A stretch of DNA of 64,000 bases from a virus: IMG/VR virus record IMGVR_UViG_3300047453_000110, positions 24,741 to 88,740 of that record; one strand, written 5' to 3'. The notes under the pieces were generated by a model that saw only the letters and a list, made by a program, of their open reading frames with translations, was not told the origin of the DNA and made no database searches. The position numbers were made by a program, and so were the translations under genes. The stretch's first letter is position 1; every line of letters begins with the position of its first letter. Below, piece after piece: positions 1 to 64,000 of this stretch.

Positions 1-836
1 CGGATGTCATTATACTGTGCTTGAATTTTAGAGATTTGGAATGTTGTGAAATCTTCCAGTCTAATCTCTGGATTAATTCTACTTAGGATACCAGCAGAGT
101 CGGTGTTAAAGTCATCAACCAATGCACTCAAGTCTGTCGTAGGTGTATCCCCAAACGATGCTTCAGAGTGAACGGCGATTGGTGGAGGTGGTGTAACCAC
201 AACATTTGGTGCGGTGATAGTATCTGTTACATCACTAATAATCTGCACTTCCGAACCAATGAACATACCGGCTGGGTGAACGAACAACTTGTATGGTTCT
301 CTCCACTCGTTAAATGAAATATCTGACTTAATCAAAATAGCAAACTTCTGATACAATTTATTATCGGTCAGAAACTTTCTGGAGTCAAATCCAATCTGAG
401 AACTAGCTTCACCGACATTAAAGACTTGTTCTTTGGTGTAGATAATATCTGGGTCAATCGAAAAGAATGTTCTAAAGAACTGTTGAATCGAAAACTTCGT
501 TCCCTTTGAACGATACAATGTATTAGAATATTTCGCCGCAGCACGTTTGTCTGAGAACCCTTCAAAGTATGATTGACCCAACAGAAGTTCGTCCTCGATA
601 TAAGAAAGAAGTTCTATGTCAGTCTGTGTGATGTCCCTGCTATAGAACAGGTCGTTAATCAACTTGGTAGGAGATGACTCATCATCTTCGTAGTGATAAT
701 ACTCATCAAGGAGTGTGATAAGTTTTGGATACTCTGTGCGAAAGAACTCAGGCAAAACCTTTTCAATAGCACTTTCAGGAAAAGTAAGCTCTCTCCTGTT
801 CAGGTCTGTCAGAGTATCGTCTTGCTTATGTCCCAT
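1..836 (-). CDS. Large virion structural protein, N-terminal part (baseplate/tail associated), cut by left edge
   Basis: The reading frame starts at the ATG whose A is 836 and runs off the left edge, so only the first 278 or so residues are visible. The start overlaps the gp6 stop as TAATG, which implies translational coupling. The visible part is acidic and soluble and has no signal peptide. It contains PEFFRTEYPKLITLLDEYY near residue 30 and RSKGTKFSIQQFFRTFF near residue 110, the style of marine T4-like structural proteins encoded after gp6. In T4 the gene after gp6 is gp7, so a wedge role is possible, but that is inferred from position only. Confidence 0.6.
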   Translation of the reverse strand, partial: MGHKQDDTLTDLNRRELTFPESAIEKVLPEFFRTEYPKLITLLDEYYHYEDDESSPTKLINDLFYSRDITQTDIELLSYIEDELLLGQSYFEGFSDKRAAAKYSNTLYRSKGTKFSIQQFFRTFFSIDPDIIYTKEQVFNVGEASSQIGFDSRKFLTDNKLYQKFAILIKSDISFNEWREPYKLFVHPAGMFIGSEVQIISDVTDTITAPNVVVTPPPPIAVHSEASFGDTPTTDLSALVDDFNTDSAGILSRINPEIRLEDFTTFQISKIQAQYNDI

Positions 837-2662
837 TAGTTTGTGACTCCAGGCTCAACATCTACGATACGAACAAAGGAGCGAGACTCATCATTTTCAA
901 TGACATCTTGTCTAAATGGTGTTAACACACTCTGGTTGGCGGGTGTTGCGCTGAGTTTGACGAACAGACTAGAACCAGCCACCTCATCAACTTGAAGACC
1001 GACAATTCTTACTGTGTCTCCAGTATAGTCACCAACATTATCTATAATGATTTCTGTGTCATCGAGGTTGAAGACTTCAAGTTTGTTAGAACCTAATTTG
1101 TTTCTTAAAATACAGTTTTTGTTTCTGAACTTAAATCCAGTTGATTGAATAATATATTCGGAATCATCTGGTGAAGCGAGGGCGGCCGCATAACGTAGAG
1201 TATGCGCTTGAACCGCAGTGAGGGTCGGTGTAAATCTGCGTTGCATCTTAACATTCATACGAGATGAAAGAATCGCAGGACTGTTTGCATCAATCAATGT
1301 CAACAGATTTGAACGTCTGAATGACTGGTCAAACTTACCTGTGCTAGTGCTAAAGTAATCACGCACTACAGTTTTGATATTATCTGTGACCGTGTTTCGT
1401 GAGAGTGTGGTCAAGTTCTGATTGAACTGGAAAAATACTTCTGTCTCAATAAAGGTCTTGATAGGGTCAGAGAACTTCAGATTAAATGATGCAACAGATA
1501 GTTGTTCCGAGAGGTCAACGATTGCCTGTTTGGTGGACGCTTCAGTTGCAACACCAACATCGTCATTGAACAATACAGACATAAAGATTGTTCCAAACTC
1601 TGGTTCAAGTGCCTCTTCCCCACCAAACGATTTGATGTCTTTGATGAGTGTCGAGAAGTTTTTGAGAACCAACGCAGAGTAATCCACAGCCGTGACCATT
1701 CTGTTCTGTGACGCATACTGGAATGGGGCATTCTGACGAATTGACTCAACTGTCTCTTTGTCTCCACCACCTACAGCTTTTGCAACTGTTGATACGGTAA
1801 CATCATATCCTGTTCCATCGATAGTTACTTGACTCTGTGGTTCAAAGATTTTAGCGGTATCTGCATCAGAACCGTTCACTGCCAGATAATCAATAGTGAT
1901 TTTACTACCTTCGACAGGAGCAGTTCCCAGTGTCGCACCGTTACCAAAGGACAACTCAAACAATCCGTTTGGAGTTTCTTTCAAAATATACAGTGTTGAG
2001 TTGGCGTTGATTGTTGTTGCTTCTGACAAATTCTTATATGTTATAAAACTGGCGGACGAAGGTGACTCGTATACACGAACCACCGCAGTCTCGATATCAA
2101 GGAGTTCGTCAGGAATTACATATACAGCATTCTCTTCCGACTTACTTGCGAGGAATGTTTTCACTCTTGAAGTTCCTTCAAAGATATCGATGTCTTCCGA
2201 ACCCGTCGAGGTTTTGAGTTCATAGATACCCGCGCCATCGTCTGTCGCAGAGAGGTCTACTTGTGTTTGGAAAACATAGTCTGTATCATCAACTGTTGCA
2301 TTGAACTTGAAACCAGACGCGATTTGGATTATGGTTGGGCGACCAGATACACCACTCAGGTTCATTGACAAATTCACGATGGCCTTCGAAGATGTCTTGG
2401 AGTCTGGAATGTAACCGATACCCTCTGCAAGGGAGACAAGAGAACTACGCAGTTGGGCAGTTCCTAGAAATGATTCATTCAACGCAAAGTTTGCGGTCAG
2501 TGCATTGTAATGTGTATTGTATGCGAGAACATCTAGGATATTCGAAAGACCCGAGGCCTCGAAGTTATAGTCAGCAAACTCAGGTTTATCGGCAAGAAAT
2601 GTTTTTAGATTATTCTTGATTGCCGTAAAATCTAGTGCTGTTGATTTTATTGTTGTTGCCAT
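836..2662 (-). CDS. 6: Baseplate wedge protein gp6 (baseplate J-like)
   Basis: 608 residues, against about 660 for T4 gp6. In T4, gp6 forms the continuous ring of the baseplate inner wedge with gp25 and gp53. The N-terminus reads as a gp6 / Baseplate_J-like start (AIKNNLKTFLADKPEFADYN, then ILDVLAYNTHYNALTANFA) and is followed by long beta-rich segments. Gene order gp25-gp6 matches the core wedge module of contractile systems. The ATG at 2662 follows the gp25 stop by one base, and the stop overlaps the next start. Confidence 0.88.
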   Translation of the reverse strand: MATTIKSTALDFTAIKNNLKTFLADKPEFADYNFEASGLSNILDVLAYNTHYNALTANFALNESFLGTAQLRSSLVSLAEGIGYIPDSKTSSKAIVNLSMNLSGVSGRPTIIQIASGFKFNATVDDTDYVFQTQVDLSATDDGAGIYELKTSTGSEDIDIFEGTSRVKTFLASKSEENAVYVIPDELLDIETAVVRVYESPSSASFITYKNLSEATTINANSTLYILKETPNGLFELSFGNGATLGTAPVEGSKITIDYLAVNGSDADTAKIFEPQSQVTIDGTGYDVTVSTVAKAVGGGDKETVESIRQNAPFQYASQNRMVTAVDYSALVLKNFSTLIKDIKSFGGEEALEPEFGTIFMSVLFNDDVGVATEASTKQAIVDLSEQLSVASFNLKFSDPIKTFIETEVFFQFNQNLTTLSRNTVTDNIKTVVRDYFSTSTGKFDQSFRRSNLLTLIDANSPAILSSRMNVKMQRRFTPTLTAVQAHTLRYAAALASPDDSEYIIQSTGFKFRNKNCILRNKLGSNKLEVFNLDDTEIIIDNVGDYTGDTVRIVGLQVDEVAGSSLFVKLSATPANQSVLTPFRQDVIENDESRSFVRIVDVEPGVTN

Positions 2663-2663
2663 C

Positions 2664-3113
2664 TTATCTCAACCTTGAAAGTCTAGTTGTAAATTCAACT
2701 TGCTCTTCTGTGTTTACTACCTTAAATTTTACTGTGACATTGAGAGCATGATTATCTGGGTATAAATCTACCACGATATCCAAGACTTCTGCTCTTGGTT
2801 CATATGCCTCAATGTTGTCTATAATATTCTCTCTCAGAATAGAAGACCCATCTCTATCCGCTAACTCAAAGAGTTGACCCCGTATGTCTCCACCGAAGAA
2901 TGGGTCAAATGGTTTCTCAAGAAGGTTTGTCATGACGAGCGTCTTGATTGCTTGCTTTACCGCAGCCGCATCCTTCTTCTTAAAAATCTCTCCGCTTGTA
3001 GGTTTTGCCTGAAATGTCAGGTCAATATCGATATATTCCTTTACACGACTACTCGTCACCGATGTCGTGTTGAGGTCTGTATCTTCCTGTGCGAATGCTC
3101 TTCTAGTTGCCAT
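2664..3113 (-). CDS. 25: Baseplate wedge protein gp25 (GPW/gp25 family)
   Basis: 149 residues, close to T4 gp25 (132). The family signature is visible: DIDLTFQAKPTSGEI, then AAAVKQAIKTLVMTN, then EKPFDPFFGGDIRGQLFE. gp25-family proteins sit in the inner wedge and nucleate sheath assembly in T4-like tails. A late promoter element TATAAATA (3126 to 3119) ends 5 nt before the ATG and no ribosome-binding site fits between them, so late mRNA from it could be leaderless. Confidence 0.9.
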   Translation of the reverse strand: MATRRAFAQEDTDLNTTSVTSSRVKEYIDIDLTFQAKPTSGEIFKKKDAAAVKQAIKTLVMTNLLEKPFDPFFGGDIRGQLFELADRDGSSILRENIIDNIEAYEPRAEVLDIVVDLYPDNHALNVTVKFKVVNTEEQVEFTTRLSRLR

Positions 3114-3118
3114 GTCTC

Positions 3119-3126
3119 TATTTATA
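3119..3126 (-). promoter_or_regulatory. Late promoter element TATAAATA, N5 before gp25 ATG
   Basis: Exact TATAAATA on the minus strand, the T4 gp55-type late promoter -10 element. The five bases GAGAC separate it from the gp25 ATG. If transcription starts 6 nt after the element, as in T4, the A of ATG is +1. Confidence 0.6.
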
Positions 3127-3718
3127 AGACTTTTTCACGGATTTCGATAAGTTCATCCAAACTCATCAAACTATTATTGAAATAAGTCTCTACTTTCTTA
3201 CTAAATGATACATCGAAACTGGAGGGGACAGTCGGAAACTCTAATCCAATCTGACCAGTTAGACTTTCATCTGGATTATAATTGTCATAGTCCAAATACA
3301 AAGCACCAAAGTTGATATAATCTTTCCAGTATTCTGCAACGTCAAAGGTCTTCTCGAAGTCAACCTTTCCGTCCTGACCAATGACTTGATAGTATACCAA
3401 ACGACCATCTGACTTCTTCTTCATAGTCTCATCATTCAGGTCAGGTGTCTGTAGGTCATAGATGCCTTCAGATACAATCAGTCTCACATCGTTGAAGTGG
3501 GTTGTGTTACCGTTGATTGTTCTCATGGCCTCTGCCTGTAGATACAGGTTTCTCGCAATCTGTTTGCGTTCTGATACAGTTGCAACATGATTGAATGGTG
3601 TGCGGTCACCATACGCACCCAGAAACTTTGACATCGTAATGCCAGGCGCAAGGGTAGTTGCAGAGGTAATCTCCGACTGGAGTTCTGGATTATAGGTTGG
3701 GTCAACTAGAATAATCAT
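3122..3718 (-). CDS. Conserved baseplate-cluster protein of unknown function
   Basis: 198 residues with no motif I can name. It starts MIILVDPTYNPELQSEI and includes SERKQIARNLYLQAEAMR near residue 50, followed by acidic beta-strand-like segments. It has no signal peptide or membrane segment. The start overlaps the gp5 beta-helix gene stop (ATGA) and it lies between gp5 and gp25, so a structural or assembly role in the baseplate is the reasonable inference. Its stop codon is close to the gp25 late promoter. Confidence 0.7.
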   Translation of the reverse strand: MIILVDPTYNPELQSEITSATTLAPGITMSKFLGAYGDRTPFNHVATVSERKQIARNLYLQAEAMRTINGNTTHFNDVRLIVSEGIYDLQTPDLNDETMKKKSDGRLVYYQVIGQDGKVDFEKTFDVAEYWKDYINFGALYLDYDNYNPDESLTGQIGLEFPTVPSSFDVSFSKKVETYFNNSLMSLDELIEIREKVL

Positions 3719-5172
3719 GGTGTAAATCTCTTACCTCTGTTCTCAAGTGCGTTACCGATTGGTTCATATCCGAACCTTGACGAAGGTGTCTTCTTCACGG
3801 TTCTACCAATCGATGGCGGTGTCTTACTTCTATACTTCGGATTCAGTCTGTCTTCTGATACGAGGACACCACCAATTGCATCGATGTTCGCACTATTTCT
3901 AAATGAAGACCTAATCTCTTGAGTGGTAGGAATCTTCGCAAATACATCTTTATAGTTGTCGGTCAACAGTATCTTCAGTTTCAACAGGTCATCAGCATCG
4001 ACCACAACGGTCTGAATTGCAAACGAACCTGTCGTTCCGTGGTTGACAACCTTGTCGATAGTGATTTGTGCCTGACCACTGATGCTTGCTTGGGACTTTG
4101 TTGCGAGAGAAGCAGTTTCATTATGTAGTGAGCCGGGACTATACGAAGCGTCAGTAAGAGTCCCAGTTATGTCGGCAGCCTCGTCAGCGCGTTCTGCCTT
4201 TTGTGCAACGTTGGCATTATACGCTTCAACCGCCTCATCTGCAATACCCTTGAATGTCCCGTGATAAATCGCACCAGACCCTTCGGCAGTTGCACCATCT
4301 TTGCCTTGATATACTCGTCCAGTGAAGTCAACCTGTTCACCACCGATAGAACCTTTCTGACCAAACACGGATACGTTGTTGACACCCGTCAGGTTAGATA
4401 CCTTAGATGTGACCGCGAACTGTTCCTTACCAGATATGAAGATGTTCTGTTCAGATGCGATATCGATGTCACCCTCAACCACATTCTGTTGATTACCCTT
4501 GACAACCTGATTATTATCTGCTAACATAACATCGGTATGCGTTCCGATAGTCTTGTTTGTATTCGTTCCTTTGGTCGTATACTGAGAGTTCTCTGTAACA
4601 GTTGTGCGATGGTTCTGTTCAATCTGTTCTACCAAATTACCCGCAACATTGACATTGAAGTTGCCACCAACATCTATATTATAGTCACCCGATACCTTCA
4701 TGTTCAGGTTACCGTGGTATACAAGGTTACCGTTACCCTCGATGATGACAGTCTGGTCACCACCCGTAACCTCGACCTTGTTGTTCAACGCAGAGATGAC
4801 TACCGAACCATCTGCTCTCATCTCTATACCCGCCCCCTTACGGTGACGCAGGAGAACTCGTTCCCCGCCTGGCGTATCGTCAAGTTCAATGACATGACCC
4901 GATGCAGTTTCCTGCACTTGGTTATTAGGATATTGTGATGGTCTCTGTGGTGCAATGTTTAGAGGAACACCGAAGTCACCACCACCAGCATACAGGTTGT
5001 TTACCTTTGTTCCTCGTGCCGCCTTGTTGATTGACACATCATAGTTGTAGTCTCTCTTAGGTAATGCACCTGTAGGGTCTTGCATACCATCAACAGGAAC
5101 ACCCAGAGTCTCCTCTTGTCCTGCCCCTAGATTTTCTACACGAAGTTCAAACTTATCTTTTTTTGTAGTCAT
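3715..5172 (-). CDS. 5: Baseplate central spike, gp5 C-terminal beta-helix part
   Basis: 485 residues. From about residue 85 it reads like gp5/VgrG-type spikes: GHVIELDDTPGGERVLLRH, then KGAGIEMRADGSVVISA. Short alternating-strand repeats follow (VEVTGGDQTVIIEGNGN, VSGDYNIDVGGNFNVNVAGN), typical of the triple-stranded beta-helix needle that punctures the outer membrane. There is no lysozyme domain and no N-terminal OB domain. The OB part is the gene at 6914-7777 and a separate amidase gene lies between them. The start is coupled to the amidase stop (ATGA). Confidence 0.82.
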   Translation of the reverse strand: MTTKKDKFELRVENLGAGQEETLGVPVDGMQDPTGALPKRDYNYDVSINKAARGTKVNNLYAGGGDFGVPLNIAPQRPSQYPNNQVQETASGHVIELDDTPGGERVLLRHRKGAGIEMRADGSVVISALNNKVEVTGGDQTVIIEGNGNLVYHGNLNMKVSGDYNIDVGGNFNVNVAGNLVEQIEQNHRTTVTENSQYTTKGTNTNKTIGTHTDVMLADNNQVVKGNQQNVVEGDIDIASEQNIFISGKEQFAVTSKVSNLTGVNNVSVFGQKGSIGGEQVDFTGRVYQGKDGATAEGSGAIYHGTFKGIADEAVEAYNANVAQKAERADEAADITGTLTDASYSPGSLHNETASLATKSQASISGQAQITIDKVVNHGTTGSFAIQTVVVDADDLLKLKILLTDNYKDVFAKIPTTQEIRSSFRNSANIDAIGGVLVSEDRLNPKYRSKTPPSIGRTVKKTPSSRFGYEPIGNALENRGKRFTP

Positions 5173-6914
5173 GATATTTCCGAAGGTTTGAGTGGCCCTG
5201 TATTCAATGGGTCGGTTGTCTTATTTGTTTTTCTGAAGATTGACTCCACATAATCAGGCACATCAAAGTATGGGTCAAGTTCTGCGACATCCACATCGTT
5301 GTGACCGAACACCTGACCGCCTGGAAACTTACGATAGAACGACTCAAGGAACTGTTCCAGTGTCGTGAACTGTGTGCGAGTGAACGAGTGTGGAGAACGA
5401 GAAGGGTTCTCCTGACCAGATGCAGCAGCCAATCCACCTACCATTACAACACCAATGGAAAGGTCATTGTGGTCATTCACGGGTGCGTGTTCACCCTTAC
5501 GGTTGACAGGTCTACCTCTTTGCAAACTACCATCTCTACGGATGACATAGTGAAACCCGATACCATCGTGTCCCAGTTTGTTGTGAATGTCATTTATCTC
5601 TGGTGACCCGATGTTCTTATTAGAATAAGTCTCTGTGGCGTGAATAATAACTTCTGTCACATCTCGTCTGACTGTAGAGAACTCTGCGTCTAGTTCCTCA
5701 ACCGAAGATACAAGGGTGAATGCATCTTGTGGCGTTTCTCTTCCAGCCCACTTGTTTGCAGTAGATGTAAGAGGCGTTGGTGCGTCGAATAAACTTGCAT
5801 CTACTACGGTTGAACCAGATATCGTTGTATCAAGGTCATTGAGTGACTTATCGATTGTATTGATTTCATTAACCACATCTTGGATTTCAGTATCAGGAAC
5901 ACCTTCCTCTTTACCAATCTTTCTAACATCATCTACCAACTCTTGTGTTGATGTTGCTTTACTCTGTGATACAAGAGTCTTCGTTCTGTCCGTAACATTC
6001 TCAGACTTATTTACAATCGTTTGTATTGCCTGCACCGATTGTTTAGGGTCTTTAGATGATACCTGACCTAACAGTTGTTTACTCTCTTCGTTAGATAATG
6101 TAATACCACCAGCAACAATATTTCTAAGAGATGACCTCGCATTACCTGTGAAAGATTCTGTAATATTTTGTAAGAATCCACCCTGAAGTCCTCTATCAAC
6201 AGAGGTTGATACATTGGTAAAAAATTCCGAAACACCCGCTTCAAAGTTATTAACTGATGTAGTTACATCATCAAAAACTCTGCGGCCCAATACACCAATG
6301 CTGCTGATTGTTGACAGTATATTCTTTGGTTTTATGGTTTCCGCATTCAATCCACCGATACCTGTTGCGTTTGATACAACATCTTTTGCATCAGCAACAA
6401 CACCACTCAGAGAAGACACAGGTGTAACACTTTTCGCGGCATCTAATGTGTCACCGAAGGATGGTGTTTGTGTGGTTGTTGGTGTTCCACCGATAGAACT
6501 AGTAAAAGAAGAAATCGAACTTTTTGTTGCCGCTGATTTCTCTTCAGCTTTCTTGGTTGCGGATTCTATGCCAGCAGGGCCACCTTGACCAATTGCAAGT
6601 ATACCACTCTTCGCTGTAGTGTTTGAAGAAAATCCACTTAGAGTATTTGCGTCTTCACTAGGAGTATCAAGACCACTCACACCGATATCATCAGTTATTT
6701 TTCCGACAGATGTATCTAACACTTCGTTGGGTGTGATACTCTCTTTACCAAGACTTTTGACACCACCAAGTATTTCACCGTCTTTTTGACCGACTTTAGT
6801 TTTTAACTTTGCATAAATCTCTTCAGATGTTTCTATTCCCAAGTCTAAAGGCTTAACCTCTCGTCTAGTAAGAGATTTTAGAGTAGTGTCTAGGTCTTGT
6901 TTATTCAACGCCAT
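5169..6914 (-). CDS. Tail-associated N-acetylmuramoyl-L-alanine amidase (amidase_2 / PGRP-like)
   Basis: 581 residues. Residues 1 to about 390 are Ser/Thr-rich and partly coiled-coil-like. Residues about 415-560 form an amidase_2 (T7-lysozyme/PGRP-like) domain: VTEVIIHATETYS (first zinc His), GFHYVIRRDGSLQRGRP (catalytic Tyr region), GEHAPVNDHNDLSIGVVMVG, and VFGHNDVDVAELDPYFD (second zinc His and Asp). This class cuts the amide bond between MurNAc and L-Ala in peptidoglycan. Lying between the two gp5 parts, it probably replaces the lysozyme domain that T4 has inside gp5. It is unlikely to be the free endolysin, since an M15 peptidase lies at 40190. Confidence 0.82.
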   Translation of the reverse strand: MALNKQDLDTTLKSLTRREVKPLDLGIETSEEIYAKLKTKVGQKDGEILGGVKSLGKESITPNEVLDTSVGKITDDIGVSGLDTPSEDANTLSGFSSNTTAKSGILAIGQGGPAGIESATKKAEEKSAATKSSISSFTSSIGGTPTTTQTPSFGDTLDAAKSVTPVSSLSGVVADAKDVVSNATGIGGLNAETIKPKNILSTISSIGVLGRRVFDDVTTSVNNFEAGVSEFFTNVSTSVDRGLQGGFLQNITESFTGNARSSLRNIVAGGITLSNEESKQLLGQVSSKDPKQSVQAIQTIVNKSENVTDRTKTLVSQSKATSTQELVDDVRKIGKEEGVPDTEIQDVVNEINTIDKSLNDLDTTISGSTVVDASLFDAPTPLTSTANKWAGRETPQDAFTLVSSVEELDAEFSTVRRDVTEVIIHATETYSNKNIGSPEINDIHNKLGHDGIGFHYVIRRDGSLQRGRPVNRKGEHAPVNDHNDLSIGVVMVGGLAAASGQENPSRSPHSFTRTQFTTLEQFLESFYRKFPGGQVFGHNDVDVAELDPYFDVPDYVESIFRKTNKTTDPLNTGPLKPSEIS

Positions 6915-7777
6915 TATACTATCCTATCAACTAATTCTCGTGCAATACGTTCAACACTACTTATTGTAGTTGCATCAGGTTTCTTGAGATAGTATTTACA
7001 GAAGATACTACACGTCCCCTTATCGCCTTCAAGTTTATCGGACTGAAGAAGTCTGATGTTCGCTGCACTTTGTGTTCCTCTCAACTCATATGCAATGAAT
7101 GAATTCTGTGTGAAGAAAGTTTTGTAGTCGTTAGAGAATGCTTTCAGGTCTGTGACTCTATTCTCTGACCAGTCTGCAAGTCCTTTGTTTTCGGTTGTGA
7201 GATTGGTCTTCATACCTGACACGAAAGATAGAGACGCGACAATACCGATTGATTGTTTGATGGTATACCCCAGATTCAAGAAGAACTGAACCGAAACCTT
7301 CTCACGATTTCTCTTCACAGACCTACCAATTGCACCCACTGTTTCATTCTTGATATCTATCTCCGATGGTTTATTCGCATTGAACACCTTCGTAAAGAAA
7401 TCTTCGGGCATCTCTTCGGTCAACCCACTCTCAGGAATACCTAACTGAACCTGTGTTGGAAGTTCGACATGAGGTATCGACCCCAGAATGATTGGTGTCT
7501 GAGAATGAATACCATCCATGAAGAACCCAAACACCAATGCGTTTGGTAACAGGTGAGGCATTCTACCGATACCTGATACACCACCCTCTGTGGTCGGCAA
7601 TACACACTGCGCCCACGGAAGGTCGTGTTGTGGAATATCTTTGGTGGACTCAGAATGCAGACCGTGAATACGAATCTTGAAACGACCCTCATATCCAGCA
7701 GGAGCCATATTGTCTATGACAGTTGCAACGAACCATCTGGTATTGTCACCGTAGTATTCTGATAGAATTGGATTCAT
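6914..7777 (-). CDS. 5: Baseplate hub gp5 N-terminal OB-fold part
   Basis: 287 residues. The first 110 residues match the gp5 OB domain: WFVATVIDNMAPAGYEGRFKIRIHGLH, then HDLPWAQCVLPTTEGG, then HLLPNALVFGFFMDG and TPIILGSIPH (quoted in parts). In T4 this domain docks gp5 onto the gp27 trimer and is followed in the same chain by lysozyme and beta-helix domains; here the chain ends after about 170 further residues of unknown fold. The neighbour upstream is the gp27-like gene, as expected for the hub. Starts and stops overlap on both sides. Confidence 0.8.
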   Translation of the reverse strand: MNPILSEYYGDNTRWFVATVIDNMAPAGYEGRFKIRIHGLHSESTKDIPQHDLPWAQCVLPTTEGGVSGIGRMPHLLPNALVFGFFMDGIHSQTPIILGSIPHVELPTQVQLGIPESGLTEEMPEDFFTKVFNANKPSEIDIKNETVGAIGRSVKRNREKVSVQFFLNLGYTIKQSIGIVASLSFVSGMKTNLTTENKGLADWSENRVTDLKAFSNDYKTFFTQNSFIAYELRGTQSAANIRLLQSDKLEGDKGTCSIFCKYYLKKPDATTISSVERIARELVDRIV

Positions 7778-9111
7778 GCCTGTCTCTCCAGTTTACAAAT
7801 ATTCATAGAGACATTATGTGTGGTATCAGAGAAGACATGTCTTGTTTCATAAACAAGGAAATCACCAGATTTGCCTTTGTCGAGCATTGTGTCTGAGGTA
7901 GATTTCTTGTTTACATTTGTGTTATCGTTTATTACATTCAGTTTGATTATATCTCCAACCCCAGCCTTTGATACAATCAGACCTACGCCTGGCACAACAA
8001 CATTGAATAGGTTTTTATATAGGTGTGCTTTGATTGCATTGGTCTCAATCTTCTTCTTGAACCGAACCTCATCGTGTTCGTCGTGGTAACTCTTGTGTCT
8101 TTCGTATGTGCCTCTGGATGTAATCGTGTGAAAGTTCATAGAGTTATAATCATCAATGTGTTGTTCTCCAATTTTAAACTCATCATCAAAGACATTCTGA
8201 TTTTTACCAATCACACTGTTCGTTTGTAGACCTTCAAGGGTCTTGCGAATGGTGTGTCGTTGCGAGAAGATTTGTCCTGTATTTAGATTTGTATTAGAAT
8301 ACTGAGAACCGACTAATCCTTGTTCAATAATCTTGAGAGTGTTGGACATCTTGGTTGTCTTCATACCCGATACAATAAATGATTTCTTATCTTCTCCACC
8401 CTGTTCTGCAAGAGCAACGTTTGCAGGATTGTAGATATATGGTAACTTGGCGTTGAATGCGTCCTGAGATAACATTGCGTCTAGATTACCAAACCTGATA
8501 TTGTCATCATGCATTGACCCGTAGATAAAGAATGGTGACCCTGTGATTGTTGAAGCCCTTTTGGTCAACCACAGTGCTGCATCGATTGGATTTAGATTAG
8601 GAATGATACCCTTCATACTGGTCTGAATTGGTTTAGACTCACCCAGATAAGAGATGTCAATATTCTTTTTCATCTCTGACCCAATGAGTTTAACGATGAT
8701 ATCGTCGATACTACCACTGAATGACCTACTGATTCTCTTGGAACGAGCCAAGAATGCGTGTTCATCCATCAGTGTAATGTTGAGAATACTCGCCTTACCT
8801 TGTTCGGACTTGACTGACCGTTCAATACCTGTCATAATGAAACTACGTTCAAACACAGGTTGAAGGTCATTGGTAACAGACGCAATGGTTACCTTAAATC
8901 TTTCCGTTCCGTTGAAGTTGATTATATCAAGTAAAGCGTTATCATCTAAGACAATCAACTGACCCGTCAGGTATGGTTTGTCAAGACTTTCAAAGATATT
9001 CAACTCAACAATAGAGGTGCGAACATCAAAGTCTTGTTCCAGCAATCGGTCTGCCGATATGACCGCCTCAGTAATCTTGAACTGTTGCGATTGGTTTTGA
9101 TTAGATGCCAT
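7774..9111 (-). CDS. 27: Baseplate hub protein, gp27-like
   Basis: 445 residues, against 391 for T4 gp27. The N-terminal half resembles hub/late-control-D type proteins: ITEAVISADRLLEQDFDVR, then ELNIFESLDKPYLTGQLIVLDD, then FKVTIASV and SILNITLMDEHAFL. In contractile tails such proteins form the tube-like adapter between the tube and the gp5 spike. The gene sits immediately upstream of the gp5 OB gene with a 4-base overlap. The assignment rests on order and fold-like pattern rather than strong identity. Confidence 0.62.
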   Translation of the reverse strand: MASNQNQSQQFKITEAVISADRLLEQDFDVRTSIVELNIFESLDKPYLTGQLIVLDDNALLDIINFNGTERFKVTIASVTNDLQPVFERSFIMTGIERSVKSEQGKASILNITLMDEHAFLARSKRISRSFSGSIDDIIVKLIGSEMKKNIDISYLGESKPIQTSMKGIIPNLNPIDAALWLTKRASTITGSPFFIYGSMHDDNIRFGNLDAMLSQDAFNAKLPYIYNPANVALAEQGGEDKKSFIVSGMKTTKMSNTLKIIEQGLVGSQYSNTNLNTGQIFSQRHTIRKTLEGLQTNSVIGKNQNVFDDEFKIGEQHIDDYNSMNFHTITSRGTYERHKSYHDEHDEVRFKKKIETNAIKAHLYKNLFNVVVPGVGLIVSKAGVGDIIKLNVINDNTNVNKKSTSDTMLDKGKSGDFLVYETRHVFSDTTHNVSMNICKLERQA

Positions 9112-9860
9112 TACGACTCTCTATGAAATTTAGCGAACTCACCCGCAACTTGATTTACAACATCTGGTTTGAGAACAATAATCTCTTTGAGTTCATCATT
9201 CCTTTGTTCTAGTCTATCTCTATACGTCACTGGTGTCCAACTTGCCGATGGACTACCGAAGTCGTATATCGTCAGGTCTTGATGCACACCATTCACATCT
9301 TCGTAGTGATGAATAGCATTGTATTGTTCGGACTCCGCAATGGCAGTCAGTGATTGTATATTTCCGTCTACATCAGTATATCGAATCAACTCTGTCGAAT
9401 TAAATTTTGTTGTGTTTGGTTCTTCACCCGTATCAATGATGAGTTGACCCATATCAGAAATCCTACGAATAACTGTTCCTGTCGTAGTGCTACTAACACC
9501 CGTCACACTTTGACCGACAGGAAAGATACCTGTCAGGTTTGTGTTGGTTGTCACAACACGATAAGGATATTTTGATTTTGCAATATTTAACATATCGTAA
9601 TTATCAACAGGCCAACCACTCTCACGAATGTGATTGTTCATCAGATAGAATGTCCAATAGTAATCTGGAGTGCCATACAGTTTGTAGGATAGTGTGTCTG
9701 GTCTCTCGCCTGCACTGATAGTATACTTGTTGTAAAAAGCAACATTCTCTTTTACTTGGTCAATTACATCGACATATGCAGTGAGATTATTAAAAAGGAC
9801 TGGACTCTCGTTATCACCAAAACGATATGATACGATTCCAAAGTTGTCGAAATATGCCAT
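9111..9860 (-). CDS. 53: Baseplate wedge protein gp53-like
   Basis: 249 residues (T4 gp53 has 196). The diagnostic segment is ERPDTLSYKLYGTPDYYWTF followed by YLMNNH near residue 60, which parallels the T4 gp53 pattern of a small LysM-like turn with YG-PQLYW. An inserted beta-rich stretch lies at about residues 105-170. In T4, gp53 clamps adjacent wedges together. The gene is coupled at both ends by overlapping start and stop codons to gp48 and the gp27-like gene. Confidence 0.75.
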   Translation of the reverse strand: MAYFDNFGIVSYRFGDNESPVLFNNLTAYVDVIDQVKENVAFYNKYTISAGERPDTLSYKLYGTPDYYWTFYLMNNHIRESGWPVDNYDMLNIAKSKYPYRVVTTNTNLTGIFPVGQSVTGVSSTTTGTVIRRISDMGQLIIDTGEEPNTTKFNSTELIRYTDVDGNIQSLTAIAESEQYNAIHHYEDVNGVHQDLTIYDFGSPSASWTPVTYRDRLEQRNDELKEIIVLKPDVVNQVAGEFAKFHRES

Positions 9861-10735
9861 TAGAATCCTGCCTCAATTTGTCTTCTGTCTAGTGTTCTAG
9901 ATTCGGTAAATGATACACTCATGTCAATCTCACTAAAGTTTCCGTCATCATGCATTGCCATCGTTGATGGGTTGTATGTAATACTCACATCTCTGAGGAA
10001 ACAAGGGAGAATTTTGTTTGTAACTTCTTTACCGTTATATTCAATTTGAATGTTAAATCTGTTTGGAAATCTATACCCCAGAGAAATACCAGCGTCAGAA
10101 ATATCTTCGGGATAAAGTTCTTCTCTGAATAGTTGGATAATATTCTTGACCTCTTCTGCTTCTTTTGCAGAACATGGTAAAAACTTAAATGTAAATGCAA
10201 ACTCTCTTAGTGCAACACTCTTGAACAAGGCACGACTGTTGGGATTTGTGGTAACTCGTGCTGCAGCCCTAGCAATATTACCTACTTCTTGATTTTTTTG
10301 TGCAAGACGAACAATAGCAAGACTCGCTTGTTGTTGAGAATTAGCGCCCTTCAGTCTATCTGCGGCACTAGAACCAGCAGCAATAGAACCAGCAACACTT
10401 CCAGATAACAGGTCAGTATTTTCGTAAGCGACATTATCACGGAACTGAAGACCAACAGGAAGATAAAGAGAAACTCTACGAGTAGCAGTTTTTGGTGGTG
10501 TGCCTTTTAATGCTCTATTGACACCACCTTTGAATTGTTGTATTAGATTAGTGCCAGGCACGTCACCTCCGACAACATCTTTTATGGCATCTTTTGCAGC
10601 TTTTGTCTTAGACTGAGCACTTTGGGCAAGTTCACCCAAATTTGGTTGTTCTTCCTCAAGAACTGAAAAAACAATCTGACCACCATAGTCAGAAGTATCT
10701 TCAATGGGATATTGGAAATTGTCTTTTAATGCCAT
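9860..10735 (-). CDS. 48: Baseplate tail-tube cap/initiator gp48-like
   Basis: 291 residues from the ATG at 10735 (MALKDNF); a GTG at 10747 is possible but has no better ribosome-binding site. The C-terminal half has tube-protein features: LREFAFTFKFLPCSAKEAEE, then YRFPNRFNIQIEY, then FLRDVSITYNPSTMAM and EIDMSVSFTESRTLDRRQI. The middle is Ala/Gly-rich. T4 gp48 (364 residues) with gp54 caps the hub and starts the tail tube. A TATAAATA element lies about 33 nt upstream. Confidence 0.72.
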   Translation of the reverse strand: MALKDNFQYPIEDTSDYGGQIVFSVLEEEQPNLGELAQSAQSKTKAAKDAIKDVVGGDVPGTNLIQQFKGGVNRALKGTPPKTATRRVSLYLPVGLQFRDNVAYENTDLLSGSVAGSIAAGSSAADRLKGANSQQQASLAIVRLAQKNQEVGNIARAAARVTTNPNSRALFKSVALREFAFTFKFLPCSAKEAEEVKNIIQLFREELYPEDISDAGISLGYRFPNRFNIQIEYNGKEVTNKILPCFLRDVSITYNPSTMAMHDDGNFSEIDMSVSFTESRTLDRRQIEAGF

Positions 10736-10768
10736 TTGTAAATCCACTAAATAAAAATAATTCGATAC

Positions 10769-10776
10769 TATTTATA
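10769..10776 (-). promoter_or_regulatory. Late promoter element TATAAATA for the gp48 to gp5 operon
   Basis: Exact TATAAATA on the minus strand in the short divergent gap between gp48 and gp4, about 33 nt before the chosen gp48 ATG. It fits as the head of the leftward baseplate operon. Confidence 0.65.
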
Positions 10777-10783
10777 AGGTTTT

Positions 10784-11260
10784 ATGGCATATTCTGGACG
10801 ATATAAACCGAAAAATCCAAAGAAGTATAAGGGTGACTACACAAAGGTCATCTATCGTTCTTTGTGGGAGAAACACGCCTTCAAGTGGTGTGATAACAAC
10901 TCAAATGTGATTGAGTGGTCAAGTGAGGAAGTGGTCATACCATATCTATATGAGGTTGACCATAAGTATCATCGTTACTTCATGGACTTAAAAATCAAGA
11001 TGAAAGATGGTAAAGTCTTTCTGGTTGAGATAAAACCAGACGCACAGACACGACCACCGACAGGTCAACGCAGAACGAAACGATATATCACCGAAAGTCT
11101 AACTTATGTTAAGAATATGAATAAGTGGACTACGGCTCAAGAATACGCAAAAGACCGTGGTTGGCACTTTGTTATCTGGACAGAAAAGAACGAACCTCTC
11201 AAGTCAATCATACCTAAATCAACAAAACAACTAAAACCTTTCAAAAGACGTAAGAAATAA
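10784..11260 (+). CDS. 4: Head completion protein gp4
   Basis: 158 residues, as in T4 gp4 (about 150). The start MAYSGRYKPKNPKKYKGD and the segment NVIEWSSEEVVIPY, then VDHKYHRYFMDLKIK and VEIKPDAQTRPP, match the gp4 family. T4 gp4 acts late in head maturation, before tail joining; the EIKP pattern looks like a nuclease-type active site. It is the first gene of the rightward head/tail unit, with an AAGG ribosome-binding site 4 nt before the ATG. Confidence 0.9.
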   Translation: MAYSGRYKPKNPKKYKGDYTKVIYRSLWEKHAFKWCDNNSNVIEWSSEEVVIPYLYEVDHKYHRYFMDLKIKMKDGKVFLVEIKPDAQTRPPTGQRRTKRYITESLTYVKNMNKWTTAQEYAKDRGWHFVIWTEKNEPLKSIIPKSTKQLKPFKRRKK

Positions 11261-11261
11261 G

Positions 11262-11269
11262 TATAAATA
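11262..11269 (+). promoter_or_regulatory. Late promoter element TATAAATA, N5 before gp2 ATG
   Basis: Exact TATAAATA on the plus strand just after the gp4 stop, followed by CTGGC and then the gp2 ATG. The spacing is the same as at gp25 and at the gene starting at 51771. Confidence 0.6.
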
Positions 11270-11274
11270 CTGGC

Positions 11275-11859
11275 ATGAGTAACTTATTCCAAAGACTGGA
11301 ACTGCAAGCATTCCGTGCTGGTATTACACCACGCACGAAGGAATCGCGTGAATGGTTTCGTAAGAAAGCAAAGAACCTTCGTTCTGTCAACCGTGAAGCG
11401 TTGATGCAAGAGAAGGAATTGAATCGTGGCAACAGACAAATCATTGGTTCGATGCAGATGTTCTTCTATGACCCGAAGACCAAAGACACCCTTCCATACT
11501 ATGATGCGTTTCCTCTGGTGATTGTGGTTGGCCCTGCGGAAGGTGGGTTCTATGGATTGAACCTTCACTATCTTCCACCACTTCTTCGTGCGAAGTTCCT
11601 TGACTCCCTTCTGGATATCCAGTCCAGTAAGACGAGTGATGATTCCAAGTTCAATATCACCTATAAGAGATTGCAGGCTGCAAGTAAGTTCAAGTATTTC
11701 AAACCATGTTTCAAACACTATCTGAATGACCATGTGAAGAGTAAGTTCGCAGAAGTCCAAGCACCAGAGTGGGAAATCGCAACCTTCCTACCAACCGCAG
11801 ACTTCCGCAAGAGAAACTCTTCCAAAGTGTTCTCAGATTCAAGACGGATGATAGGATAA
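11275..11859 (+). CDS. 2: DNA end protector protein gp2-like
   Basis: 194 residues. The core reads MQMFFYDPKTKDTLPYYDAF, PLVIVVG, FYGLNLHYLPPLLRAKFLDS, a pattern I associate with phage proteins annotated as DNA end protectors. T4 gp2 (about 274 residues) binds packaged DNA ends and shields them from RecBCD. Adjacency to gp4 agrees with T4 gene order. The ATG lies 5 nt after a TATAAATA element and has no clear ribosome-binding site. Family assignment is moderately sure. Confidence 0.62.
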   Translation: MSNLFQRLELQAFRAGITPRTKESREWFRKKAKNLRSVNREALMQEKELNRGNRQIIGSMQMFFYDPKTKDTLPYYDAFPLVIVVGPAEGGFYGLNLHYLPPLLRAKFLDSLLDIQSSKTSDDSKFNITYKRLQAASKFKYFKPCFKHYLNDHVKSKFAEVQAPEWEIATFLPTADFRKRNSSKVFSDSRRMIG

Positions 11860-12581
11860 TGGTATTTCGCGTAGACGATTTTAGAGCGCAAGTAAGTAGG
11901 GGTGGTGGGTTCGCATCACAGAACATGTTCCGTGTTCAACTGCCTCGTATTCAGGGTGCGCCTCTGGGTGGTAACGACCCAAGAGAATTAGACATGTTGT
12001 GTCGTGTAACTAGTTTGCCAGGCCGTCAGGTTTTGTCAACGGACAAACAGATTGGAACAGTTCTAACCAAAGTTGCAAACGGATATGCAGTTGCAGATTT
12101 GAATATGACATTCTACTGCATGAACGACTATGGTATTCGCAGATACTTTGAGGCATGGCAGAACCTTGCACACAATCGAGAAACAAAAACGATTGGGTAT
12201 TTCAAAGACTATGCCAAACCAGTTGTCATTCAACAACTGAAGAAGGGTGTGTCATTCCCAATCAAAAAGAAGAAAGTTTTTGATACTGGTAGAATTCCTA
12301 GTGGTATTCGTAATCGTCTCCCTCGTATTGGGCCACTTGACCTTGCACAGGGTGAGATTGATTTGAACGGTATCTTTGGTGACCAGATTGCATACAGTTG
12401 TGTTCTTGAGAATGCATACCCAACAACACTGAATGAAATCACACTAAATAATGAAACGCAAGATGTTGTGGAAGTGTCAGTCCAATTGTCTTACAAAGAC
12501 TGGCGCTCCCAACAAGGCGAAATCTCCAGCGGTTTGGTTGAAGGTCTCGCAGGCGAATTGATTCGTAGAGTATTAAGGTAA
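11859..12581 (+). CDS. 54: Tail-tube-like baseplate protein (gp54 / gp19-fold candidate)
   Basis: 240 residues from the ATG at 11859, which overlaps the gp2 stop (TAATG); an upstream in-frame ATG at 11769 lies inside gp2 and is unlikely. The sequence LDMLCRVTSLPGRQV, then TVLTKVANGYAVADLNMTFY, then YGIRRYFEAWQNLAHN is typical of T4 gp19-fold tube proteins. Because it is larger than gp19 and lies next to gp26, it is most likely the tube initiator gp54 rather than the main tube protein. Confidence 0.6.
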   Translation: MVFRVDDFRAQVSRGGGFASQNMFRVQLPRIQGAPLGGNDPRELDMLCRVTSLPGRQVLSTDKQIGTVLTKVANGYAVADLNMTFYCMNDYGIRRYFEAWQNLAHNRETKTIGYFKDYAKPVVIQQLKKGVSFPIKKKKVFDTGRIPSGIRNRLPRIGPLDLAQGEIDLNGIFGDQIAYSCVLENAYPTTLNEITLNNETQDVVEVSVQLSYKDWRSQQGEISSGLVEGLAGELIRRVLR

Positions 12582-12596
12582 TTATGGAGTTAAATT

Positions 12597-13301
12597 ATGG
12601 CATTACCCAAGTTAAATGATACACCGAAGTATGAACTAGAAATCCCTTCCACAGGAAGTGTAATATCATATCGGCCGTATCTTGTCAAGGAAGAAAAAAT
12701 TCTTCTTATGGCATTTGAGTCGCAAGACCAGAAACAAGCAATGAGAGCAATGGTAGACACGGTTGCTGCCTGTGTGTATGAGGATATAAATCCACAATCA
12801 CTGACAACCTTTGATGTTGAATATATGTTCTTACAAATTCGTTCCAAATCTGTTGGTGAAACATCAACGATTGGTGTGAAGTGTTCTGAGTGTGAACATC
12901 AGAATGAAGTGGTTATCCCTGTTGGTGACATCAAGATTCCAAAATCAGATGTGAGTAAACTAATTGAACTTACCCCAGAGATTTCTATTGAGATGACATA
13001 CCCAAAATTCAATGAAGTCGTTGATGGATATGAAGAGGGTAAACAGGAAAGTAAATTTGCATTTGAACTAATTGAAAAAAGTATTGGTGCAATCATCACT
13101 CCTGATGAGAGAATCAACACCAACGAAGTTAAATCAGTCGAAGTAAAAGAATTTGTTGAATCCATGACAACCGCACAGTTGTCTATGGTATCAGACTTTG
13201 TAGAACAAATGCCTACACTGAAACATGACATCGAATTCAATTGTTCGAATTGTAGTTCAGATAATAAACAAGAACTGAGAGGGGTCGCTGATTTTTTCTG
13301 A
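12597..13301 (+). CDS. 26: Baseplate hub/tape-measure chaperone gp26-like; zero-frame product
   Basis: 234 residues (T4 gp26 has 208). It starts MALPKLNDTPKYELEIPSTG and contains two CxxC pairs, CSEC near residue 99 and CSNC near residue 221, consistent with a zinc-bound T4_baseplate-family protein. The ATG has GGAG at good spacing. The zero frame ends in TTT TTC TGA. The last seven coding bases form a canonical -1 slippery heptamer, and a 60-codon extension opens exactly there (see 13292-13298 and 13298-13480). This is the arrangement of lambda G/GT-type tail chaperones just before the tape measure. Confidence 0.8.
   Translation: MALPKLNDTPKYELEIPSTGSVISYRPYLVKEEKILLMAFESQDQKQAMRAMVDTVAACVYEDINPQSLTTFDVEYMFLQIRSKSVGETSTIGVKCSECEHQNEVVIPVGDIKIPKSDVSKLIELTPEISIEMTYPKFNEVVDGYEEGKQESKFAFELIEKSIGAIITPDERINTNEVKSVEVKEFVESMTTAQLSMVSDFVEQMPTLKHDIEFNCSNCSSDNKQELRGVADFF
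13292..13298 (+). promoter_or_regulatory. -1 ribosomal frameshift site (T TTT TTC)
   Basis: In the gp26 frame the heptamer reads T TTT TTC and is followed directly by TGA (13299-13301). Both Phe codons can re-pair one base back. The -1 frame has a TGA at 13289-13291 just upstream, so it can only be entered at or after this site. A short palindrome CTCTCATGAGAG (13309-13320) lies 10 nt downstream and could form a weak 4-bp hairpin. Confidence 0.75.
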
Positions 13302-13480
13302 TAAGCCTCTCTCATGAGAGTTTAGTGAATCATTATAATACGAACTTTTCTATGATGCAACACTTTAAATACTCATTAACGGAACTGGATATGATGATGC
13401 CGTGGGAGAGGGAAATATATGTCAGTATGTTATTGCAACACCTAGAAGAAGAAAAAGAAAGAGCAAAACAAAATGGCTGA
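13298..13480 (+). CDS. Frameshift extension of gp26 (T-like tail chaperone domain)
   Basis: After a -1 slip the ribosome continues from CTG at 13298 for 60 residues to TGA at 13478-13480, giving a fusion of about 294 residues. The extension ends with SLTELDMMMPWEREIYVSML, then LQHLEEEKERAKQNG, a helix-plus-MPW pattern like tape-measure-binding T domains. No ribosome-binding site precedes the internal ATGs at 13352 or 13355. The stop overlaps the tape-measure start by 8 bases, as in lambda. Confidence 0.72.
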   Translation: MISLSHESLVNHYNTNFSMMQHFKYSLTELDMMMPWEREIYVSMLLQHLEEEKERAKQNG

Positions 13481-15008
13481 GATGAACGCCGTCACTGAAC
13501 AACTAAAACATAACAGTGAACAACAACAAGAAGACGCAAAAGAGAACCGCGAAGTTCTTAGTAAAATTGTCGGCAAATTTGCTGAGATGTTCAAACGTGA
13601 TGACCGTAGTAAACTTGATGCACTTGAATCCCAAAGGGATAAAGATAAAAAGGCAAAAGAAACACTTGCACCATTAGCAAAGGTCAGTGCTAAAGATATT
13701 CTGTCTCCAAGCGGAATACTTGGTGTTGCGGGTGCGGGTGCAGTCGGGGCTATTGTTGGTCTTGCATCAGCCTATGCAAACTTCTATAAAGATTTGTTTC
13801 AAAGAATCGCTGGTGGTGATAAGAATGGTAAGAAAGGATTCTTTGGTCTTATGAGAACACGGATTCTCGCACCATTCAAAAATTTCATGATTGGGTTTAC
13901 CAAGATTGGAGCTGAGATAAATGCTGGTGTGAAAGGTCTAAAAGAACTCAAAGTTTCAGACTTTACCACTAAAATGGCTAAACTAGGTGCAACACTAAGA
14001 TTGTCACTCGCTGGTGGTATTCTCAAACCGTTTGGTGATTTGGTTCGTGGAATAATTGAGCCATTCAAATTCTTGAGAGAAAATTTCAAATCTTTCGGGG
14101 TTGATAAAAATCCTGTTATACGAGCAATCTCTAATTTTGTTGGAGTGTTTGGCCGCTTTCTTGGTTTCTTTGTTGGAATAATTGGTAGAGTATTCTCAGC
14201 GCCATTTGTTTTTGCATTTAATTTCGTTAAAGAACTGATTACTGGTGAGGGTGATATTGGACAAAGAATTGTCACCGGCCTCCTAGAAGGTGTTCGAGGT
14301 GTCATCAACTTCTTTATCTTTGACTTCGTTGAAATCATAACAGGTGGGTTAAGAAAAGTATCTGAATATTTCGACTTTGAATTTGGTGTAAAAGTTGCAG
14401 ATGCTTTTGATAAAACTATTGGAAAAATAGGTGATGCATTCAACGAAGCGTTTGACCTTTTGACAGGATTTGTCTTGGGTGAAGATTTGAATGAATTAGC
14501 AAATAATTCACCAACTCTTCAAGCGTTTGTAGAATGGCTTAAACTTGGTTGGTTGAGAGACGGAGTTGCAGAACTTTTTTCCTTTGCTGACAATTATGTA
14601 AAAGAAAGTATCATTCCAAAAGTAAAGAGTATTTTTGACTTCGTTGGTGAACTATTCGACAGATTGGTTCAAAACGTAAAAAGCTTTATAAAAGACAAAC
14701 TTGGAATAACAGACGCCGGTGAAGTGCAAGGCAATGCTTTTCAAGATGTAAATCAAGCTGATTTGTCTGATGAACAACGCAAGTTCTTAGAACAAAGAAA
14801 TCAAGCACTACAGAAAATTAAAGAAGAAAACCTACAGGGTGATGCATTGAAGTCACGTCTCGATGCAATCAATAAGTTGGCAACAGAACAAGGTGTTGCA
14901 GGAATGAACTATGTGGACAATAGCACTGGTGCAATTTATCAGTCAGCAAACTCATTTATTCAAGACTACTCGGCTGCAACCGACGATACCGACAAGAAGC
15001 CTAATTAA
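13473..15008 (+). CDS. Tape measure / tail length protein candidate (gp29-position)
   Basis: 511 residues. Residues 1-75 are a charged coiled-coil-like region. From about residue 83 there are Gly/Ala-rich and strongly hydrophobic helices (GILGVAGAGAVGAIVGLASA; then FVGVFGRFLGFFVGIIGRVF), as in tape measure proteins. The C-terminus is again charged. By length it would span roughly the tail of a T4-like phage, and it follows the frameshifted chaperone gene. T4 gp29 is about 590 residues; identity to it is not evident. Confidence 0.68.
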   Translation: MAEMNAVTEQLKHNSEQQQEDAKENREVLSKIVGKFAEMFKRDDRSKLDALESQRDKDKKAKETLAPLAKVSAKDILSPSGILGVAGAGAVGAIVGLASAYANFYKDLFQRIAGGDKNGKKGFFGLMRTRILAPFKNFMIGFTKIGAEINAGVKGLKELKVSDFTTKMAKLGATLRLSLAGGILKPFGDLVRGIIEPFKFLRENFKSFGVDKNPVIRAISNFVGVFGRFLGFFVGIIGRVFSAPFVFAFNFVKELITGEGDIGQRIVTGLLEGVRGVINFFIFDFVEIITGGLRKVSEYFDFEFGVKVADAFDKTIGKIGDAFNEAFDLLTGFVLGEDLNELANNSPTLQAFVEWLKLGWLRDGVAELFSFADNYVKESIIPKVKSIFDFVGELFDRLVQNVKSFIKDKLGITDAGEVQGNAFQDVNQADLSDEQRKFLEQRNQALQKIKEENLQGDALKSRLDAINKLATEQGVAGMNYVDNSTGAIYQSANSFIQDYSAATDDTDKKPN

Positions 15009-15009
15009 A

Positions 15010-15033
15010 AAAGGGTGACCGAAGCCACCCTTT
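15010..15033. terminator. Bidirectional rho-independent terminator
   Basis: AAAGGGTG (15010-15017) pairs with CACCCTTT (15026-15033) across an 8-base loop. An A-run precedes it and a T-rich tract follows, so it can stop both the rightward tape-measure unit and the leftward gp32 unit, whose genes converge here. Confidence 0.8.
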
Positions 15034-15058
15034 CTCATCATCCATAGGAGAATGAATC

Positions 15059-15979
15059 CTAGTCTTCCGCAGCGAGTTTCGCGAAGTAAGACAGTGTGTC
15101 ATCATCGTCATCGGTTGATGCGATGGCAGGTTCAGGCGCAGACTGAATGACTTGCGGTTCTGTTGCTTTTGGTTCAACAGTCTCGGCAGTCTGTGTCAGT
15201 GCTTCGTTCTTGACAGTTGCACCACCACCTGTTGCTTGACCCAGAACAGTTTCGAGACGTGCTTTCAACTCATCATAGGTTTTGTAACTTGATGCATCGG
15301 TGAACTCAGTGACCTCGTGCAACTGATTGTAGGTTGCTTCGAGTTTGGTCTCATCGGCATCGAACAACGCAGCGGGTGCTTTGAACTCTGACTTGTCATA
15401 GTTACGATATCCTGCAACGTTACGAATCTTCAGTTGGAAGTTCGCACCAGCCCAGAAGTCAAACGGATTGATTGGTGTTTCGCCAGGAAACTCTGGTTGC
15501 ATCTTGTCCATAACCTTATCAAAGATTTTCTTACCATAGTCATACAGGAATACCTTACCCTCATTCTGAGGATTGGCAGGGTCACTGATAACAATGATGT
15601 TAGAGACGTGATGCAGACGGCGTTTCTGTTTACGCGCAGTTTCTTTGTCTTCCTCGATACCAGAGTTCCAAAGACGTGAGTTGTATTCACTCACAGGGTC
15701 ATTGTTACCCAGAGTAGTCAGAGACTTCTCAACATACCATTGACCAGTCGGGCCTTTGAAGAAGTGGTCGAAGTAACGAACCCACGGGAGTTCCTGACCT
15801 TCGACAGCAGGAAGAAAACGAATCTCTGCGTATCCGTTACCAGCGTCATCGACAGTTGGTTTCCAGAAACGTAGGTCTTCATATTTGTTTTTGGTTTGTT
15901 TTGTGCCAGACATTTCTTGGGCAGCAGATGCCAGTTTAGAAATATCAGGACGATTAGATTTTAGATTTGCAAAAGACAT
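15059..15979 (-). CDS. 32: Single-stranded DNA-binding protein gp32
   Basis: 306 residues (T4 gp32 has 301). The basic N-terminus (MSFANLKSNRPDISKLASAA) serves cooperativity in the family. The core has KYEDLRFWKPTVDDAGNGYA and EIRFLPAVEGQELPWVRYF, and the C-terminal tail is acidic (STDDDDDTLSYFAKLAAED), used by gp32 to contact replication partners. The zinc site of T4 gp32 (one His, three Cys) is not conserved: the equivalent region FKGPTGQWYVEKSLTT and GNNDPVSEYN contains no cysteine. A near-consensus early promoter lies upstream, with a GGAG ribosome-binding site. Confidence 0.9.
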   Translation of the reverse strand: MSFANLKSNRPDISKLASAAQEMSGTKQTKNKYEDLRFWKPTVDDAGNGYAEIRFLPAVEGQELPWVRYFDHFFKGPTGQWYVEKSLTTLGNNDPVSEYNSRLWNSGIEEDKETARKQKRRLHHVSNIIVISDPANPQNEGKVFLYDYGKKIFDKVMDKMQPEFPGETPINPFDFWAGANFQLKIRNVAGYRNYDKSEFKAPAALFDADETKLEATYNQLHEVTEFTDASSYKTYDELKARLETVLGQATGGGATVKNEALTQTAETVEPKATEPQVIQSAPEPAIASTDDDDDTLSYFAKLAAED

Positions 15980-16015
15980 TTGTATTCTCCGTATATTTGC
16001 GTATTATGTGTATTC

Positions 16016-16044
16016 ATTGTATCATAATATAGTGTATTTGTCAA
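16016..16044 (-). promoter_or_regulatory. Early sigma70-type promoter for gp32
   Basis: Minus strand TTGACA (16044-16039), 17-bp spacer, TACAAT (16021-16016), about 37 nt upstream of the gp32 ATG. Confidence 0.8.
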
Positions 16045-16053
16045 TACATTTAT

Positions 16054-16329
16054 TTATTCGGATAAGGATTTTGAGTTACCCTTATCCAGATAATTGAGTT
16101 TCATTGCTTCCATCTCAATTCTCTGCTTAATTGATGTGGAGAGATATTTCTTCACATCTTCAACCTCTATCGTATTTTCTAGACAGAGGTGAATTACAGC
16201 GTCCATATAGGACAGACTGTTTCGTTTAACGGTGTCCTCAATCATACGAGAGAACTTCTTCTTACTTAGAAAGTTTGCCTCCTCGTTTGAGTCAGAGTCA
16301 ACACCACCAATAATTAAATCAACCTTCAA
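16054..16329 (-). CDS. 33: Late transcription coactivator gp33-like
   Basis: 91 residues (T4 gp33 has 112). The stretch SYMDAVIHLCLENTIEVEDV followed by KKYLSTSIKQRIEMEAMKLN resembles gp33, which bridges RNA polymerase and the sliding clamp at late promoters. Location beside gp32 agrees with T4 (33-59-32). Its presence fits the TATAAATA late promoters found in this window. The start overlaps the upstream gene by 11 bases. Confidence 0.75.
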   Translation of the reverse strand: MKVDLIIGGVDSDSNEEANFLSKKKFSRMIEDTVKRNSLSYMDAVIHLCLENTIEVEDVKKYLSTSIKQRIEMEAMKLNYLDKGNSKSLSE

Positions 16330-16774
16330 GTTCTTCTTTCAACTCCTTAGACCACATACCAACATCATCATACCAGACACCGACTGTGCGTTTCACTTCA
16401 CCGTATTCATCATAAGCTTTCGCAAGACAACGATATTTAATTTTACTCTCACGGTCTTCTCCATAACGAAAGTCTAACCAGACACCACTAGTCAAATATT
16501 TTTTCATATTATAGATGTAGACTTCAAGGTCTTTGTATTGGGCTCTCTCAGTATACTTACTAGATTTCTTGAGATGCCTAATACCTTTTAGTTCCAACTC
16601 ACAGGACTTAATCCATTGCTTCACTTTCTTCCAATGAAGGTAATGGTCTTCAGGAAGGTCACGAATACTCTCGTGAACTCCCATCCGACCATCGTGACCT
16701 CGTGCTGCCCGTGCTTTCGCAAGACGTTCAGACGCAGCCTTCTTCTGTTCCGCAGTGAGTTTTCTCTTTGCCAT
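16319..16774 (-). CDS. Conserved phage protein of unknown function next to gp33
   Basis: 151 residues, basic. The N-terminus MAKRKLTAEQKKAASERLAK is a Lys/Arg/Ala helix that could bind nucleic acid; residues about 35-60 read SIRDLPEDHYLHWKKVKQWI. The position corresponds to T4 gene 59 (helicase loader), but the sequence is shorter and does not look like gp59. It overlaps gp33 and is probably early. Confidence 0.65.
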   Translation of the reverse strand: MAKRKLTAEQKKAASERLAKARAARGHDGRMGVHESIRDLPEDHYLHWKKVKQWIKSCELELKGIRHLKKSSKYTERAQYKDLEVYIYNMKKYLTSGVWLDFRYGEDRESKIKYRCLAKAYDEYGEVKRTVGVWYDDVGMWSKELKEELEG

Positions 16775-16777
16775 ACA

Positions 16778-17044
16778 CTATATAGTGTCGAAAGTTTGCA
16801 AAGTATTTACACGGAAAGAACGCCACCCCTCTACATCAAGGTCATAAACACGAACAACTTCTTTTTTATCTTGAAGATGTTTTCTCCTGTCAGGGTCACC
16901 ATCAGGACGAGGAATGTAATCCTCTTTCAGTGTAGCTCGCATGTTGCGAACTTGACCATCTTTCACTTTGATGAAAGACAGACGAACAATTCCATTTTCT
17001 AATTGTTCGATTATATTATCATATGTTAAATCAATTCCAGTCAT
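16778..17044 (-). CDS. Small beta-barrel protein (DUF2693 / WYL_2 Sm-like SH3 type)
   Basis: 88 residues from the ATG at 17044, which has GTAGGAT 7 nt upstream; the ATG at 17050 is too close to it. The sequence NGIVRLSFIKVKDGQVRNMR, then RVYDLDVEGWRSFRVNTLQ follows the pattern of small SH3-like phage proteins with K-DG-R-M and W-S-R-V. Role unknown; overlaps the upstream small gene. Confidence 0.62.
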   Translation of the reverse strand: MTGIDLTYDNIIEQLENGIVRLSFIKVKDGQVRNMRATLKEDYIPRPDGDPDRRKHLQDKKEVVRVYDLDVEGWRSFRVNTLQTFDTI

Positions 17045-17192
17045 TGTCATATCCTACTGTGTCTTGATAAGAGTTGGTAACACCAATCTCATCGAAATAA
17101 TCTTTTGTGTCATTCCAATACAGAACGTCACGGTTATCATAGTCACCTTCGAACAGGTCTTCAGCAACTTTCTTTTTACGGCGGTCAATCAT
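17031..17192 (-). CDS. Small acidic hypothetical protein
   Basis: 53 residues starting MIDRRKKKVAEDLFEGDYDN, a basic N-terminal segment followed by an acidic, Asp/Tyr-rich remainder. The start overlaps the stop of the glycosylase-like gene (TAATG) and the end overlaps the DUF2693-like gene, so it is part of the early minus-strand operon. No family recognised. Confidence 0.55.
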   Translation of the reverse strand: MIDRRKKKVAEDLFEGDYDNRDVLYWNDTKDYFDEIGVTNSYQDTVGYDNDWN

Positions 17193-17731
17193 TATGCACA
17201 CTCCTTCCACCAATCAGGTTCATCACGATTTGTCCATTTAGCAAATGAACGTTTCTCATTCAAGTAGTAGAAGCGATATGCATCTACTGGGTCTTCGCGT
17301 TTGCAATAGTCAGGCATTGCTTGAGCGAATTTCGTCAATCCCACTTTGGGGATGTTCTTAGGTATGTTGAGTAGTATATCAGATAAACGAGTATCTGTCA
17401 AGTGATATTTTCCATACCGATGTGTATATTCTTTACACGCACTACGAAAGTGACGATACAACCAGAAGTAGTTATCATCAGACTCACGCAACCAGATATT
17501 TGATGGGTGGTTGACATGAGATGCCTTGTAGAGTTGATTGTCAAGTGTTGGATGTTTCCAACGAGCAATCTTACGGCCATTCACAGTCTTACCATAATAG
17601 TGTTCACCATCAAGCACACGATGTGCGGTTGACATTAGTTGAGCATACTCGACAATCATCTTGACAACATGTTTGTCAAGCATCATCTGGGCTGCCTTGA
17701 TAGGGTCATTGTCTAGGTGAAAGATATTCAT
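17192..17731 (-). CDS. Pyrimidine-dimer DNA glycosylase-like family protein
   Basis: 179 residues from the ATG at 17731; a GTG four codons earlier is possible. The sequence MNIFHLDNDPIKAAQMMLDK, HVVKMIVEYAQLMSTAHRVL, then HVNHPSNIWLRESDDNYFWL and FAQAMPDYCKREDPVDAYRF matches a widespread phage family usually annotated as related to pyrimidine-dimer excision enzymes. The enzymatic role in this family is not firmly established to my knowledge. Early operon; ATGA overlap with the tiny upstream gene. Confidence 0.7.
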   Translation of the reverse strand: MNIFHLDNDPIKAAQMMLDKHVVKMIVEYAQLMSTAHRVLDGEHYYGKTVNGRKIARWKHPTLDNQLYKASHVNHPSNIWLRESDDNYFWLYRHFRSACKEYTHRYGKYHLTDTRLSDILLNIPKNIPKVGLTKFAQAMPDYCKREDPVDAYRFYYLNEKRSFAKWTNRDEPDWWKECA

Positions 17732-17844
17732 TTCGGTAAGCACCCCACAATATGTTTGACGGTATCGACTTCCTTGAGAATCTCATAGGCATTCACACAG
17801 TGATTATAACTGGTGAACTCCACGACTTCGACACTACCTGTCAT
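17728..17844 (-). CDS. 38-residue hypothetical protein
   Basis: Starts MTGSVEVVEFTSYNHCVNAY and ends in GCLPK with TGA overlapping the next ATG (ATGA). The tight overlap and in-frame continuity argue that it is translated. No family recognised. Confidence 0.5.
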   Translation of the reverse strand: MTGSVEVVEFTSYNHCVNAYEILKEVDTVKHIVGCLPK

Positions 17845-17867
17845 CGTAAATAAAACTAGAAAATACA

Positions 17868-18131
17868 TCATACCAAATTCTCAATCTCTTTTAATACATC
17901 AGCAACTTCTTGAAAGGTCAAATGACCAATCACATCATCAGCGATAGTTGTATTGTAACACAAGTTTCCATTAATGTCAAGCACCGCGACTTCGAAAAGT
18001 CCATCGGTGTTGCCATACGAACTCTGATTACAAATCACAGATGCACCGTATCCATTATCAAAAGTATATGTATTCTGATACTGATTACGTTTCCTTATCG
18101 ACACATGACTTACATTACGCTCCGACTGCAT
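17868..18131 (-). CDS. Hypothetical early protein
   Basis: 87 residues from the ATG at 18131 (MQSERNVSHVSIRKRNQYQN). An earlier in-frame start at 18170 would overlap the upstream gene by 56 bases and is less likely. Beta-rich centre (NGYGASVICNQSSYGNTDGL) and an acidic C-terminal helix. No family recognised. Confidence 0.55.
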   Translation of the reverse strand: MQSERNVSHVSIRKRNQYQNTYTFDNGYGASVICNQSSYGNTDGLFEVAVLDINGNLCYNTTIADDVIGHLTFQEVADVLKEIENLV

Positions 18132-18363
18132 TGTAGTAACCCTCCGCTTGAACACGAAACTTAGCTTCATTCATAATCTGTTCTTTGACGAACAACTCTG
18201 AGCCTGTGAACCACGCACACGCATCCTGCATGTCGTTGAACTCAGCAATCGGAATGACCGTATCAATCGGGTCTTTCCAGTTGTCCATGCCTTCTGTGAG
18301 AGTGTCAAACTTCTCACGGAGAACATCAATACGTTCATCAGTAGCAAATGTCAATAACGCCAT
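18115..18363 (-). CDS. Hypothetical early protein
   Basis: 82 residues, acidic and helical (MALLTFATDERIDVLREKFD). The start overlaps the upstream stop (TAATG at 18363). No recognisable domain or membrane segment. Confidence 0.6.
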   Translation of the reverse strand: MALLTFATDERIDVLREKFDTLTEGMDNWKDPIDTVIPIAEFNDMQDACAWFTGSELFVKEQIMNEAKFRVQAEGYYNAVGA

Positions 18364-18563
18364 TACAGAACCTCCACAACCATTTTGATAAAGTCTTCTA
18401 GGGGCATATCAACTTCCCAGTCTTTTAGACCCTCAACCGTAACATAGTCACGGCGGTCACTGCCAGGCCCATCAAGGACACTAGTGAGTGTGACAGTCTT
18501 CTCAACCGAACCCGCAACAGGCTCCCATGCATTCACAACAATTTGTTTACCAATCAATTCCAT
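18363..18563 (-). CDS. Hypothetical early protein
   Basis: 66 residues, beta-rich small protein (MELIGKQIVVNAWEPVAGSV, then RRDYVTVEGLKDWEVDMPL). It is the first gene after the early promoter at 18591-18619, with an AAAGGA ribosome-binding site. No family recognised. Confidence 0.6.
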   Translation of the reverse strand: MELIGKQIVVNAWEPVAGSVEKTVTLTSVLDGPGSDRRDYVTVEGLKDWEVDMPLEDFIKMVVEVL

Positions 18564-18581
18564 AATCTTTTATCCTTTCGA

Positions 18582-18737
18582 CTATACTTGATTATTACAT
18601 ATCTCGCGGAATTTGTCAAGCAAAAAATACTCATTAGTGTGAATATATTGTTCGAACTCGTAAACCTCTTGACCAAACGCCTTACGCTCTTTACAGTTCT
18701 CGCGATACATCTCACGAAGGAAAAGTTCAAAATTCAT
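18582..18737 (-). CDS. 51-residue hypothetical protein containing the next promoter
   Basis: MNFELFLREMYRENCKERKA, then a C-terminal segment LLDKFREICNNQV. An AAAGG ribosome-binding site precedes the ATG at 18737. The early promoter for the downstream genes lies wholly inside its last codons (LDKF is encoded across TTGACA). Confidence 0.5.
   Translation of the reverse strand: MNFELFLREMYRENCKERKAFGQEVYEFEQYIHTNEYFLLDKFREICNNQV
18591..18619 (-). promoter_or_regulatory. Early sigma70-type promoter
   Basis: TTGACA (18619-18614) with a TAATAA/AATAAT -10 at 16-17 bp spacing, inside the 3' end of the 51-residue gene and upstream of the gene starting at 18563. Confidence 0.65.
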
Positions 18738-18749
18738 CAGTCTACCTTT

Positions 18750-19004
18750 CTAATAATTCCACTTAGAGAACCCATGACGAGCATCAAACTTCAACATCGT
18801 TCTTCCACTGCCACGCTTATCACTCCTGTAATTAGCAATCTGCACCTTCAAATGATTAGACTTATCCCAGTCTTTATTCTTCCGTGCCACTCTCAGTTCT
18901 GTATTAAGCCTCTTCCAGATACGCTCATTGGCTGCTTTACGCTCCGCCTCTATACTCTTTAGAAGGTCTCGCTTATTCTTCCACTCATGCCATATATAAA
19001 ACAT
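18750..19004 (-). CDS. Basic helical hypothetical protein
   Basis: 84 residues, very basic and helical (KNKRDLLKSIEAERKAANER, then LNTELRVARKNKDWDKSNHL). Its ATG overlaps the upstream stop (TGATG). Possibly nucleic-acid binding by charge alone. Confidence 0.58.
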   Translation of the reverse strand: MFYIWHEWKNKRDLLKSIEAERKAANERIWKRLNTELRVARKNKDWDKSNHLKVQIANYRSDKRGSGRTMLKFDARHGFSKWNY

Positions 19005-19159
19005 CAGTTCACCTCACGAAACTGATAGAGGAACATCTCTGCGTCACGCAAGTGCATGAACCCTTCGATATATGTTTCCTGTTGAAACGGATAGACCCTG
19101 ACTTCCCACAGTCCGTCTTTAGTCTGACCCAAAAATTCTACCATAGTTTCAGTATGCAT
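19004..19159 (-). CDS. 51-residue hypothetical protein
   Basis: MHTETMVEFLGQTKDGLWEV, then FMHLRDAEMFLYQFREVN. The start lies within the end of the upstream gene and the stop overlaps the next ATG, giving a coupled chain of three small genes from the promoter at 19334-19362. Confidence 0.5.
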   Translation of the reverse strand: MHTETMVEFLGQTKDGLWEVRVYPFQQETYIEGFMHLRDAEMFLYQFREVN

Positions 19160-19304
19160 CGTTCATATCCTCTCCAAATTCTTCAATCAAAGCATCGTGT
19201 TCAGGCGTTCCTGCATAATACTCACAGAAACTATCTACACAGTGGCCACTGATATCGTTGTCTTCACCACAATAGTCACACTGTCCATAATCAAATTCAT
19301 CCAT
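19149..19304 (-). CDS. 51-residue putative zinc-binding protein
   Basis: MDEFDYGQCDYCGEDNDISG followed by HCVDSFCEYY. The order CxxC, HC, C could bind one zinc ion. It has an AGAGGA ribosome-binding site and is the first gene after an early promoter. Confidence 0.52.
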   Translation of the reverse strand: MDEFDYGQCDYCGEDNDISGHCVDSFCEYYAGTPEHDALIEEFGEDMNDAY

Positions 19305-19333
19305 AATGTATTCCTCTCTCAATCTCTATATAC

Positions 19334-19362
19334 ATATTACGACAAAAAACATCTTTTGTCAA
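19334..19362 (-). promoter_or_regulatory. Early sigma70-type promoter
   Basis: TTGACA (19362-19357), 17 bp, TAATAT (19339-19334) on the minus strand, heading the chain of small genes at 19304 to 18750. It lies 13 bp from the oppositely oriented late promoter. Confidence 0.78.
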
Positions 19363-19374
19363 GTGTTTTTTTCA

Positions 19375-19382
19375 TATAAATA
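19375..19382 (+). promoter_or_regulatory. Late promoter element TATAAATA
   Basis: Exact T4-type late element on the plus strand, 18 nt before the ATG at 19401, with AAGGAG in between. It heads the rightward unit 19401-21982. Confidence 0.78.
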
Positions 19383-19400
19383 GAAGAAAAGGAGACTGAC

Positions 19401-19670
19401 ATGTCTGACGAATTATTTGATTTTGGGTTTACCCTTGTAGATGAGAACGAACTGGAAGCAGTCCAGACTGCCACCGCACAGGTCGCATCAGTGTCCTCTA
19501 ACGTGGAAGAGACCCAAGAGAAACTCAATAAACTCTATAATGCAATCCAACCGTTGTTGAACAACCTGAAGTTGAATCCTGAAAAGGAATACATCCTATG
19601 GCCTAATCGCACGGAGAAGATTGAACAGTTCGAAGACCATATTCAATCAATCTATCAAGGCGATAAGTAA
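19401..19670 (+). CDS. Conserved T4-like phage protein of unknown function
   Basis: 89 residues, acidic (MSDELFDFGFTLVDENELEA), with a helical coiled-coil-like centre and a C-terminal YILWPNRTEKIEQFEDHI. It begins the late rightward unit and has a strong AAGGAG ribosome-binding site, so a virion or assembly role is plausible. No named family. Confidence 0.6.
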   Translation: MSDELFDFGFTLVDENELEAVQTATAQVASVSSNVEETQEKLNKLYNAIQPLLNNLKLNPEKEYILWPNRTEKIEQFEDHIQSIYQGDK

Positions 19671-20407
19671 TGTTTCTCAATCAATACCAACCGTTTGCGT
19701 ATGACTCAAAGGGTAATATTAGGTCTAATTATCTAGAGAGTTTGTGGAAAAATAATACATTCGAAACACTGGAAGAGAATGTAAAAAAAGTTTACAAATC
19801 ACGATTGACTGGCAAAGAAATCGCATATCTTTCTACAGAGGCATCAATCTTAGATACATTGATGATTATGAAAAAGTTTGAGAACGTCCTGATAGTTTCT
19901 ACATATGATAATGAAAATGTCAGATTGACCAATGAAGAATATACGCCTGTCAGAAGTTATGGTCACCACTTCTTACCGATTATTCACAAGTTAAATGGAA
20001 GTGAATATGGTTTGTATGTGGCAAATACTAATACATCAGAAAATATGTTCACGAAACTCTATGATGTATACGGTGTCAATAAGATTAATATATCAGACGG
20101 ATATGTATTAGATAATAATAAAGTAAAAATTGACAGCAGTGTTAAGTTTGATGCTATTATTCTAATAAACGCAAAGGGTATGAAGAAGGGAAAGTATCAA
20201 GCTAAAAATGTAAAGAAAGCTTTTGCTCCATACGGAACGGAAGATTTTGTATTGATTGATTTGTTCGGGGGGAGTGAAAGAACTCTTCAACCTACTAAAA
20301 ACACAACAGAAGATACATTCAGTAAAATTGCATCCATACATAGAAGTAATGACAAATTTTATAATAACATCTCAAATCAATTGAAACAAGTATATAAGGT
20401 CTATTAG
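19670..20407 (+). CDS. Unknown Rossmann-like protein A (paralogue of next gene)
   Basis: 245 residues. It shares a layout with the next protein: a strand-plus-small-residue segment (IAYLSTEASILDTLMIMKKF, ENVLIVSTYD), a central YGHHFLPIIHKLNG region, and near the C-terminus FDAIILINAKG, VKKAFAPYGTEDFVLIDLFG. The FAPYGTEDFVLID and preceding strand resemble the ends of a Rossmann or SAM-methyltransferase-like fold, but no catalytic motif is clear. TAATG overlap with the upstream gene; late unit. Confidence 0.6.
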   Translation: MFLNQYQPFAYDSKGNIRSNYLESLWKNNTFETLEENVKKVYKSRLTGKEIAYLSTEASILDTLMIMKKFENVLIVSTYDNENVRLTNEEYTPVRSYGHHFLPIIHKLNGSEYGLYVANTNTSENMFTKLYDVYGVNKINISDGYVLDNNKVKIDSSVKFDAIILINAKGMKKGKYQAKNVKKAFAPYGTEDFVLIDLFGGSERTLQPTKNTTEDTFSKIASIHRSNDKFYNNISNQLKQVYKVY

Positions 20408-20408
20408 T

Positions 20409-21293
20409 ATGAGTCAAGAGTTACATATCTATACAGGTGAAGATGATAAAATCGACCTAGTAAATTTCAACGACCTTGGGATGTGTTATATTAATCTTGC
20501 TGATGAAATCGAACAATACTTTGTTGATAACTGGGAAAATCTCGGCGAATCTATAAATTACCCTGATGTGTATAAAGTAGCTGCTGGTGGTATATTCCAA
20601 AATGGCGTGTTCATGAATAATCTTTTATACAAAATGGGTAAAAGAAATGTTTTGTTTGTAACAAACTATAACGATTCTGATATGAGTGATGGTTTTTTAC
20701 TTAGTGACATATCTGGTGTGACAAATCCTAGCGCTACGAAAGCTAATCTTGGCGAACTTTGGACACCTATGGTTAAACATTTTGGAGCTTTTGTAAAATT
20801 CACATCCGCTTTTAAACCTAATGATATGAGTTTGGTAAAATATCTACACGGTAGATATGGTGTTCCCGCAACTAATTGTAATGAGAAATACGAACTAGGT
20901 ATGACTGATTGGGAGATTGAAACTCCATCTTCAAAATACGATGTTGTTATATTGTCGGGTATTCCAAATCCTAGTGGTCAGGTTCATAGCGCGGAAGATA
21001 TTAAATCAGTCTTCGCGCCATACTGCACCGACGATTTTATTCTTTTTGATATGTTTGAATCTGAACAATCTAGACTAGACTATGTTAAGTTGTGGCCCAA
21101 TTTTGATGTAGACGAATTGAAAAGAATTGGGTCTGAGAGAACTCAAAGAATCGAAGGTGATAAATTAGACTTTATAGAGGAATGTAGAACTATAAATACT
21201 TACAGTCTAACTTCTGAAAGAATTGAAGAATCGACCCAAGCTTTCAACAGAATTAGTGATATTTTGTTTGAATATTATGTGGATATTTTTTAA
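20409..21293 (+). CDS. Unknown Rossmann-like protein B (paralogue of previous gene)
   Basis: 294 residues. The shared landmarks with protein A are VAAGGIFQNGVFMNNLLYKM, NVLFVTNYND, the LYGVY/GRYGVP region, and YDVVILSGIPNPSG followed by IKSVFAPYCTDDFILFDMFE. It is longer at the C-terminus, where an acidic helical tail follows. I infer a tandem duplication and divergence. No function is assigned. Confidence 0.6.
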   Translation: MSQELHIYTGEDDKIDLVNFNDLGMCYINLADEIEQYFVDNWENLGESINYPDVYKVAAGGIFQNGVFMNNLLYKMGKRNVLFVTNYNDSDMSDGFLLSDISGVTNPSATKANLGELWTPMVKHFGAFVKFTSAFKPNDMSLVKYLHGRYGVPATNCNEKYELGMTDWEIETPSSKYDVVILSGIPNPSGQVHSAEDIKSVFAPYCTDDFILFDMFESEQSRLDYVKLWPNFDVDELKRIGSERTQRIEGDKLDFIEECRTINTYSLTSERIEESTQAFNRISDILFEYYVDIF

Positions 21294-21982
21294 TGTTATC
21301 ATTTAACCAATTCCAATATATCGAAGAGGGTGTTAACGACCCTGCAATCTTCAAGGCAGTATTCCTTGCGGGTGGGCCTGGGTCTGGTAAATCTTTTATC
21401 GTAGGTAAGACTGGTCTTCCGCAACTTGGTTTCCGTGTTGTCAACTCTGACGATGCGTTTGAGGTCATGATGAAGAAGGCGGGTAAGGCAATGACCTCTG
21501 ACGAGATTTTCTCTGATGAGGGTCAAGCGATTCGTGGTAGAGCAAAAGCACAGACCAGACTGAAACAAGACATATACATGAAGGGTCGCCTTGGTTTAGT
21601 TATTGATGGAACTGGTAAAGACGTAAATAAAATCATCAAACAAGCAAAAGAACTACAAGACTTAGGGTATGACACTAAGATGATTCTCGTGAATACCGAC
21701 ATTGAGACCGCAATCAAGAGAGACTCACAGAGAACACGTTCACTTGGTAAGAAGAAGGTTACCGAATACTGGAACACCGTTCAGAAGAATATTGGTGGGC
21801 TACAAACTGTTTTTGGTAAGAAAAACTTTATGATAGTAGATAACTCAGAGGGCAAGGACTATCAGAAAGAAACTCTTCGTGCATATCGTGATGTGAAGAA
21901 GTTTATAAGTAAAGACCCTGAGAACCCACTCGCCAAGAAGTGGATTAAACAAGAAAAAGAGAAGCGCGGTATTACTCGTTAA
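21293..21982 (+). CDS. P-loop kinase-like protein with capsid-targeting-like N-terminus
   Basis: 229 residues. Walker A is GGPGSGKS (residues about 27-34) in the context KAVFLAGGPGSGKSFIVGK, with NSDD and LGLVIDGTGKD downstream as in zeta-toxin or polynucleotide-kinase-like P-loop enzymes, and RDSQRTRSLGKKKV as a possible lid. The N-terminus MLSFNQFQYIEEG resembles the T4 capsid targeting sequence (MKTYQEFIAEA) and has an IEE-G protease-type site at residues 10-13, so it may be packaged in the head. Last gene of the late unit; its stop overlaps the converging gene. Confidence 0.7.
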   Translation: MLSFNQFQYIEEGVNDPAIFKAVFLAGGPGSGKSFIVGKTGLPQLGFRVVNSDDAFEVMMKKAGKAMTSDEIFSDEGQAIRGRAKAQTRLKQDIYMKGRLGLVIDGTGKDVNKIIKQAKELQDLGYDTKMILVNTDIETAIKRDSQRTRSLGKKKVTEYWNTVQKNIGGLQTVFGKKNFMIVDNSEGKDYQKETLRAYRDVKKFISKDPENPLAKKWIKQEKEKRGITR

Positions 21983-22164
21983 CCGTCAAGTGGATTTGGT
22001 CGCCACGAGGCTTTTCTGTAACTAACACTCATCTTTTCCAACTTACCTTCAAGGGTTACAACTCGTCTCTCTAAGTCTTCGATACGTTCTTTGTCGGTCA
22101 ACATGACCTCACGAGACTCACTAATCTTCCGACCCATATAATCCCAATAACTCTCACGCTTCAT
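21979..22164 (-). CDS. Small coiled-coil hypothetical protein
   Basis: 61 residues from the ATG at 22164 (MKRESYWDYMGRKISESREV), with an AGGAAG ribosome-binding site. The middle (LTDKERIEDLERRVVTLEGK) has heptad-like Leu/Val spacing. It overlaps the upstream small gene by 11 bases and converges on the plus-strand kinase gene. Confidence 0.58.
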   Translation of the reverse strand: MKRESYWDYMGRKISESREVMLTDKERIEDLERRVVTLEGKLEKMSVSYRKASWRPNPLDG

Positions 22165-22324
22165 AACCAACTCTTCCTAGTCGGTGAAGAAGACTCGCAA
22201 TCTTACGAGACTCTTCGTCATCCAAACTATTACCATAGTTGTGCATATACACTTGTAGTGCTTTACGGATTGTCGCATAGTCATCTGGAGCAAAGACTGC
22301 ACGAGGTCTTAAATTATCCGACAT
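22154..22324 (-). CDS. 56-residue hypothetical protein
   Basis: MSDNLRPRAVFAPDDYATIR, then YGNSLDDEESRKIASLLHRL. The ATG overlaps the upstream stop (TAATG at 22324). Small soluble helical protein in the tRNA operon. Confidence 0.55.
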   Translation of the reverse strand: MSDNLRPRAVFAPDDYATIRKALQVYMHNYGNSLDDEESRKIASLLHRLGRVGYEA

Positions 22325-22503
22325 TAGTCTTGCCGTTCAAAGTATTGAATACCTTCAGCAAGAATCAGAAAGATACCCGCTAGAAGACCAAGCCATGTGA
22401 AGTTGACAATATTAGTGCCAACTAATGCGCCGCCAATACAGACACCAACCATGTTAGATGCTGGTGTTTCGAAGAATGTTTTTACTTTATTCCAATATTC
22501 CAT
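22324..22503 (-). CDS. 59-residue membrane protein
   Basis: MEYWNKVKTFFETPASNMVG then two hydrophobic segments, GVCIGGALVGTNIV and WLGLLAGIFLILAEGI, with a charged C-terminus. A GAGG ribosome-binding site precedes the ATG. Two short membrane helices are likely; role unknown. Confidence 0.58.
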   Translation of the reverse strand: MEYWNKVKTFFETPASNMVGVCIGGALVGTNIVNFTWLGLLAGIFLILAEGIQYFERQD

Positions 22504-22506
22504 ATT

Positions 22507-22725
22507 CTAATCCTCGATGTAGATGATTTTGGAATTCTGAACAACAACCAACTTGTCACCTTTGACGAAGTTGTTGACACGCTTGTAGTAAGCGATGTCG
22601 GTGTTAGACAGACGGTCAAGGGAGAACCCTTCGTTCAGTCTGAAAAGACGATAGGTGTTGTTGTCGGCAGAAAGTTCAGGATGAACGTCCTGAAGGACTT
22701 GTTCGATTGTTACAGTTTCACTCAT
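22507..22725 (-). CDS. Hypothetical early protein
   Basis: 72 residues from the ATG at 22725 (MSETVTIEQVLQDVHPELSA), chosen because GGAGC lies 7 nt upstream; longer in-frame starts would run into the tRNA. The C-terminus VKGDKLVVVQNSKIIYIED suggests a small beta-sheet domain. Confidence 0.6.
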   Translation of the reverse strand: MSETVTIEQVLQDVHPELSADNNTYRLFRLNEGFSLDRLSNTDIAYYKRVNNFVKGDKLVVVQNSKIIYIED

Positions 22726-22740
22726 TATATGCTCCATGTT

Positions 22741-22817
22741 TGGTGAACGCACAGGGACTTGAACCCCGAACCTACAGCTTAGAAGGCTGTTGCTCTATCC
22801 AGTTGAGCTATGCGTCC
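22741..22817 (-). tRNA. trnR-UCU: tRNA-Arg (anticodon UCU)
   Basis: Full cloverleaf on the minus strand: acceptor GGACGCA pairs with TGCGTTC with one G-T, D-arm GCTCAACTGGATAGAGC, anticodon stem ACAGC/GCTGT with loop CTTCTAA (anticodon TCT), T-arm with GGTTCAAGTCC, and encoded CCA. It reads AGA codons. It is transcribed from the early promoter just upstream, in front of several small genes. Confidence 0.95.
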
Positions 22818-22831
22818 TCGATTGTTTTTAT

Positions 22832-22860
22832 ATAATAACACAATCGGTTGTCAAAGTCAA
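22832..22860 (-). promoter_or_regulatory. Early sigma70-type promoter for tRNA-Arg operon
   Basis: TTGACT (22860-22855), 17 bp, TATTAT (22837-22832). A second TTGACA (22854-22849) with TATAAA at 16 bp overlaps it. The TGA in the -35 is the stop codon of the upstream gene. Confidence 0.72.
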
Positions 22861-23495
22861 GACTTTTTTTTAGTCACTACGTTTATTTTTACATTATCTG
22901 GGACAGGAAACTTGATATCACTATGGTTATGATACAGATGGAACTGGACTTTTTTGAATTCATTAAACATACCAACCCATACATGTCTCCAGTTATCATT
23001 CAGTCGAACTGTGTTCTGTGTTGAACGGTCTGATTCCAATAACAAGTCCGTGAAACTCTCTAGGTTCATATCGAAGATACTATCGAAACCGTAGATGTGA
23101 ACCTCTGTTGCCTTCATCTTTTTGCAAGCGTAGTGAACCGCAAAATGACCACAGTTGAAATTAGTGGCCGCCTGACCTTTGGATTGACCTTCTCGTGCTG
23201 CATACTCTGGAACTTCAAGATGAAAACCCTTGATAAGATGTGAGTATTTCATGTAGAATGTTCCGCTTTGTTCCATCCAAATCTTTGGACGATTACCCAG
23301 AACCCAATCATACATGTCAAGTTTGATATGACCTTCTTGTAGTGCCATCATCATCTTGAAGTCAACCATACAGGTCGCCCAGACTTCCTTACGAGGAATT
23401 GCAAACGGTGGCATATTACATATTAATAGTTTGCCCTTTGTCCCTCTCTGGAACATACCAGCGCTAGGGCCATTTCCTAATACGTTAACTCTCAT
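22857..23495 (-). CDS. Putative glycosyltransferase (GNGPS-type, DUF115/sialyltransferase-like)
   Basis: 212 residues. It starts MRVNVLGNGPSAGMF, the nucleotide-binding-like opening of DUF115/GT29-42-type enzymes, and later has FNCGHFAVHYACKKMKATEV followed by HIYGFDSIF, the second conserved block of such proteins. A sugar-transfer or sugar-phosphate role is probable; the donor is unknown. First of a long minus-strand glycan island. Its TGA is embedded in an early promoter -35. Confidence 0.6.
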   Translation of the reverse strand: MRVNVLGNGPSAGMFQRGTKGKLLICNMPPFAIPRKEVWATCMVDFKMMMALQEGHIKLDMYDWVLGNRPKIWMEQSGTFYMKYSHLIKGFHLEVPEYAAREGQSKGQAATNFNCGHFAVHYACKKMKATEVHIYGFDSIFDMNLESFTDLLLESDRSTQNTVRLNDNWRHVWVGMFNEFKKVQFHLYHNHSDIKFPVPDNVKINVVTKKKS

Positions 23496-24193
23496 TCATA
23501 GTCTCCATATCCGAACATCTCAATCTCATCACTATACTTTTCTGTAATCCATTTCTTCATGTGAGGTTGAATCAAATCGTTACTATTTCTGATTCCCATC
23601 AGGTGCTTAAAACTTTTATTTTTATGAATACCCAAGTCGAGTTCGAACCCCAGATAATCATTTAGAATATGTATATCGTTTTTTAAGTTCTCAAACTTCA
23701 TAACTGTGTCTGTCTCTTTGACCCATGTTGATAACGGGTGGACAAAGATGTGAGACCATTGTTTCTCATGTTCTTCCTTCAACCAGTATTCGAAGTTGAA
23801 GTCATTCAAATAGTCTCCATCCTTCTCCCACGCAGGGCCGTCCTTCATCACCCGATACAGAAACGCACCCATCAATCTATCCCACGGGTTTCGTATCACT
23901 GCAAAGATTTTGTAGTCACACCATCTCTCATCACGTTTCTCAAGAAGATGTCTCTCAAGGTGATGGGGATATTGTGCGAGGTCATGACTCTCCCGATGCG
24001 TTATCTTCTCAGAATGAAATGCAGGAGACCCGTCATTCTCACCCTTGAGACTTCGTATTCGTTCTGCGACTGCCTTACCTCTACCGATATAATAGTCGTT
24101 ACCAAGAGTTCTTTCCAGTTCACCCTTGATGGTTGTTCCCGCAGATTTGGGAACATGGATGAACCCCATTTGTTTAGTCGATGAGAGAAACAT
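23492..24193 (-). CDS. Sulfotransferase family protein
   Basis: 233 residues. The 5'-phosphosulfate loop FIHVPKSAGTT (residues about 11-21) and the 3'-phosphate segment FAVIRNPWDRLMGAFLYR (about residue 97) are the two PAPS-binding motifs of the sulfotransferase_2 type family. The predicted reaction is sulfate transfer from PAPS to a sugar or other hydroxyl. The ATG at 24193 has AGGAAA before it and overlaps the SNase gene end by 20 bases. Confidence 0.85.
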   Translation of the reverse strand: MFLSSTKQMGFIHVPKSAGTTIKGELERTLGNDYYIGRGKAVAERIRSLKGENDGSPAFHSEKITHRESHDLAQYPHHLERHLLEKRDERWCDYKIFAVIRNPWDRLMGAFLYRVMKDGPAWEKDGDYLNDFNFEYWLKEEHEKQWSHIFVHPLSTWVKETDTVMKFENLKNDIHILNDYLGFELDLGIHKNKSFKHLMGIRNSNDLIQPHMKKWITEKYSDEIEMFGYGDYE

Positions 24194-24590
24194 GTTTCCT
24201 ATTCTCTAAGTGTTGTTCTTCAATGGCATCTTTGGACTGACCCATATAACGAACCGCATGGTGCTTCTCAATCATATAGTCATTGATTGATTGGTCTGCG
24301 TAGTTTGTGGTTCTCCACAACTCACCTAGAATACGACCAAACTTACCCTTACCGTCTTTATGTGTTTTCAAAACAATACCGCCTTCATCATCCAACAAAC
24401 CAGTCAGAAAGTCCTTTGCGGCAAGACCATATTTCTTTTCTTCTAAGTCGCGAGTTCTCGATTCAGGAGTGTCGATACCATACATCCGAATACGTTGCTT
24501 ACGCATCCACACACCAAAGCCGAGGTCGATATCAACGTCAACTGTGTCGCCGTCAATAATCTTCACGACATTACATCTATATTCATACAT
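24174..24590 (-). CDS. Thermonuclease-like (SNase) protein
   Basis: 138 residues forming a single SNase domain: CNVVKIIDGDTVDVDIDL, RIRMYGIDTPESRTRD (Arg and Glu of the active site), and HKDGKGKFGRILGEL (second catalytic Arg). There is no signal peptide, so it acts inside the cell or in the virion, unlike secreted staphylococcal nuclease. It lies between carbohydrate genes with overlaps on both sides. Confidence 0.88.
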   Translation of the reverse strand: MYEYRCNVVKIIDGDTVDVDIDLGFGVWMRKQRIRMYGIDTPESRTRDLEEKKYGLAAKDFLTGLLDDEGGIVLKTHKDGKGKFGRILGELWRTTNYADQSINDYMIEKHHAVRYMGQSKDAIEEQHLENRKHVSLID

Positions 24591-25233
24591 TCATTTGTTT
24601 CCTTATTGCTTGATTACCTTTTTCACCTGTATGGTGAACAATTAGTGGCTTCCTCACTGCGATACCATCTTGATAGTCGATACGCAATGTATTATATGTG
24701 TGAGGTAATGGATTTATATATGCAAGTTTTTTCAACTCATCTCCACCCATCATAAAGTAGAGAACCTCTTGGTCACCCTGCACTGGATTACTAACACAGT
24801 TACTTGCCCAGTCCCCAAGTATTGTGGGTGTTCCTTCAATCAGAACAACACCAGAATTATACCATTTACCCATCTCATTCCTTCGAGCAGTCCACGGTCT
24901 ATCCTCTACCATACCAAGTTTGTTTGGTTCAGACAGGTCAAAGATATGTTCTATATTCCCTTTGATTTCACAATCAGTATCAATCCAACAAACCTTGTCA
25001 ACATCTCTGAGACGTGAGGTTGTCAGTATCGCACGGGGTTTCTTGAACCAACCCTTTTCCTGCGATTTGATAGGAATGATATGATACATGGATATGTGAC
25101 TCAACATCTCTTCGGACATACCGAAGTCAGCAATGATGAGGCGACCTTCATTGTGTCGTTCAAAGTTATGAATGAACCACGGGAGTTGCCACTCTGTGTT
25201 GATATCACATCCAGTTAGAAATACTTCACGCAT
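24583..25233 (-). CDS. Glycosyltransferase-like protein (GT-A, DxD)
   Basis: 216 residues from the ATG at 25233 (MREVFLTGCDINTEWQLPWF), which overlaps the upstream gene by 8 bases. KVCWIDTDCEIKGNIEHIFD carries a DxD-type metal motif as in GT8-like enzymes, with WYNSGVVLIEG and VQGDQEVLYFMM later. A donor cannot be assigned. Confidence 0.65.
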   Translation of the reverse strand: MREVFLTGCDINTEWQLPWFIHNFERHNEGRLIIADFGMSEEMLSHISMYHIIPIKSQEKGWFKKPRAILTTSRLRDVDKVCWIDTDCEIKGNIEHIFDLSEPNKLGMVEDRPWTARRNEMGKWYNSGVVLIEGTPTILGDWASNCVSNPVQGDQEVLYFMMGGDELKKLAYINPLPHTYNTLRIDYQDGIAVRKPLIVHHTGEKGNQAIRKQMNV

Positions 25234-25873
25234 CGATAATCTTATACTCCGTCTTCCAGTTATGTTTTGCAAGACAACCTTCTTCTACCTGAATCGTGGT
25301 GAAACTATCTTGTGCCTCTGCACAGAATGGATAGTATTCCTGTAACCACGGAAAAGTATCTAGGTTCAGATACACATCAGTTGGTTTCGCGAACTTAGGT
25401 GCAGCCTCTACTAGCTTCTTCGCGCCTGCGGGCGTGACCATGTATGCGTGTGCGCCTGGGAAGTATCGTTTGGTGGTCAGAGTATTTACACCTAAATTCT
25501 GTGGAATATTGAACCGACCATATGATGGCGCACCAATGTTCATCGCATACTGAAATGGTTGGGTTGGGAGGGGTGCGGTGATGACCGCATCGTGTTCAAA
25601 GATTGCGTAGGTCTCTTTACCTGATGCACATTCTTTCCACAACGAATAGTGTGACAGGAATGCAGAGATACAATTTAGATTACGAGAGTATCTCTCGTCA
25701 AATGCGCTTGGTGGAATACGTTCACGTTCTAGTAGTTCGAGTGGTTCGTCATTAGGTGTTATGGCACGAAACCATTCTACAGTCACACCGTGTTTTTTAC
25801 CTGACGCAATACATCGTTCTGCGACATCGATACTCGATGAATTGTTGATTAGTGTAATTACTTTTGCTTTCAT
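25226..25873 (-). CDS. GT25-family-like glycosyltransferase
   Basis: 215 residues from the ATG at 25873 (MKAKVITLINNSSSIDVAER). GT25 landmarks: CISAFLSHYSLWKECASG, TYAIFEHDAVIT, HAYMVTPAGAKKLVEAAP and DVYLNLDTFPWLQEYYP. GT25 enzymes add hexoses to LPS or collagen. It is the first of three GT25-like genes in this island. ATGA overlap with the upstream gene. Confidence 0.75.
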   Translation of the reverse strand: MKAKVITLINNSSSIDVAERCIASGKKHGVTVEWFRAITPNDEPLELLERERIPPSAFDERYSRNLNCISAFLSHYSLWKECASGKETYAIFEHDAVITAPLPTQPFQYAMNIGAPSYGRFNIPQNLGVNTLTTKRYFPGAHAYMVTPAGAKKLVEAAPKFAKPTDVYLNLDTFPWLQEYYPFCAEAQDSFTTIQVEEGCLAKHNWKTEYKIIDA

Positions 25874-26568
25874 GACGTTGTGGTTGAGACCAACCCCCTC
25901 TGAATAGTTGTATAGTAAGGATAGACCACTTGCATCCACGGAAAGAACTGTCTGTTCATGATTGCATCATTGGGCCACATTCCAATACTCTCTGTCATTT
26001 TTAATACTTTCTTTGCACCTTTTGGTGTAATTATATATGCAGAATTTCCAGCGAGTCCGTGAGGATAGTTGTCCTCAAGGTCTGGAACTGGTTGTAACCC
26101 CATACGCGAACTGACCTTCGAATGAAACAAACTCGCCTTTCGAGTTGCACCACGAGGGTCATTGAGTCCTACTATACCACCTTTGAACCCATCTGTCAAG
26201 TCCGAAAATCTAAACTTGCGAGTGAAGAGTGCATCATGTTCCAGAACCATAATCGGTTCGTCAAGGTCGATTGACTTCTGCCATAGACGCATGTGACTCA
26301 CCATACACGCAATACGATTCTGTAGGTCTGCGGTCTGATAGTGTTGAAGGTATAGTCCTGTCGCAAAGTCCATACCATCTTGACTTGGTTTGGTTGGATA
26401 TGTCCAATCAAGTTTCAACCACATATCTTCTTCGAGAGACTCTGGTGTAGTCGCACGAAAGATTATCGGTTCAAGGTCTGAACCTGTATCATCGATAGAC
26501 TTGACCACGCGATTAGATGCATCACGAGAGTCACGGTCATCAAGAAGAGTGATTATGTAGGCTTGCAT
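25870..26568 (-). CDS. GT25-family-like glycosyltransferase
   Basis: 232 residues from the ATG at 26568 (MQAYIITLLDDRDSRDASNR). It has CMVSHMRLWQKSIDLDEPIM, VLEHDALFTRKF, NSAYIITPKGAKKVLKMTE and NDAIMNRQFFPWMQVVYP, the same landmarks as its downstream neighbour, so the two are paralogues. Likely a surface-sugar transferase. Confidence 0.75.
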   Translation of the reverse strand: MQAYIITLLDDRDSRDASNRVVKSIDDTGSDLEPIIFRATTPESLEEDMWLKLDWTYPTKPSQDGMDFATGLYLQHYQTADLQNRIACMVSHMRLWQKSIDLDEPIMVLEHDALFTRKFRFSDLTDGFKGGIVGLNDPRGATRKASLFHSKVSSRMGLQPVPDLEDNYPHGLAGNSAYIITPKGAKKVLKMTESIGMWPNDAIMNRQFFPWMQVVYPYYTTIQRGLVSTTTS

Positions 26569-27268
26569 CAACATCTAATACCATTTCCCAATCTTTTGCT
26601 GAGTATGCACCACCATTATAAGAGGTGTGATAATAATCATACGGTTCAGAGAGAATCTGATACCAACCCTCTTCAGCGCCCCTAAGTTTCTCTTCGTTAT
26701 ATAGTCGTTCTACTAACTTACAGTCCCATATACGTTGTGGGTGAATAATCATTGCGTCATTTATAAAGAAACTTGAATACTCATTATCATTACAAATACG
26801 ATGATGTTGTAAGTTTGTTGCAGCGCTTCTTGTATTGAAACCAAGAGGCATTTCCTCTTCCCAAGACTTTTTTATTAATTCTTCCCAGTCAACTTGGTCA
26901 GACACAATCGTTTCGAAACGAGCCCGAATAACAATATCTGTTTGAATATTCTTCATTATATGATTATGAATCAAAATTTGTTTGTGCCAATGAGGAGAAA
27001 CTCGTTTCACATATTCCACTTGAGGACTACAATGTATATCGGGATGCATTGCGTCCCGTCTACCTTGACTCTCAGCATCAGGGTATGGTTCGATAGTCAA
27101 TGGATGATAGGTAGACTCTGGTTCATCAATATAGAAGTCTGCATCATAGTCTGACTCCGTATATGTAGCCGTATAAAAGTTGTCGTGTGGAATTCTTTCT
27201 CTTAGAAGATTGGTATAATCTTCACCAGTCCACCTACCTGACACACACAACGAAACATTTATCGACAC
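26540..27268 (-). CDS. Putative glycan-synthesis protein of unknown family
   Basis: 242 residues from a GTG at 27268, chosen because GGAG lies 8 nt upstream and the previous gene ends just inside it. Landmarks: HKQILIHNHIMKNIQTDIVI, RARFETIVSD and SFFINDAMIIHPQRIWDCKL, which look like a nucleotide-sugar enzyme lacking a clear DxD. Position between glycosyltransferases and the cytidylyltransferase fusion suggests surface glycan work. Confidence 0.55.
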   Translation of the reverse strand: MSINVSLCVSGRWTGEDYTNLLRERIPHDNFYTATYTESDYDADFYIDEPESTYHPLTIEPYPDAESQGRRDAMHPDIHCSPQVEYVKRVSPHWHKQILIHNHIMKNIQTDIVIRARFETIVSDQVDWEELIKKSWEEEMPLGFNTRSAATNLQHHRICNDNEYSSFFINDAMIIHPQRIWDCKLVERLYNEEKLRGAEEGWYQILSEPYDYYHTSYNGGAYSAKDWEMVLDVDASLHNHSS

Positions 27269-28581
27269 AGGTAAGTCTCCAAGTCTTCGGGTGTTCCCAG
27301 ACCCCACATAGTCTTTGCCTCATATGTGTGTATCTGTTTACCTTCTTTGAGGGCGAGATTATACACAGGACAAACATAGAATTCATTATTCACACGAATA
27401 TCATGGTAAATCATATCTTCGGCATAGGTTACATAATCCTTACCACGTTTCCAGTAGTAGAACCCAACAGTCGCATTGTCACTGATAGGGTTCTTCTCTG
27501 CGACCTCTACAACCATTCCCATACCATCAGTCTTTGCGTATGACCACTTGGGGTGGGTTGCCTTGAATGTGACAAGACCACCATCAGCTTCTTTCTCGTT
27601 CATTGTATACATGAAGTCAATCGCGTCCCACTCAACATACTGGTCAGAGTTCGCGATGAACAATGGGTTATCGTTGTCGATATATTCTTTTGCAAGAAGA
27701 GTTGTGCAGGCTGCACCTTCGGTCACACCATCGACCTCTACAATCTTACAGTTCGGTGCAATCAGGTTCAACATTGAGTCGAGGTTATATTGTTTGCGGT
27801 GTTCTTTCTGAACAACAAAGATATAGTTTGTATCAAACCCTAGATTATCCACAACGGTCTGAATCATAGGTTTACCCTCGACATCAATCAAAGGTTTGGG
27901 AAAGGTATATCCCGCATCGGCAAAACGACTCCCCGCCCCTGCCATCGGAATCAAGACATTGAGTTTATCATCTTTCCATTTCGGTTTCACGGGTTTGTCT
28001 TTTATCTTTTCTATTAGGTCAACGTTTACTTCTTCGGGTGAACTCACTCGTATCACATTCGCACCTGAACGATGAGCTGCAAGTAGACCTGTTGGAGAGT
28101 CCTCAATAATAACAGTTTCTTCGGGTAACACTCCACATTGAGACATTGCTTTCCAGTATATCTCTGGATGTGGTTTTGCGTGACCTACATCATCAGCAGT
28201 AATAAAAAATGAACATAGATGAATAACACCAATTCTGGATAGGCATTTCTCCACAGTTCTTTTAATCGCATTAGAGCATATTCCAATATCATAACGGTTT
28301 TCCTTTAGTCGTAAGAACAAATCTATAATGTCATCGTTCTGTTGTATCGTATCTAATCTATCATATGTGTTCAGTTGTTTTTCTTCGAATATCTTTTTCG
28401 ACTCTGATTCAGAGTAACCCATACGAGATAGTTTGTCTTTGGTGGTCATACCATCATAGACTCTCAGGTGTTCCTCCTGAGTTATTGCACGGTTACCCAA
28501 TGCTTTGTTTAGTGCTTCGTAGTGGATATCCTTTGTGTCAACCAGAACACCATCTAGGTCAAAGAGGACAAGTTTAATCAT
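27259..28581 (-). CDS. HAD phosphatase - nucleotidyltransferase fusion (phosphoglutamine cytidylyltransferase-like)
   Basis: 440 residues in two domains. Residues 1 to about 190 are a HAD hydrolase of the beta-phosphoglucomutase type: LVLFDLDGVLVDTKDIH (nucleophile Asp), ICSNAIK, and TVIIEDSPTGLLAAHRSGA. Residues about 205-440 are an NTP transferase: LNVLIPMAGAGSRFADAGYT, FPKPLIDVEGKPMIQ, GVTEGAACTTLLAKEYI, IANSDQYVEWD. The second domain strongly recalls the CTP:phosphoglutamine cytidylyltransferase (Cj1416-type) of Campylobacter O-methyl phosphoramidate capsule synthesis; that is from memory and needs a search. A glutamine amidotransferase of the matching type lies at 32214. Confidence 0.75.
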   Translation of the reverse strand: MIKLVLFDLDGVLVDTKDIHYEALNKALGNRAITQEEHLRVYDGMTTKDKLSRMGYSESESKKIFEEKQLNTYDRLDTIQQNDDIIDLFLRLKENRYDIGICSNAIKRTVEKCLSRIGVIHLCSFFITADDVGHAKPHPEIYWKAMSQCGVLPEETVIIEDSPTGLLAAHRSGANVIRVSSPEEVNVDLIEKIKDKPVKPKWKDDKLNVLIPMAGAGSRFADAGYTFPKPLIDVEGKPMIQTVVDNLGFDTNYIFVVQKEHRKQYNLDSMLNLIAPNCKIVEVDGVTEGAACTTLLAKEYIDNDNPLFIANSDQYVEWDAIDFMYTMNEKEADGGLVTFKATHPKWSYAKTDGMGMVVEVAEKNPISDNATVGFYYWKRGKDYVTYAEDMIYHDIRVNNEFYVCPVYNLALKEGKQIHTYEAKTMWGLGTPEDLETYLCR

Positions 28582-29195
28582 TTGGTCAATGCGATGATAT
28601 ATGTGTCACCACACTTTGTTTCTTTGCGTCTATCATATGTCTTATGATTATATTTTTCAAGTGTTGTCATAAAATGATTATGTTTCAATACATCATATAA
28701 GTCAAGACGATTTTGAATCCACGGGTTAGACATTTCGTTTTGACTCATTCTATGTAAAGGCCAGATATCTTCGATGAAATATGTTCCATCCTCTTTTAAA
28801 AAAGAAATACAGTTCTCAAAAGTCAGTCGATTTGCTTCAGGCCAATGTGCGCCATCATCAATAATAAAGTCAAACTTCACATCACCCCATTCACTCTTAA
28901 TCTTACTTCCAAGAGACGCATCCATAGAGTCTGCTTTTAACCAGTGAACACGTTCTTCACTCAAAATATCCAACTCCTCTGGTAGAGTCCTCACGAAGAT
29001 GTCAATCGTATAGATGTTCGCATTCGGAAAGTATTCATGAAACGCACGAGTTGATGCACCCTTGAAAGTTCCAATCTCAAGAAGATTAATTTGTTCTTCT
29101 CTCACGGGTTCAAAGTATTTCTCATATTCTTTATAGTAGTGATGTTTTTCTGTTCCTTTATCACACTGATATTTGTCAAATAGTTCTTTAAGCAT
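28578..29195 (-). CDS. Class I SAM methyltransferase (TylF/CmcI-like)
   Basis: 205 residues from the ATG at 29195 (MLKELFDKYQCDKGTEKHHY). It has INLLEIGTFKGASTRAFHEY (SAM motif I), NANIYTIDIF and FDFIIDDGAHWPEANRLTFE, the metal-dependent O-methyltransferase pattern in which Asp residues bind the cation. Probably methylates a sugar or small molecule made in this island. Overlaps the upstream sulfotransferase gene by 8 bases. Confidence 0.75.
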   Translation of the reverse strand: MLKELFDKYQCDKGTEKHHYYKEYEKYFEPVREEQINLLEIGTFKGASTRAFHEYFPNANIYTIDIFVRTLPEELDILSEERVHWLKADSMDASLGSKIKSEWGDVKFDFIIDDGAHWPEANRLTFENCISFLKEDGTYFIEDIWPLHRMSQNEMSNPWIQNRLDLYDVLKHNHFMTTLEKYNHKTYDRRKETKCGDTYIIALTK

Positions 29196-29886
29196 TCCAA
29201 TAGTTCCTTGTTGGGCCTGTGTCGAAGTCATAACCCCAGTGGTCGATGTCTTGTTTATACCAATCCGCGACAATCTGTGTTGTCTCTGGTGTATATATGT
29301 CTTTGTAATGAATCCCGTGTCCCGTCTTACCTTTGTCATTAGGCACACGGGTTACGTTTCTTGGTTCAGGATTTGCGAGAGTTCCGAAGTATTGTTTTAC
29401 ATCATCATTATAGTTCTCAAATCTAAGGATATCACACTTCACATTACCGTTCTCATCGGCTACATGAAAATGCGATGGATACCAGTTACGAACTGCACGA
29501 TGCCACATATACTCTTCCCCGCCCCACTTATGTCGTTCCTCAAGGAATGCCTCAAACGAAGAGATGTCTGCATATTCTGGTGGTTGTGTCCCCTCATGCA
29601 AGATTACTTTCTTTGCAAACAGATATCGAGAGACAACTCTATCCCACGGATTACGCACAATCGCAACCGCACGGAACTGGTCACGAAGGTCTGACCGCCA
29701 GTATCTCAGTGGAGCATGTTCGTAACCCTGATGGTCTTGAGTCTTTTTCATCTTCTCAACCAGACCTTTGGTATATTTCTTATTGATATGATGGTCAGGT
29801 TGTGCGAGTAACACTTGTTTGCGGATGTCCATATTCTTGCGAATCGTCATACCACCGTTTTTTGGAATGTGAACAAATAGTTTCAT
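29188..29886 (-). CDS. Sulfotransferase family protein
   Basis: 232 residues from the ATG at 29886, coupled by ATGA to the methyltransferase upstream. PAPS motifs: LFVHIPKNGGMTIRKNM (residues 3-19) and VAIVRNPWDRVVSRYLFAK (about residue 80). Second clear sulfotransferase of the window, similar in layout to the one at 23492 but with only local similarity. Confidence 0.85.
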   Translation of the reverse strand: MKLFVHIPKNGGMTIRKNMDIRKQVLLAQPDHHINKKYTKGLVEKMKKTQDHQGYEHAPLRYWRSDLRDQFRAVAIVRNPWDRVVSRYLFAKKVILHEGTQPPEYADISSFEAFLEERHKWGGEEYMWHRAVRNWYPSHFHVADENGNVKCDILRFENYNDDVKQYFGTLANPEPRNVTRVPNDKGKTGHGIHYKDIYTPETTQIVADWYKQDIDHWGYDFDTGPTRNYWNA

Positions 29887-30422
29887 TTTCTTTCCCACTT
29901 TACATACATTCTATTCTGGTCAGGCATAAACTCCGTGACCTTATAACCCGTTGCTTCTGAAAGCATTATATGATGATTTATATGCCATTCAAAGAAAGGA
30001 ACTTTGTTCACATTCTTATTGTCATGGTCACGATGGCCTGGATTACATCTCCAGTAGATACGCGACTTATCTTTCATACAGAACTTAGTCAAGTTATCGA
30101 TTTGTTTTGCAACATCCGTAAACTCACCAAAGTTAATACTACCTAAACAAAACGCAACATCAAACTTCTCTTGAGGTTTATAGTCCTCTATTGCCACCTG
30201 TTCGTCTGACCCAATGTCTGTAATATCGATACCGTGTAAGTTTTTAAGGTGTCTTTTAAAAGGATTAACCCCACAACCCACGTCAAGCACAGATTCTGTA
30301 TCATTAATTTCATCTATCAATCTCCATCCAGTCCAGTAATAACTATCAAGTCCTGCGGTGCGGGAACTCGGCCAATCATATGTGAAATAATCTCTTAACC
30401 ATTCTCTGTCGTAGGTAACCAT
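29883..30422 (-). CDS. Class I SAM-dependent methyltransferase
   Basis: 179 residues. SAM motif I is VLDVGCGVNPFKRHLKN (about residue 45), followed by LHGIDITDIGSDEQ and FDVAFCLGSINFGEFTDVAK (motif II/III). The N-terminus YDWPSSRTAGLDSYYW may hold the substrate site. Substrate unknown; neighbours suggest a sugar. Confidence 0.8.
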   Translation of the reverse strand: MVTYDREWLRDYFTYDWPSSRTAGLDSYYWTGWRLIDEINDTESVLDVGCGVNPFKRHLKNLHGIDITDIGSDEQVAIEDYKPQEKFDVAFCLGSINFGEFTDVAKQIDNLTKFCMKDKSRIYWRCNPGHRDHDNKNVNKVPFFEWHINHHIMLSEATGYKVTEFMPDQNRMYVKWERK

Positions 30423-30931
30423 ATATAGTAATCTCTTTTTCCATCATTATGTTTTTCAAGTTCATGTTCTTGAACAAATTCCGTGATGAGAAGGTTCTGC
30501 ATCTGTATCTGTTCTATCATATTGTCATCATCTCGATACCAATTGTAGTTAGGATACTTGATATTCCAACCACCACATTGATGCCACCAATCGAAACATT
30601 CTTGGTTAGTTCTATATACCAAATGAATAGGACAACCAAAGTCCATGAGATATGGTAAGTGATATGCAAATGTGTGAGACTTGATTACGCGAATGCCCTC
30701 ACCACTGAAAGGTTCGTCCCAGTGTTTCTCTTCGTTTCTAAACTCCATGCCAGGGTCAAAGTATGCACCCCTATGCATCAAGTCTTTACAACCATCACGA
30801 CCACGCCAATACTCTCGTTCAGGTGACATATCTGTCTTGTCAAGGTCATCACGAGTGTATAGGTGGTCTTCTACATATCCACTCCAACGACTGCCTGGCG
30901 CACCTGTTACGAAGATATACTTACCGTTCAT
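30395..30931 (-). CDS. Sulfotransferase-like P-loop protein
   Basis: 178 residues. It opens KYIFVTGAPGSRWSGYVEDH, a P-loop-like sequence without the usual Lys, and has IRVIKSHTFAYHLPYL and HLVYRTNQECFDWWHQ where a sulfotransferase would bind the 3'-phosphate of PAPS. This makes it a divergent sulfotransferase-fold protein. It overlaps neighbours on both sides. Confidence 0.58.
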   Translation of the reverse strand: MNGKYIFVTGAPGSRWSGYVEDHLYTRDDLDKTDMSPEREYWRGRDGCKDLMHRGAYFDPGMEFRNEEKHWDEPFSGEGIRVIKSHTFAYHLPYLMDFGCPIHLVYRTNQECFDWWHQCGGWNIKYPNYNWYRDDDNMIEQIQMQNLLITEFVQEHELEKHNDGKRDYYIWLPTTENG

Positions 30932-31559
30932 TCTTTGGTCTTATCCCATTCCATACTTGTTCATCAAGCCAGTGAGAGTCAACATGCTTTACATACTTCT
31001 CATTCTGGTTCTCACTGATTGTCTTATTTATTCGTTCATCATCATATGCAATCGGGAAGTCTAGAACCTTTGACAACCACTTCAGGTATGCACCGCCATA
31101 GAGATAGAGTGACTCGTGTGATAGGAAGTGTAGGTCTGCATCTAGATTGTAATAGTATTGTAGTGCAGTCGGCATTGTCACTTCTTTTCGGACTCGTCTC
31201 TGTTGCTCTTTATTGATATTCTCTTCTCTTACAACGACACATACTTTCACATCGTATCCTGCGTCTTGTGCTTCTTTCACGACTTCTTGTATCTTCGGAA
31301 CTTGTTTCACTCCATCATACACAAAAGGCACACTGACGTTTGCGACAATAGCAGAACCTTTCAACATACTCTTTGTCTTTGACGGGTCAACCCAACACTC
31401 TGCAAAGGGTTCTTCATCACTTGGTATCCAATACTTGTCACCAAAGTCCCACCCACTTACATATGGATGATAACCAAGAACTTTACTAAACAGATGATTA
31501 CCAGACCCTTGTGGGCCTGTGACTATCAGTAGTCGTTTATACTCGTTGCTGCCCGACAT
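30921..31559 (-). CDS. P-loop / sulfotransferase-like protein
   Basis: 212 residues. It opens KRLLIVTGPQGSGNHLFSKV, a P-loop with Asn in place of the Walker Lys, and shares style with the next gene (30395). The middle (KIQEVVKEAQDAGYDVKVCV, VVREENINKEQQRRVRKE) resembles a nucleotide-kinase lid region. It may transfer a phospho-group from a 3'-phosphonucleotide, but that is inference. Confidence 0.55.
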   Translation of the reverse strand: MSGSNEYKRLLIVTGPQGSGNHLFSKVLGYHPYVSGWDFGDKYWIPSDEEPFAECWVDPSKTKSMLKGSAIVANVSVPFVYDGVKQVPKIQEVVKEAQDAGYDVKVCVVVREENINKEQQRRVRKEVTMPTALQYYYNLDADLHFLSHESLYLYGGAYLKWLSKVLDFPIAYDDERINKTISENQNEKYVKHVDSHWLDEQVWNGIRPKNER

Positions 31560-32217
31560 AGGTTCTCACTTTCAATGGGTTGACTTCATCTGTTGGCCCT
31601 GTTGCAGAGTCAGGACTGAATACAAATAACGTAACATCCTCACCCTTATTACACATAAAATTATGTAAAACATTTCTTTCCATAACCCAACAGTCACCCG
31701 CTTTGATAGGGAACATCTCACCATTATCAAGTTCAATCTCACCCTTGCCAGACAGAACTAATCCGATGCGTTGACTTGGGTGGGTGTGGAGAGTCTGTTT
31801 CATTCCTGCGGGGAAGTGGACATAGTTGATAACGGGGAGTCCAAGACGGCCTGGGTTTACTGCGGTGGTGTTCGTGCCACCATCCATATATGACAGGTTG
31901 CCTTTTGGATTATCGTGTGGTATAAACATGCGGTCATCGTTGAGATGTAGACCGTAGAACTTGATGTGAGCAAACACAGATGTCTCGTTGTGTGTCTCAA
32001 CCGTGAACTCATTATCTGTCTGTCCTGCAAAACTGTTTGTCTCAACAGACCATCCATTCTTCATATGGACACTACAATCTTTGCCCATGATATAACTCGT
32101 TCCAATAGACTCGTGATTGTTGAGATAGGTCGTGTTAATACCCCTTACAACTTGGATATCATAATTCCAAATATCAGTAACCTGATAGGTCTCTGTATTC
32201 TCAATTTGTTTCATCAT
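31537..32217 (-). CDS. Cupin-domain protein
   Basis: 226 residues. The C-terminal half is a cupin: VHFPAGMKQTLHTHPSQRIG (metal His), LVLSGKGEIELDNGEMFPIK, AGDCWVMERNVLHNF. The N-terminal half is beta-rich and may be a second, degenerate cupin. Possible roles include sugar isomerase or oxygenase. ATGA overlap with the glutamine amidotransferase gene suggests a shared pathway. Confidence 0.75.
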   Translation of the reverse strand: MMKQIENTETYQVTDIWNYDIQVVRGINTTYLNNHESIGTSYIMGKDCSVHMKNGWSVETNSFAGQTDNEFTVETHNETSVFAHIKFYGLHLNDDRMFIPHDNPKGNLSYMDGGTNTTAVNPGRLGLPVINYVHFPAGMKQTLHTHPSQRIGLVLSGKGEIELDNGEMFPIKAGDCWVMERNVLHNFMCNKGEDVTLFVFSPDSATGPTDEVNPLKVRTYVGQQRV

Positions 32218-32765
32218 AATCCTGTCACTTCTCTAATCTCATAAGGTATAAAGGGGTTTGTCATTCTTTCTGGATGCCAGACAATCGCACAGACATTACC
32301 CTTTATCCAAGACTCTGTGTTACCTTCATCATCAATGTATAATTGTATCACATTTTGGGGTAGTTTGTCAATAGAAATATTATGAAAACTGTTCACATGC
32401 CTGTGTGTAGGTATGTTACCATAGACGAGATGTTCGGTATCATAGTGACCCTCACAGCCCTTTGTGCTGCCACCAAGCATCTCTGTCAGGAGAAACGCAC
32501 CATGACAGATACCGAGCATGGGTTTACCCAGTCTCGACATTTCGGTTATGAGGGATACTTCTGTGAGGATGCGAATCTCTTCGTTATCCCCACCCGTAAT
32601 GATGAGTAGGTCGAGAGACTCCGCAAGGGATTCATAATCTAAGTCTTCACGGTTGGGGATGGGGATGAGTTCATGACCCTTCAACAACCTATACCAGTTG
32701 TGGTCTAAAGAGTCATGAACTTGTCCGTTGTGCGTGAGGACTCGTTGTGTGAGTCCTACTCTCAT
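32214..32765 (-). CDS. Class I glutamine amidotransferase (gamma-glutamyl-CDP-amidate hydrolase-like)
   Basis: 183 residues. It starts MRVGLTQRVLTHNGQVHDSL, DHNWYRLLKGHELIPIPN, then LLIITGGDNEE, PMLGICHGAFLLTEMLGG (nucleophile Cys in GICHG) and VCAIVWHPERM (catalytic His). The opening TQRV-HDSLDHNWY matches my memory of the Cj1417-type hydrolase that releases phosphoramidate-CDP in Campylobacter. Together with the cytidylyltransferase fusion at 27259 it suggests a phosphoramidate-like pathway. Confidence 0.72.
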   Translation of the reverse strand: MRVGLTQRVLTHNGQVHDSLDHNWYRLLKGHELIPIPNREDLDYESLAESLDLLIITGGDNEEIRILTEVSLITEMSRLGKPMLGICHGAFLLTEMLGGSTKGCEGHYDTEHLVYGNIPTHRHVNSFHNISIDKLPQNVIQLYIDDEGNTESWIKGNVCAIVWHPERMTNPFIPYEIREVTGL

Positions 32766-33464
32766 TTACCAACCGTAGGCTGCGTTTACGAGTTCGCGTG
32801 AACCTTTTGCTTCTACTGTGTTTTCACACGAGATTTCAAACAGGTCTTTACGCATTGCTTCGATGATACCTTGAACACGACTTTGTGTAGACTCATTCGT
32901 TGCAAGTTTGCGTAACATGTATGCGCCGATACCACTGTGAAAACCTTCGTCTTTGGCAATCTCACGATAACGACCAGAGATGAAACTATCTTCGATAGTA
33001 TCTGCCATCTGATTCCAGACTGCTTCTGCACGACCTTCCGCAACCAACTGATATGCGGCGAGGACTGCTTCGTCGTTCTCTGCGTCATACTTCTCAAGCA
33101 GTGATGCACCTTTGGCAGTGTCTGCTTTTCTTTCAGCTTCAAGTGCTTGGGAGACGTTTACTTCTTCACCAGTGATATGTTCAATAACTTCCTTGACCAT
33201 ACGGTAGTGTTTCGCTTCGTCTGCTGCTTGTTTTGAAAGCAATTCTAATTCTCTTGGGTCTGCATCATCTTCTGCACTTGCGATTTGTGCAGAGATTTCA
33301 GACATATTCATACGTTCATTGACCATACGACCAATGAAGTGGTCAACCATTTCCTCTTTGGAAAGGTCATTCTCGAAGTATGCCTTGACGTTCATCTTGG
33401 ATGCTTCGAACAATGCTTGGTTTTCTTTGAGAATTTTCTTCACAAACTCATTTGGATTTAACAT
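32766..33464 (-). CDS. Ferritin-like di-iron protein
   Basis: 232 residues, all helical. Two ExxH motifs are visible, EAKHYRMVKEVIEHI near residue 92 and AKDEGFHSGIGAYML near residue 178, with acidic residues one helix earlier (EISAQIASAEDDADPRE; EGRAEAVWNQMADTIED), consistent with a four-helix di-iron site. It could be an oxygenase or a ferritin-like scavenger. It is first after a late promoter and is followed directly by the amidotransferase and cupin genes. Confidence 0.65.
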   Translation of the reverse strand: MLNPNEFVKKILKENQALFEASKMNVKAYFENDLSKEEMVDHFIGRMVNERMNMSEISAQIASAEDDADPRELELLSKQAADEAKHYRMVKEVIEHITGEEVNVSQALEAERKADTAKGASLLEKYDAENDEAVLAAYQLVAEGRAEAVWNQMADTIEDSFISGRYREIAKDEGFHSGIGAYMLRKLATNESTQSRVQGIIEAMRKDLFEISCENTVEAKGSRELVNAAYGW

Positions 33465-33498
33465 GTTAGTTCCTTATTCACTCTATTGACAATAACAG

Positions 33499-33506
33499 TA
33501 TTTATA
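33499..33506 (-). promoter_or_regulatory. Late promoter element TATAAATA
   Basis: Exact element on the minus strand; the stop codon of the upstream gene (33502-33504) is the TAA within it. The leader to the ferritin-like ATG (33464) is about 34 nt with AAGGA. Confidence 0.7.
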
Positions 33507-34290
33507 CAATTTGTTTCATCAACTCTCCAACATTCTCACCAGCGTTGGGGAGTTTGTCTTTGAGAAAGAAATGAATGAAGTGACAATCCTTCAGATTATC
33601 GACTGCACTATACAGTCCATTCCATTTACCGTCCATGTGTTTGGTTGGAATGTTGTATCTCTTGAGGAAGTAGTTCAACAACGTCTGGTCAGTAGACCAC
33701 TTCCATGCACCCTGTCCATCAACAAAGTCCTTGAACTCCATACGATTGATGAAACTATGTGGGTCTTGGCCCTTGAGATATGGTTTGAAGAGTTCACTGT
33801 TCAACAGAATCAGACCCATGTTGAAGAACTCAAACCCTAGACTATTCGGTTGGAAATCCAATTTATTACTATGGAGAGGATTATATTGCATACGAGAGTA
33901 ATTGATAATCTTGTCTTTATACCAATCCTGAATACTCATCTCACGTTCACACACAGCCCCAAAGGCTTGTTCTGTTCCAAAGTCCTCAAAGATATTTGGT
34001 GCGTCTGGTCGGATATAGATGTCTGCGTCTATGATTGCAATCTGGTCATAGTCATCAAGATAATCAAACGCATTCTCTTTCTCGTAGATAGGTAGATATC
34101 CACCATATTTCATATAGGACTCTTCACTACGATTTGTCGCAAAGATATCTGGTTTGATACGCAACTTGGGCTGTGTCAATACAATGTGTTCAATATCATA
34201 CTTCTTACAATATTCAGATACACTTTCAATACAGTGTTTATATAGTTTTGACGGTTTGCCTACCGACACTTGGAAAATCATTCTATTCAT
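33502..34290 (-). CDS. Glycosyltransferase-like protein (GT-A, DxD)
   Basis: 262 residues from the ATG at 34290 (MNRMIFQVSVGKPSKLYKHC). Metal motif in YDQIAIIDADIYIRPDAPNI, then FEFFNMGLILLNSELFKPYL and STDQTLLNYFLKRYNIPTKH, the layout of GT8-like retaining transferases. Its TAA lies inside a late promoter. Acceptor unknown. Confidence 0.68.
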   Translation of the reverse strand: MNRMIFQVSVGKPSKLYKHCIESVSEYCKKYDIEHIVLTQPKLRIKPDIFATNRSEESYMKYGGYLPIYEKENAFDYLDDYDQIAIIDADIYIRPDAPNIFEDFGTEQAFGAVCEREMSIQDWYKDKIINYSRMQYNPLHSNKLDFQPNSLGFEFFNMGLILLNSELFKPYLKGQDPHSFINRMEFKDFVDGQGAWKWSTDQTLLNYFLKRYNIPTKHMDGKWNGLYSAVDNLKDCHFIHFFLKDKLPNAGENVGELMKQIV

Positions 34291-34882
34291 GACTAATCGT
34301 TGCTCCAACTTTTTTATCATACACAGGAGTTGTGTAACTCACAATCCTATTCATATCTCTGTCCATGAATTCCCACATATAATCATCAACAGCTTTATCT
34401 AATTCTATATCTATAAGACTATAATACATGGTCTCTGCGACATCAGGTGTCATATAGTATGCGTGGGTGACAGGACAAATTCTCTGTTGCGTCCCCCAAT
34501 ATGGGTGACCTCTAAATCTTTCGGTGTAATTTCTGTGACTCTGTTCAGAGTCAAAATCACAGAAGGCAAAGAAATTATCTTTGATAGGCATATAATCTTC
34601 GATACACATCACATCATGTTCAATGATTGCGATAGGTTCATCTTCTTCAAAACATTTCTTCCATAGTTCTAAATGACTATAGAACCCTGCTTTCTCTGAT
34701 GAACTAAAGTCTCTAAATTTCCAAAACTTTCCGAAGTTTAGATAGTTAGGCATATTGTCAGGTGTATACGCATCAAACATATTTACCTCATGATTACTCC
34801 ATGACGGTAATACCTTATTGACATAATACTGGGACACCTCATTATCAGGAATCTGTATCATCCAAATATTATCGGAAGTCAT
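34283..34882 (-). CDS. GT25-family-like glycosyltransferase
   Basis: 199 residues from the ATG at 34882 (MTSDNIWMIQIPDNEVSQYY). It has KAGFYSHLELWKKCFEEDEP, IAIIEHDVMCIEDYMP and THAYYMTPDVAETMYY, as in the two GT25-like genes at 25226 and 25870. Third member of this family in the island. Overlaps the radical SAM gene end by 14 bases. Confidence 0.68.
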   Translation of the reverse strand: MTSDNIWMIQIPDNEVSQYYVNKVLPSWSNHEVNMFDAYTPDNMPNYLNFGKFWKFRDFSSSEKAGFYSHLELWKKCFEEDEPIAIIEHDVMCIEDYMPIKDNFFAFCDFDSEQSHRNYTERFRGHPYWGTQQRICPVTHAYYMTPDVAETMYYSLIDIELDKAVDDYMWEFMDRDMNRIVSYTTPVYDKKVGATISHE

Positions 34883-35828
34883 TGAGGTCGAACTCCGTCC
34901 CATACATATGGTGAAGGTCGCGGTTGTGATTTGAGTAAACTAGAACTTCGGGGTCATCAAGAAGAAAGTCGCACCCACGGCAGTAATCAGGATAATTTCC
35001 AGTAGTATGGTCATCACGGAGTTGACTATACTCATCACCGAACCAGATTTCTTCAATTGTGTTTTCAGATGTGTGACCGAGAACCGCTTCCTCGTCTCTG
35101 CCCAAGACTTGGCAACAAGGAGCGACAGCACCTCTTTTACCATCAAGGCCACCAACACGAATAACAACGTCTGGACTAAAAGGTCGCCCACAGGTCTTTA
35201 CCTCACCTTCGCGTTTATAAGACGGGTCATACACACCACTCCAGTTGTGTAGTTTCCAAATCTCTGTTTTAACGCCTAGGTCTTCGACCAATGCTTTGTA
35301 TTCGTCTAGTTCATTCTGTAGATTGTCATTGTCAGTTATCAGATGATATGTCGCAACTACACACTTTGAGTCGGTCTCATCCACATACGCCTTCATCTCG
35401 CGGATGTTCTGAATAATCTGTTCGTATGTGCCACCGACTTTATTATACATCCACTCGTTGTATTTATCAGAATTCGAACCTATGAAGGAGAATCGATAGA
35501 AGTCAAGACCCGCATCAACACAATCCTTCATGTATTGACCATGCATCTTGAATCCGTTAGAGAAGATAACAGCCTGTGCGTTATACTTCTTGACAATTCT
35601 GATATAGTCAGGTAGGTTGTTGACTGCGGTTGCCTCACCACTACCATCAAGGTTTACGACCCGTAGACCATGTTTCGCACAATCTGCCACGTTCTGTTCA
35701 AACTCTTCAAGAGTCATCTTACCCTTAAATCGTTTATCACGTCCACCTGTTCGCATATCTTGAGGACACATACTACACGAGTAGTTGCACCCACCATATA
35801 CTTCTATTACTGCTCTATCAATCTTCAT
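34869..35828 (-). CDS. Radical SAM enzyme with SPASM-like C-terminus
   Basis: 319 residues. The CxxxCxxC cluster is at residues about 14-21 (VYGGCNYSCSMCPQDM), followed by GEATAVNNLPDYI and IFSNGFKM typical of the TIM barrel. The C-terminal cysteines CGRPFS, APCCQVLGRDEE, YCRGCDFLL can hold a second cluster (SPASM/twitch). Substrate unknown; neighbours suggest a sugar or small-molecule modification. Confidence 0.85.
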   Translation of the reverse strand: MKIDRAVIEVYGGCNYSCSMCPQDMRTGGRDKRFKGKMTLEEFEQNVADCAKHGLRVVNLDGSGEATAVNNLPDYIRIVKKYNAQAVIFSNGFKMHGQYMKDCVDAGLDFYRFSFIGSNSDKYNEWMYNKVGGTYEQIIQNIREMKAYVDETDSKCVVATYHLITDNDNLQNELDEYKALVEDLGVKTEIWKLHNWSGVYDPSYKREGEVKTCGRPFSPDVVIRVGGLDGKRGAVAPCCQVLGRDEEAVLGHTSENTIEEIWFGDEYSQLRDDHTTGNYPDYCRGCDFLLDDPEVLVYSNHNRDLHHMYGTEFDLNDFR

Positions 35829-36666
35829 GATATTTTTTAATTTTGTGTAAATATTTTTTAGATTTTATTTTCATTTCATCCATACTTCGTTTAAAATCTT
35901 TACCGTCACTACCAAACCAATCCATAACTTCTTTTCTTGCTTTTGTTATTAACTGAGGAAGTTTCTCTGGTGGCCATTTTCCCATATTCAGTTGTTGCGG
36001 TCTTCTTACAGCATTTGGCGTATTGTAATGTGTAACACCTTCCCATGATGGAATGAACATTGGTTTACCAAAATTTCTTGCAATATAATGCCACATCCCA
36101 TCGTAACATATTATAAAATCTGCCTCTGCTATTTGTTTAAATGCATCTTTAATAGGAGTTCTATAGGTTAACTCTACAGTATCCCAACCTTCCCAAGAAA
36201 GTAGCTTAATTATATCATACCAATCATCATTTGTCAAGAACCTTTTCCAAGTTCTTGGTTTTTTCGTATTGTATGTTGGTGTCCATATTACTATTTTTTT
36301 CTTCTTTTTAGTAAAAGATTCGGGTTTAAATATCCAATCATTATAAAGAGGCTCTTTGTGACCAGAGTCAAATATCTGTCTTATCTTATTACTATCACTA
36401 TTCATGTTTCCCTTCACAAACAAGTCGGAATTGAAGACATGAGTCAACACAACATCATCTTGTCGATGATACTGTGTGTGAATCCAATCTGTGCGTTGAA
36501 CGATTGTCTCAGGGTCTTTGGGAGTCTCTAGGTGATTCTCGTCATGCGACCAGTGCATTTCGAGATTGACCTTTATTCCTTTTGACCATGTATAGTTATG
36601 ACAAACATTGAGGGCATTCATGGAGTCACCAATACCCCATGTGCCTCGCCATCTAACTTTTTCCAT
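35818..36666 (-). CDS. Putative glycosyltransferase (GT9/heptosyltransferase-like)
   Basis: 282 residues. WRGTWGIGDSMNALNVCHNY at the start and KKKIVIWTPTYNTKKPRTWK, DDWYDIIKLLSWEGWDTVEL, then ADFIICYDGMWHYIARNFGK and PMFIPSWEGVTHYNTPN match the GT-B C-domain layout of GT9-like proteins (GxGD opening; D-G--H--A motif). Lipid-A-core-type substrates are typical of GT9, but the phage substrate is unknown. Confidence 0.65.
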   Translation of the reverse strand: MEKVRWRGTWGIGDSMNALNVCHNYTWSKGIKVNLEMHWSHDENHLETPKDPETIVQRTDWIHTQYHRQDDVVLTHVFNSDLFVKGNMNSDSNKIRQIFDSGHKEPLYNDWIFKPESFTKKKKKIVIWTPTYNTKKPRTWKRFLTNDDWYDIIKLLSWEGWDTVELTYRTPIKDAFKQIAEADFIICYDGMWHYIARNFGKPMFIPSWEGVTHYNTPNAVRRPQQLNMGKWPPEKLPQLITKARKEVMDWFGSDGKDFKRSMDEMKIKSKKYLHKIKKYHED

Positions 36667-36998
36667 TACTTCTTAGTAAGTGCAGATGCCCCAAAGAATG
36701 CCGCAACGATAGCAGCAACAGATACAAAATAGACCGAAGCAATCTCACCGATAATCACGGCTGCTTTATCTAAACCAAACAGACTGGTCATGAAGATACC
36801 CGCAGGGTATAACAACATACCCAAGAGGGCAAACCATGCCATCTTGCGTTGTGCATCTGCCTTCTCATCTTCATTCTCAAATCTACGCATCTCTTCCGCT
36901 CTCGCGAGTTCTTCATCAGTCACTACACCATCTCCATCTAAATCATATTTGTCATAAATTGATTGTTCTTGTAATTGTTTGTTCTTTTTTCTAGCCAT
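36666..36998 (-). CDS. EF-hand membrane protein
   Basis: 110 residues. One EF-hand loop YDLDGDGVVTDEELARA (residues about 18-34) with Asp at positions 1, 3 and 5 and Glu at 12 should bind calcium. Two membrane segments follow, FALLGMLLYPAGIFMTSLFG and VYFVSVAAIVAAFFGAS. Similar small proteins are common in marine myoviruses; function unknown. Overlaps both neighbours. Confidence 0.72.
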   Translation of the reverse strand: MARKKNKQLQEQSIYDKYDLDGDGVVTDEELARAEEMRRFENEDEKADAQRKMAWFALLGMLLYPAGIFMTSLFGLDKAAVIIGEIASVYFVSVAAIVAAFFGASALTKK

Positions 36999-38428
36999 TA
37001 GAATACTCTTACGTTATATTTCTGTTCCCATTCTATAGCGTCTTCAATAGTATTGAGCATCGGTTGATGCCGTATGTTCAATGAAGTATTTAGTAACATT
37101 GGAACTCCTGTAAGTTCGTAATACTCCTCTAATATCTGTCTAATCACGGATTCACAATCAGGTTTTACCACTTGCACCCGTGCAGTCCCATCCACATGGG
37201 TCACAGAATCATAGTCGTGTTTTGCGATTGAAGTATATTGCATGTATTCATTCATTGGGCCATCGAAGTAATCATCCGCAAACTCAGATAGAATCGCAGG
37301 CCCGAAGGGTCTGAATTTATGTCTGCGTTTGATATCATTGACTGTATCCTTGACATCGTAACGAACATCCCCAAGCAGAGACCGATTACCCAATGCACGA
37401 GGGCCAAACTCTGCTCGACCATTTGCAACACCACACACCTTGTTCTCAGAAAGATACTTTGCAACTTCTTTCGGGTTGATATCACGGTCAATATTGTGTC
37501 CCAGATATGGAGACCATTTTAGATGTGTCCCCCCTGTGTCTCGACTCCAACTATGTGCCGCTGCACCTAGAGAAGTTCCATCATCGGCAGGCGCAATACA
37601 AATATGCATATCATCAAACAATTCTCGTATCTTGGAATTTGCCACAACATTTTGAGCACACCCACCAGAATATACGAGTTTAGAACCGAATCTTCTCGCT
37701 GACTTCATTATCTTCATAACTTCGTCCTCAAAGAATTGTTGCATAGTGGCGGCGCAATCTGATTTAGTTATTACACTCATTCTTTGTATAATTTTTTGAA
37801 TGAATTCCTTATGTCTGCCTGTATAGGCATTTGCAGGGTCGAAATTTGATTGCAACAAATTATATAACTTTGGTTCTACATTTCCGTATGGAGATAGTCC
37901 CATCGTAACATATTCATCAAATAAGTTAAATCCTATTTCCTTTGTTGCAACAGTGTATAATGAACCAAGACTTCTTGGCCAATAAACTATATGAATCGGT
38001 TCAAAGTTGTGGTCTAAGATGTTTATAGAGTCGGTTTCGCCTGAACCATCAACCGATACCATTACAGTATCTTCAATACTATCCCACGGCCTTGTATAGA
38101 AGGCGGATGCGTTGTGTGATAAATGATGTCTATGATACTCATCCGCTTTAAGTTCGCTTTTTTGAAGACTAGGATAAATTTTAATATCCTTTAGCGCTTC
38201 TTTGAATAATATGTCCCTTGCTTTTGTGTAGGTTCTATAACTTCTATCTTCGTAGAATATAAGTCGGTCATCGTCATTCACATTTTTCCATAGTTCAGGA
38301 CAGATAGTAGCTTCATGTTTAAGTTTGGTATATCTTTCAGATGCGCTAGCAAAAGAAACACTTCCATCAGTTTCTATTATACTGATAGCAGCGTCATGAT
38401 AACCTTCAGCATATCCTACATATCTCAT
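36998..38428 (-). CDS. Carbamoyltransferase (NodU/CmcH family)
   Basis: 476 residues. N-terminal ASKHA-like domain: VGYAEGYHDAAISIIETDG, SASERYTKLKHE, and YHRHHLSHNASAFYTRPWDS (metal-binding His). C-terminal YrdC-like/Carbam_trans_C domain: GVANGRAEFGPRALGNRSLL, GVPMLLNTSLNIRHQP. Family members transfer carbamoyl from carbamoyl phosphate, via carbamoyl-AMP, to sugar hydroxyls. Seen in several marine phages; here in the glycan island. Confidence 0.9.
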   Translation of the reverse strand: MRYVGYAEGYHDAAISIIETDGSVSFASASERYTKLKHEATICPELWKNVNDDDRLIFYEDRSYRTYTKARDILFKEALKDIKIYPSLQKSELKADEYHRHHLSHNASAFYTRPWDSIEDTVMVSVDGSGETDSINILDHNFEPIHIVYWPRSLGSLYTVATKEIGFNLFDEYVTMGLSPYGNVEPKLYNLLQSNFDPANAYTGRHKEFIQKIIQRMSVITKSDCAATMQQFFEDEVMKIMKSARRFGSKLVYSGGCAQNVVANSKIRELFDDMHICIAPADDGTSLGAAAHSWSRDTGGTHLKWSPYLGHNIDRDINPKEVAKYLSENKVCGVANGRAEFGPRALGNRSLLGDVRYDVKDTVNDIKRRHKFRPFGPAILSEFADDYFDGPMNEYMQYTSIAKHDYDSVTHVDGTARVQVVKPDCESVIRQILEEYYELTGVPMLLNTSLNIRHQPMLNTIEDAIEWEQKYNVRVF

Positions 38429-38439
38429 GTAAGTATATA

Positions 38440-39015
38440 TCAGGTTAGATATTCGTAGATATCTTTCCAGTTTTTCATCAGGGGAAACTCTTCGTTGTCC
38501 ATGTTGAACCCGTGTTCCATCAGGATACTATCGAGACCAAAGGTTGCACCACACTTGGCATTCTCAACCTTGTCCTCAATCCACACATAGTCCTTACCTT
38601 CATACTCACCCAGTTCGACATCTTTGTCAGCCCCAGTGTCAAGGTAGATGAACTTCTCAAACGCAGTCTCACCGAACAACTTCTGAAGGTTCTGTGTCCG
38701 AAGTTTCTGTGCGTTAGGGTCTTTACTCAAACTCGTGATTGCGTGAAAGACATACCCATGTTCTTCATGAAGTTTCTTGATGTAATGCATTGCATCACGG
38801 AGAGGCGGCAGAAAACCAATCGCAGCACTTTCGTTGAACAACCGAACCATCTTCTTTGACTCAGAACGTTCAATGCCGTAGATTTCACCTACATCATATG
38901 CATCAGGGTTCTTGACTGTGTAACCCTTCTCTTGCATCCATACATCAAATGCATATCCCCAGTTGAGGACAACACCGTCAATGTCGGTTAGAACTACTTT
39001 GTGATACTTTTTCAT
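38440..39015 (-). CDS. HAD-superfamily hydrolase / nucleotidase-like
   Basis: 191 residues from the ATG at 39015, chosen because GGAG lies 7 nt upstream. Motif I VVLTDIDGVVLNWGYAF (DxD), motif II AITSLSKD, and motif III/IV in DYVWIEDKVENAKCGATFG. Probably a nucleotide or sugar phosphatase. It is the first gene after an early promoter. Confidence 0.75.
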   Translation of the reverse strand: MKKYHKVVLTDIDGVVLNWGYAFDVWMQEKGYTVKNPDAYDVGEIYGIERSESKKMVRLFNESAAIGFLPPLRDAMHYIKKLHEEHGYVFHAITSLSKDPNAQKLRTQNLQKLFGETAFEKFIYLDTGADKDVELGEYEGKDYVWIEDKVENAKCGATFGLDSILMEHGFNMDNEEFPLMKNWKDIYEYLT

Positions 39016-39041
39016 ACTCATTCTCCATTTCTTATATTACT

Positions 39042-39070
39042 AATATACAACAGAGAACAGAGTTTGTCAA
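39042..39070 (-). promoter_or_regulatory. Early sigma70-type promoter
   Basis: TTGACA (39070-39065), 17 bp, TATATT (39047-39042). The TGA in the -35 is the stop of the gene 39067-39906. Reads into the HAD gene. Confidence 0.75.
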
Positions 39071-39906
39071 GCGTTTTTTAGATATTTGAACTTATTATTT
39101 TCGTAGTCTTCGAGCATGACAACCTTGTTGCCTCCGCCCGTGTAGTGTAGGAAATTCATGTCATACCCACGGTCATCTGACCAGTGTGTAGGAGTATCAT
39201 TCCACTTCTGGTCGATACTTTTGACTTTGAATCCGTGTTTCATCAGTTGTCCAGAGATAAACGGTTGGTCATTATTTAACCAAAATGGGTCACCGTGTTC
39301 CTCGCCATCTTTCATGTAGTCTAACCAAGAGTCGAAACACTCACGAGCTTTGAGACGTGCCTCTTTTGTCCAGACAAGAACACCCGTATTAAATGTTGTC
39401 ACATTACTAGTTCTATTAGGCGGTTTAGTAGGAACGATTGGAATGTTGTTTCTCTTATATTTTTCTTTTAACTGTGTGTATACTTCTTCATTATAATCCC
39501 AAGTATTATATCCGCCACCCTTAGAGGTTTGGATATCAGACTCAAAGACGCCAGTCACATCTATACCATCTTCTACCACATCAAAGATATTTTCCTCTGT
39601 GTTACAGATGATATCGGTATCTACAAACAAAACTTTATCATACTCATCATACAAAGTATCATAGACCATACGGAGACATTCGAATAATAGAACTGTTGAA
39701 CCCGTATGTCCCGCAGTAAAAACCTGTTTCGTTGAGTAGTGATGTTGTGCGCCTATCTTATCTGCATAGATGCGAAACGACTCGGCGGAAAGGTCTGCGG
39801 TTTTTCGATACAACTCTGCGCGTGTGCCTTGAGGATATTGAGGAACTCTACCACGTTTGTTAGTTTCCTCGTTGGCTATCATATATTGGAAGATTATGTT
39901 TTTCAT
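39067..39906 (-). CDS. Glycosyltransferase-like protein (GT8 type)
   Basis: 279 residues. It has DKVLFVDTDIICNTEENIFD (DxD), TTFNTGVLVWTKEARLKARE, DQPFISGQLMKHGFKVKSID and FLHYTGGGNKVV (HxxGxxK motif), which together fit GT8-like enzymes well. The gene ends in Ala-TGA embedded in the early promoter of the next gene. Confidence 0.75.
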   Translation of the reverse strand: MKNIIFQYMIANEETNKRGRVPQYPQGTRAELYRKTADLSAESFRIYADKIGAQHHYSTKQVFTAGHTGSTVLLFECLRMVYDTLYDEYDKVLFVDTDIICNTEENIFDVVEDGIDVTGVFESDIQTSKGGGYNTWDYNEEVYTQLKEKYKRNNIPIVPTKPPNRTSNVTTFNTGVLVWTKEARLKARECFDSWLDYMKDGEEHGDPFWLNNDQPFISGQLMKHGFKVKSIDQKWNDTPTHWSDDRGYDMNFLHYTGGGNKVVMLEDYENNKFKYLKNA

Positions 39907-40193
39907 ATTGCTTGTTCGGCCGGTTGTTCTACCATCGGCTCCATGCCAGGCTTCTCAGGGAATCTCTTTGAGATAATATTCTTTTGTTCACATGTGGGGT
40001 CATCAAATTCTACGATGAAGTTGAATGCTTTCGTGAAGTCATCGAGGATTTCTTTTTCCATCATGTCCAGAGTGTCAAGACACTCATCTTGAGTATCATA
40101 ATATGCAAATTGTCCTATAGGTGCGTGATGACTTTCAATCCAGAACTCCTCACCACCCATAGTGAATGCAATAATTATGACCCACTTAATCAT
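39903..40193 (-). CDS. Small exported or membrane-anchored protein
   Basis: 96 residues starting MIKWVIIIAFTMGGEEFWIE, a short hydrophobic N-terminus (anchor or weak signal), followed by an acidic soluble part with two cysteines and a Pro/Glu-rich tail. It lies directly after the M15 endolysin gene with ATGA-type coupling, so a lysis accessory (spanin-like) role is possible but unproven. Confidence 0.5.
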   Translation of the reverse strand: MIKWVIIIAFTMGGEEFWIESHHAPIGQFAYYDTQDECLDTLDMMEKEILDDFTKAFNFIVEFDDPTCEQKNIISKRFPEKPGMEPMVEQPAEQAI

Positions 40194-40651
40194 TCGATAA
40201 GTCCAGTCTTATAGACTGTCTTACCATCTTCCCTCATAGCAGTTAGAACAGATTTGCGATTACCTTCAACTTTATACGACACATGAACCCAACCACTGTC
40301 AGGAATGCCAGGCGTATAGAACTCAAGGATGAGTTGGTCAAAGTCTAGATTGTCTTCAATCCACTTTGCAACTTCGTAGTTGGATGTGCCTGGGCATTCA
40401 ATATCCACTGCCTCACCCTTACAGTGTTGTGACCGTGACGAACCACCCACTGCTTCATTCAGTGCAGGGCCACGGTATCCAGAGTTGATAGTAGTGACAC
40501 CGAAGTTATCTCGAACAGGTTGAACGACCATCAGGAATAATGCCTGTGCCGCAACCAAGTGTTCTTCATTCGGTGTATTATCGATACCTTGTCGCAGAGC
40601 AGTCTGGGACTTGGTAAATTCACTCAGGGTGAAGTTTGGTGATAGTCTCAA
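40190..40651 (-). CDS. Peptidase M15-type endolysin
   Basis: 153 residues from a TTG at 40651 that overlaps the phoH stop, with GAGG 8 nt upstream; the longer reading frame has no better start. Landmarks: FTLSEFTKSQTALRQGIDN, TTINSGYRGPALNEAVGG, SRSQHCKGEAVDIEC (zinc His and Asp) and WVHVSYKV (second His). M15A enzymes cut peptide cross-bridges of peptidoglycan. No signal peptide, so a holin (50529) would release it. Confidence 0.85.
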   Translation of the reverse strand: MRLSPNFTLSEFTKSQTALRQGIDNTPNEEHLVAAQALFLMVVQPVRDNFGVTTINSGYRGPALNEAVGGSSRSQHCKGEAVDIECPGTSNYEVAKWIEDNLDFDQLILEFYTPGIPDSGWVHVSYKVEGNRKSVLTAMREDGKTVYKTGLIE

Positions 40652-41334
40652 TTTAGTTTTCCTCTTTCGACCATTTCTTTGGTCATTATATAATCTCTTA
40701 CAAAGTCTGACCTTACAATATCTGCCCATCCGAATTCTACCGTTGTAAAGTTATTCATGACTTCCATTATGTTTAGAAAGTCTAGAACACCGTTCTTGTC
40801 AGTCTCTTTATTTAGGTCTGATTGATAGTAGTCACCACTGAAGATAATGCGTGTGTTGCGTCCTACACGGGTGATAATACTATCCAGTTCGTGATATGTA
40901 AGGTTCTGCATCTCATCAACCAGAATGACCGCATCGTCGATTGTCTGTCCTCTAATGAATGAGGTGGACATAAAAGAGACTGCTCCTTGTGTCTCAAGCG
41001 CATCATATGCCATCTTCTCATTGAACAGTTCGGTTGCGATTGCCCGATATGGCGCTGTATATGCGTCCACCTTCTCCTCGATTGAGCCGGGCAGATAACC
41101 CATCTCTCGTGTCGGAACAACACTCCTTACGATAACAAGTTTGTCTTGTTCATATGACTTGTCGAGAACATCAGAAAGGGCAAGATACATTCCAATGAAT
41201 GTCTTACCTGTGCCAGCAGAACCAGCGAGAACCAGATGGTCTCCGTCATCCCAAGAGTCGTATGCTATCTTTTGATTTTGTGTGATTGCATCGTAGTTGA
41301 GGAGATGGTCTATCTTCAGACGTTTCATCGTCAT
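40648..41334 (-). CDS. phoH: PhoH-family ATPase
   Basis: 228 residues. Walker A LVLAGSAGTGKTFIGMYLAL (residues about 33-52), IVRSVVPTREMGYLPGSIEE (the PhoH-specific block), Walker B DDAVILVDEMQNLTYHELDS, and TRIIFSGDYYQSDLN. PhoH genes are common in marine phages; the role may be RNA-related or phosphate-stress-related. Coupled by ATGA to the small gene upstream and by TTGA to the endolysin. Confidence 0.9.
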   Translation of the reverse strand: MTMKRLKIDHLLNYDAITQNQKIAYDSWDDGDHLVLAGSAGTGKTFIGMYLALSDVLDKSYEQDKLVIVRSVVPTREMGYLPGSIEEKVDAYTAPYRAIATELFNEKMAYDALETQGAVSFMSTSFIRGQTIDDAVILVDEMQNLTYHELDSIITRVGRNTRIIFSGDYYQSDLNKETDKNGVLDFLNIMEVMNNFTTVEFGWADIVRSDFVRDYIMTKEMVERGKLN

Positions 41335-41549
41335 GTCTTGATAGTGTTCGACCTACCCGAACCCTTCTTGATATTCTTCATCAGGTCTTTCCAATCGCCC
41401 GATGTTTTATTGATTACGTTACCTGTCGATGAGACAAAGCCGGGTGTGCCTAAAACCTGTTCCATTGGTTCTTCTGAACCGATTGGATACCACTGGTCGT
41501 TGTCAGAGTCCCAGAAGTAACCGTCTTCTTCAATGCGTTTTTTAGTCAT
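41331..41549 (-). CDS. Small hypothetical protein
   Basis: 72 residues starting MTKKRIEEDGYFWDSDNDQW, Gly/Ser-rich and hydrophilic, with WYPIGSEEPM. ATGA overlap with phoH. No family recognised. Confidence 0.55.
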   Translation of the reverse strand: MTKKRIEEDGYFWDSDNDQWYPIGSEEPMEQVLGTPGFVSSTGNVINKTSGDWKDLMKNIKKGSGRSNTIKT

Positions 41550-41559
41550 AATTAAACTT

Positions 41560-42120
41560 TTATTTTTTCCTATAATAACAAAAATAAGTTGGTTCAGTAT
41601 TGTAAATCGTTCCAGCGTAATGGTGATTATATAGTTCTAAATTATTATCTTCAGCCATAGACCCAAAAATCTTTTCATTACTACCAAATGCGCTTTCTAT
41701 CAGTATAACAATACCATCATCTGTCAAATGATTTGAAACTTGATTCAAAAACTTCCTATGAATGTTCCAATTATTATCTACAACCTTTAATGGAGTGATA
41801 TCCGATTTAGCGGTCTGATATATGTATGTATATGGCATATTCAAATACCAAGGCGGATTACCAACAATCAAATCATATTTACCATCAACACCATCAAAAC
41901 AATCACTAAGATATGACATACTATCGGGATATTCATTTTTACAGTAACTTATAGCTTCGGGGTTGATATCTGCTGAAACTATGCCTGTCTTAAATAAACT
42001 ATCGCCGATGTAACCATGACCACAGAACATCTCAAGACAATTTTTGTGGTCAGACCAATCTATGTTATCAACAAAAAATTGTTGAGATTGAAACCCAGCT
42101 CCGTCTAATTTGTTGTTCAT
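41560..42120 (-). CDS. Class I SAM methyltransferase with NPPW motif
   Basis: 186 residues. SAM motif I NCLEMFCGHGYIGDSLFKTG (about residue 27) and the catalytic YDLIVGNPPWYLNMPYTY (about residue 83) typical of N6-adenine or glutamine-amide methyltransferases. No target-recognition domain is apparent. It could modify DNA or a protein; NPPW favours an amino-nitrogen target. Confidence 0.8.
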   Translation of the reverse strand: MNNKLDGAGFQSQQFFVDNIDWSDHKNCLEMFCGHGYIGDSLFKTGIVSADINPEAISYCKNEYPDSMSYLSDCFDGVDGKYDLIVGNPPWYLNMPYTYIYQTAKSDITPLKVVDNNWNIHRKFLNQVSNHLTDDGIVILIESAFGSNEKIFGSMAEDNNLELYNHHYAGTIYNTEPTYFCYYRKK

Positions 42121-42170
42121 TACAAGTAACGTTGAGGGCGACCAGCACCCCCAACGAGATACTTGACCAC
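42120..42170 (-). CDS. Possible 16-residue microprotein
   Basis: A GTG at 42170 following AAAGG would give MVKYLVGGAGRPQRYL, ending at a TAA that overlaps the methyltransferase ATG (TAATG). The region also folds as a hairpin (GTTGGGGG with CCCTCAAC, one mismatch), so it may instead be a structured leader. Confidence 0.22.
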   Translation of the reverse strand: MVKYLVGGAGRPQRYL

Positions 42171-42176
42171 CTACCT

Positions 42177-42344
42177 TTATGCTAGAATTGAACTTTCGTA
42201 TTCAGAAATAGTCTGATTGAGAAAACTTTGTTTCTTTGATAACTTGTGAGCGAGGTTGTCGCGTCCCTTTTTCTTGAGACGGTGTATATAGTTATCAAGT
42301 TCTCGGCTGTCGTTTTTCAATCTCTCTATTTGTGTTCTTGGCAT
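42177..42344 (-). CDS. 55-residue basic helical protein
   Basis: MPRTQIERLKNDSRELDNYI, then LKKKGRDNLAHKLSKKQSFL. A strong AGGAGC ribosome-binding site precedes the ATG. Highly basic; function unknown. Confidence 0.55.
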   Translation of the reverse strand: MPRTQIERLKNDSRELDNYIHRLKKKGRDNLAHKLSKKQSFLNQTISEYESSILA

Positions 42345-42386
42345 AATTGCTCCTTGTTCTAGAGTTGAAATAAAACATAACGAAAG

Positions 42387-42806
42387 TTAGGATAATAGGT
42401 TCGGGAACGCCTCCTCTACTATCTTCTTAGTCAAACCTTTTACTGGTGCTTTCTTAGCGACCATATTGAGAACGATGATTGCATCTTCAGCGTGGATACT
42501 TTCCAATAACTGAATGAACATTGTCTCACGTCTCATGTTTGTAATCTTTTCCGATTGAGGTAAACCCTTTACAAAGTAACCAAAGTTGCGATGTTCCTTA
42601 CGCAGGGTCGAGGGAACACTCTCTGGTCTGTTTGGGTTGTAGGGTGGTTTACCTTCGGGTAAACTGAATTCCAGAGTCTTGTCATACGCGCCGCGACAGA
42701 CATCTCGAATGGCAGGGATATTGTTTGCTTTAAGCAATTTAATTTTATCGGCTCTGGTAGTTTGTTGCCCAAACTGTTCCAGAATTTCGAATACTTCTAA
42801 TTCCAT
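42387..42806 (-). CDS. Conserved marine-phage protein (DUF6433-like)
   Basis: 139 residues starting MELEVFEILEQFGQQTTRAD, with TLRKEHRNFGYFVKGLPQSE and MFIQLLESIHAEDAIIVLNM. This layout is familiar from conserved hypothetical proteins of T4-like cyanophages. Helical and soluble; role unknown. Confidence 0.62.
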   Translation of the reverse strand: MELEVFEILEQFGQQTTRADKIKLLKANNIPAIRDVCRGAYDKTLEFSLPEGKPPYNPNRPESVPSTLRKEHRNFGYFVKGLPQSEKITNMRRETMFIQLLESIHAEDAIIVLNMVAKKAPVKGLTKKIVEEAFPNLLS

Positions 42807-42821
42807 TAGAATCCTCTTATA

Positions 42822-43058
42822 TTATATAGGGTTTTCAATCTCTTCATGGTGCGATTTATGCACATAATTCATAAAATATTCACGCACACCAGACGAACTA
42901 TAAGAGAAGCCTGGAATGGTATGAATACTTATATAGTCATCATTTACCACCCGAAAGATTTCAAACCAGTTCTTGTCAAATCCATCTCCGTCAGGATAGT
43001 CGGAGCGGGTTAAAATGAAGTCGCCTATTCGGGCGACTTCGGTGTCAAAAGGTTTCAT
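42822..43058 (-). CDS. Hypothetical early protein
   Basis: 78 residues, beta-rich (DTEVARIGDFILTRSDYPDG, then SIHTIPGFSYSSSGVREYF). ATGA overlap with the upstream LPD29-like gene. No family recognised. Confidence 0.55.
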   Translation of the reverse strand: MKPFDTEVARIGDFILTRSDYPDGDGFDKNWFEIFRVVNDDYISIHTIPGFSYSSSGVREYFMNYVHKSHHEEIENPI

Positions 43059-43483
43059 GCTGCAATGGCCTCCTCGCCGTTGTAGATGTAACCTTTGTCA
43101 AACTTGCCTACATTGACGTTCACATAGTATGCAATGTCAAAGTAGTCAGTCATGATGTCGGTCTTGTTATACCACTCACCACGACTCGTTTCACCTTTCA
43201 TGGCGGTAACCAATTCGTTCAGAAAGTCAGCAGTCACTCCGCTATAGAACTTGTCAATGTGATATGTGTTGACTTGACTGTGATGACGACCATCAGTGGC
43301 AGTGTAAAAGATATCATTGCCACGAACATCTACACCTTCGAAGTTCAAAGGGCCTTCTTTCAAGGTTACAACCAAAGAACTGTGGTGATTGATGCTGATA
43401 GAACCTTTCATACCATACTTCTTGAGAACTGCCTTAATGCCAGGCGCTAACTCTTTTTTCATCTCTTGTGATACATAAGCCAT
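43055..43483 (-). CDS. LPD29-like protein
   Basis: 142 residues. MKKELAPGIKAVLKKYGMKG, SISINHHSSLVVTLKEGPLN and NTYHIDKFYSGVTADFLNEL match the LPD29 pattern found in phage and polyvalent proteins. Function unknown. First gene after an early promoter with a GAGAGGA ribosome-binding site. Confidence 0.65.
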   Translation of the reverse strand: MAYVSQEMKKELAPGIKAVLKKYGMKGSISINHHSSLVVTLKEGPLNFEGVDVRGNDIFYTATDGRHHSQVNTYHIDKFYSGVTADFLNELVTAMKGETSRGEWYNKTDIMTDYFDIAYYVNVNVGKFDKGYIYNGEEAIAA

Positions 43484-43514
43484 AGTTTGTTTCCTCTCTC
43501 TTAACTATACTATT

Positions 43515-43543
43515 ATATTACGACATCCCGCAAAGAATGTCAA
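43515..43543 (-). promoter_or_regulatory. Early sigma70-type promoter
   Basis: TTGACA (43543-43538), 17 bp, TAATAT (43520-43515). The TGA in the -35 is the stop of gene 43540-43782. Confidence 0.78.
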
Positions 43544-43782
43544 GCAAAAAGTGCCAAATATTCAGGATTATTTGTTTCTAAAGTAACAAACGGCCCGAAG
43601 TATGATTCGAAGGCAACCAACAGGTGATTGTAGTCACCCGCCTGTAAGTCTTCCATGACTTCATCTTTATTGTAATCAAGTTCCCGACACAGATTAGATG
43701 CAGCACCTAGAAGGACAAACGCATTGCCTTCGGGGCCATCTAGGTTGAGAACATATCCAGTATCATTGTTTTGACGTATCAT
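43540..43782 (-). CDS. Hypothetical early protein
   Basis: 80 residues from the ATG at 43782 (MIRQNNDTGYVLNLDGPEGN), with AGAGGC upstream; longer in-frame starts overlap the previous gene widely. LLGAASNLCRELDYNKDEVM and LLVAFESYFGPFVTLET follow. Ends Phe-Ala-TGA inside a -35 box. Confidence 0.6.
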   Translation of the reverse strand: MIRQNNDTGYVLNLDGPEGNAFVLLGAASNLCRELDYNKDEVMEDLQAGDYNHLLVAFESYFGPFVTLETNNPEYLALFA

Positions 43783-43783
43783 A

Positions 43784-44059
43784 TTAAGCCTCTGCTTTCC
43801 AATTGTAAAGATTGATATCAAACTCTTCCATAAGAATACCAGCGATAATCTCACGGTCAACGGTGTCACCACCGCCCCACCGATGTTCGCCATCGATAAA
43901 GAACTCTTCATCGCCGCGCATCAGATAGATGTTGATGGCTTCCATGATTTGTTCACGATTCGCATGACCACTCTCACCATACAGCTGACCTTCACCGTAG
44001 AACATCTCACAGTAGTCTGCGAAGTTCTGTTTCTCTTTAAAAGTAATTTCCGTAATCAT
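43784..44059 (-). CDS. Hypothetical early protein
   Basis: 91 residues starting MITEITFKEKQNFADYCEMF, acidic, with IMEAINIYLMRGDEEFFIDG. It follows an early promoter with a GAAAGGA ribosome-binding site. No family recognised. Confidence 0.6.
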   Translation of the reverse strand: MITEITFKEKQNFADYCEMFYGEGQLYGESGHANREQIMEAINIYLMRGDEEFFIDGEHRWGGGDTVDREIIAGILMEEFDINLYNWKAEA

Positions 44060-44090
44060 TTCTAGTTCCTTTCAACTCAACTTATACTTT

Positions 44091-44119
44091 ATATTACAAC
44101 AAGTATCAGGAATTGTCAA
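44091..44119 (-). promoter_or_regulatory. Early sigma70-type promoter
   Basis: TTGACA (44119-44114), 17 bp, TAATAT (44096-44091). The TGA in the -35 is the stop of the ANL-like gene 44116-45078. Confidence 0.78.
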
Positions 44120-45078
44120 GCACTATTTTCAAATAAAATGTTTTTTTCTGCTTCCCAATAATCGTGGAAATCTCCCCGTTCTTCGGGTGTCATAATCCTT
44201 ACGGTCTCAAGAAAGTCATCATCACCCATCAATTCAAACAGATTACTCATACTATCAGGGCCATCTGTATACATTGCATTGACCTCATATCGTTTCATCT
44301 TGCGTATCGTTCTACGAACAAGCACCTTTACTCTATCACCATATAGTTTAGGTGACGGCGTTAAGAGATAAACCAATCTCTTTGAGTTCATCAGTGCGGG
44401 TAGGATACCTTTTTGTAGAATGTCACGGTGGTGGAGTGATGTGCTGAACCCAAACACCTCATCCTTTGGAAAGTCTTTCAGTCCAGACAGAAGTTCTTGA
44501 TGGGTAACATCTCCGAATTTAGGTTCGTCGGAATCCAGATTATAGTTCACTACGATTGCAATGTCCTCTTTATCGACCCGCCACGGTTGGACATCATCTG
44601 TCGGCATACCCCTGACACCCTCATACGATGAAGTGAACCCAGTCTTTCCAAGAGCCTCAAATGCTTTTCTCCAATACGGAAACAACTCATAATTTATGTC
44701 CTCATCATATATCGTATGTTGGACAAAGTGACGATTGGTGTTGAACTTGGTTGTCCAGTTGGTGATATTGTCAATGACCCTATCACTTCTCTTTACAAAA
44801 TCATCTGCGCCATCATGCATGTATTCATCATTTGTAATATCCCAGAGAAAGTTGTCCCATATGAATAACGGTAGTCCCAGTTCAAGACATGCGATATAGG
44901 ATGCGATATACGATATACCATCAGCCGGAAGGTTGAGACATACGACATCACCCTTCTCCATACCCTTTGATAAAAAGAAACGTTTGTGTTGGTTGATAAC
45001 AAGACACAGGTTCTCATAATCGACATCATCGATTAGAAGGTCTTTTCGAATAATCTCACGACTTATTATTGCGTTCAT
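44116..45078 (-). CDS. Degenerate ANL-type (AMP-forming ligase-like) protein
   Basis: 320 residues. The N-terminal domain resembles acyl/aryl-CoA-ligase-like enzymes: GMEKGDVVCLNLPADGISYI, ASYIACLELGLPLFIWD. Where the Gly/Ser/Thr-rich A3 loop should be, it has IVVNYNLDSDEPKFGDVTHQ, so the ATP-phosphate loop is lost. It is collinear with the next gene upstream (45056), overlapping it by 23 bases, and is probably a catalytically dead paralogue or a partner subunit. Confidence 0.65.
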   Translation of the reverse strand: MNAIISREIIRKDLLIDDVDYENLCLVINQHKRFFLSKGMEKGDVVCLNLPADGISYIASYIACLELGLPLFIWDNFLWDITNDEYMHDGADDFVKRSDRVIDNITNWTTKFNTNRHFVQHTIYDEDINYELFPYWRKAFEALGKTGFTSSYEGVRGMPTDDVQPWRVDKEDIAIVVNYNLDSDEPKFGDVTHQELLSGLKDFPKDEVFGFSTSLHHRDILQKGILPALMNSKRLVYLLTPSPKLYGDRVKVLVRRTIRKMKRYEVNAMYTDGPDSMSNLFELMGDDDFLETVRIMTPEERGDFHDYWEAEKNILFENSA

Positions 45079-46294
45079 TTAGATATCCGCGAAGTTGTTC
45101 AAAATTTATCTTTGTATCTTGAAAGAAAGGTTCGAGGTCAACATCATCTGGGACTTCAGGCAAGTCTCGTGGTTCGATAAAGAACTGACCATCGAATGTC
45201 AAATCGTCCTCGATATATCTTGGTTCGTCCCAGAGTTCACACCGAACTTCTTTACCATCAAACTGATAAAAGTCATCTGCCAATACACCTAGACCATTCT
45301 CTTTGACTACACTGTCCTTATCAACAAAATTTATCAATAGTGGGATTGCAGTATCGATAGACCCGTAGTGTGAATGAAACTTCACATTATATTCTCGTGC
45401 GAAGTCTACAAACTGTTCATCAAGGGCGAACCCACACATATTGATATTCAACGTTCTTGTAAAAGGTTCACTAAACATCTGTAAAAATAGTTCTAAGGAT
45501 TCTTTATTAGGAATCATAATATGAGAGGGGTTTGTCCACACAAATGTCGAAAACTGAATATAATGTATATACTCAGACTTCATCTCACCTAATGCAAACG
45601 TAGTGTGATACTTTGCAATCATCAATGAGGGAATTAGAGATGTCAACATTGAGGATGCATGATGTAAGTTTCTGCTATGACCGATAGCTGAAGTTTCGTC
45701 GAAATCGAAAACATTTACGTTTCTTTTCGATATTTCCATAACCTCTCTATGTGAGAACACGATAGGTCTCGATGGTTTTGTAGTCCCACTTGTAGAACTT
45801 AGTAATAGTGGGTCGGTATCTTCCACTGTCCACCATGAGGGTTGAGTATCTACTACAACATTAACGTCCATATCAAGGATATCAATTTGTTGACCACAGT
45901 ATCGGTCTAGTAATTTTCCGTGTAACCCATCATAAGTTATTCTACCAGAATCTCCTTGAGAGATATACCACTGTGTTGGGCCATGTAATGCGACCTTCGT
46001 ATATGGGAGAGACTCTTCTGTGGCGGGAGAATCCAATAGGAATAGAACAAGTCCAAGTTCCGCACATGCAATGATTGACGCGACATGTAAATCATCAACT
46101 TGCATGAGGGAGATTGTAATCTTGTCTCCCTTTTCCACACCACTTTTGATAAGTTTGTTCTTTATGCGATTAACCTGTCTCACAAGATAGTCTTTATCGT
46201 GTGTTCGATTTGGGTCAGTAACCCACTCTAGGCCATCTCTCAGAACATCACGATTTAAGATGTTTGGAATGGATTTTACAGCCGATGAACTCAT
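45056..46294 (-). CDS. ANL-superfamily adenylation enzyme (AMP-binding)
   Basis: 412 residues. N-terminal block GVEKGDKITISLMQVDDLHV, ASIIACAELGLVLFLLD; A3 loop LLLSSTSGTTKPSRPIVFSH (about residue 167); NMCGFALDEQFVDFAREYNV and KFHSHYGSIDTAIPLLINFV in place of the A4-A5 motif; VRCELWDEPRYI near the C-terminus. The usual ANL C-terminal domain of about 110 residues is short or missing. It could activate a carboxylate as the adenylate, for example to acylate a sugar or peptide. Unusual in a phage. Confidence 0.78.
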   Translation of the reverse strand: MSSSAVKSIPNILNRDVLRDGLEWVTDPNRTHDKDYLVRQVNRIKNKLIKSGVEKGDKITISLMQVDDLHVASIIACAELGLVLFLLDSPATEESLPYTKVALHGPTQWYISQGDSGRITYDGLHGKLLDRYCGQQIDILDMDVNVVVDTQPSWWTVEDTDPLLLSSTSGTTKPSRPIVFSHREVMEISKRNVNVFDFDETSAIGHSRNLHHASSMLTSLIPSLMIAKYHTTFALGEMKSEYIHYIQFSTFVWTNPSHIMIPNKESLELFLQMFSEPFTRTLNINMCGFALDEQFVDFAREYNVKFHSHYGSIDTAIPLLINFVDKDSVVKENGLGVLADDFYQFDGKEVRCELWDEPRYIEDDLTFDGQFFIEPRDLPEVPDDVDLEPFFQDTKINFEQLRGYLNERNNKS

Positions 46295-46652
46295 TGTAAT
46301 AATCGTCTCTCAATAACACATCGTGTTCGAACTGGAGTTTCGCCTCGTAGTAGGAACACTCACCTTTGGTATAACACAGGCGGAGTATCTCACGCTCAAA
46401 GGTTACACCCTCTTCAATCAACAGTTGCACCTCTTTGGATGAACCGTAGTAGTCTCTCCAATCAGACTGAACGCGAGTTCTCACTCTGCGTTTTCTTGTT
46501 TTGGTAACAGGAAGAATCTTCGGTTTCCAGAAGAATTTCTTACCGATATACTTCTTCCCGTTCTTCAAATTCACAATGCAGTAGACGAACCCCTGATATT
46601 CTTCGAGGAGTTCGTCTTCTGGTTCAAATGGTTTACCTTGATACGTCCACAT
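46248..46652 (-). CDS. GIY-YIG-like nuclease family protein
   Basis: 134 residues from the ATG at 46652 (MWTYQGKPFEPEDELLEEYQ). GFVYCIVNLKNGKKYIGKKF fits the GIY-YIG opening (two short motifs about 10 residues apart), then SDWRDYYGSSKEVQLLIEEG and CSYYEAKLQFEHDVLL with the Glu typical of the active site. Probably a small DNA nuclease related to homing or repair enzymes. Overlaps the ANL gene start by 47 bases. Confidence 0.7.
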   Translation of the reverse strand: MWTYQGKPFEPEDELLEEYQGFVYCIVNLKNGKKYIGKKFFWKPKILPVTKTRKRRVRTRVQSDWRDYYGSSKEVQLLIEEGVTFEREILRLCYTKGECSYYEAKLQFEHDVLLRDDYYNEFIGCKIHSKHLKS

Positions 46653-46666
46653 GGATGTATATAGGG

Positions 46667-46783
46667 TTAAGATAAAGCAGACCCACACATGGGGCAGAAC
46701 GAAGGTTCTTCTTCACTGTCGAAGACTAGAACTTCGGTTCGATGGTCACATACTTCACATTCAAGGTCATATGTCTCATCCAC
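46667..46783 (-). CDS. 38-residue zinc-ribbon protein
   Basis: Starts at a GTG overlapping the nrdB stop (TAGTG) and reads MDETYDLECEVCDHRTEVLV, then EEPSFCPMCGSALS. Two CxxC pairs about 18 residues apart form a zinc-ribbon pattern. The exact stop-start overlap and intact cysteines argue for a real gene. Confidence 0.6.
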   Translation of the reverse strand: MDETYDLECEVCDHRTEVLVFDSEEEPSFCPMCGSALS

Positions 46784-47742
46784 TATGCTACTTCGTCCCA
46801 GCCCCAGTCACCTTCCATACCATTCACGGAATATTCGGTAACACGTTTCTCGAAGAAGTTGTCATGTGATGCGCCATTTAGAACCCAGTCCAACCACGGC
46901 AGTGGATTGTCCTTGACACCAAACTTTGCTTTCATACCAAGTTGTAACAGACGGCGGTCTGCAATGTGACGGATGTATTGTTTCACATCTTCTTCGGTCA
47001 GACCTTCCATCTCCATACCATCAAATGCAAGTTTGATGAAACGGTCTTCAAGTTTGACCACATCTTTTGCCATTTGATAGATTTTAGATTTCAGTTCGTC
47101 ATTGACGATACGAGGGTGTTCTTCACAGAACTCACGGAACAGTTTTGCATTACCTTGAACGTGTAGAGTCTCGTCACGAATAGACCACTCAACGATTGTT
47201 CCCATACCCTTCATCTTACCATAGCGTTGGAAGTTCAACAGCATCACAAACGATGCGAACACTGACAGACCTTCGTTGAATACAGACTGTGCGAGGGCCA
47301 ATGCCAGACCCGTATGACTATTGATGTCACCCTGTTTCATGAAGTCAATCTTGTCGGACATCTCTTTGTATTCGAGGAACATATGAAAGTCCTCATCAGG
47401 CAGACCGAGCGTGTCATTCAACAATGCATATGCACGTTGGTGAACGGCTTCACGTCCTGCAAACGATGATAACATGTTACGGACTTCATTGTTCTTGAAC
47501 TTTGGAATCAGAAGTTCGTGGTAGTTCTCACCAACCTGAACATCCGATTGTGTAAACAGACGGAGAACCTGTGTGATAAAGTTCTTCTCTGGTTCACTTA
47601 GTTTGGTTTTCCAGTCCTGAACGTCTTCGCTCAGTTCTGCTTCATCTTCTACCCAGTGAATTTCTTCATGTTTCTTTGACAGGTCTACTGCCCACGGGTA
47701 GAGAAATGGTCGATATGTTTTTGAAAAATCTAGTAGTGACAT
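46783..47742 (-). CDS. nrdB: Ribonucleotide reductase small subunit (class I)
   Basis: 319 residues, shorter than E. coli NrdB (376). Conserved elements: EPEKNFITQVLRLFTQSDVQ, SSFAGREAVHQRAYALLNDT (Glu and His ligands, with the radical Tyr four residues after His), SVFNEGLSVFASFVMLL and WSIRDETLHVQGNAKLFREF (Glu/His). It holds the di-iron tyrosyl radical for NrdA. SD GAAGGAT; immediately downstream of nrdA. Confidence 0.92.
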   Translation of the reverse strand: MSLLDFSKTYRPFLYPWAVDLSKKHEEIHWVEDEAELSEDVQDWKTKLSEPEKNFITQVLRLFTQSDVQVGENYHELLIPKFKNNEVRNMLSSFAGREAVHQRAYALLNDTLGLPDEDFHMFLEYKEMSDKIDFMKQGDINSHTGLALALAQSVFNEGLSVFASFVMLLNFQRYGKMKGMGTIVEWSIRDETLHVQGNAKLFREFCEEHPRIVNDELKSKIYQMAKDVVKLEDRFIKLAFDGMEMEGLTEEDVKQYIRHIADRRLLQLGMKAKFGVKDNPLPWLDWVLNGASHDNFFEKRVTEYSVNGMEGDWGWDEVA

Positions 47743-47745
47743 TTG

Positions 47746-49734
47746 TTATCCTTCGCAAGCACGACATTCATCATCGTCTTCATTTGTTTCTAGTGGTTGA
47801 TTTAGGTGTTCCATAAGTTCATCATAACCCCCAATATATTCACCTTCGATGTAAATCTGTGGGACAGTTTTAACGTCTCGACCAGTCACTTCACGGGCAG
47901 TCTTGCCAATTTCCTTTAGGTCGATGTAGTCAAAAGGAATACCACGCAAGCGGAGTTCTTCCTTTGCCATAGAACAGAATGGACAGTCTGATTTACCATA
48001 CACGATAGTTCTCATGTCACCAGCAAGGGCAACACGTTCTACCTTCTCAGAGACGTTCTCTGCGCGTTGTTTGGCTTCGGTGCGTAGGTAGTAGAGACCT
48101 TTCAATCCTTTCGCCCATGCACTATAGTGAACCCTGTTTACATAAGACTTCTCCGCACCAGACGGGAAGAACAGGTTCACAGACTGACCTTGACAGATAA
48201 ACTCTTGACGTTCTGCGGCGTGTTGAACCACCCACATCTGGTCGAGTTCGTCTGCGGTCTTGTAGATTGCCTTCTCACCTTCGGTAAGGAAAGGCAAATG
48301 TTGAACAGAACCCTTCTTGGTAATAATAGATGTCCAAGTTGATTCGTTGTTCTCACCCTTCTCAGTCAGAAGTTCATCGAGGTATTTGTTCTTTACCAAG
48401 AATGAACCCGCACGAGTTCGATGGGTGTATGCGTTTGCCTTCAATGGTTCGATAGAAGGACTTGTTGATAGAATTATTCCGCTGGAAGCGTTGGGCGCGA
48501 TGGCAAGCAAGTGCGAGTTGCGTCTTCCAGACCCAATACCATCAGGATATTCGCCACGCTCTTCGGCAAGGAGTTCAGTCTCTGCAACTGCTTCTGACTT
48601 AATGTGGTCGAACACTGTTCGATTAATTTCTCTGGCTGCTTCTGATTCCCAGGCGACTCCGTGTTTTTGGAGGAGGCTGTGGAATCCCATTGCTCCGAGT
48701 CCGATTGAGCGTTCTCGTTCTGCACTGTATTTGGCCCGTGAGATTGTGTCTGGTGCTTCGTCGATAAAGAACTGCAAGACATTATCAAGCATCCGCACAA
48801 TGTCACGAACAATAGTCGTATCTTTCCATTCATCGTAGTATTCTAAATTCAGAGATGATAAGCAACACACCGCAGTTCTGTCTGCGTCTGTTGGTAGATG
48901 AATCTCATTACACAGGTTTGACCCGTGAATCTTTAGTCCTTTATCTTTTAACGGTTGTGGCAACGCACTGTTTGCCGTATCTATAAAGTTAAGATAAGGT
49001 TCACCTGTTCGGAAACGAATCTCAAGGAGACGTTCCCATAACTTACGGGCGTTGACCGTATCTTTTACTTCATTGTTTTTTGGGTCACGAAGGTCAAAGT
49101 CTTTGTCTTCTCTGACACACTCCATGAACTCATCAGTTATATTTATAGCGTTATGAAGGTTCAATGCCTTTCTTTGCACATCACCTGTAGGAATTCTCAT
49201 GTTCATAAATTCTACAACGTCAGGATGTGAAATGTCCATGTATGCTGCATACGAACCCTTGCGTGTCTTACCCTGACGGTAAGCAATCATATCCGCATCT
49301 ACAGTATGCAGAAATGGGATAGGGCCTGGAGCGATGTCACTGACCGTTCGCACACTAGACCAATGTCCGCCAACACCGCCACCGTAAACAGAAAGCCAAC
49401 GAAGCTCAGAAGAGTGGCTAATAAGACCCTCAAGAGTATCGGGGACATATGTAAGGAAACAAGAGATAGGCATCCCTTTGTCTTTTTTCTCTCCGTTGGG
49501 AGCGTTAGATAATACTGGAGAAGCAAACATAAAATACTTGTTGCTAACATAATCATAAAGACGTTGTGCGAGTGCATCGTCCATGTCCTCTCTATAACGT
49601 GACCATGCTTTGGCAGCACGGGCAAATCCTTCTTGGGGGGTCTTCTCATAATCTAGTAGGTAGAAATCTTTAAGCATACCTACTGCATATTCGGCGAGTA
49701 GGTCATCTTTCTTACGGTCAATTTTAACGGGCAT
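47746..49734 (-). CDS. nrdA: Ribonucleotide reductase large subunit with internal glutaredoxin
   Basis: 662 residues. There is no ATP-cone at the N-terminus. Active-site elements: SCFL (Cys92), SNLCNEIHLP (Asn273, Cys275, Glu277), VCCLSSLN (Cys290-291), and GLKGLYYLRTEA (radical-transfer Tyr pair). From about residue 574 a glutaredoxin follows (MRTIVYGKSDCPFCSMAKEE, TVPQIYIEGEYIGGYDEL), and the chain ends DDDECRACEG with the CxxC tail (657 and 660) that normally re-reduces the active site. So the reductant domain sits between the catalytic barrel and the redox tail. A consensus promoter and leader hairpin lie upstream. Confidence 0.9.
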   Translation of the reverse strand: MPVKIDRKKDDLLAEYAVGMLKDFYLLDYEKTPQEGFARAAKAWSRYREDMDDALAQRLYDYVSNKYFMFASPVLSNAPNGEKKDKGMPISCFLTYVPDTLEGLISHSSELRWLSVYGGGVGGHWSSVRTVSDIAPGPIPFLHTVDADMIAYRQGKTRKGSYAAYMDISHPDVVEFMNMRIPTGDVQRKALNLHNAINITDEFMECVREDKDFDLRDPKNNEVKDTVNARKLWERLLEIRFRTGEPYLNFIDTANSALPQPLKDKGLKIHGSNLCNEIHLPTDADRTAVCCLSSLNLEYYDEWKDTTIVRDIVRMLDNVLQFFIDEAPDTISRAKYSAERERSIGLGAMGFHSLLQKHGVAWESEAAREINRTVFDHIKSEAVAETELLAEERGEYPDGIGSGRRNSHLLAIAPNASSGIILSTSPSIEPLKANAYTHRTRAGSFLVKNKYLDELLTEKGENNESTWTSIITKKGSVQHLPFLTEGEKAIYKTADELDQMWVVQHAAERQEFICQGQSVNLFFPSGAEKSYVNRVHYSAWAKGLKGLYYLRTEAKQRAENVSEKVERVALAGDMRTIVYGKSDCPFCSMAKEELRLRGIPFDYIDLKEIGKTAREVTGRDVKTVPQIYIEGEYIGGYDELMEHLNQPLETNEDDDECRACEG

Positions 49735-49760
49735 AGGGGGTCTTCCATAGACGATTGTTT

Positions 49761-49790
49761 TTCTGGGGGTAGTTATATCTATACCCAGAA
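49761..49790 (-). other. Hairpin in the nrdA leader
   Basis: On the minus strand TTCTGGG (49790-49784) pairs with CCCAGAA (49767-49761). It lies between the promoter and the nrdA ATG, in a leader of about 70 nt, and could modulate translation or mRNA stability. Confidence 0.5.
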
Positions 49791-49808
49791 GAGTTTTCAG
49801 ATTGTAGT

Positions 49809-49837
49809 ATTATACCCCATTTAGGGGGTAATGTCAA
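49809..49837 (-). promoter_or_regulatory. Perfect consensus sigma70 promoter for nrdA, with palindromic spacer
   Basis: TTGACA (49837-49832), 17 bp, TATAAT (49814-49809). The spacer contains CCCC-TAAAT-GGGG, a near-perfect inverted repeat that could be an operator covering the promoter. Confidence 0.85.
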
Positions 49838-49848
49838 TCACTTTTTTA

Positions 49849-50532
49849 TTAAAAATTGTAACCTAATGAAACATAGGTGACGCTGTATTCTTCCTCGGCA
49901 TCATCACTGATATAGAGGTCATTGAGTGAGAACATCAGGTTCTTGCTGACATGGTAATCGATACTGAATTGGTTCTTACTCAACTCATGATAGTCACCAT
50001 TCTCCCACAGATACTTGTTGGTGATGCTGACAGGGGAGTCAGGATGCTTGTATCGAATCCAAGTAGAGTTACGCCAGACGAGTTCTGTGTAGTCCTCAGT
50101 CCCCATCTGTGTGACAGTGAACTCATGGGACATCTTCCATCTATCGTTACGGAAGAACTTCCAACCCCAGCCAACACCAGTGTGTGGACGGAATTCACCA
50201 ATGAAACGATTGGCATTATAATTGAATCCAAAGTTTGCAATACCATAAACGGTTGGTGTGAAGTTGAGAATAAACTCATACTCACCATCTGCACGGTCAG
50301 TCAAGTCTACACCAGAAACTTGTGTCTTATAGACATTCGTTTCGGTCTCAACCTGAAAGTCTTTATCTTCAGGCTCCCACACAAACTTTTGATGAAGATT
50401 AAAACTCTTGGTGTTACTGTCTTCTACTTTGTAACCGAGTTTGACGTAGTTAGCACCTTGTGCATTTAGAGGAAATGATACAACACATGCCGACAATAAT
50501 CCTGCCAACATTAATACAACTAATTTATTCAT
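49849..50532 (-). CDS. Outer-membrane beta-barrel protein with lipobox (DUF481-like)
   Basis: 227 residues. Signal peptide MNKLVVLMLAGLLSACVVSF with the lipobox LSAC (Cys16) or a later signal-peptidase site near NAQGA. The rest alternates strands (YEFILNFTPTVYGIANFGFN, FTVTQMGTEDYTELVWRNST) and ends VTYVSLGYNF with the terminal Phe used by the barrel assembly machinery. About 10 strands are plausible. A phage-encoded outer-membrane protein could alter receptors or permeability. ATGA overlap with the holin gene. Confidence 0.72.
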   Translation of the reverse strand: MNKLVVLMLAGLLSACVVSFPLNAQGANYVKLGYKVEDSNTKSFNLHQKFVWEPEDKDFQVETETNVYKTQVSGVDLTDRADGEYEFILNFTPTVYGIANFGFNYNANRFIGEFRPHTGVGWGWKFFRNDRWKMSHEFTVTQMGTEDYTELVWRNSTWIRYKHPDSPVSITNKYLWENGDYHELSKNQFSIDYHVSKNLMFSLNDLYISDDAEEEYSVTYVSLGYNF

Positions 50533-50990
50533 TTTTTACGACCCTTATCAATAGCGCGAGAACCAAACCAGAATGAGATGATTGCAGCAAAGATTGCCTT
50601 TGTATCATCGTCCCAGAGAATGTTGATTGCTTCAGAGAAGTCAGTTCCCTTCTCCATCGCTTCCATCAGAAGGGTAATTTCAATAACAGCGAACAGTCCA
50701 AAGAATGCGTAAGTAATGACTGGTCGAACACTCTTCTGCAAACTGGCGACAAATCCAGTTCCCTTATTGATTGAAATATCATGTTCAACCAGTCTAGAAT
50801 GTTCTGCGTCATCCGCTTTGGTCTCATACATTCGATACTCTTGGTCGAATCCAGCAGCCCTTAGTTCTGCCATCTTCTCCATTTTCGCGAGTTCAAATTT
50901 CTGTTCGTTCTTTGCTTTGAAATGGTCTGTGATTGCGGGAACGACTGAACCGCTAAATCCTAAGACACTACCTAATAATCCACTTAACAT
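50529..50990 (-). CDS. Holin (3-TM gene-transfer-release type)
   Basis: 153 residues. MLSGLLGSVLGFSGSVVPAI at the N-terminus, a charged helical middle (EKMAELRAAGFDQEYRMYET), then hydrophobic segments VRPVITYAFFGLFAVIEITL and AIFAAIISFWFGSRAID. The pattern matches holins of the 3TM GTA type. It would form the inner-membrane lesion that lets the endolysin out. Operon with the barrel gene. Confidence 0.75.
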   Translation of the reverse strand: MLSGLLGSVLGFSGSVVPAITDHFKAKNEQKFELAKMEKMAELRAAGFDQEYRMYETKADDAEHSRLVEHDISINKGTGFVASLQKSVRPVITYAFFGLFAVIEITLLMEAMEKGTDFSEAINILWDDDTKAIFAAIISFWFGSRAIDKGRKK

Positions 50991-51175
50991 TATCTACTCC
51001 ACTTTTTTTGACTGTCCTCACGTTTATCTATAAATCGTTTAAGGACTTCGATATCTTTCTTGCGCTTCTTCTTCATGTGAACAGGGACAATCTTTTCAGG
51101 ATTATCCCCTGCGCCTGCCACTGAAGCTGTTGATGTGCTTGGCACATCTTCCATGAATTTCTTAAAGTTCTTCAT
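50990..51175 (-). CDS. Small basic protein with internal-protein-like N-terminus
   Basis: 61 residues from the ATG at 51175 (ATGA overlap with the upstream gene). MKNFKKFMEDVPSTSTASVA has the MKxF--F opening of T4 capsid-targeting sequences, although it lacks a perfect L/I-x-E-A site. The C-terminus is strongly basic (VHMKKKRKKDIEVLKRFIDK), suitable for binding packaged DNA. Confidence 0.58.
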   Translation of the reverse strand: MKNFKKFMEDVPSTSTASVAGAGDNPEKIVPVHMKKKRKKDIEVLKRFIDKREDSQKKWSR

Positions 51176-51771
51176 CGGGTAATCTCCCCTGTGGTGAAAT
51201 ACACCCATTGTTTTGAATTCATGTGAATACCTTTGTATATATCGATACCAAGAATAGAATCAATAGGTTTGGCATCGGTCTCCACAACTCTGATTTGGTC
51301 GCCCTTTCGAACAATCTCTTCACACTGAACGGTCATTCCATCATTCTTAATACGATAGACACCAGCGCCCAACTCCTTATCATCAAGGACAAACCACTGT
51401 GAGTCTTCTGCAAGAACATCAAGGATGTCAATACCTGTTGCATCGTGTATCTGCATCATTTGTTTATCAGACAGTTCACCGTGTTCACGAATAAGTGCCA
51501 GTGCTGAACCATACCTTGCGATTGCAGATTGTCCGCCTGGCACTTTTGCCATGATTCTTTTTATATTCACAACAAGTCTAATGAACGGTGTGTAGTGTGT
51601 TCTCAATGCATCACGGTTGTCTGCAACGTTCTTGTCGAAGTCTTTGACTTTCTTACCATCTGCATCGATAATGCCAGCCTTATACGCCCCTAACTTGTCG
51701 AATGGTGTGACGAGAAGTTTAAGGAATCGAATCGTAAATACGAGGTCGGCTGCTGATTTTAAAATACCCAT
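51172..51771 (-). CDS. Conserved T4-like phage protein of unknown function
   Basis: 199 residues. MGILKSAADLVFTIRFLKLL, VTPFDKLGAYKAGIIDADGK is an opening I know from conserved hypothetical proteins of marine T4-like phages. The N-terminal helix is amphipathic; the C-terminal half is beta-rich. The ATG lies 5 nt after TATAAATA, so it is late and probably structural or an assembly factor. Confidence 0.65.
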   Translation of the reverse strand: MGILKSAADLVFTIRFLKLLVTPFDKLGAYKAGIIDADGKKVKDFDKNVADNRDALRTHYTPFIRLVVNIKRIMAKVPGGQSAIARYGSALALIREHGELSDKQMMQIHDATGIDILDVLAEDSQWFVLDDKELGAGVYRIKNDGMTVQCEEIVRKGDQIRVVETDAKPIDSILGIDIYKGIHMNSKQWVYFTTGEITR

Positions 51772-51776
51772 AGTTC

Positions 51777-51784
51777 TATTTATA
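51777..51784 (-). promoter_or_regulatory. Late promoter element TATAAATA, N5 before ATG
   Basis: Exact element on the minus strand. GAACT separates it from the ATG at 51771, the same 5-nt spacing as at gp25 and gp2. The TAA of the upstream gene (51780-51782) is inside the element. Confidence 0.62.
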
Positions 51785-52136
51785 TCTTTCTGAGTCTCTC
51801 AACGACTAATTTATCCATCTCAATGTTGGTATATTCGGTATTTTTTATGGTCTTTAGAAAGATAAGGAACGGTTTGAGTGTTGACCAATGGTCGAGTTCG
51901 ACTTTGAGTTCGAGGATATCTAGTCCTGCCTCATTTCCAAATACATTAAAAATTACTATGAGATGGTTCAGTATGAGTCTCTCAGATAACTCACCTGAAG
52001 TTTTGTATCGATTGAGGAGTCTCTTGATATACTTAAATCTCTTTAAGTCTTCAAAAAACTCCTCGCTATCAATACACTTTGGATTGTAGTAATGCTTTGC
52101 TGCAAATACTATTAAGTTGTCTTTGGTCAGTTGCAT
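51780..52136 (-). CDS. Conserved phage protein of unknown function
   Basis: 118 residues, helical: MQLTKDNLIVFAAKHYYNPK, CIDSEEFFEDLKRFKYIKRL and LILNHLIVIFNVFGNEAGLD. Similar short helical proteins occur near late genes of marine myoviruses. Preceded by a probable terminator; its stop is within a late promoter. Confidence 0.62.
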   Translation of the reverse strand: MQLTKDNLIVFAAKHYYNPKCIDSEEFFEDLKRFKYIKRLLNRYKTSGELSERLILNHLIVIFNVFGNEAGLDILELKVELDHWSTLKPFLIFLKTIKNTEYTNIEMDKLVVERLRKI

Positions 52137-52139
52137 TAT

Positions 52140-52174
52140 AAAAAATCCAGATAAAGAGTAATATACCCTTATCT
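52140..52174 (-). terminator. Probable rho-independent terminator
   Basis: On the minus strand AGATAAGGGTA pairs with TACTCTTTATCT around a 3-nt loop with one bulge, then GGA and TTTTTT. It follows gene 52173-52499 directly. Confidence 0.5.
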
Positions 52175-52499
52175 AGTCTTTTAATAGACCTGTCATTTTC
52201 TCCACAAGAGTAGACTTTTTCTTTCTACGGTCAAGTTCTACGCCATGTTGGCGACCCAGTGCTTCGAGTTCTACCTTTGACATCTCATCAAGTGACTTAT
52301 CACCAACAGGTGCTTCGGTCAATGTTTGGACATTAACAGGAACTTCGACTTGTTCTACAACTGGTTTGACACCAAAGAACTCATCGATTTGTTCTTGGGT
52401 GAAACCACCAGATGCATACAACTCACCAGTGTTAGGGTCTTCCCATCCACGGGCAGTAGGAATGGCGTTATCACACCATGCAGGGGCTTTGATAGACAT
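52173..52499 (-). CDS. Virion-region protein with HeH/LEM-like C-terminus
   Basis: 108 residues from the ATG at 52499 (TAATG overlap). MSIKAPAWCDNAIPTARGWE at the start; the last 35 residues, MSKVELEALGRQHGVELDRR and KKSTLVEKMTGLL, resemble the helix-extension-helix (HeH/LEM, Rho-N-like) domains that bind nucleic acid. Late block. Confidence 0.6.
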   Translation of the reverse strand: MSIKAPAWCDNAIPTARGWEDPNTGELYASGGFTQEQIDEFFGVKPVVEQVEVPVNVQTLTEAPVGDKSLDEMSKVELEALGRQHGVELDRRKKKSTLVEKMTGLLKD

Positions 52500-53464
52500 T
52501 AGCAATCATCCTTTTTATCATATCCACGGCGTTTCGCCATGCGTTCCAGAAACTTCTTGGCTTCTGTAGTTCTTGCATCATGTGGGTTCTTTTCTTTTTG
52601 ACCCAGTTCTTGTCTCAACTCACTCATTGTCTTACCAGACAAAACGTCACGAGCCATGTCAACCAGAGAGACTGAACCCGCTCTTGCATCCATATCAACA
52701 TCTTCTTTGACAGGTGCTTCGGTTGACTTGACAACCTGTGTGTCACCAGTAGAATTGTCCTGTGGGCGTTTACCAGATTTTGCTTTGGTTGCTTGACCAG
52801 CTTTGGTAGTCTTGTCTTTAGCATCCTCAACATTGTCTTCGATTTTCTTGTCAGACTTCTTGTGAGCGTTTGCAAACTCTTTGGACTTAGGAGATTCCTT
52901 GTCCATGATTTCTTCTGGTTTGGTTGCATTTGATTTCTGTTGCTTCGCAGCAGTCTCAATCATGTTCAACAACTCATCTGTTGCTTCACCGATTTTGGAA
53001 ATCTCTGCTGTTTTCTCACCGTCATTACCGACAACTTTTTTCTTTTTCTTATCGTCTTTTGCTGGCGCTTCTCCACCTTCTTCATCGTCCATTGCTTTAC
53101 CGATTGCTTTACGGCGTTTGTGCAGGAACTTGTCAGATGAATCAACATCACCATCGTTGTCGATGTCTTTGTCTTTACGGTCTTTGAATTTCTTCTTAGC
53201 GGCTTTAGGGTCTGCTTTGTCAAGACCTTCGCCGTCATCTTCTTGGTCGTTAGAAGCATCTTCCTTTGCAAGTTTTGCTTCTTCTGTTTTCACATCATAT
53301 TTTTTACCGGCAACAACGAATGCTGTTTCGCCTTTATCTTTGGCGGCTTGCAACGCTTTAGTAAACGCATTACCTTCTTCGGTCTTGGCTTCTTCTAGTT
53401 CTTCTTCTTTGGATGTTACGGATGCCCACGCTTCACCCAACTTTTTGATGTCTGATGTTTTCAT
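52499..53464 (-). CDS. Highly charged protein with EF-hand-like loop and internal-protein-like N-terminus
   Basis: 321 residues, mostly Lys/Glu/Asp/Ala. The N-terminus MKTSDIKKLGEAWASV contains an L-G-E-A site at residues 9-12, matching the T4 prohead protease consensus (L/I-x-E then A/G/S). Near residue 100, DKDIDNDGDVDSSDKFLHKR is an EF-hand/dockerin-like calcium loop. The composition resembles T4 scaffold or internal proteins. A long open frame on the opposite strand is a mirror of the charged codons. Confidence 0.68.
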   Translation of the reverse strand: MKTSDIKKLGEAWASVTSKEEELEEAKTEEGNAFTKALQAAKDKGETAFVVAGKKYDVKTEEAKLAKEDASNDQEDDGEGLDKADPKAAKKKFKDRKDKDIDNDGDVDSSDKFLHKRRKAIGKAMDDEEGGEAPAKDDKKKKKVVGNDGEKTAEISKIGEATDELLNMIETAAKQQKSNATKPEEIMDKESPKSKEFANAHKKSDKKIEDNVEDAKDKTTKAGQATKAKSGKRPQDNSTGDTQVVKSTEAPVKEDVDMDARAGSVSLVDMARDVLSGKTMSELRQELGQKEKNPHDARTTEAKKFLERMAKRRGYDKKDDC

Positions 53465-53476
53465 TGTATTTCTCCG

Positions 53477-53791
53477 TTACATCCACATAAATTTGACCAG
53501 TCCAGCAATCATTGCGGCACTGATAAGGTATACTACTTTGTTAATGATTGCGACAGTGTGGGCGTTCTCGTCCACCTTCTTCTCAATCTCGTCTAGTTTT
53601 TTAGAAAATTTATTCATACGCTCGAAATTATTTTGGTTATTACGTTCAACTGAAATGAGTTTTTCTTCTACACGGGCAACAGCAATCATCGCGTCAGCAA
53701 GTTTGTCAATCTTTTGTTCAAGACGGTCAAACCTTACTGCGGAATCTGCTTCAATCCGAGAAAGTCTCTCTAGTTGTGTTTCTTTAGCCAT
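53477..53791 (-). CDS. Coiled-coil protein with C-terminal membrane anchor (XhlA-like)
   Basis: 104 residues. The coiled-coil EADSAVRFDRLEQKIDKLAD and FERMNKFSKKLDEIEKKVDE precede one membrane helix IINKVVYLISAAMIAGLVKF. The layout is that of haemolysin XhlA-type lysis accessories. It could help the holin at 50529, but sequence evidence is only structural. Confidence 0.58.
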   Translation of the reverse strand: MAKETQLERLSRIEADSAVRFDRLEQKIDKLADAMIAVARVEEKLISVERNNQNNFERMNKFSKKLDEIEKKVDENAHTVAIINKVVYLISAAMIAGLVKFMWM

Positions 53792-53801
53792 GTTTTTCCC
53801 A

Positions 53802-54512
53802 TTAAACTATAGTTCTATTTATAAGTTTTTTGTTGTTGACTCGATACTTATCGATTTTTAATATCCATTCATCTATCATGTAATCGTCAAATTTTAAGTA
53901 ATCTATCATGGTATAGAGAGTATTCTCCGACAATTCCTCATCACTATGGAACAAATCATGTGGGTCAATCTCAATATAACTGTGTCCCTCTGGAATAATA
54001 TCCTTATATAGTTCGGTCAGTTCTTTACACGATTCCCACTGGTCGTTCCAAAAACTGTGAATATCAAACCCATTATTTATTAACCAGTGTCCTTCTTGGT
54101 TACTAGGCCCCAAATTAAGTTTTGCGGCCGCTAGTTGGTCTATATACTTAACACTTTTTTCTGACTGTGGTTGTAGTAAAATTGTTTTTGTTTCATCCCA
54201 GTCATTCCAAAGATAGTTTTTATAATACTCCTCATTAGAACTATCAAAAGTATCGGCACTATCATTAACATAAAAACCATATCCGTGGTCTAGTCGTATA
54301 TTCCAAAGAGCGTCATCCCAGTCCGTAGCAGATACGGGTTCACTACCATCTATATAATGTTGAGATAGTTCATCACTTCTTTCTAAGAACCATCTCTCAA
54401 CCGACTCATCATATTCAACCTCCTTCGTAACAACATCACTGTGTTTCGTCAGAAGACTTCCCAGAAACTCACCTCCACCGCCACCGCGATAGAGAACATT
54501 AATTAACTTCAT
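53802..54512 (-). CDS. Unknown P-loop-like phage protein
   Basis: 236 residues. It opens MKLINVLYRGGGGGEFLGSL, a Gly-rich loop like the 5'-phosphate loop of sulfotransferase-type phage proteins, then HSFWNDQWESCKELTELYKD and HSYIEIDPHDLFHS. Acidic and soluble. Function unclear. Overlaps the cupin-like gene by 14 bases. Confidence 0.55.
   Translation of the reverse strand: MKLINVLYRGGGGGEFLGSLLTKHSDVVTKEVEYDESVERWFLERSDELSQHYIDGSEPVSATDWDDALWNIRLDHGYGFYVNDSADTFDSSNEEYYKNYLWNDWDETKTILLQPQSEKSVKYIDQLAAAKLNLGPSNQEGHWLINNGFDIHSFWNDQWESCKELTELYKDIIPEGHSYIEIDPHDLFHSDEELSENTLYTMIDYLKFDDYMIDEWILKIDKYRVNNKKLINRTIV
53816..53823 (-). promoter_or_regulatory. Late promoter element TATAAATA
   Basis: Exact element on the minus strand, about 24 nt before the ATG of the coiled-coil protein (53791), inside the 3' end of the upstream gene. 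Confidence 0.65.
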
Positions 54513-54777
54513 CCCAAATCTTCAGTCTCAAGTCTCCCTCACCTTTGATGATTCTATGATAGACCATCTTAGGTATGCGATACAATTGACCTTTCTCCAT
54601 AATCATAGGCAACTGATTATCTAGTTGCAATTTCCAGTTATCACCATCGAGAACAGTAACCTCACGATTACAGGAGTCACGATGCCATATCAAATCCATT
54701 TCACTAACATCTTCTCCAAAGGTTCTGACTCGTTCTGTTTTGTCAGGACTGAAGATGTCCTTATAGGGGTTTACCAA
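54499..54777 (-). CDS. Small cupin-like protein
   Basis: 92 residues from a TTG at 54777 with GGAAG upstream; the next ATG (54699) would shorten it by 26 residues. LIWHRDSCNREVTVLDGDNW, KLQLDNQLPMIMEKGQLYRI, PKMVYHRIIKGEGDLRLKI follows a one-domain cupin with two possible metal His. Function unknown. Confidence 0.58.
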   Translation of the reverse strand: MVNPYKDIFSPDKTERVRTFGEDVSEMDLIWHRDSCNREVTVLDGDNWKLQLDNQLPMIMEKGQLYRIPKMVYHRIIKGEGDLRLKIWDEVN

Positions 54778-55304
54778 AAGAAGCTTCCGCCTCCAGACAG
54801 ACCAAGTTGTTTCGCATATCTAGGCAAACGACATGCCCAGTATCCGGCCTTTGTCTTATCTGTTTTGTTTGCACAGTCGTGACGGGCAGCGAATGACTTA
54901 CGCGCCTTCGGGTCATTGAGTTTAACTTTCAGACCTGTTGTGTCACCCCAAGATACTTTCTTGATGTTACCACTTGATGGGTCTTTGACATACACATAGT
55001 ATTTCTTTGGCCCACCAGCTTTTGGTTTATTGAGTTCTGGTTGTTTCTTCTCTTCTTCAAAGATGCAGTCCAGTGCAACATTCTCACCACGCCATTGTGC
55101 AAACTCACCAAGATTAGACTCGATGATATCCAAGTCTGCGGCATCCACTTCGAGATTACCAGCATGATATTGTTCCCGTGCCTCACGGAAGTATTCGTAA
55201 TATCTTTCCGACCCGACACGATAAATGTTGTTTTCAATAAGAGACGAACAAGTGCCACAACACTCGTCAGTTCCGCAGTTTGTATGTTCGTCAAATCTTT
55301 TCAT
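54771..55304 (-). CDS. DUF5872-like protein
   Basis: 177 residues. An N-terminal Cys cluster (HTNCGTDECCGTCSSL) may bind metal. The C-terminal half KKYYVYVKDPSSGNIKKVSW, LKVKLNDPKARKSFAARHDC and AGYWACRLPRYAKQLGLSGG matches a domain shared by T4-like phages and giant viruses (DUF5872). Probably virion-associated given its late block. Confidence 0.7.
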   Translation of the reverse strand: MKRFDEHTNCGTDECCGTCSSLIENNIYRVGSERYYEYFREAREQYHAGNLEVDAADLDIIESNLGEFAQWRGENVALDCIFEEEKKQPELNKPKAGGPKKYYVYVKDPSSGNIKKVSWGDTTGLKVKLNDPKARKSFAARHDCANKTDKTKAGYWACRLPRYAKQLGLSGGGSFFW

Positions 55305-56912
55305 TTATCTACCTAATATTTTCTTGATGTCCGAAAGAGACCTGATGGACTTTTGGAATTTCTCTTTGTCATTAGGCCTTGCCAATGCATTAAAACGCGC
55401 CAGTGCTGCTTGCGCTTGAGCGCGAGAGACTTTTCCTTTTCCTCGTTCAAATTCAACTTCTGCTCCCGTTGGTAAGTCAGCCGCTTTACGCAACTGCATG
55501 ATAATGTTTTTATTCGCTGCCTTACGGTCATCGTCCGTAGCAGATACATCTTTGTCTTTCTTGGTCGTTGCCATACCACGAGTTGCACTGCGAGACTTCA
55601 TGCCTTTCATTGCATCACGATATGCACGAGACTCTTCGACAGACTCACCAAGAACACTAATCTTCTTCATGAAACTTCTGTCTTTTGCAAAACGGTTAGC
55701 AATGCCAAGTTGTTTCATTACTTTTGCGATTGCTTCTTTCTCGCTTCTTGCTTGAACAGTAGCACCGCCTTCGCCTTTGATGTTGACTTTATATTTACCT
55801 TCTTTGATTTCAGGTTTCTCATGAGTATAACCCATCTTCTTCATACGTTCATGGTCTTCGGGTTTCTCTGCTTTGTAACCTTTACCAGTCTTCGGGTCAT
55901 ACATCATGTGTGGTTCAAAGTCATCCTCTTTCATCTTCTCTTTCTTTGAGATAGCGATAGCGGCTTGTTGTGCTGGAGAGACTGCTTCTTTCAGAGGAGC
56001 GTATTGTTTCTTTGCTTTAACCTTTAACTTACTATCTTTATCGGTGAAGTTCAAAGTATAAACATTCCCACCTCTCAATCGATTGACACTAACCCTTGCT
56101 CGTAATGCTTTTACAATATCCCCTACAGGTCTATTGTAATGTTTCGACATTTTTTTAACATCTGGGTGCTTTTCCATTCCTTTCAAGAAGTCATCCATTT
56201 GAGCATCTGAGGCATATTTACCCTTTGCTTCTTTCACCAATAGTTTAGCATCAACAGACTTATCATTATTACCACCAAAGTTTACTTTGACATCACCATC
56301 ACCGTAGTCCTTCACAACCTCGCCAGACTTCCTTATTGCGTCTCCATAACTTCTAGCAGTCTTTGGGTCGATGCCTTTCTTGAACTTGACCTTATCCCCA
56401 ACCTTTACTGCTTCAACTTGCATCTTGTTTCTCTGGATTTTAGACATTGCAATGACGCCATCGGCATCATACTTGTCGAGAACTCTGTCTAACTCTTTAC
56501 CTTTTGGCATCGCTCTAAGATGTGCGACTTGCTTGATTTTACCAATACCTGATTTTTTATAGACAACATATTTCGCAAGACTTTTCGGAACAGTAAGGGG
56601 TTGACGAACCTCTTCGACTGATTCATTCACACCCAGTTCTCTACGATACTGGTCAATCTGTTTCTTCAGTGCCTTCTGCTTCGGTGAGCCTGGCATTGCT
56701 TTCATCGCTTTGGAATACAGACTTGCGAGTTTCGCCATGTCCTGTCGGCGAACTATCGCCTGATTTATCTTACCTTCTTCCATGTCTTCGCCTTTTGCTC
56801 TTTTTATTTGGTCTGGAGTCGGTGCGCCCTTGTCACCCTTTTTTCTCATCTTCTCACCTGAACCCTGTTTGATTCGTTGTCTCTTCTTATTGATGTTATC
56901 CCAGAGTGACAT
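55305..56912 (-). CDS. Large basic protein with repeated prohead-protease-type sites (internal protein candidate)
   Basis: 535 residues, rich in Lys. Exact L/I-x-E then A/G/S sites occur at PLKEA (307-310), EIKEG (369-372) and VLGES (421-424), with near-sites VNES (96-99) and VKEA (226-229). A KOW-like stretch VKVGDKVKFKKG is at about residue 170 and a small domain YKVNIKGEGGATVQARSEKE near 374. This suggests a precursor cut into DNA-binding internal peptides. TAATG overlap upstream. Confidence 0.62.
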   Translation of the reverse strand: MSLWDNINKKRQRIKQGSGEKMRKKGDKGAPTPDQIKRAKGEDMEEGKINQAIVRRQDMAKLASLYSKAMKAMPGSPKQKALKKQIDQYRRELGVNESVEEVRQPLTVPKSLAKYVVYKKSGIGKIKQVAHLRAMPKGKELDRVLDKYDADGVIAMSKIQRNKMQVEAVKVGDKVKFKKGIDPKTARSYGDAIRKSGEVVKDYGDGDVKVNFGGNNDKSVDAKLLVKEAKGKYASDAQMDDFLKGMEKHPDVKKMSKHYNRPVGDIVKALRARVSVNRLRGGNVYTLNFTDKDSKLKVKAKKQYAPLKEAVSPAQQAAIAISKKEKMKEDDFEPHMMYDPKTGKGYKAEKPEDHERMKKMGYTHEKPEIKEGKYKVNIKGEGGATVQARSEKEAIAKVMKQLGIANRFAKDRSFMKKISVLGESVEESRAYRDAMKGMKSRSATRGMATTKKDKDVSATDDDRKAANKNIIMQLRKAADLPTGAEVEFERGKGKVSRAQAQAALARFNALARPNDKEKFQKSIRSLSDIKKILGR

Positions 56913-57145
56913 TATGCTAAATCCTTATCGTGGTTCAATCCACCTTTTTTCTTCTTCACGATGAATGCATTGACCCGTGCGTAGCCCCACTGTGATGGAG
57001 TAGTGCCTGGCCTGTGTCCAGTTCTCCATGCGGCAACACCACGGTCATAGACCTTCTTTAGTGTTCCGTATGAGATACCAGACTTATCTGATTTCTTTGT
57101 GAGTGCTTTATCTGCCTCAGTGATGAATTGACTAAACTTAATCAT
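56912..57145 (-). CDS. DUF5824-like small protein with T4-type capsid-targeting sequence
   Basis: 77 residues. MIKFSQFITEADKAL matches the T4 internal protein III start MKTYQEFIAEA position by position: aromatic 4, Phe7, Ile8, Glu10, Ala11, with the cleavage site I-T-E/A. The remainder (SGISYGTLKKVYDRGVAAWR, GTTPSQWGYARVNAFIVKKK) matches a common small phage domain. ATGA overlap with the adenylyltransferase gene. Confidence 0.72.
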   Translation of the reverse strand: MIKFSQFITEADKALTKKSDKSGISYGTLKKVYDRGVAAWRTGHRPGTTPSQWGYARVNAFIVKKKKGGLNHDKDLA

Positions 57146-58764
57146 TTTGTCTCTCTATTCTTTGCTTTTGCACGGGCGATTCTTGCACGGTCGAGCATCG
57201 CATCATGTTTCTTTTTATCTTGTTCTTTTTCTCTATCAATGGCTGTTTTTGCCTGTTTGACAGCATCTTCTTTCTGAGCCCGAACACCACGAAAGTCTTG
57301 ATTAGGGAAGACTGTTTTTGATTTACCTGTTCGTGGTTTATCAAGACCCAAATGTTTTGGTAATTTACCTTTTTTGATGAGGTCTTGCATGAAGTCGATA
57401 ACGAGACGAGGACGTTCAACACCCATACCACGCAAGAAATCAAATGCACCAGTTGAACCAGCCTTTGGATTCTTGCGTCTCCAGTTCAAATAACCTCGAA
57501 CTGCTTTCTCGTATTTCTTTTTGTTATAGACCTTCTTGTCCATCCACTGGTCAAACGCTGGCATCAAAGTTCCACCATAGCCTTTGTCACCGAATGCACC
57601 AGTCTTACCAAAGAACTTCTCGTCTACACCTTCCATTGGTGTATCCTTCTTATACTTCTTGACGAGTTTGTCTGTGCCTTCTTCGCCAGCACCAGACTCA
57701 CCATACATTGCCTTGAATGACCTAGTATACTTGGACGGTTTGGTTTTCGCACCCTTGTCGCCTGGCGCTGGTTTGTATGCAGACGGGTCATCATCGTCCT
57801 TTGCAGTGCCTTTCTTGAAGTGTGCGGCGCGTTTCTTCTTGGTCGCGACAGACATATCGTCACCTTCAGCGTCTTTCGCATAATACTTCTTAGGTTGTGT
57901 CCCCTTGACATCCTTACCAATCTCAGAGTCTTGAGGTGCTTTCTTCTCAACCAGTTCTACTGCGTCCAACCACTTACGAAGTTTCTTGTCACCACATTCA
58001 ACGATGACATAGTTCGCACCCAACACGGATACGATACCAACTTCATCGCTTTCTTTGACAACAACAGTATCACCAATTTCAAACAACTCACCAGAGACAT
58101 ATGCCTCACGAGTGTCATCCAGTTTACCTAAGTCGATGTGTCGTTTGAATGAACGTTCCTCTTTCAGACCCATGCCCTTGCGAACATCGTTGAAGAGTCT
58201 ACGAGTGTCCTTGTCGGACATGGACTTTGGAATACCCTGTGAGAATACTTGATAGTCATTGTCTGACACAGCTTGACGCATCTTACTTGCAGACATACCC
58301 TCAACACCTTCTGCATCAGGGTCGCGTCTACCAGCAGATACAACATCAATTGATTCGAAGTTATAGAATCCGTGACGCGCCTTCTTACCGTTGTATTTGT
58401 TCAACAGGACTTCAAAGGTTCTTAACTGGTCGCCACCGACAACCATTGTGATTCTCTTATAACCCATGTCATACAGTTTGGTGGCAATGTCGATTGCGTT
58501 TCTTGCAGTCTTATCTACGATGATGTTACGACCATTCTTTGGGAACATCTTGCGTAGGTGTTTAATTTTATCTGAGTATGACAGGGGGTTTTTCTTTGCG
58601 TCTTGGGACTGCGACACATAAATCTTATAGTCAGCACCCTTAGACTTCTTGACCAAAGCGTCAATCAGTTTGCCATGACCAATCGTTGGTGGATTCATCC
58701 GACCAAATGTAAAGAAGACTTCACGTTCTTCTTCTACCAAATATTGACTGAAATTCTTAATCAC
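57142..58764 (-). CDS. NMN adenylyltransferase-like nucleotidyltransferase with long basic C-terminus
   Basis: 540 residues from a GTG at 58764; a longer frame upstream lies inside the neighbouring gene. Residues 1-13 MIKNFSQYLVEEE resemble capsid-targeting sequences. The catalytic domain has FTFGRMNPPTIGHGKLIDAL (TxGH, residues 27-30), MVVGGDQLRTFEVLLN and GVEGMSASKMRQAVSDND (SxxxxR), as in NadM/NadR or other cytidylyltransferase-fold enzymes that use NMN. After about residue 235 come a KOW-like domain (FEIGDTVVVKESDEVGIVSV), linkers, and LNWRRKNPKAGSTGAFDFLR. NAD synthesis from NMN is the likeliest reaction. Confidence 0.72.
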   Translation of the reverse strand: MIKNFSQYLVEEEREVFFTFGRMNPPTIGHGKLIDALVKKSKGADYKIYVSQSQDAKKNPLSYSDKIKHLRKMFPKNGRNIIVDKTARNAIDIATKLYDMGYKRITMVVGGDQLRTFEVLLNKYNGKKARHGFYNFESIDVVSAGRRDPDAEGVEGMSASKMRQAVSDNDYQVFSQGIPKSMSDKDTRRLFNDVRKGMGLKEERSFKRHIDLGKLDDTREAYVSGELFEIGDTVVVKESDEVGIVSVLGANYVIVECGDKKLRKWLDAVELVEKKAPQDSEIGKDVKGTQPKKYYAKDAEGDDMSVATKKKRAAHFKKGTAKDDDDPSAYKPAPGDKGAKTKPSKYTRSFKAMYGESGAGEEGTDKLVKKYKKDTPMEGVDEKFFGKTGAFGDKGYGGTLMPAFDQWMDKKVYNKKKYEKAVRGYLNWRRKNPKAGSTGAFDFLRGMGVERPRLVIDFMQDLIKKGKLPKHLGLDKPRTGKSKTVFPNQDFRGVRAQKEDAVKQAKTAIDREKEQDKKKHDAMLDRARIARAKAKNRETK

Positions 58765-59239
58765 TCTTCTTTGCGCCTCTTTTTCTTGCGAGCTCTGACT
58801 TACGAACCGTTGGAAGAAGTTTCTTCGCGATTCTGTCAATGCGTGAACCCATTTTACTTACACGCTTCTCAATCTCTGCGCGGCGAGCTACTGACAACTC
58901 AGACTTATCTATACCCTTAGTAATCTTCTTGACGATTGCTCCACGGGCCTGACGGCGAGCGCGTTTCTTTAACGTATCCATATTCGCAACACGGCGTGCT
59001 GCAATCTTACGTCCTCGCGCAATCTTCGCTTTATTCTTCTTGAGATTTCTTGCCAGTTTACGGCGTTGTTGGACAGTGAGTGCTTCTGTCTCTATAGGCG
59101 CGTGGGTGGAAGAATACTCTGCATCCGTTCCTGCACCGATATCACGCTTACGTTTCTTTGCGTTATATGCCTGTTGAGGGTCACCCGTTTGGGTGTAGTC
59201 AACGTTGATAAAAGTCTTCAGGCTCATTGGTTTAGCCAT
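58757..59239 (-). CDS. Very basic DNA-binding-like virion protein
   Basis: 160 residues, about a third Arg/Lys, e.g. TVQQRRKLARNLKKNKAKIA, RGRKIAARRVANMDTLKKRA. N-terminus MAKPMSLKTFINVDY. Composition suits a packaged DNA-condensing protein. AGAGG ribosome-binding site; overlaps the adenylyltransferase start by 8 bases. Confidence 0.65.
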   Translation of the reverse strand: MAKPMSLKTFINVDYTQTGDPQQAYNAKKRKRDIGAGTDAEYSSTHAPIETEALTVQQRRKLARNLKKNKAKIARGRKIAARRVANMDTLKKRARRQARGAIVKKITKGIDKSELSVARRAEIEKRVSKMGSRIDRIAKKLLPTVRKSELARKRGAKKSD

Positions 59240-59243
59240 TTTA

Positions 59244-60479
59244 TTACCTCTTCGGTTTATCCCATCCCTTCAGTATGTCAGGACTGAAGTTATTATACGA
59301 AAATTCTAAGCGGTCAACCAACTTGACCGCATCACCACCTAATTTATCAATAGCAACAAAACCCTCTGCGCCGGTGCGAACCTTATAACCTTTTTTGGTT
59401 TGCACAAATGCATCATAGTTTGCAATACTATTAAGTTTATTTATAAGTTTTAGTTTCGCTAATACAATATTTTTCTGTAAATCAAACATGTTTACAAGAG
59501 ATTTTTTGTTCCGTGTAGAGAAGAACTTCATGATTTCATCCAACTTTGCTTGTTGAACCATGCGACCCTTCTCTGATTTACGTTTCTCCATCTCTTTTAC
59601 AAACTTATTGTCAATCCATTTGATAAGACCCATGACATGTTTGTTACTATTCGGAATGACCTGACCCTCACGCACGAAGGTGTTATTGTATTGTTCAATC
59701 AATCGTGCGAGTTCTTGGTTCTTTTCCAGTTCACGCAAGGTCGAACCCGCAATACTGTTGAAGAGTTTACCAGCCGTTGACAGATGCTTGGTCACCTCGG
59801 CGGTCTCTTTCTTGTTCATTGTCGCACCACCGACATCACGCAACATTGCGTCAGCAGAGTATACATTCTTAGAGGTCTTAAACTTTGATACATCAACACC
59901 GTAGGATGCCTTCATGCTTTCAAAGTCACTCCCTTTGTAGGTTGTGTGCCAGACGATTCCGATTTGCGCTTTGCGAACTGATTCTGCCTGTTCGTATGGA
60001 ACTGCGTATATGATTGTATTGGGGTGGAAGGTTGTATACTTCTGACCATCAATCGTTTCATTCTTTAGGTCTGCTTTTGAAAACAAGAAGTCACCCTGAA
60101 CGACACCCTTGATGCCCAGTTCAGGTAGGTAACGAAGTGCAGCCTTCATCTTGTCTGCAAGGTCACCTGACATCTCTGCGTCAATCTCTGCGGCAGACTT
60201 ATAGATTTTAGGATTCTTCGCAAAGATACCTTTCTTCGCAACAAAGAAGTTCCCGTCTGACGGGTCTTGTCCTGCGAAGATTGCAGGCGCACCATCCCAC
60301 TTGACCGATAGTTTAGAACTGGTCTCACCCGCAAGCATGTCACGAAGTTCACGCAATGCATTGATTGCCTGACGAGTTCCGTTCACACCACCATAGAGAA
60401 CCTTGTCCTCGATATGAGTCATGTGAGTATTCTTTTGCTCACGGAGAAAATCTGGGAAGTGAAGTATCGTGGTGGTCAT
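59244..60479 (-). CDS. Ligase-like nucleotidyltransferase (KxDG motif, DUF6267-like)
   Basis: 411 residues. SVKWDGAPAIFAGQ contains K60-W-D-G, motif I of DNA/RNA ligases and capping enzymes. GVVQGDFLFSKAD (125-137) can be motif III, GAEGFVAIDK near residue 378 motif IV, and AVKLV motif V. The N-terminus TILHFPDFLREQK resembles capsid-targeting starts. If active it would form an enzyme-AMP or -GMP and join or cap nucleic acid. Located in the late internal-protein-like block. Confidence 0.62.
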   Translation of the reverse strand: MTTTILHFPDFLREQKNTHMTHIEDKVLYGGVNGTRQAINALRELRDMLAGETSSKLSVKWDGAPAIFAGQDPSDGNFFVAKKGIFAKNPKIYKSAAEIDAEMSGDLADKMKAALRYLPELGIKGVVQGDFLFSKADLKNETIDGQKYTTFHPNTIIYAVPYEQAESVRKAQIGIVWHTTYKGSDFESMKASYGVDVSKFKTSKNVYSADAMLRDVGGATMNKKETAEVTKHLSTAGKLFNSIAGSTLRELEKNQELARLIEQYNNTFVREGQVIPNSNKHVMGLIKWIDNKFVKEMEKRKSEKGRMVQQAKLDEIMKFFSTRNKKSLVNMFDLQKNIVLAKLKLINKLNSIANYDAFVQTKKGYKVRTGAEGFVAIDKLGGDAVKLVDRLEFSYNNFSPDILKGWDKPKR

Positions 60480-61777
60480 TACATTACCTTCAAATGGACT
60501 GCGGAGTCTTTGGTTTGGGATTTAGCAATACGGTAAAGATATTCGATTACCTGTTGTTCTCTACCTTCGATTGCGGTAAACAGTTCGGTTACCATATACT
60601 TAGACATCAACCAATCAACCTGTTTTCCCTCTAGTTTTTTGATGAACTGTTCTTTGGTCATCTTTGGATTATTGCTCATCGAATAGTTCTGATAGAACTG
60701 AGTGTAGAACTTATCAGGACTTGATTTGAAAAGACGTTCAATCACCTTCTTATCAGTCAGAGGTCTACCGACTGCGAGTTTCATTGCCTCACTGATACCA
60801 CCGTATGATACCTTACCATGCTTTGCTTTAGTAGCGACAATCTCACATTGGAAGGTTGGGAAGGTTCGGAACTGAATCTGACCTTTACCAGCAAAGTATA
60901 GATAACCATCTTTGGCAGCAAAGAACTCTCTCTTACCGTATGTCTTGGTTGTAAACTTCGGCGCTTTGAACGGCTTCTTATAGTTCACCTGAACCAGTTT
61001 CGGTTTCTTACCAATTTTCTTGAGAGAGATGCCCATAATGTCTCTCTCCGCATATGCCTTCAACAACTCGTTATTGAGTTCTGAGATACTCGATGCGTTG
61101 AGAATATTGTATTTGTTCTCTGCGCCTCTCGCAACTGCCCAGATATCTGCGGGAGTCCACTTGTTTACGTTCTTAAATATTTTCTCTTGTCGATTAAGTT
61201 CTTTGAATTTGTTCTCAAGTGCATCAACCCACGAAGAACCACGATGCCATGTATACTGTTTGCGTTTGAGTGCCTTGTGTAATAGTCTTGCACCGTTGAT
61301 AGATGATGCAATCCAACCGTCATCTGACAGAAGGATTTCATCTATCTTCGCGTCACTGTTTACCTTTGCGTATGCAGCCTTCAAGTCATCAGGGGAGAAC
61401 TTTGTATTTGGATTGTCCCAGATTACTTGTGCATATACACATTGTGCGGATTCGGTTGCACGGGTCTGGTCTGCACCACCACCCGAACCACGAGTTCCGC
61501 CACCGAACTCCTGAGACTTCTTGAGTTTACCGAATCCAAACTCTTCACCATCAGCCGTCACCAATGGTTTCGTAGACAGACCTTTCTTATTTCCTGTGCG
61601 GATTGCTTTTTCAATGTCTGCGCTGTATTGAATAACAACCTTGTCACCACTCGTAAGTTCGAATGGTTCACCCATTTTCATCTTTTTGATGAAGAGGTCT
61701 GCCCGATATTCTCTGTCTGGACGGATTATTTCCGCAAACGAGAGAACACTTTCGCTGAGTTCGTTAAGAGATAACAT
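60479..61777 (-). CDS. Late virion-region protein of unknown function
   Basis: 432 residues. N-terminus MLSLNELSESVLSF has an L-S-E/S site at residues 7-10. Later segments: GFGKLKKSQEFGGGTRGSGG, GADQTRATESAQCVYAQVIW, then KAPKFTTKTYGKREFFAAKD. Conserved in style with marine T4-like phages. Its TAATG overlap with the ligase-like gene and late promoter suggest a functional pair. Confidence 0.6.
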   Translation of the reverse strand: MLSLNELSESVLSFAEIIRPDREYRADLFIKKMKMGEPFELTSGDKVVIQYSADIEKAIRTGNKKGLSTKPLVTADGEEFGFGKLKKSQEFGGGTRGSGGGADQTRATESAQCVYAQVIWDNPNTKFSPDDLKAAYAKVNSDAKIDEILLSDDGWIASSINGARLLHKALKRKQYTWHRGSSWVDALENKFKELNRQEKIFKNVNKWTPADIWAVARGAENKYNILNASSISELNNELLKAYAERDIMGISLKKIGKKPKLVQVNYKKPFKAPKFTTKTYGKREFFAAKDGYLYFAGKGQIQFRTFPTFQCEIVATKAKHGKVSYGGISEAMKLAVGRPLTDKKVIERLFKSSPDKFYTQFYQNYSMSNNPKMTKEQFIKKLEGKQVDWLMSKYMVTELFTAIEGREQQVIEYLYRIAKSQTKDSAVHLKVM

Positions 61778-61811
61778 CGATTTCCCATTTATACAAATAG
61801 TATTATACCAC

Positions 61812-61819
61812 TATTTATA
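61812..61819 (-). promoter_or_regulatory. Late promoter element TATAAATA
   Basis: Exact element on the minus strand, about 34 nt before the ATG at 61777, heading the unit 61777 to 53802. A TATAAT at 61806-61801 lies nearby. Confidence 0.72.
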
Positions 61820-62495
61820 ATAAAATGGAAGTCGAATCTTGCTCTTCGTTATACTTTTTGATGGTGTCACGCAAAGAATTTATCCAGTTATCACGATGTT
61901 CGACAAAGATTTGTGGTTTATCCATACCATCAACACTGATGATAGTCACCAACTGTGTGATAGGTTGTCCCGTGCGTTCTTCCCACATAATAGCATATGC
62001 GGCTTCCTGCATGAAGTAGTTGTTAATCCAACTCTTCTGTTTCTTCTTCATTGCAGTCTTGAAGTCGATGATAGACAGTTTACCATCAAACTCAGCAACA
62101 CAGTCAACACGACCAGCAACACCCAAGTGTGTAGAGTAGAGCGGTGCTTCCTGTGCGTAGACAGTTCCAATCAAACCATCAAGAATTGGTTTCATAACAT
62201 TGAATGAGTGAATGATGTCTGGAGTATAACCGTCTTTGTAGTTCGGGTCATTGTCAATATACTTCTCAGTGATTTCGTGAACACGAGTTCCGCGACCTGA
62301 TGCACGACCAGAGATTTTGTTTGCCTCTGCTTCACCAACACGTTTACGCCACTTTGCGATAGAGTCACGAGATAGAATAGACAGGACAGTTGTGATAGAT
62401 GGAAGGTCGATTCCTTCGGGGGTCTTATACTTACGTCCAGAGTCGGTTGTCACCGCATTCATTTCAGTTAGTTCTACTTGTTCATGATTAAACAT
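61815..62495 (-). CDS. PD-(D/E)XK exonuclease (Cas4/RecB-like)
   Basis: 226 residues. LGVAGRVDCVAEFDGKLSII, DFKTA gives the D-(x)n-D-x-K core (Asp, then D-F-K), with GRGTRVHEITEKYI upstream and YFMQEAAYAIMWEERTG (QxxxY) downstream, the standard RecB/Cas4-family layout. A role in recombination or host DNA degradation is likely. Overlaps the HExxH gene. Confidence 0.78.
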   Translation of the reverse strand: MFNHEQVELTEMNAVTTDSGRKYKTPEGIDLPSITTVLSILSRDSIAKWRKRVGEAEANKISGRASGRGTRVHEITEKYIDNDPNYKDGYTPDIIHSFNVMKPILDGLIGTVYAQEAPLYSTHLGVAGRVDCVAEFDGKLSIIDFKTAMKKKQKSWINNYFMQEAAYAIMWEERTGQPITQLVTIISVDGMDKPQIFVEHRDNWINSLRDTIKKYNEEQDSTSILL

Positions 62496-63081
62496 TTCGT
62501 ATATTTTCCATTTTATTTCGTGCTGCTTTCCACTGAGTATATGTCAATGGTTGACGAGCCTTACCACATTTGAGTTTGCGTTTGGCGAACTCTTCCTTGA
62601 GTATCTTCTTGGCATCTGCACCGATGAATGCACCGACCAGTTCCAACAAGGCACGGCGGAAAGAACGACCATGATGCATGTGACCCAAACAATGTGTCAA
62701 CTCATGCAACAGAGTGTATTCGTCCAACCCTGCTTTACTATCTAGGACTACCGACCAACCGTCAGTCCAACCAGCAGTGCCACGACCCGTGTTGCGTTCT
62801 TTGAGAACAACTGCGGGTTGCTTCATGAGGTTACGGTCTGTGCGACCTTCTAGTTTCCAGACCTTCTGCCACTTCTTGGTCGCATAGATTTGCTTTGCAC
62901 GTTTCTGTGCTTCTTTCAGATTTTCGAACTCTTTGACTTTGTATCGTCTCTGAAAGGCAAACTCTGCTTGATAGGTCTTAGACTTCTCTGAGTCCACTCG
63001 ACCAGCAGCACCACGGTTTTGTTTGTGACTATGCTTTCGTTTATATTCAGCATACAACATTTTCAACGCATCTAGTTCCAT
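62488..63081 (-). CDS. HExxH metallopeptidase-like protein A
   Basis: 197 residues. LHELTHCLGHMHHGRSFRRA carries HExxH with a downstream His as third ligand, as in SprT-like or WSS1-type enzymes. The N-terminus is basic and helical. Could cut a host or phage protein; SprT-like enzymes act on DNA-protein crosslinks. Overlaps both neighbours. Confidence 0.68.
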   Translation of the reverse strand: MELDALKMLYAEYKRKHSHKQNRGAAGRVDSEKSKTYQAEFAFQRRYKVKEFENLKEAQKRAKQIYATKKWQKVWKLEGRTDRNLMKQPAVVLKERNTGRGTAGWTDGWSVVLDSKAGLDEYTLLHELTHCLGHMHHGRSFRRALLELVGAFIGADAKKILKEEFAKRKLKCGKARQPLTYTQWKAARNKMENIRNV

Positions 63082-63518
63082 TGTGCTAACATGTCCTTTG
63101 CTTCTTGTGATACCTGTGCTTCACGACCATACGCATCGATTTCCCACGGTTGGTCTTCATACTTTGTATTCGTATGATACTCACCATCCCACTCGGCAAC
63201 TTTAACCAGACAGTCGTTGACAATCTGAATACCGTGGTCATTCAACCGACCACTGGCAATCTGTTGAGCATGAATCATCTCATGAGCAATGTTGACTTTG
63301 ATAGTCTCAATATCAAGAGCCTCACCTTGAACGTGTGTAGCAATCTCGATATCGATGTCTTCGGCATCACCGTAACAATAACCACCAGCATCACCATCAC
63401 ACTTCTTCATCAAGTCAATGCGAAGGTCACCCTCATGACTGTCAAGATTGAGAATCACAGCAACTGCGTTGATGTAATCCTCAACCTCATAACCATTGTC
63501 TTCCAAATAAATATTCAT
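63072..63518 (-). CDS. HExxH metallopeptidase-like protein B
   Basis: 148 residues from the ATG at 63518 (MNIYLEDNGYEVEDYINAVA), with GAGAGG 5 nt upstream. IKVNIAHEMIHAQQIASGRL contains HExxH, and PWEIDAYGREAQ gives a possible third ligand Glu. Acidic. Unrelated outside the motif to the neighbour protein A. Confidence 0.66.
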   Translation of the reverse strand: MNIYLEDNGYEVEDYINAVAVILNLDSHEGDLRIDLMKKCDGDAGGYCYGDAEDIDIEIATHVQGEALDIETIKVNIAHEMIHAQQIASGRLNDHGIQIVNDCLVKVAEWDGEYHTNTKYEDQPWEIDAYGREAQVSQEAKDMLAQWN

Positions 63519-63545
63519 AACAACCTCTCTTCTCACTATACCTTT

Positions 63546-63574
63546 ATAGTATCAGCTTGGGCAGAAATTGTCAA
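63546..63574 (-). promoter_or_regulatory. Early sigma70-type promoter
   Basis: TTGACA (63574-63569), 17 bp, TACTAT (63551-63546), upstream of the HExxH genes. Confidence 0.75.
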
Positions 63575-63603
63575 GAACTTTCTTTCATAACAATATCAAT
63601 GGC

Positions 63604-64000
63604 TTAGACAGGAGCTCCAGTCACTTCGAGACTTTCCAGAACTTTTAGGACATTCTGTGGAGATGATTCGCCATATGGGTCTTCACCATGATTGTCCCCA
63701 AAGTCTGGTTCTGGTAAGAATGCCTCGACCACACCATTATCAACAATCATTGCATAACGCCATGAACGATACCCGAAACCAAGATTTGCTTTGTCAACCA
63801 ACATACCCATCTTGCGAGTAAACTCACCCGAACCATCAGGAACAACTTTCACATGTTCGAGGTTCTGGTCTTTTGCCCAACAGTTCATTACGAAACTGTC
63901 ATTGACTGATACACAATAGACATCATCGATACCATACTTTGCAAACTCACCTTCAGACATCAGACGCTCAAAGTCAGGCAACTGATATGTCGAACACGTT
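63604..64000 (-). CDS. Peroxiredoxin (Prx5/AhpC-TSA type), cut by right edge
   Basis: The visible C-terminal 131 residues begin TCSTYQLPDFERL, which contains the peroxidatic Cys (T-x-x-C region), and continue DDVYCVSVNDSFVMNCWAKD, HVKVVPDGSGEFTRKMGMLV and GYRSWRYAMIVDNGVVEAFL. This is the Prx5-like peroxiredoxin family that reduces peroxides with glutaredoxin or thioredoxin. The N-terminus lies beyond the window. Common in marine T4-like phages. Confidence 0.9.
   Translation of the reverse strand, partial: TCSTYQLPDFERLMSEGEFAKYGIDDVYCVSVNDSFVMNCWAKDQNLEHVKVVPDGSGEFTRKMGMLVDKANLGFGYRSWRYAMIVDNGVVEAFLPEPDFGDNHGEDPYGESSPQNVLKVLESLEVTGAPV

Follow-up and report, generated by a model that had tools for sequence, protein, structure and literature searches.

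Phage lambda makes two tail assembly chaperones from gene G, a short gene in which a -1 shift near the 3′ end, at the slip sequence G GGA AAG, produces the long fused form G-T. For the tail assembly chaperones of T4-like phages, frameshifting was reportedly found to be conserved in several groups by Vladimirov, Gautam and Davidson (Virology 2022), and T4 itself is said to use genes 26 and 51. In papers that cite the latter work (PMC10274946, PMC12846349, and PMC12859696), some T4-like phages are described as having a short gene and, apart from it, a fused one, and polyT slip sequences are given as known in the TAC-N genes of T4-like phages (the 2025 paper, PMC12846349). A review of the T4 tail (PMC3004832) presents gp26 and gp51 as hub assembly chaperones. 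Our literature search found no paper connecting the 'baseplate hub assembly catalyst' with a frameshift. Tail chaperones made by frameshifting have thus been described before in T4-like phages, and the locus analyzed here is a further example; what we add is the quantitative conservation, a test of the stimulator, and the exceptions, namely S-SCSM1, Agtrevirus-like relatives lacking the heptamer, and nine relatives bearing an early ATG.

The window, a stretch of 64,000 nucleotides, covers positions 24,741 to 88,740 of the IMG/VR virus record IMGVR_UViG_3300047453_000110. Judging from the comparisons below, gene 26 in the window very likely makes two proteins through a -1 ribosomal frameshift. 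All of the features of the gene 26 locus described here lie on the plus strand.

Gene 26, the slip site, and the related systems

The gene 26 homologue (12597-13301) encodes the short chaperone form (TAC-N) of 234 residues, and its matches to PF12322 (T4_baseplate; E = 1.3e-54, 185.6 bits against the Pfam cut-off of 24.5) and phrog_150 (E = 1.6e-56) place it in the T4 gp26 family. A tail tube protein gene lies directly upstream (11769-12581; phrog_45, E = 4e-33). The downstream ORF (13473-15008; 511 residues) had no PHROG or Pfam match and probably encodes the tape measure protein, given its position and three hydrophobic stretches. Two CxxC pairs were found in gp26 together with weak matches to CapR and zinc-ribbon models, all under the cut-offs of those models, as if the short chaperone binds zinc.

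The 3′ end of gene 26 reads GAT TTT TTC TGA and contains, as the original prediction held, the slippery heptamer T TTT TTC in the phase of gp26 (13292-13298). The -1 frame is closed by a TGA directly upstream of the heptamer (13289-13291), opens from 13292, and runs for 60 codons after the slip (13298-13477) to a stop at 13478-13480. We regard this frame (13292-13480) as encoding the C-terminal chaperone module (TAC-C, or 'gp51'), read as a fusion with gp26, on the basis of the family match and the substitution pattern given below. Its 62-codon translation matched phrog_634, 'gp51, baseplate hub assembly catalyst' (E = 6.8e-26), as well as phrog_150, the gp26 family, at its far end (231-279, E = 7.3e-5). 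The product of a -1 slip, join(12597..13298,13298..13480) with base 13298 read twice, is predicted to comprise 294 residues (234 + 60), in agreement with the length anticipated, and its slip-spanning peptide covers ADFFLISLSHESL. The ATG of the putative tape measure gene (13473) sits 8 bases ahead of the end of the -1 frame stop, so the 8-base overlap that had been claimed is present in the DNA.

Most ribosomes would read gene 26 to the TGA and yield the 234-residue short form. Some, after decoding TTT-TTC, would slip with both Phe tRNAs moving back by one base onto TTT-TTT (13292-13297), and reading would continue from CTG at 13298 to 13480; the resulting form of 294 residues would end in a mostly helical module of 60 residues. 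If the roles of lambda gpG/gpGT carry over, both forms may hold the neighbouring tape measure protein so that the tail tube grows to length. The occurrence of the slip, its rate, the action of a stimulator, and the chaperone role are what we infer; the last of these is suggested for the gp26 forms by homology, gene position, and fold.

In T4, gp26 represents the short form alone (PF12322, E = 8.8e-64). T4 gp51 (249 residues) matched both PF12322 (residues 1-201, E = 3.9e-52) and phrog_634 (residues 147-246, E = 1.2e-23), and its residues 205-244 were aligned to the -1 module of the window (hhalign E = 7.8e-5, probability 62%). By these alignments, T4 gp51 joins in a single frame the two parts found in the window, and the -1 module is homologous to the C-terminal part of T4 gp51. 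Thus, T4, with gene 26 for the short and gene 51 for the fused long form, encodes in separate genes the same two protein parts that the window phage would encode by one gene and a -1 slip. One PF12322 gene, one gp51 module, and no separate full-length gene 51 were found in the record of 88.7 kb, possibly a fragment. The proposed reading ties T4 genes 26 and 51 to the chaperone pair of the lambda type.

The original prediction that the locus copies lambda G-T-H holds for the gene layout but not for the sequences. Lambda H starts 8 bases before T ends, as the ORF following the -1 frame does in the window, whereas the lambda slip sequence is unlike T TTT TTC and neither lambda gpG nor gpT has detectable sequence homology to the window proteins (hhalign probability 0.1 for both). 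Of 86 distinct sequences in which the next ORF has 150 codons or more, only 7 show an 8-base overlap. Because the spacing varies in this way among the relatives, the equal overlap in the window and lambda is probably a coincidence. The complete following ORFs of the relatives (first 40 of the list) ranged from 429 to 759 residues.

The AlphaFold2 model of gp26 (pLDDT 86.7) had no significant Foldseek match among solved structures (best E 0.46), with the HK97 tail assembly chaperone 2ob9 at rank 5 (E 0.77, probability 0.63). When VIA-align was applied to the Foldseek shortlist, 3fgx (an uncharacterised Bacillus protein; Z 8.5), 2ob9 (7.6), and 3klu (YqbN; 7.0) came ahead of the next structure (4.5), all three within gp26 residues 1-96 and with Z scores near or under the caution limit of 8 of the tool. 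We take 3fgx and YqbN to be phage chaperones of the XkdN type. 2ob9 aligned with the N-terminal ~86 residues of the model (85 aligned, rmsd 3.3, 8% identity), and gp26 differs from it in having a further second half, in which the two CxxC pairs reside. Among predicted viral structures, the model had 64 matches at E of 0.001 or below, which were other gp26-type hub proteins. Altogether, the fold comparison is supportive of a tail chaperone rather than a proof. A sequence search of solved structures returned nothing below E 0.08 for gp26 or the -1 module, and when predicted viral structures were searched by fold with the 62-residue module, the best E was 0.68; this lack of a match does not in itself indicate a new fold.

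Conservation of the slip site and coding in the -1 frame

Two sets of IMG/VR loci were compared, the best 80 by gp26 among the matches listed and the best 80 of 237 by the -1 peptide. One locus (L010) ends right after gp26 and was dropped, leaving 159 loci with both parts (79 by gp26 alone and 80 by the -1 peptide; some contigs are in both). Together with the window, they amount to 107 distinct sequences, 103 of which have the gp26 stop no more than 13 bases from the slip and were used in the selection and stimulator tests. The related sequences are not independent of one another in the counts below. One locus (L082) possesses gp26 and a -1 peptide identical to those of the window.

In these best-match sets, gp51 was found in the -1 frame in all of the 159 loci, and every one of the 159 carries T TTT TTN in phase, the last place being taken by T, C, A, or G; the T run comprises 6 to 8 T in the relatives and 6 T in the window. 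Elsewhere in the 107 distinct gp26 genes, an in-phase T TTT TT occurred at only 3 of 22,865 codon positions (last 60 bases excluded). As Phe-Phe kept in both frames forces TTTTTT in part, the conservation signals are not independent. We also examined 25 named phages other than T4, picked from the match lists so as to cover their breadth. Of these, 21 carry T TTT TTN in phase, and in 20 of the 21 the -1 frame extends for at least 58 codons: seven cyanophages, pelagiphage Mosig, C48C1, phiOC, phiN3, phiM12, RHph_I1_18, KVP40, nt-1, Cronobacter S13, Aeromonas PX29, Mendera, Desulfovibrio 7757, and Vibrio 2.275, the last of which has a long -1 peptide not recognised as gp51. The comparison of homologues that had been proposed as a check thus came out positive: all 159 loci keep the heptamer together with the -1 peptide, and 20 of the 25 named phages have the heptamer together with a long -1 frame.

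The codons immediately behind the slip bear on how the -1 peptide is made. Over codons 4-10 of the -1 frame after the slip, pN/pS was 0.34, in contrast to 2.10 and 4.52 when the same DNA was read in the 0 and +1 frames (65 to 67 distinct stretches; pairs with at most 35% of bases differing). In 92 of the 107 distinct sequences, no ATG, GTG, or TTG occurs between the point where the -1 frame opens and the end of codon 8 after the slip, and in the window the conserved stretch FFLISLSHESL lies upstream of every ATG, GTG, or TTG of that frame. The window has its first start candidate at codon 12, where a GTG (13325) follows GAGAG. By this substitution pattern, the -1 codons directly after the slip evolve as protein while having no start of their own in the window, and the comparison establishes both the heptamer and the fact that the -1 frame is coding from the slip site onward.

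The -1 ORF could alternatively be a separate small protein ('gp51') initiated by re-initiation or coupling after the gp26 stop, which we consider improbable although it survives better than the other alternatives. It would fit the annotated records examined, most of which present gp51 as a separate CDS and none of which flags a joined gene here, as well as the ATG at the gp26 stop in KVP40, nt-1, and Cygsa01. ATG was also found at codons 5-7 after the slip in 9 of the 20 named phages (P-SSM2, S-PM2, phiN3, phiM12, KVP40, nt-1, Mendera, MA01, and S-WAM1), and a separate or additional gp51 start is possible in those nine relatives, unlike in the window. The claim that no ribosome-binding site serves internal starts was loosely put, since GAGAG lies four bases upstream of GTG 13325, but that GTG still cannot account for the conserved peptide ahead of it. 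If initiation took place at GTG 13325, the selected stretch would be untranslated; a separate start therefore cannot make that peptide in the window, and separate initiation of gp51 was rejected for the window phage. The protein-level selection on codons 4-10 and the lack of early starts in most of the relatives likewise argue against a separate protein. Moreover, the annotated gp51 starts vary between records, and gp51 is absent from the annotation of ACG-2014e, S-CAM1, Cronobacter S13, and S-WAM1. In cyanophages and pelagiphages, the 'gp51 baseplate hub assembly catalyst' (phrog_634) is the same -1 peptide in the same place, either separated or omitted in the records. In the compared marine T4-like phages, this 'gp51' is most likely the tail end of a frameshifted gp26 and no protein of its own.

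Stimulators and other routes to the fusion

In Escherichia coli dnaX, frameshifting involves a Shine-Dalgarno-like stimulator upstream of a different heptamer and a strong downstream hairpin. The window shares an upstream Shine-Dalgarno-like element with dnaX, while no counterpart of the strong downstream hairpin was shown. The element, AGAGGGG (13278-13284), lies 7 bases before the heptamer and is a probable frameshift stimulator according to a synonymous-codon test. All 103 of 103 homologues have a glycine codon, GGN, at -11 to -9, which together with the adjoining codons forms the Shine-Dalgarno-like stretch. The choice among synonymous codons is biased here: glutamate directly before the invariant glycine is encoded by GAG in 31 of 42 cases (31% elsewhere in the same genes), and the glycine codon itself is GGG in 24 of 103 (6% elsewhere). 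Over the 103 homologues, the mean energy of the duplex with the anti-Shine-Dalgarno sequence was -6.02 kcal/mol against -5.08 for synonymous redraws, and none of 60 redraw means reached the former value. Other stretches of the same genes had a mean of -2.37, with 9.5% reaching -6.02; the value for the window is -7.7. Only 43% of the 103 homologues were at -6 kcal/mol or below, which makes the element a tendency and no rule. Altogether, the upstream element probably stimulates the slip, and the evidence at synonymous sites offers a testable handle on the ratio of the two forms.

Downstream of the slip, the stretch from +9 to +60 forms a more stable fold (-6.63) than its synonymous redraws do (-3.45; mean z -1.55, n = 92), the excess being weaker in three control stretches (z -0.24 to -0.39). 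With a dinucleotide control, z was -1.67 from +7 and still about -1 at +30 to +60. RNAalifold found no common downstream structure among 50 relatives thinned by similarity, and one candidate helix was weak (67.7% of cells paired; 5 of 500 shuffles reached the same). In the window, the downstream fold is ordinary (z -0.67); a possible 5-bp hairpin, CTCTC-TCAT-GAGAG (13307-13320), 8 bases after the heptamer, was seen in folds, and the covariation test gave no support for it as a conserved element. By these results, a conserved pseudoknot or hairpin downstream of the slip is possible, whereas the upstream element is likely.

RNA polymerase slipping on the T run could also create the fusion, with no involvement of the ribosome. 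Runs of 6 to 8 T in the relatives would suit such slippage; on the other hand, the run in the window has only 6 T, the codon phase is strictly kept in 159 of 159 loci, and the preference for the Shine-Dalgarno-like element at synonymous sites points to ribosomes, so that we regard polymerase slippage as even more improbable than a separate gp51. A sequencing error or a decaying pseudogene, in which an indel split a single gp26-gp51 gene that one base would rejoin, can practically be dismissed, as the same arrangement recurs in all 159 loci, which come from many metagenomes, as well as in 20 of the 25 named phages, which belong to several families, and the -1 part is under selection.

With the -1 ribosomal frameshift as the preferred reading, we tentatively propose, at somewhat less than even confidence, that marine T4-like phages share a tuned cassette, in which a Shine-Dalgarno-like element ~7-9 bases upstream and a downstream RNA structure, both kept by synonymous codons, would set the ratio of short to long chaperone. 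As part of the same proposal, the -1 shift would persist in Agtrevirus-like relatives, which have no T6 heptamer, at another site around ATT TTC.

Departures among relatives and other genes in the window

The arrangement is broken in S-SCSM1 (L185, around 1590-1625), in which the heptamer is kept but only 6 codons of the -1 frame follow before a stop, the rest of gp51 being in the +1 frame. The break may be an indel, either natural in the phage or from sequencing. Four named phages, Klebsiella 21072, K474, Cygsa01, and Salmonella Agtrevirus, lack the hexamer. Klebsiella 21072 has a T4-like gene order, and the other three have TAATG at the gp26 stop. Homologues that lack the heptamer and keep the downstream peptide with its own start, named in the original prediction as evidence against the shift, were found, but only farther off (K474, Cygsa01, and Salmonella Agtrevirus), the heptamer being present throughout the closer set (159 of 159).

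In the gp26 genes of T4, Klebsiella 21072, and three IMG/VR loci (L188-L190), the slip codons read TTC TTT. T4-type gp26 was considered as a natural control in which Phe-Phe is kept and the slip codons are lost. This was rejected: the sequences are too few, and L192, a T4-type gp26, is contrary, as TTT TTT is kept although its -1 frame is not gp51.

A gp51-like peptide was observed in the -1 frame behind gp26 in Salmonella Agtrevirus and its relatives (L194-L211 and L180), as well as in L178 and L179. In L194-L211, the -1 peptide is conserved, with a pN/pS of 0.15 over 12 codons (7 distinct stretches, 18 loci). The Agtrevirus-like relatives carry ATT TTC in place of the T6 heptamer, and 15 of the 18 Agtrevirus-like IMG/VR loci have TAATT, not TAATG, at the gp26 stop. 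Because of these two replacements, their -1 peptide is explained by neither a canonical slip nor an ATG start.

Apart from the gene 26 locus, the window encodes a tail-region protein with an N-acetylmuramoyl-L-alanine amidase domain (Amidase_2; 5169-6914, minus strand), which adjoins a protein combining a gp5-type OB domain and a tail lysozyme (6914-7777). An AAA/zeta-toxin-like kinase (21293-21982, plus strand) and a sulfotransferase family protein (PF03567; 23492-24193, minus strand) were also detected in this phage genome.
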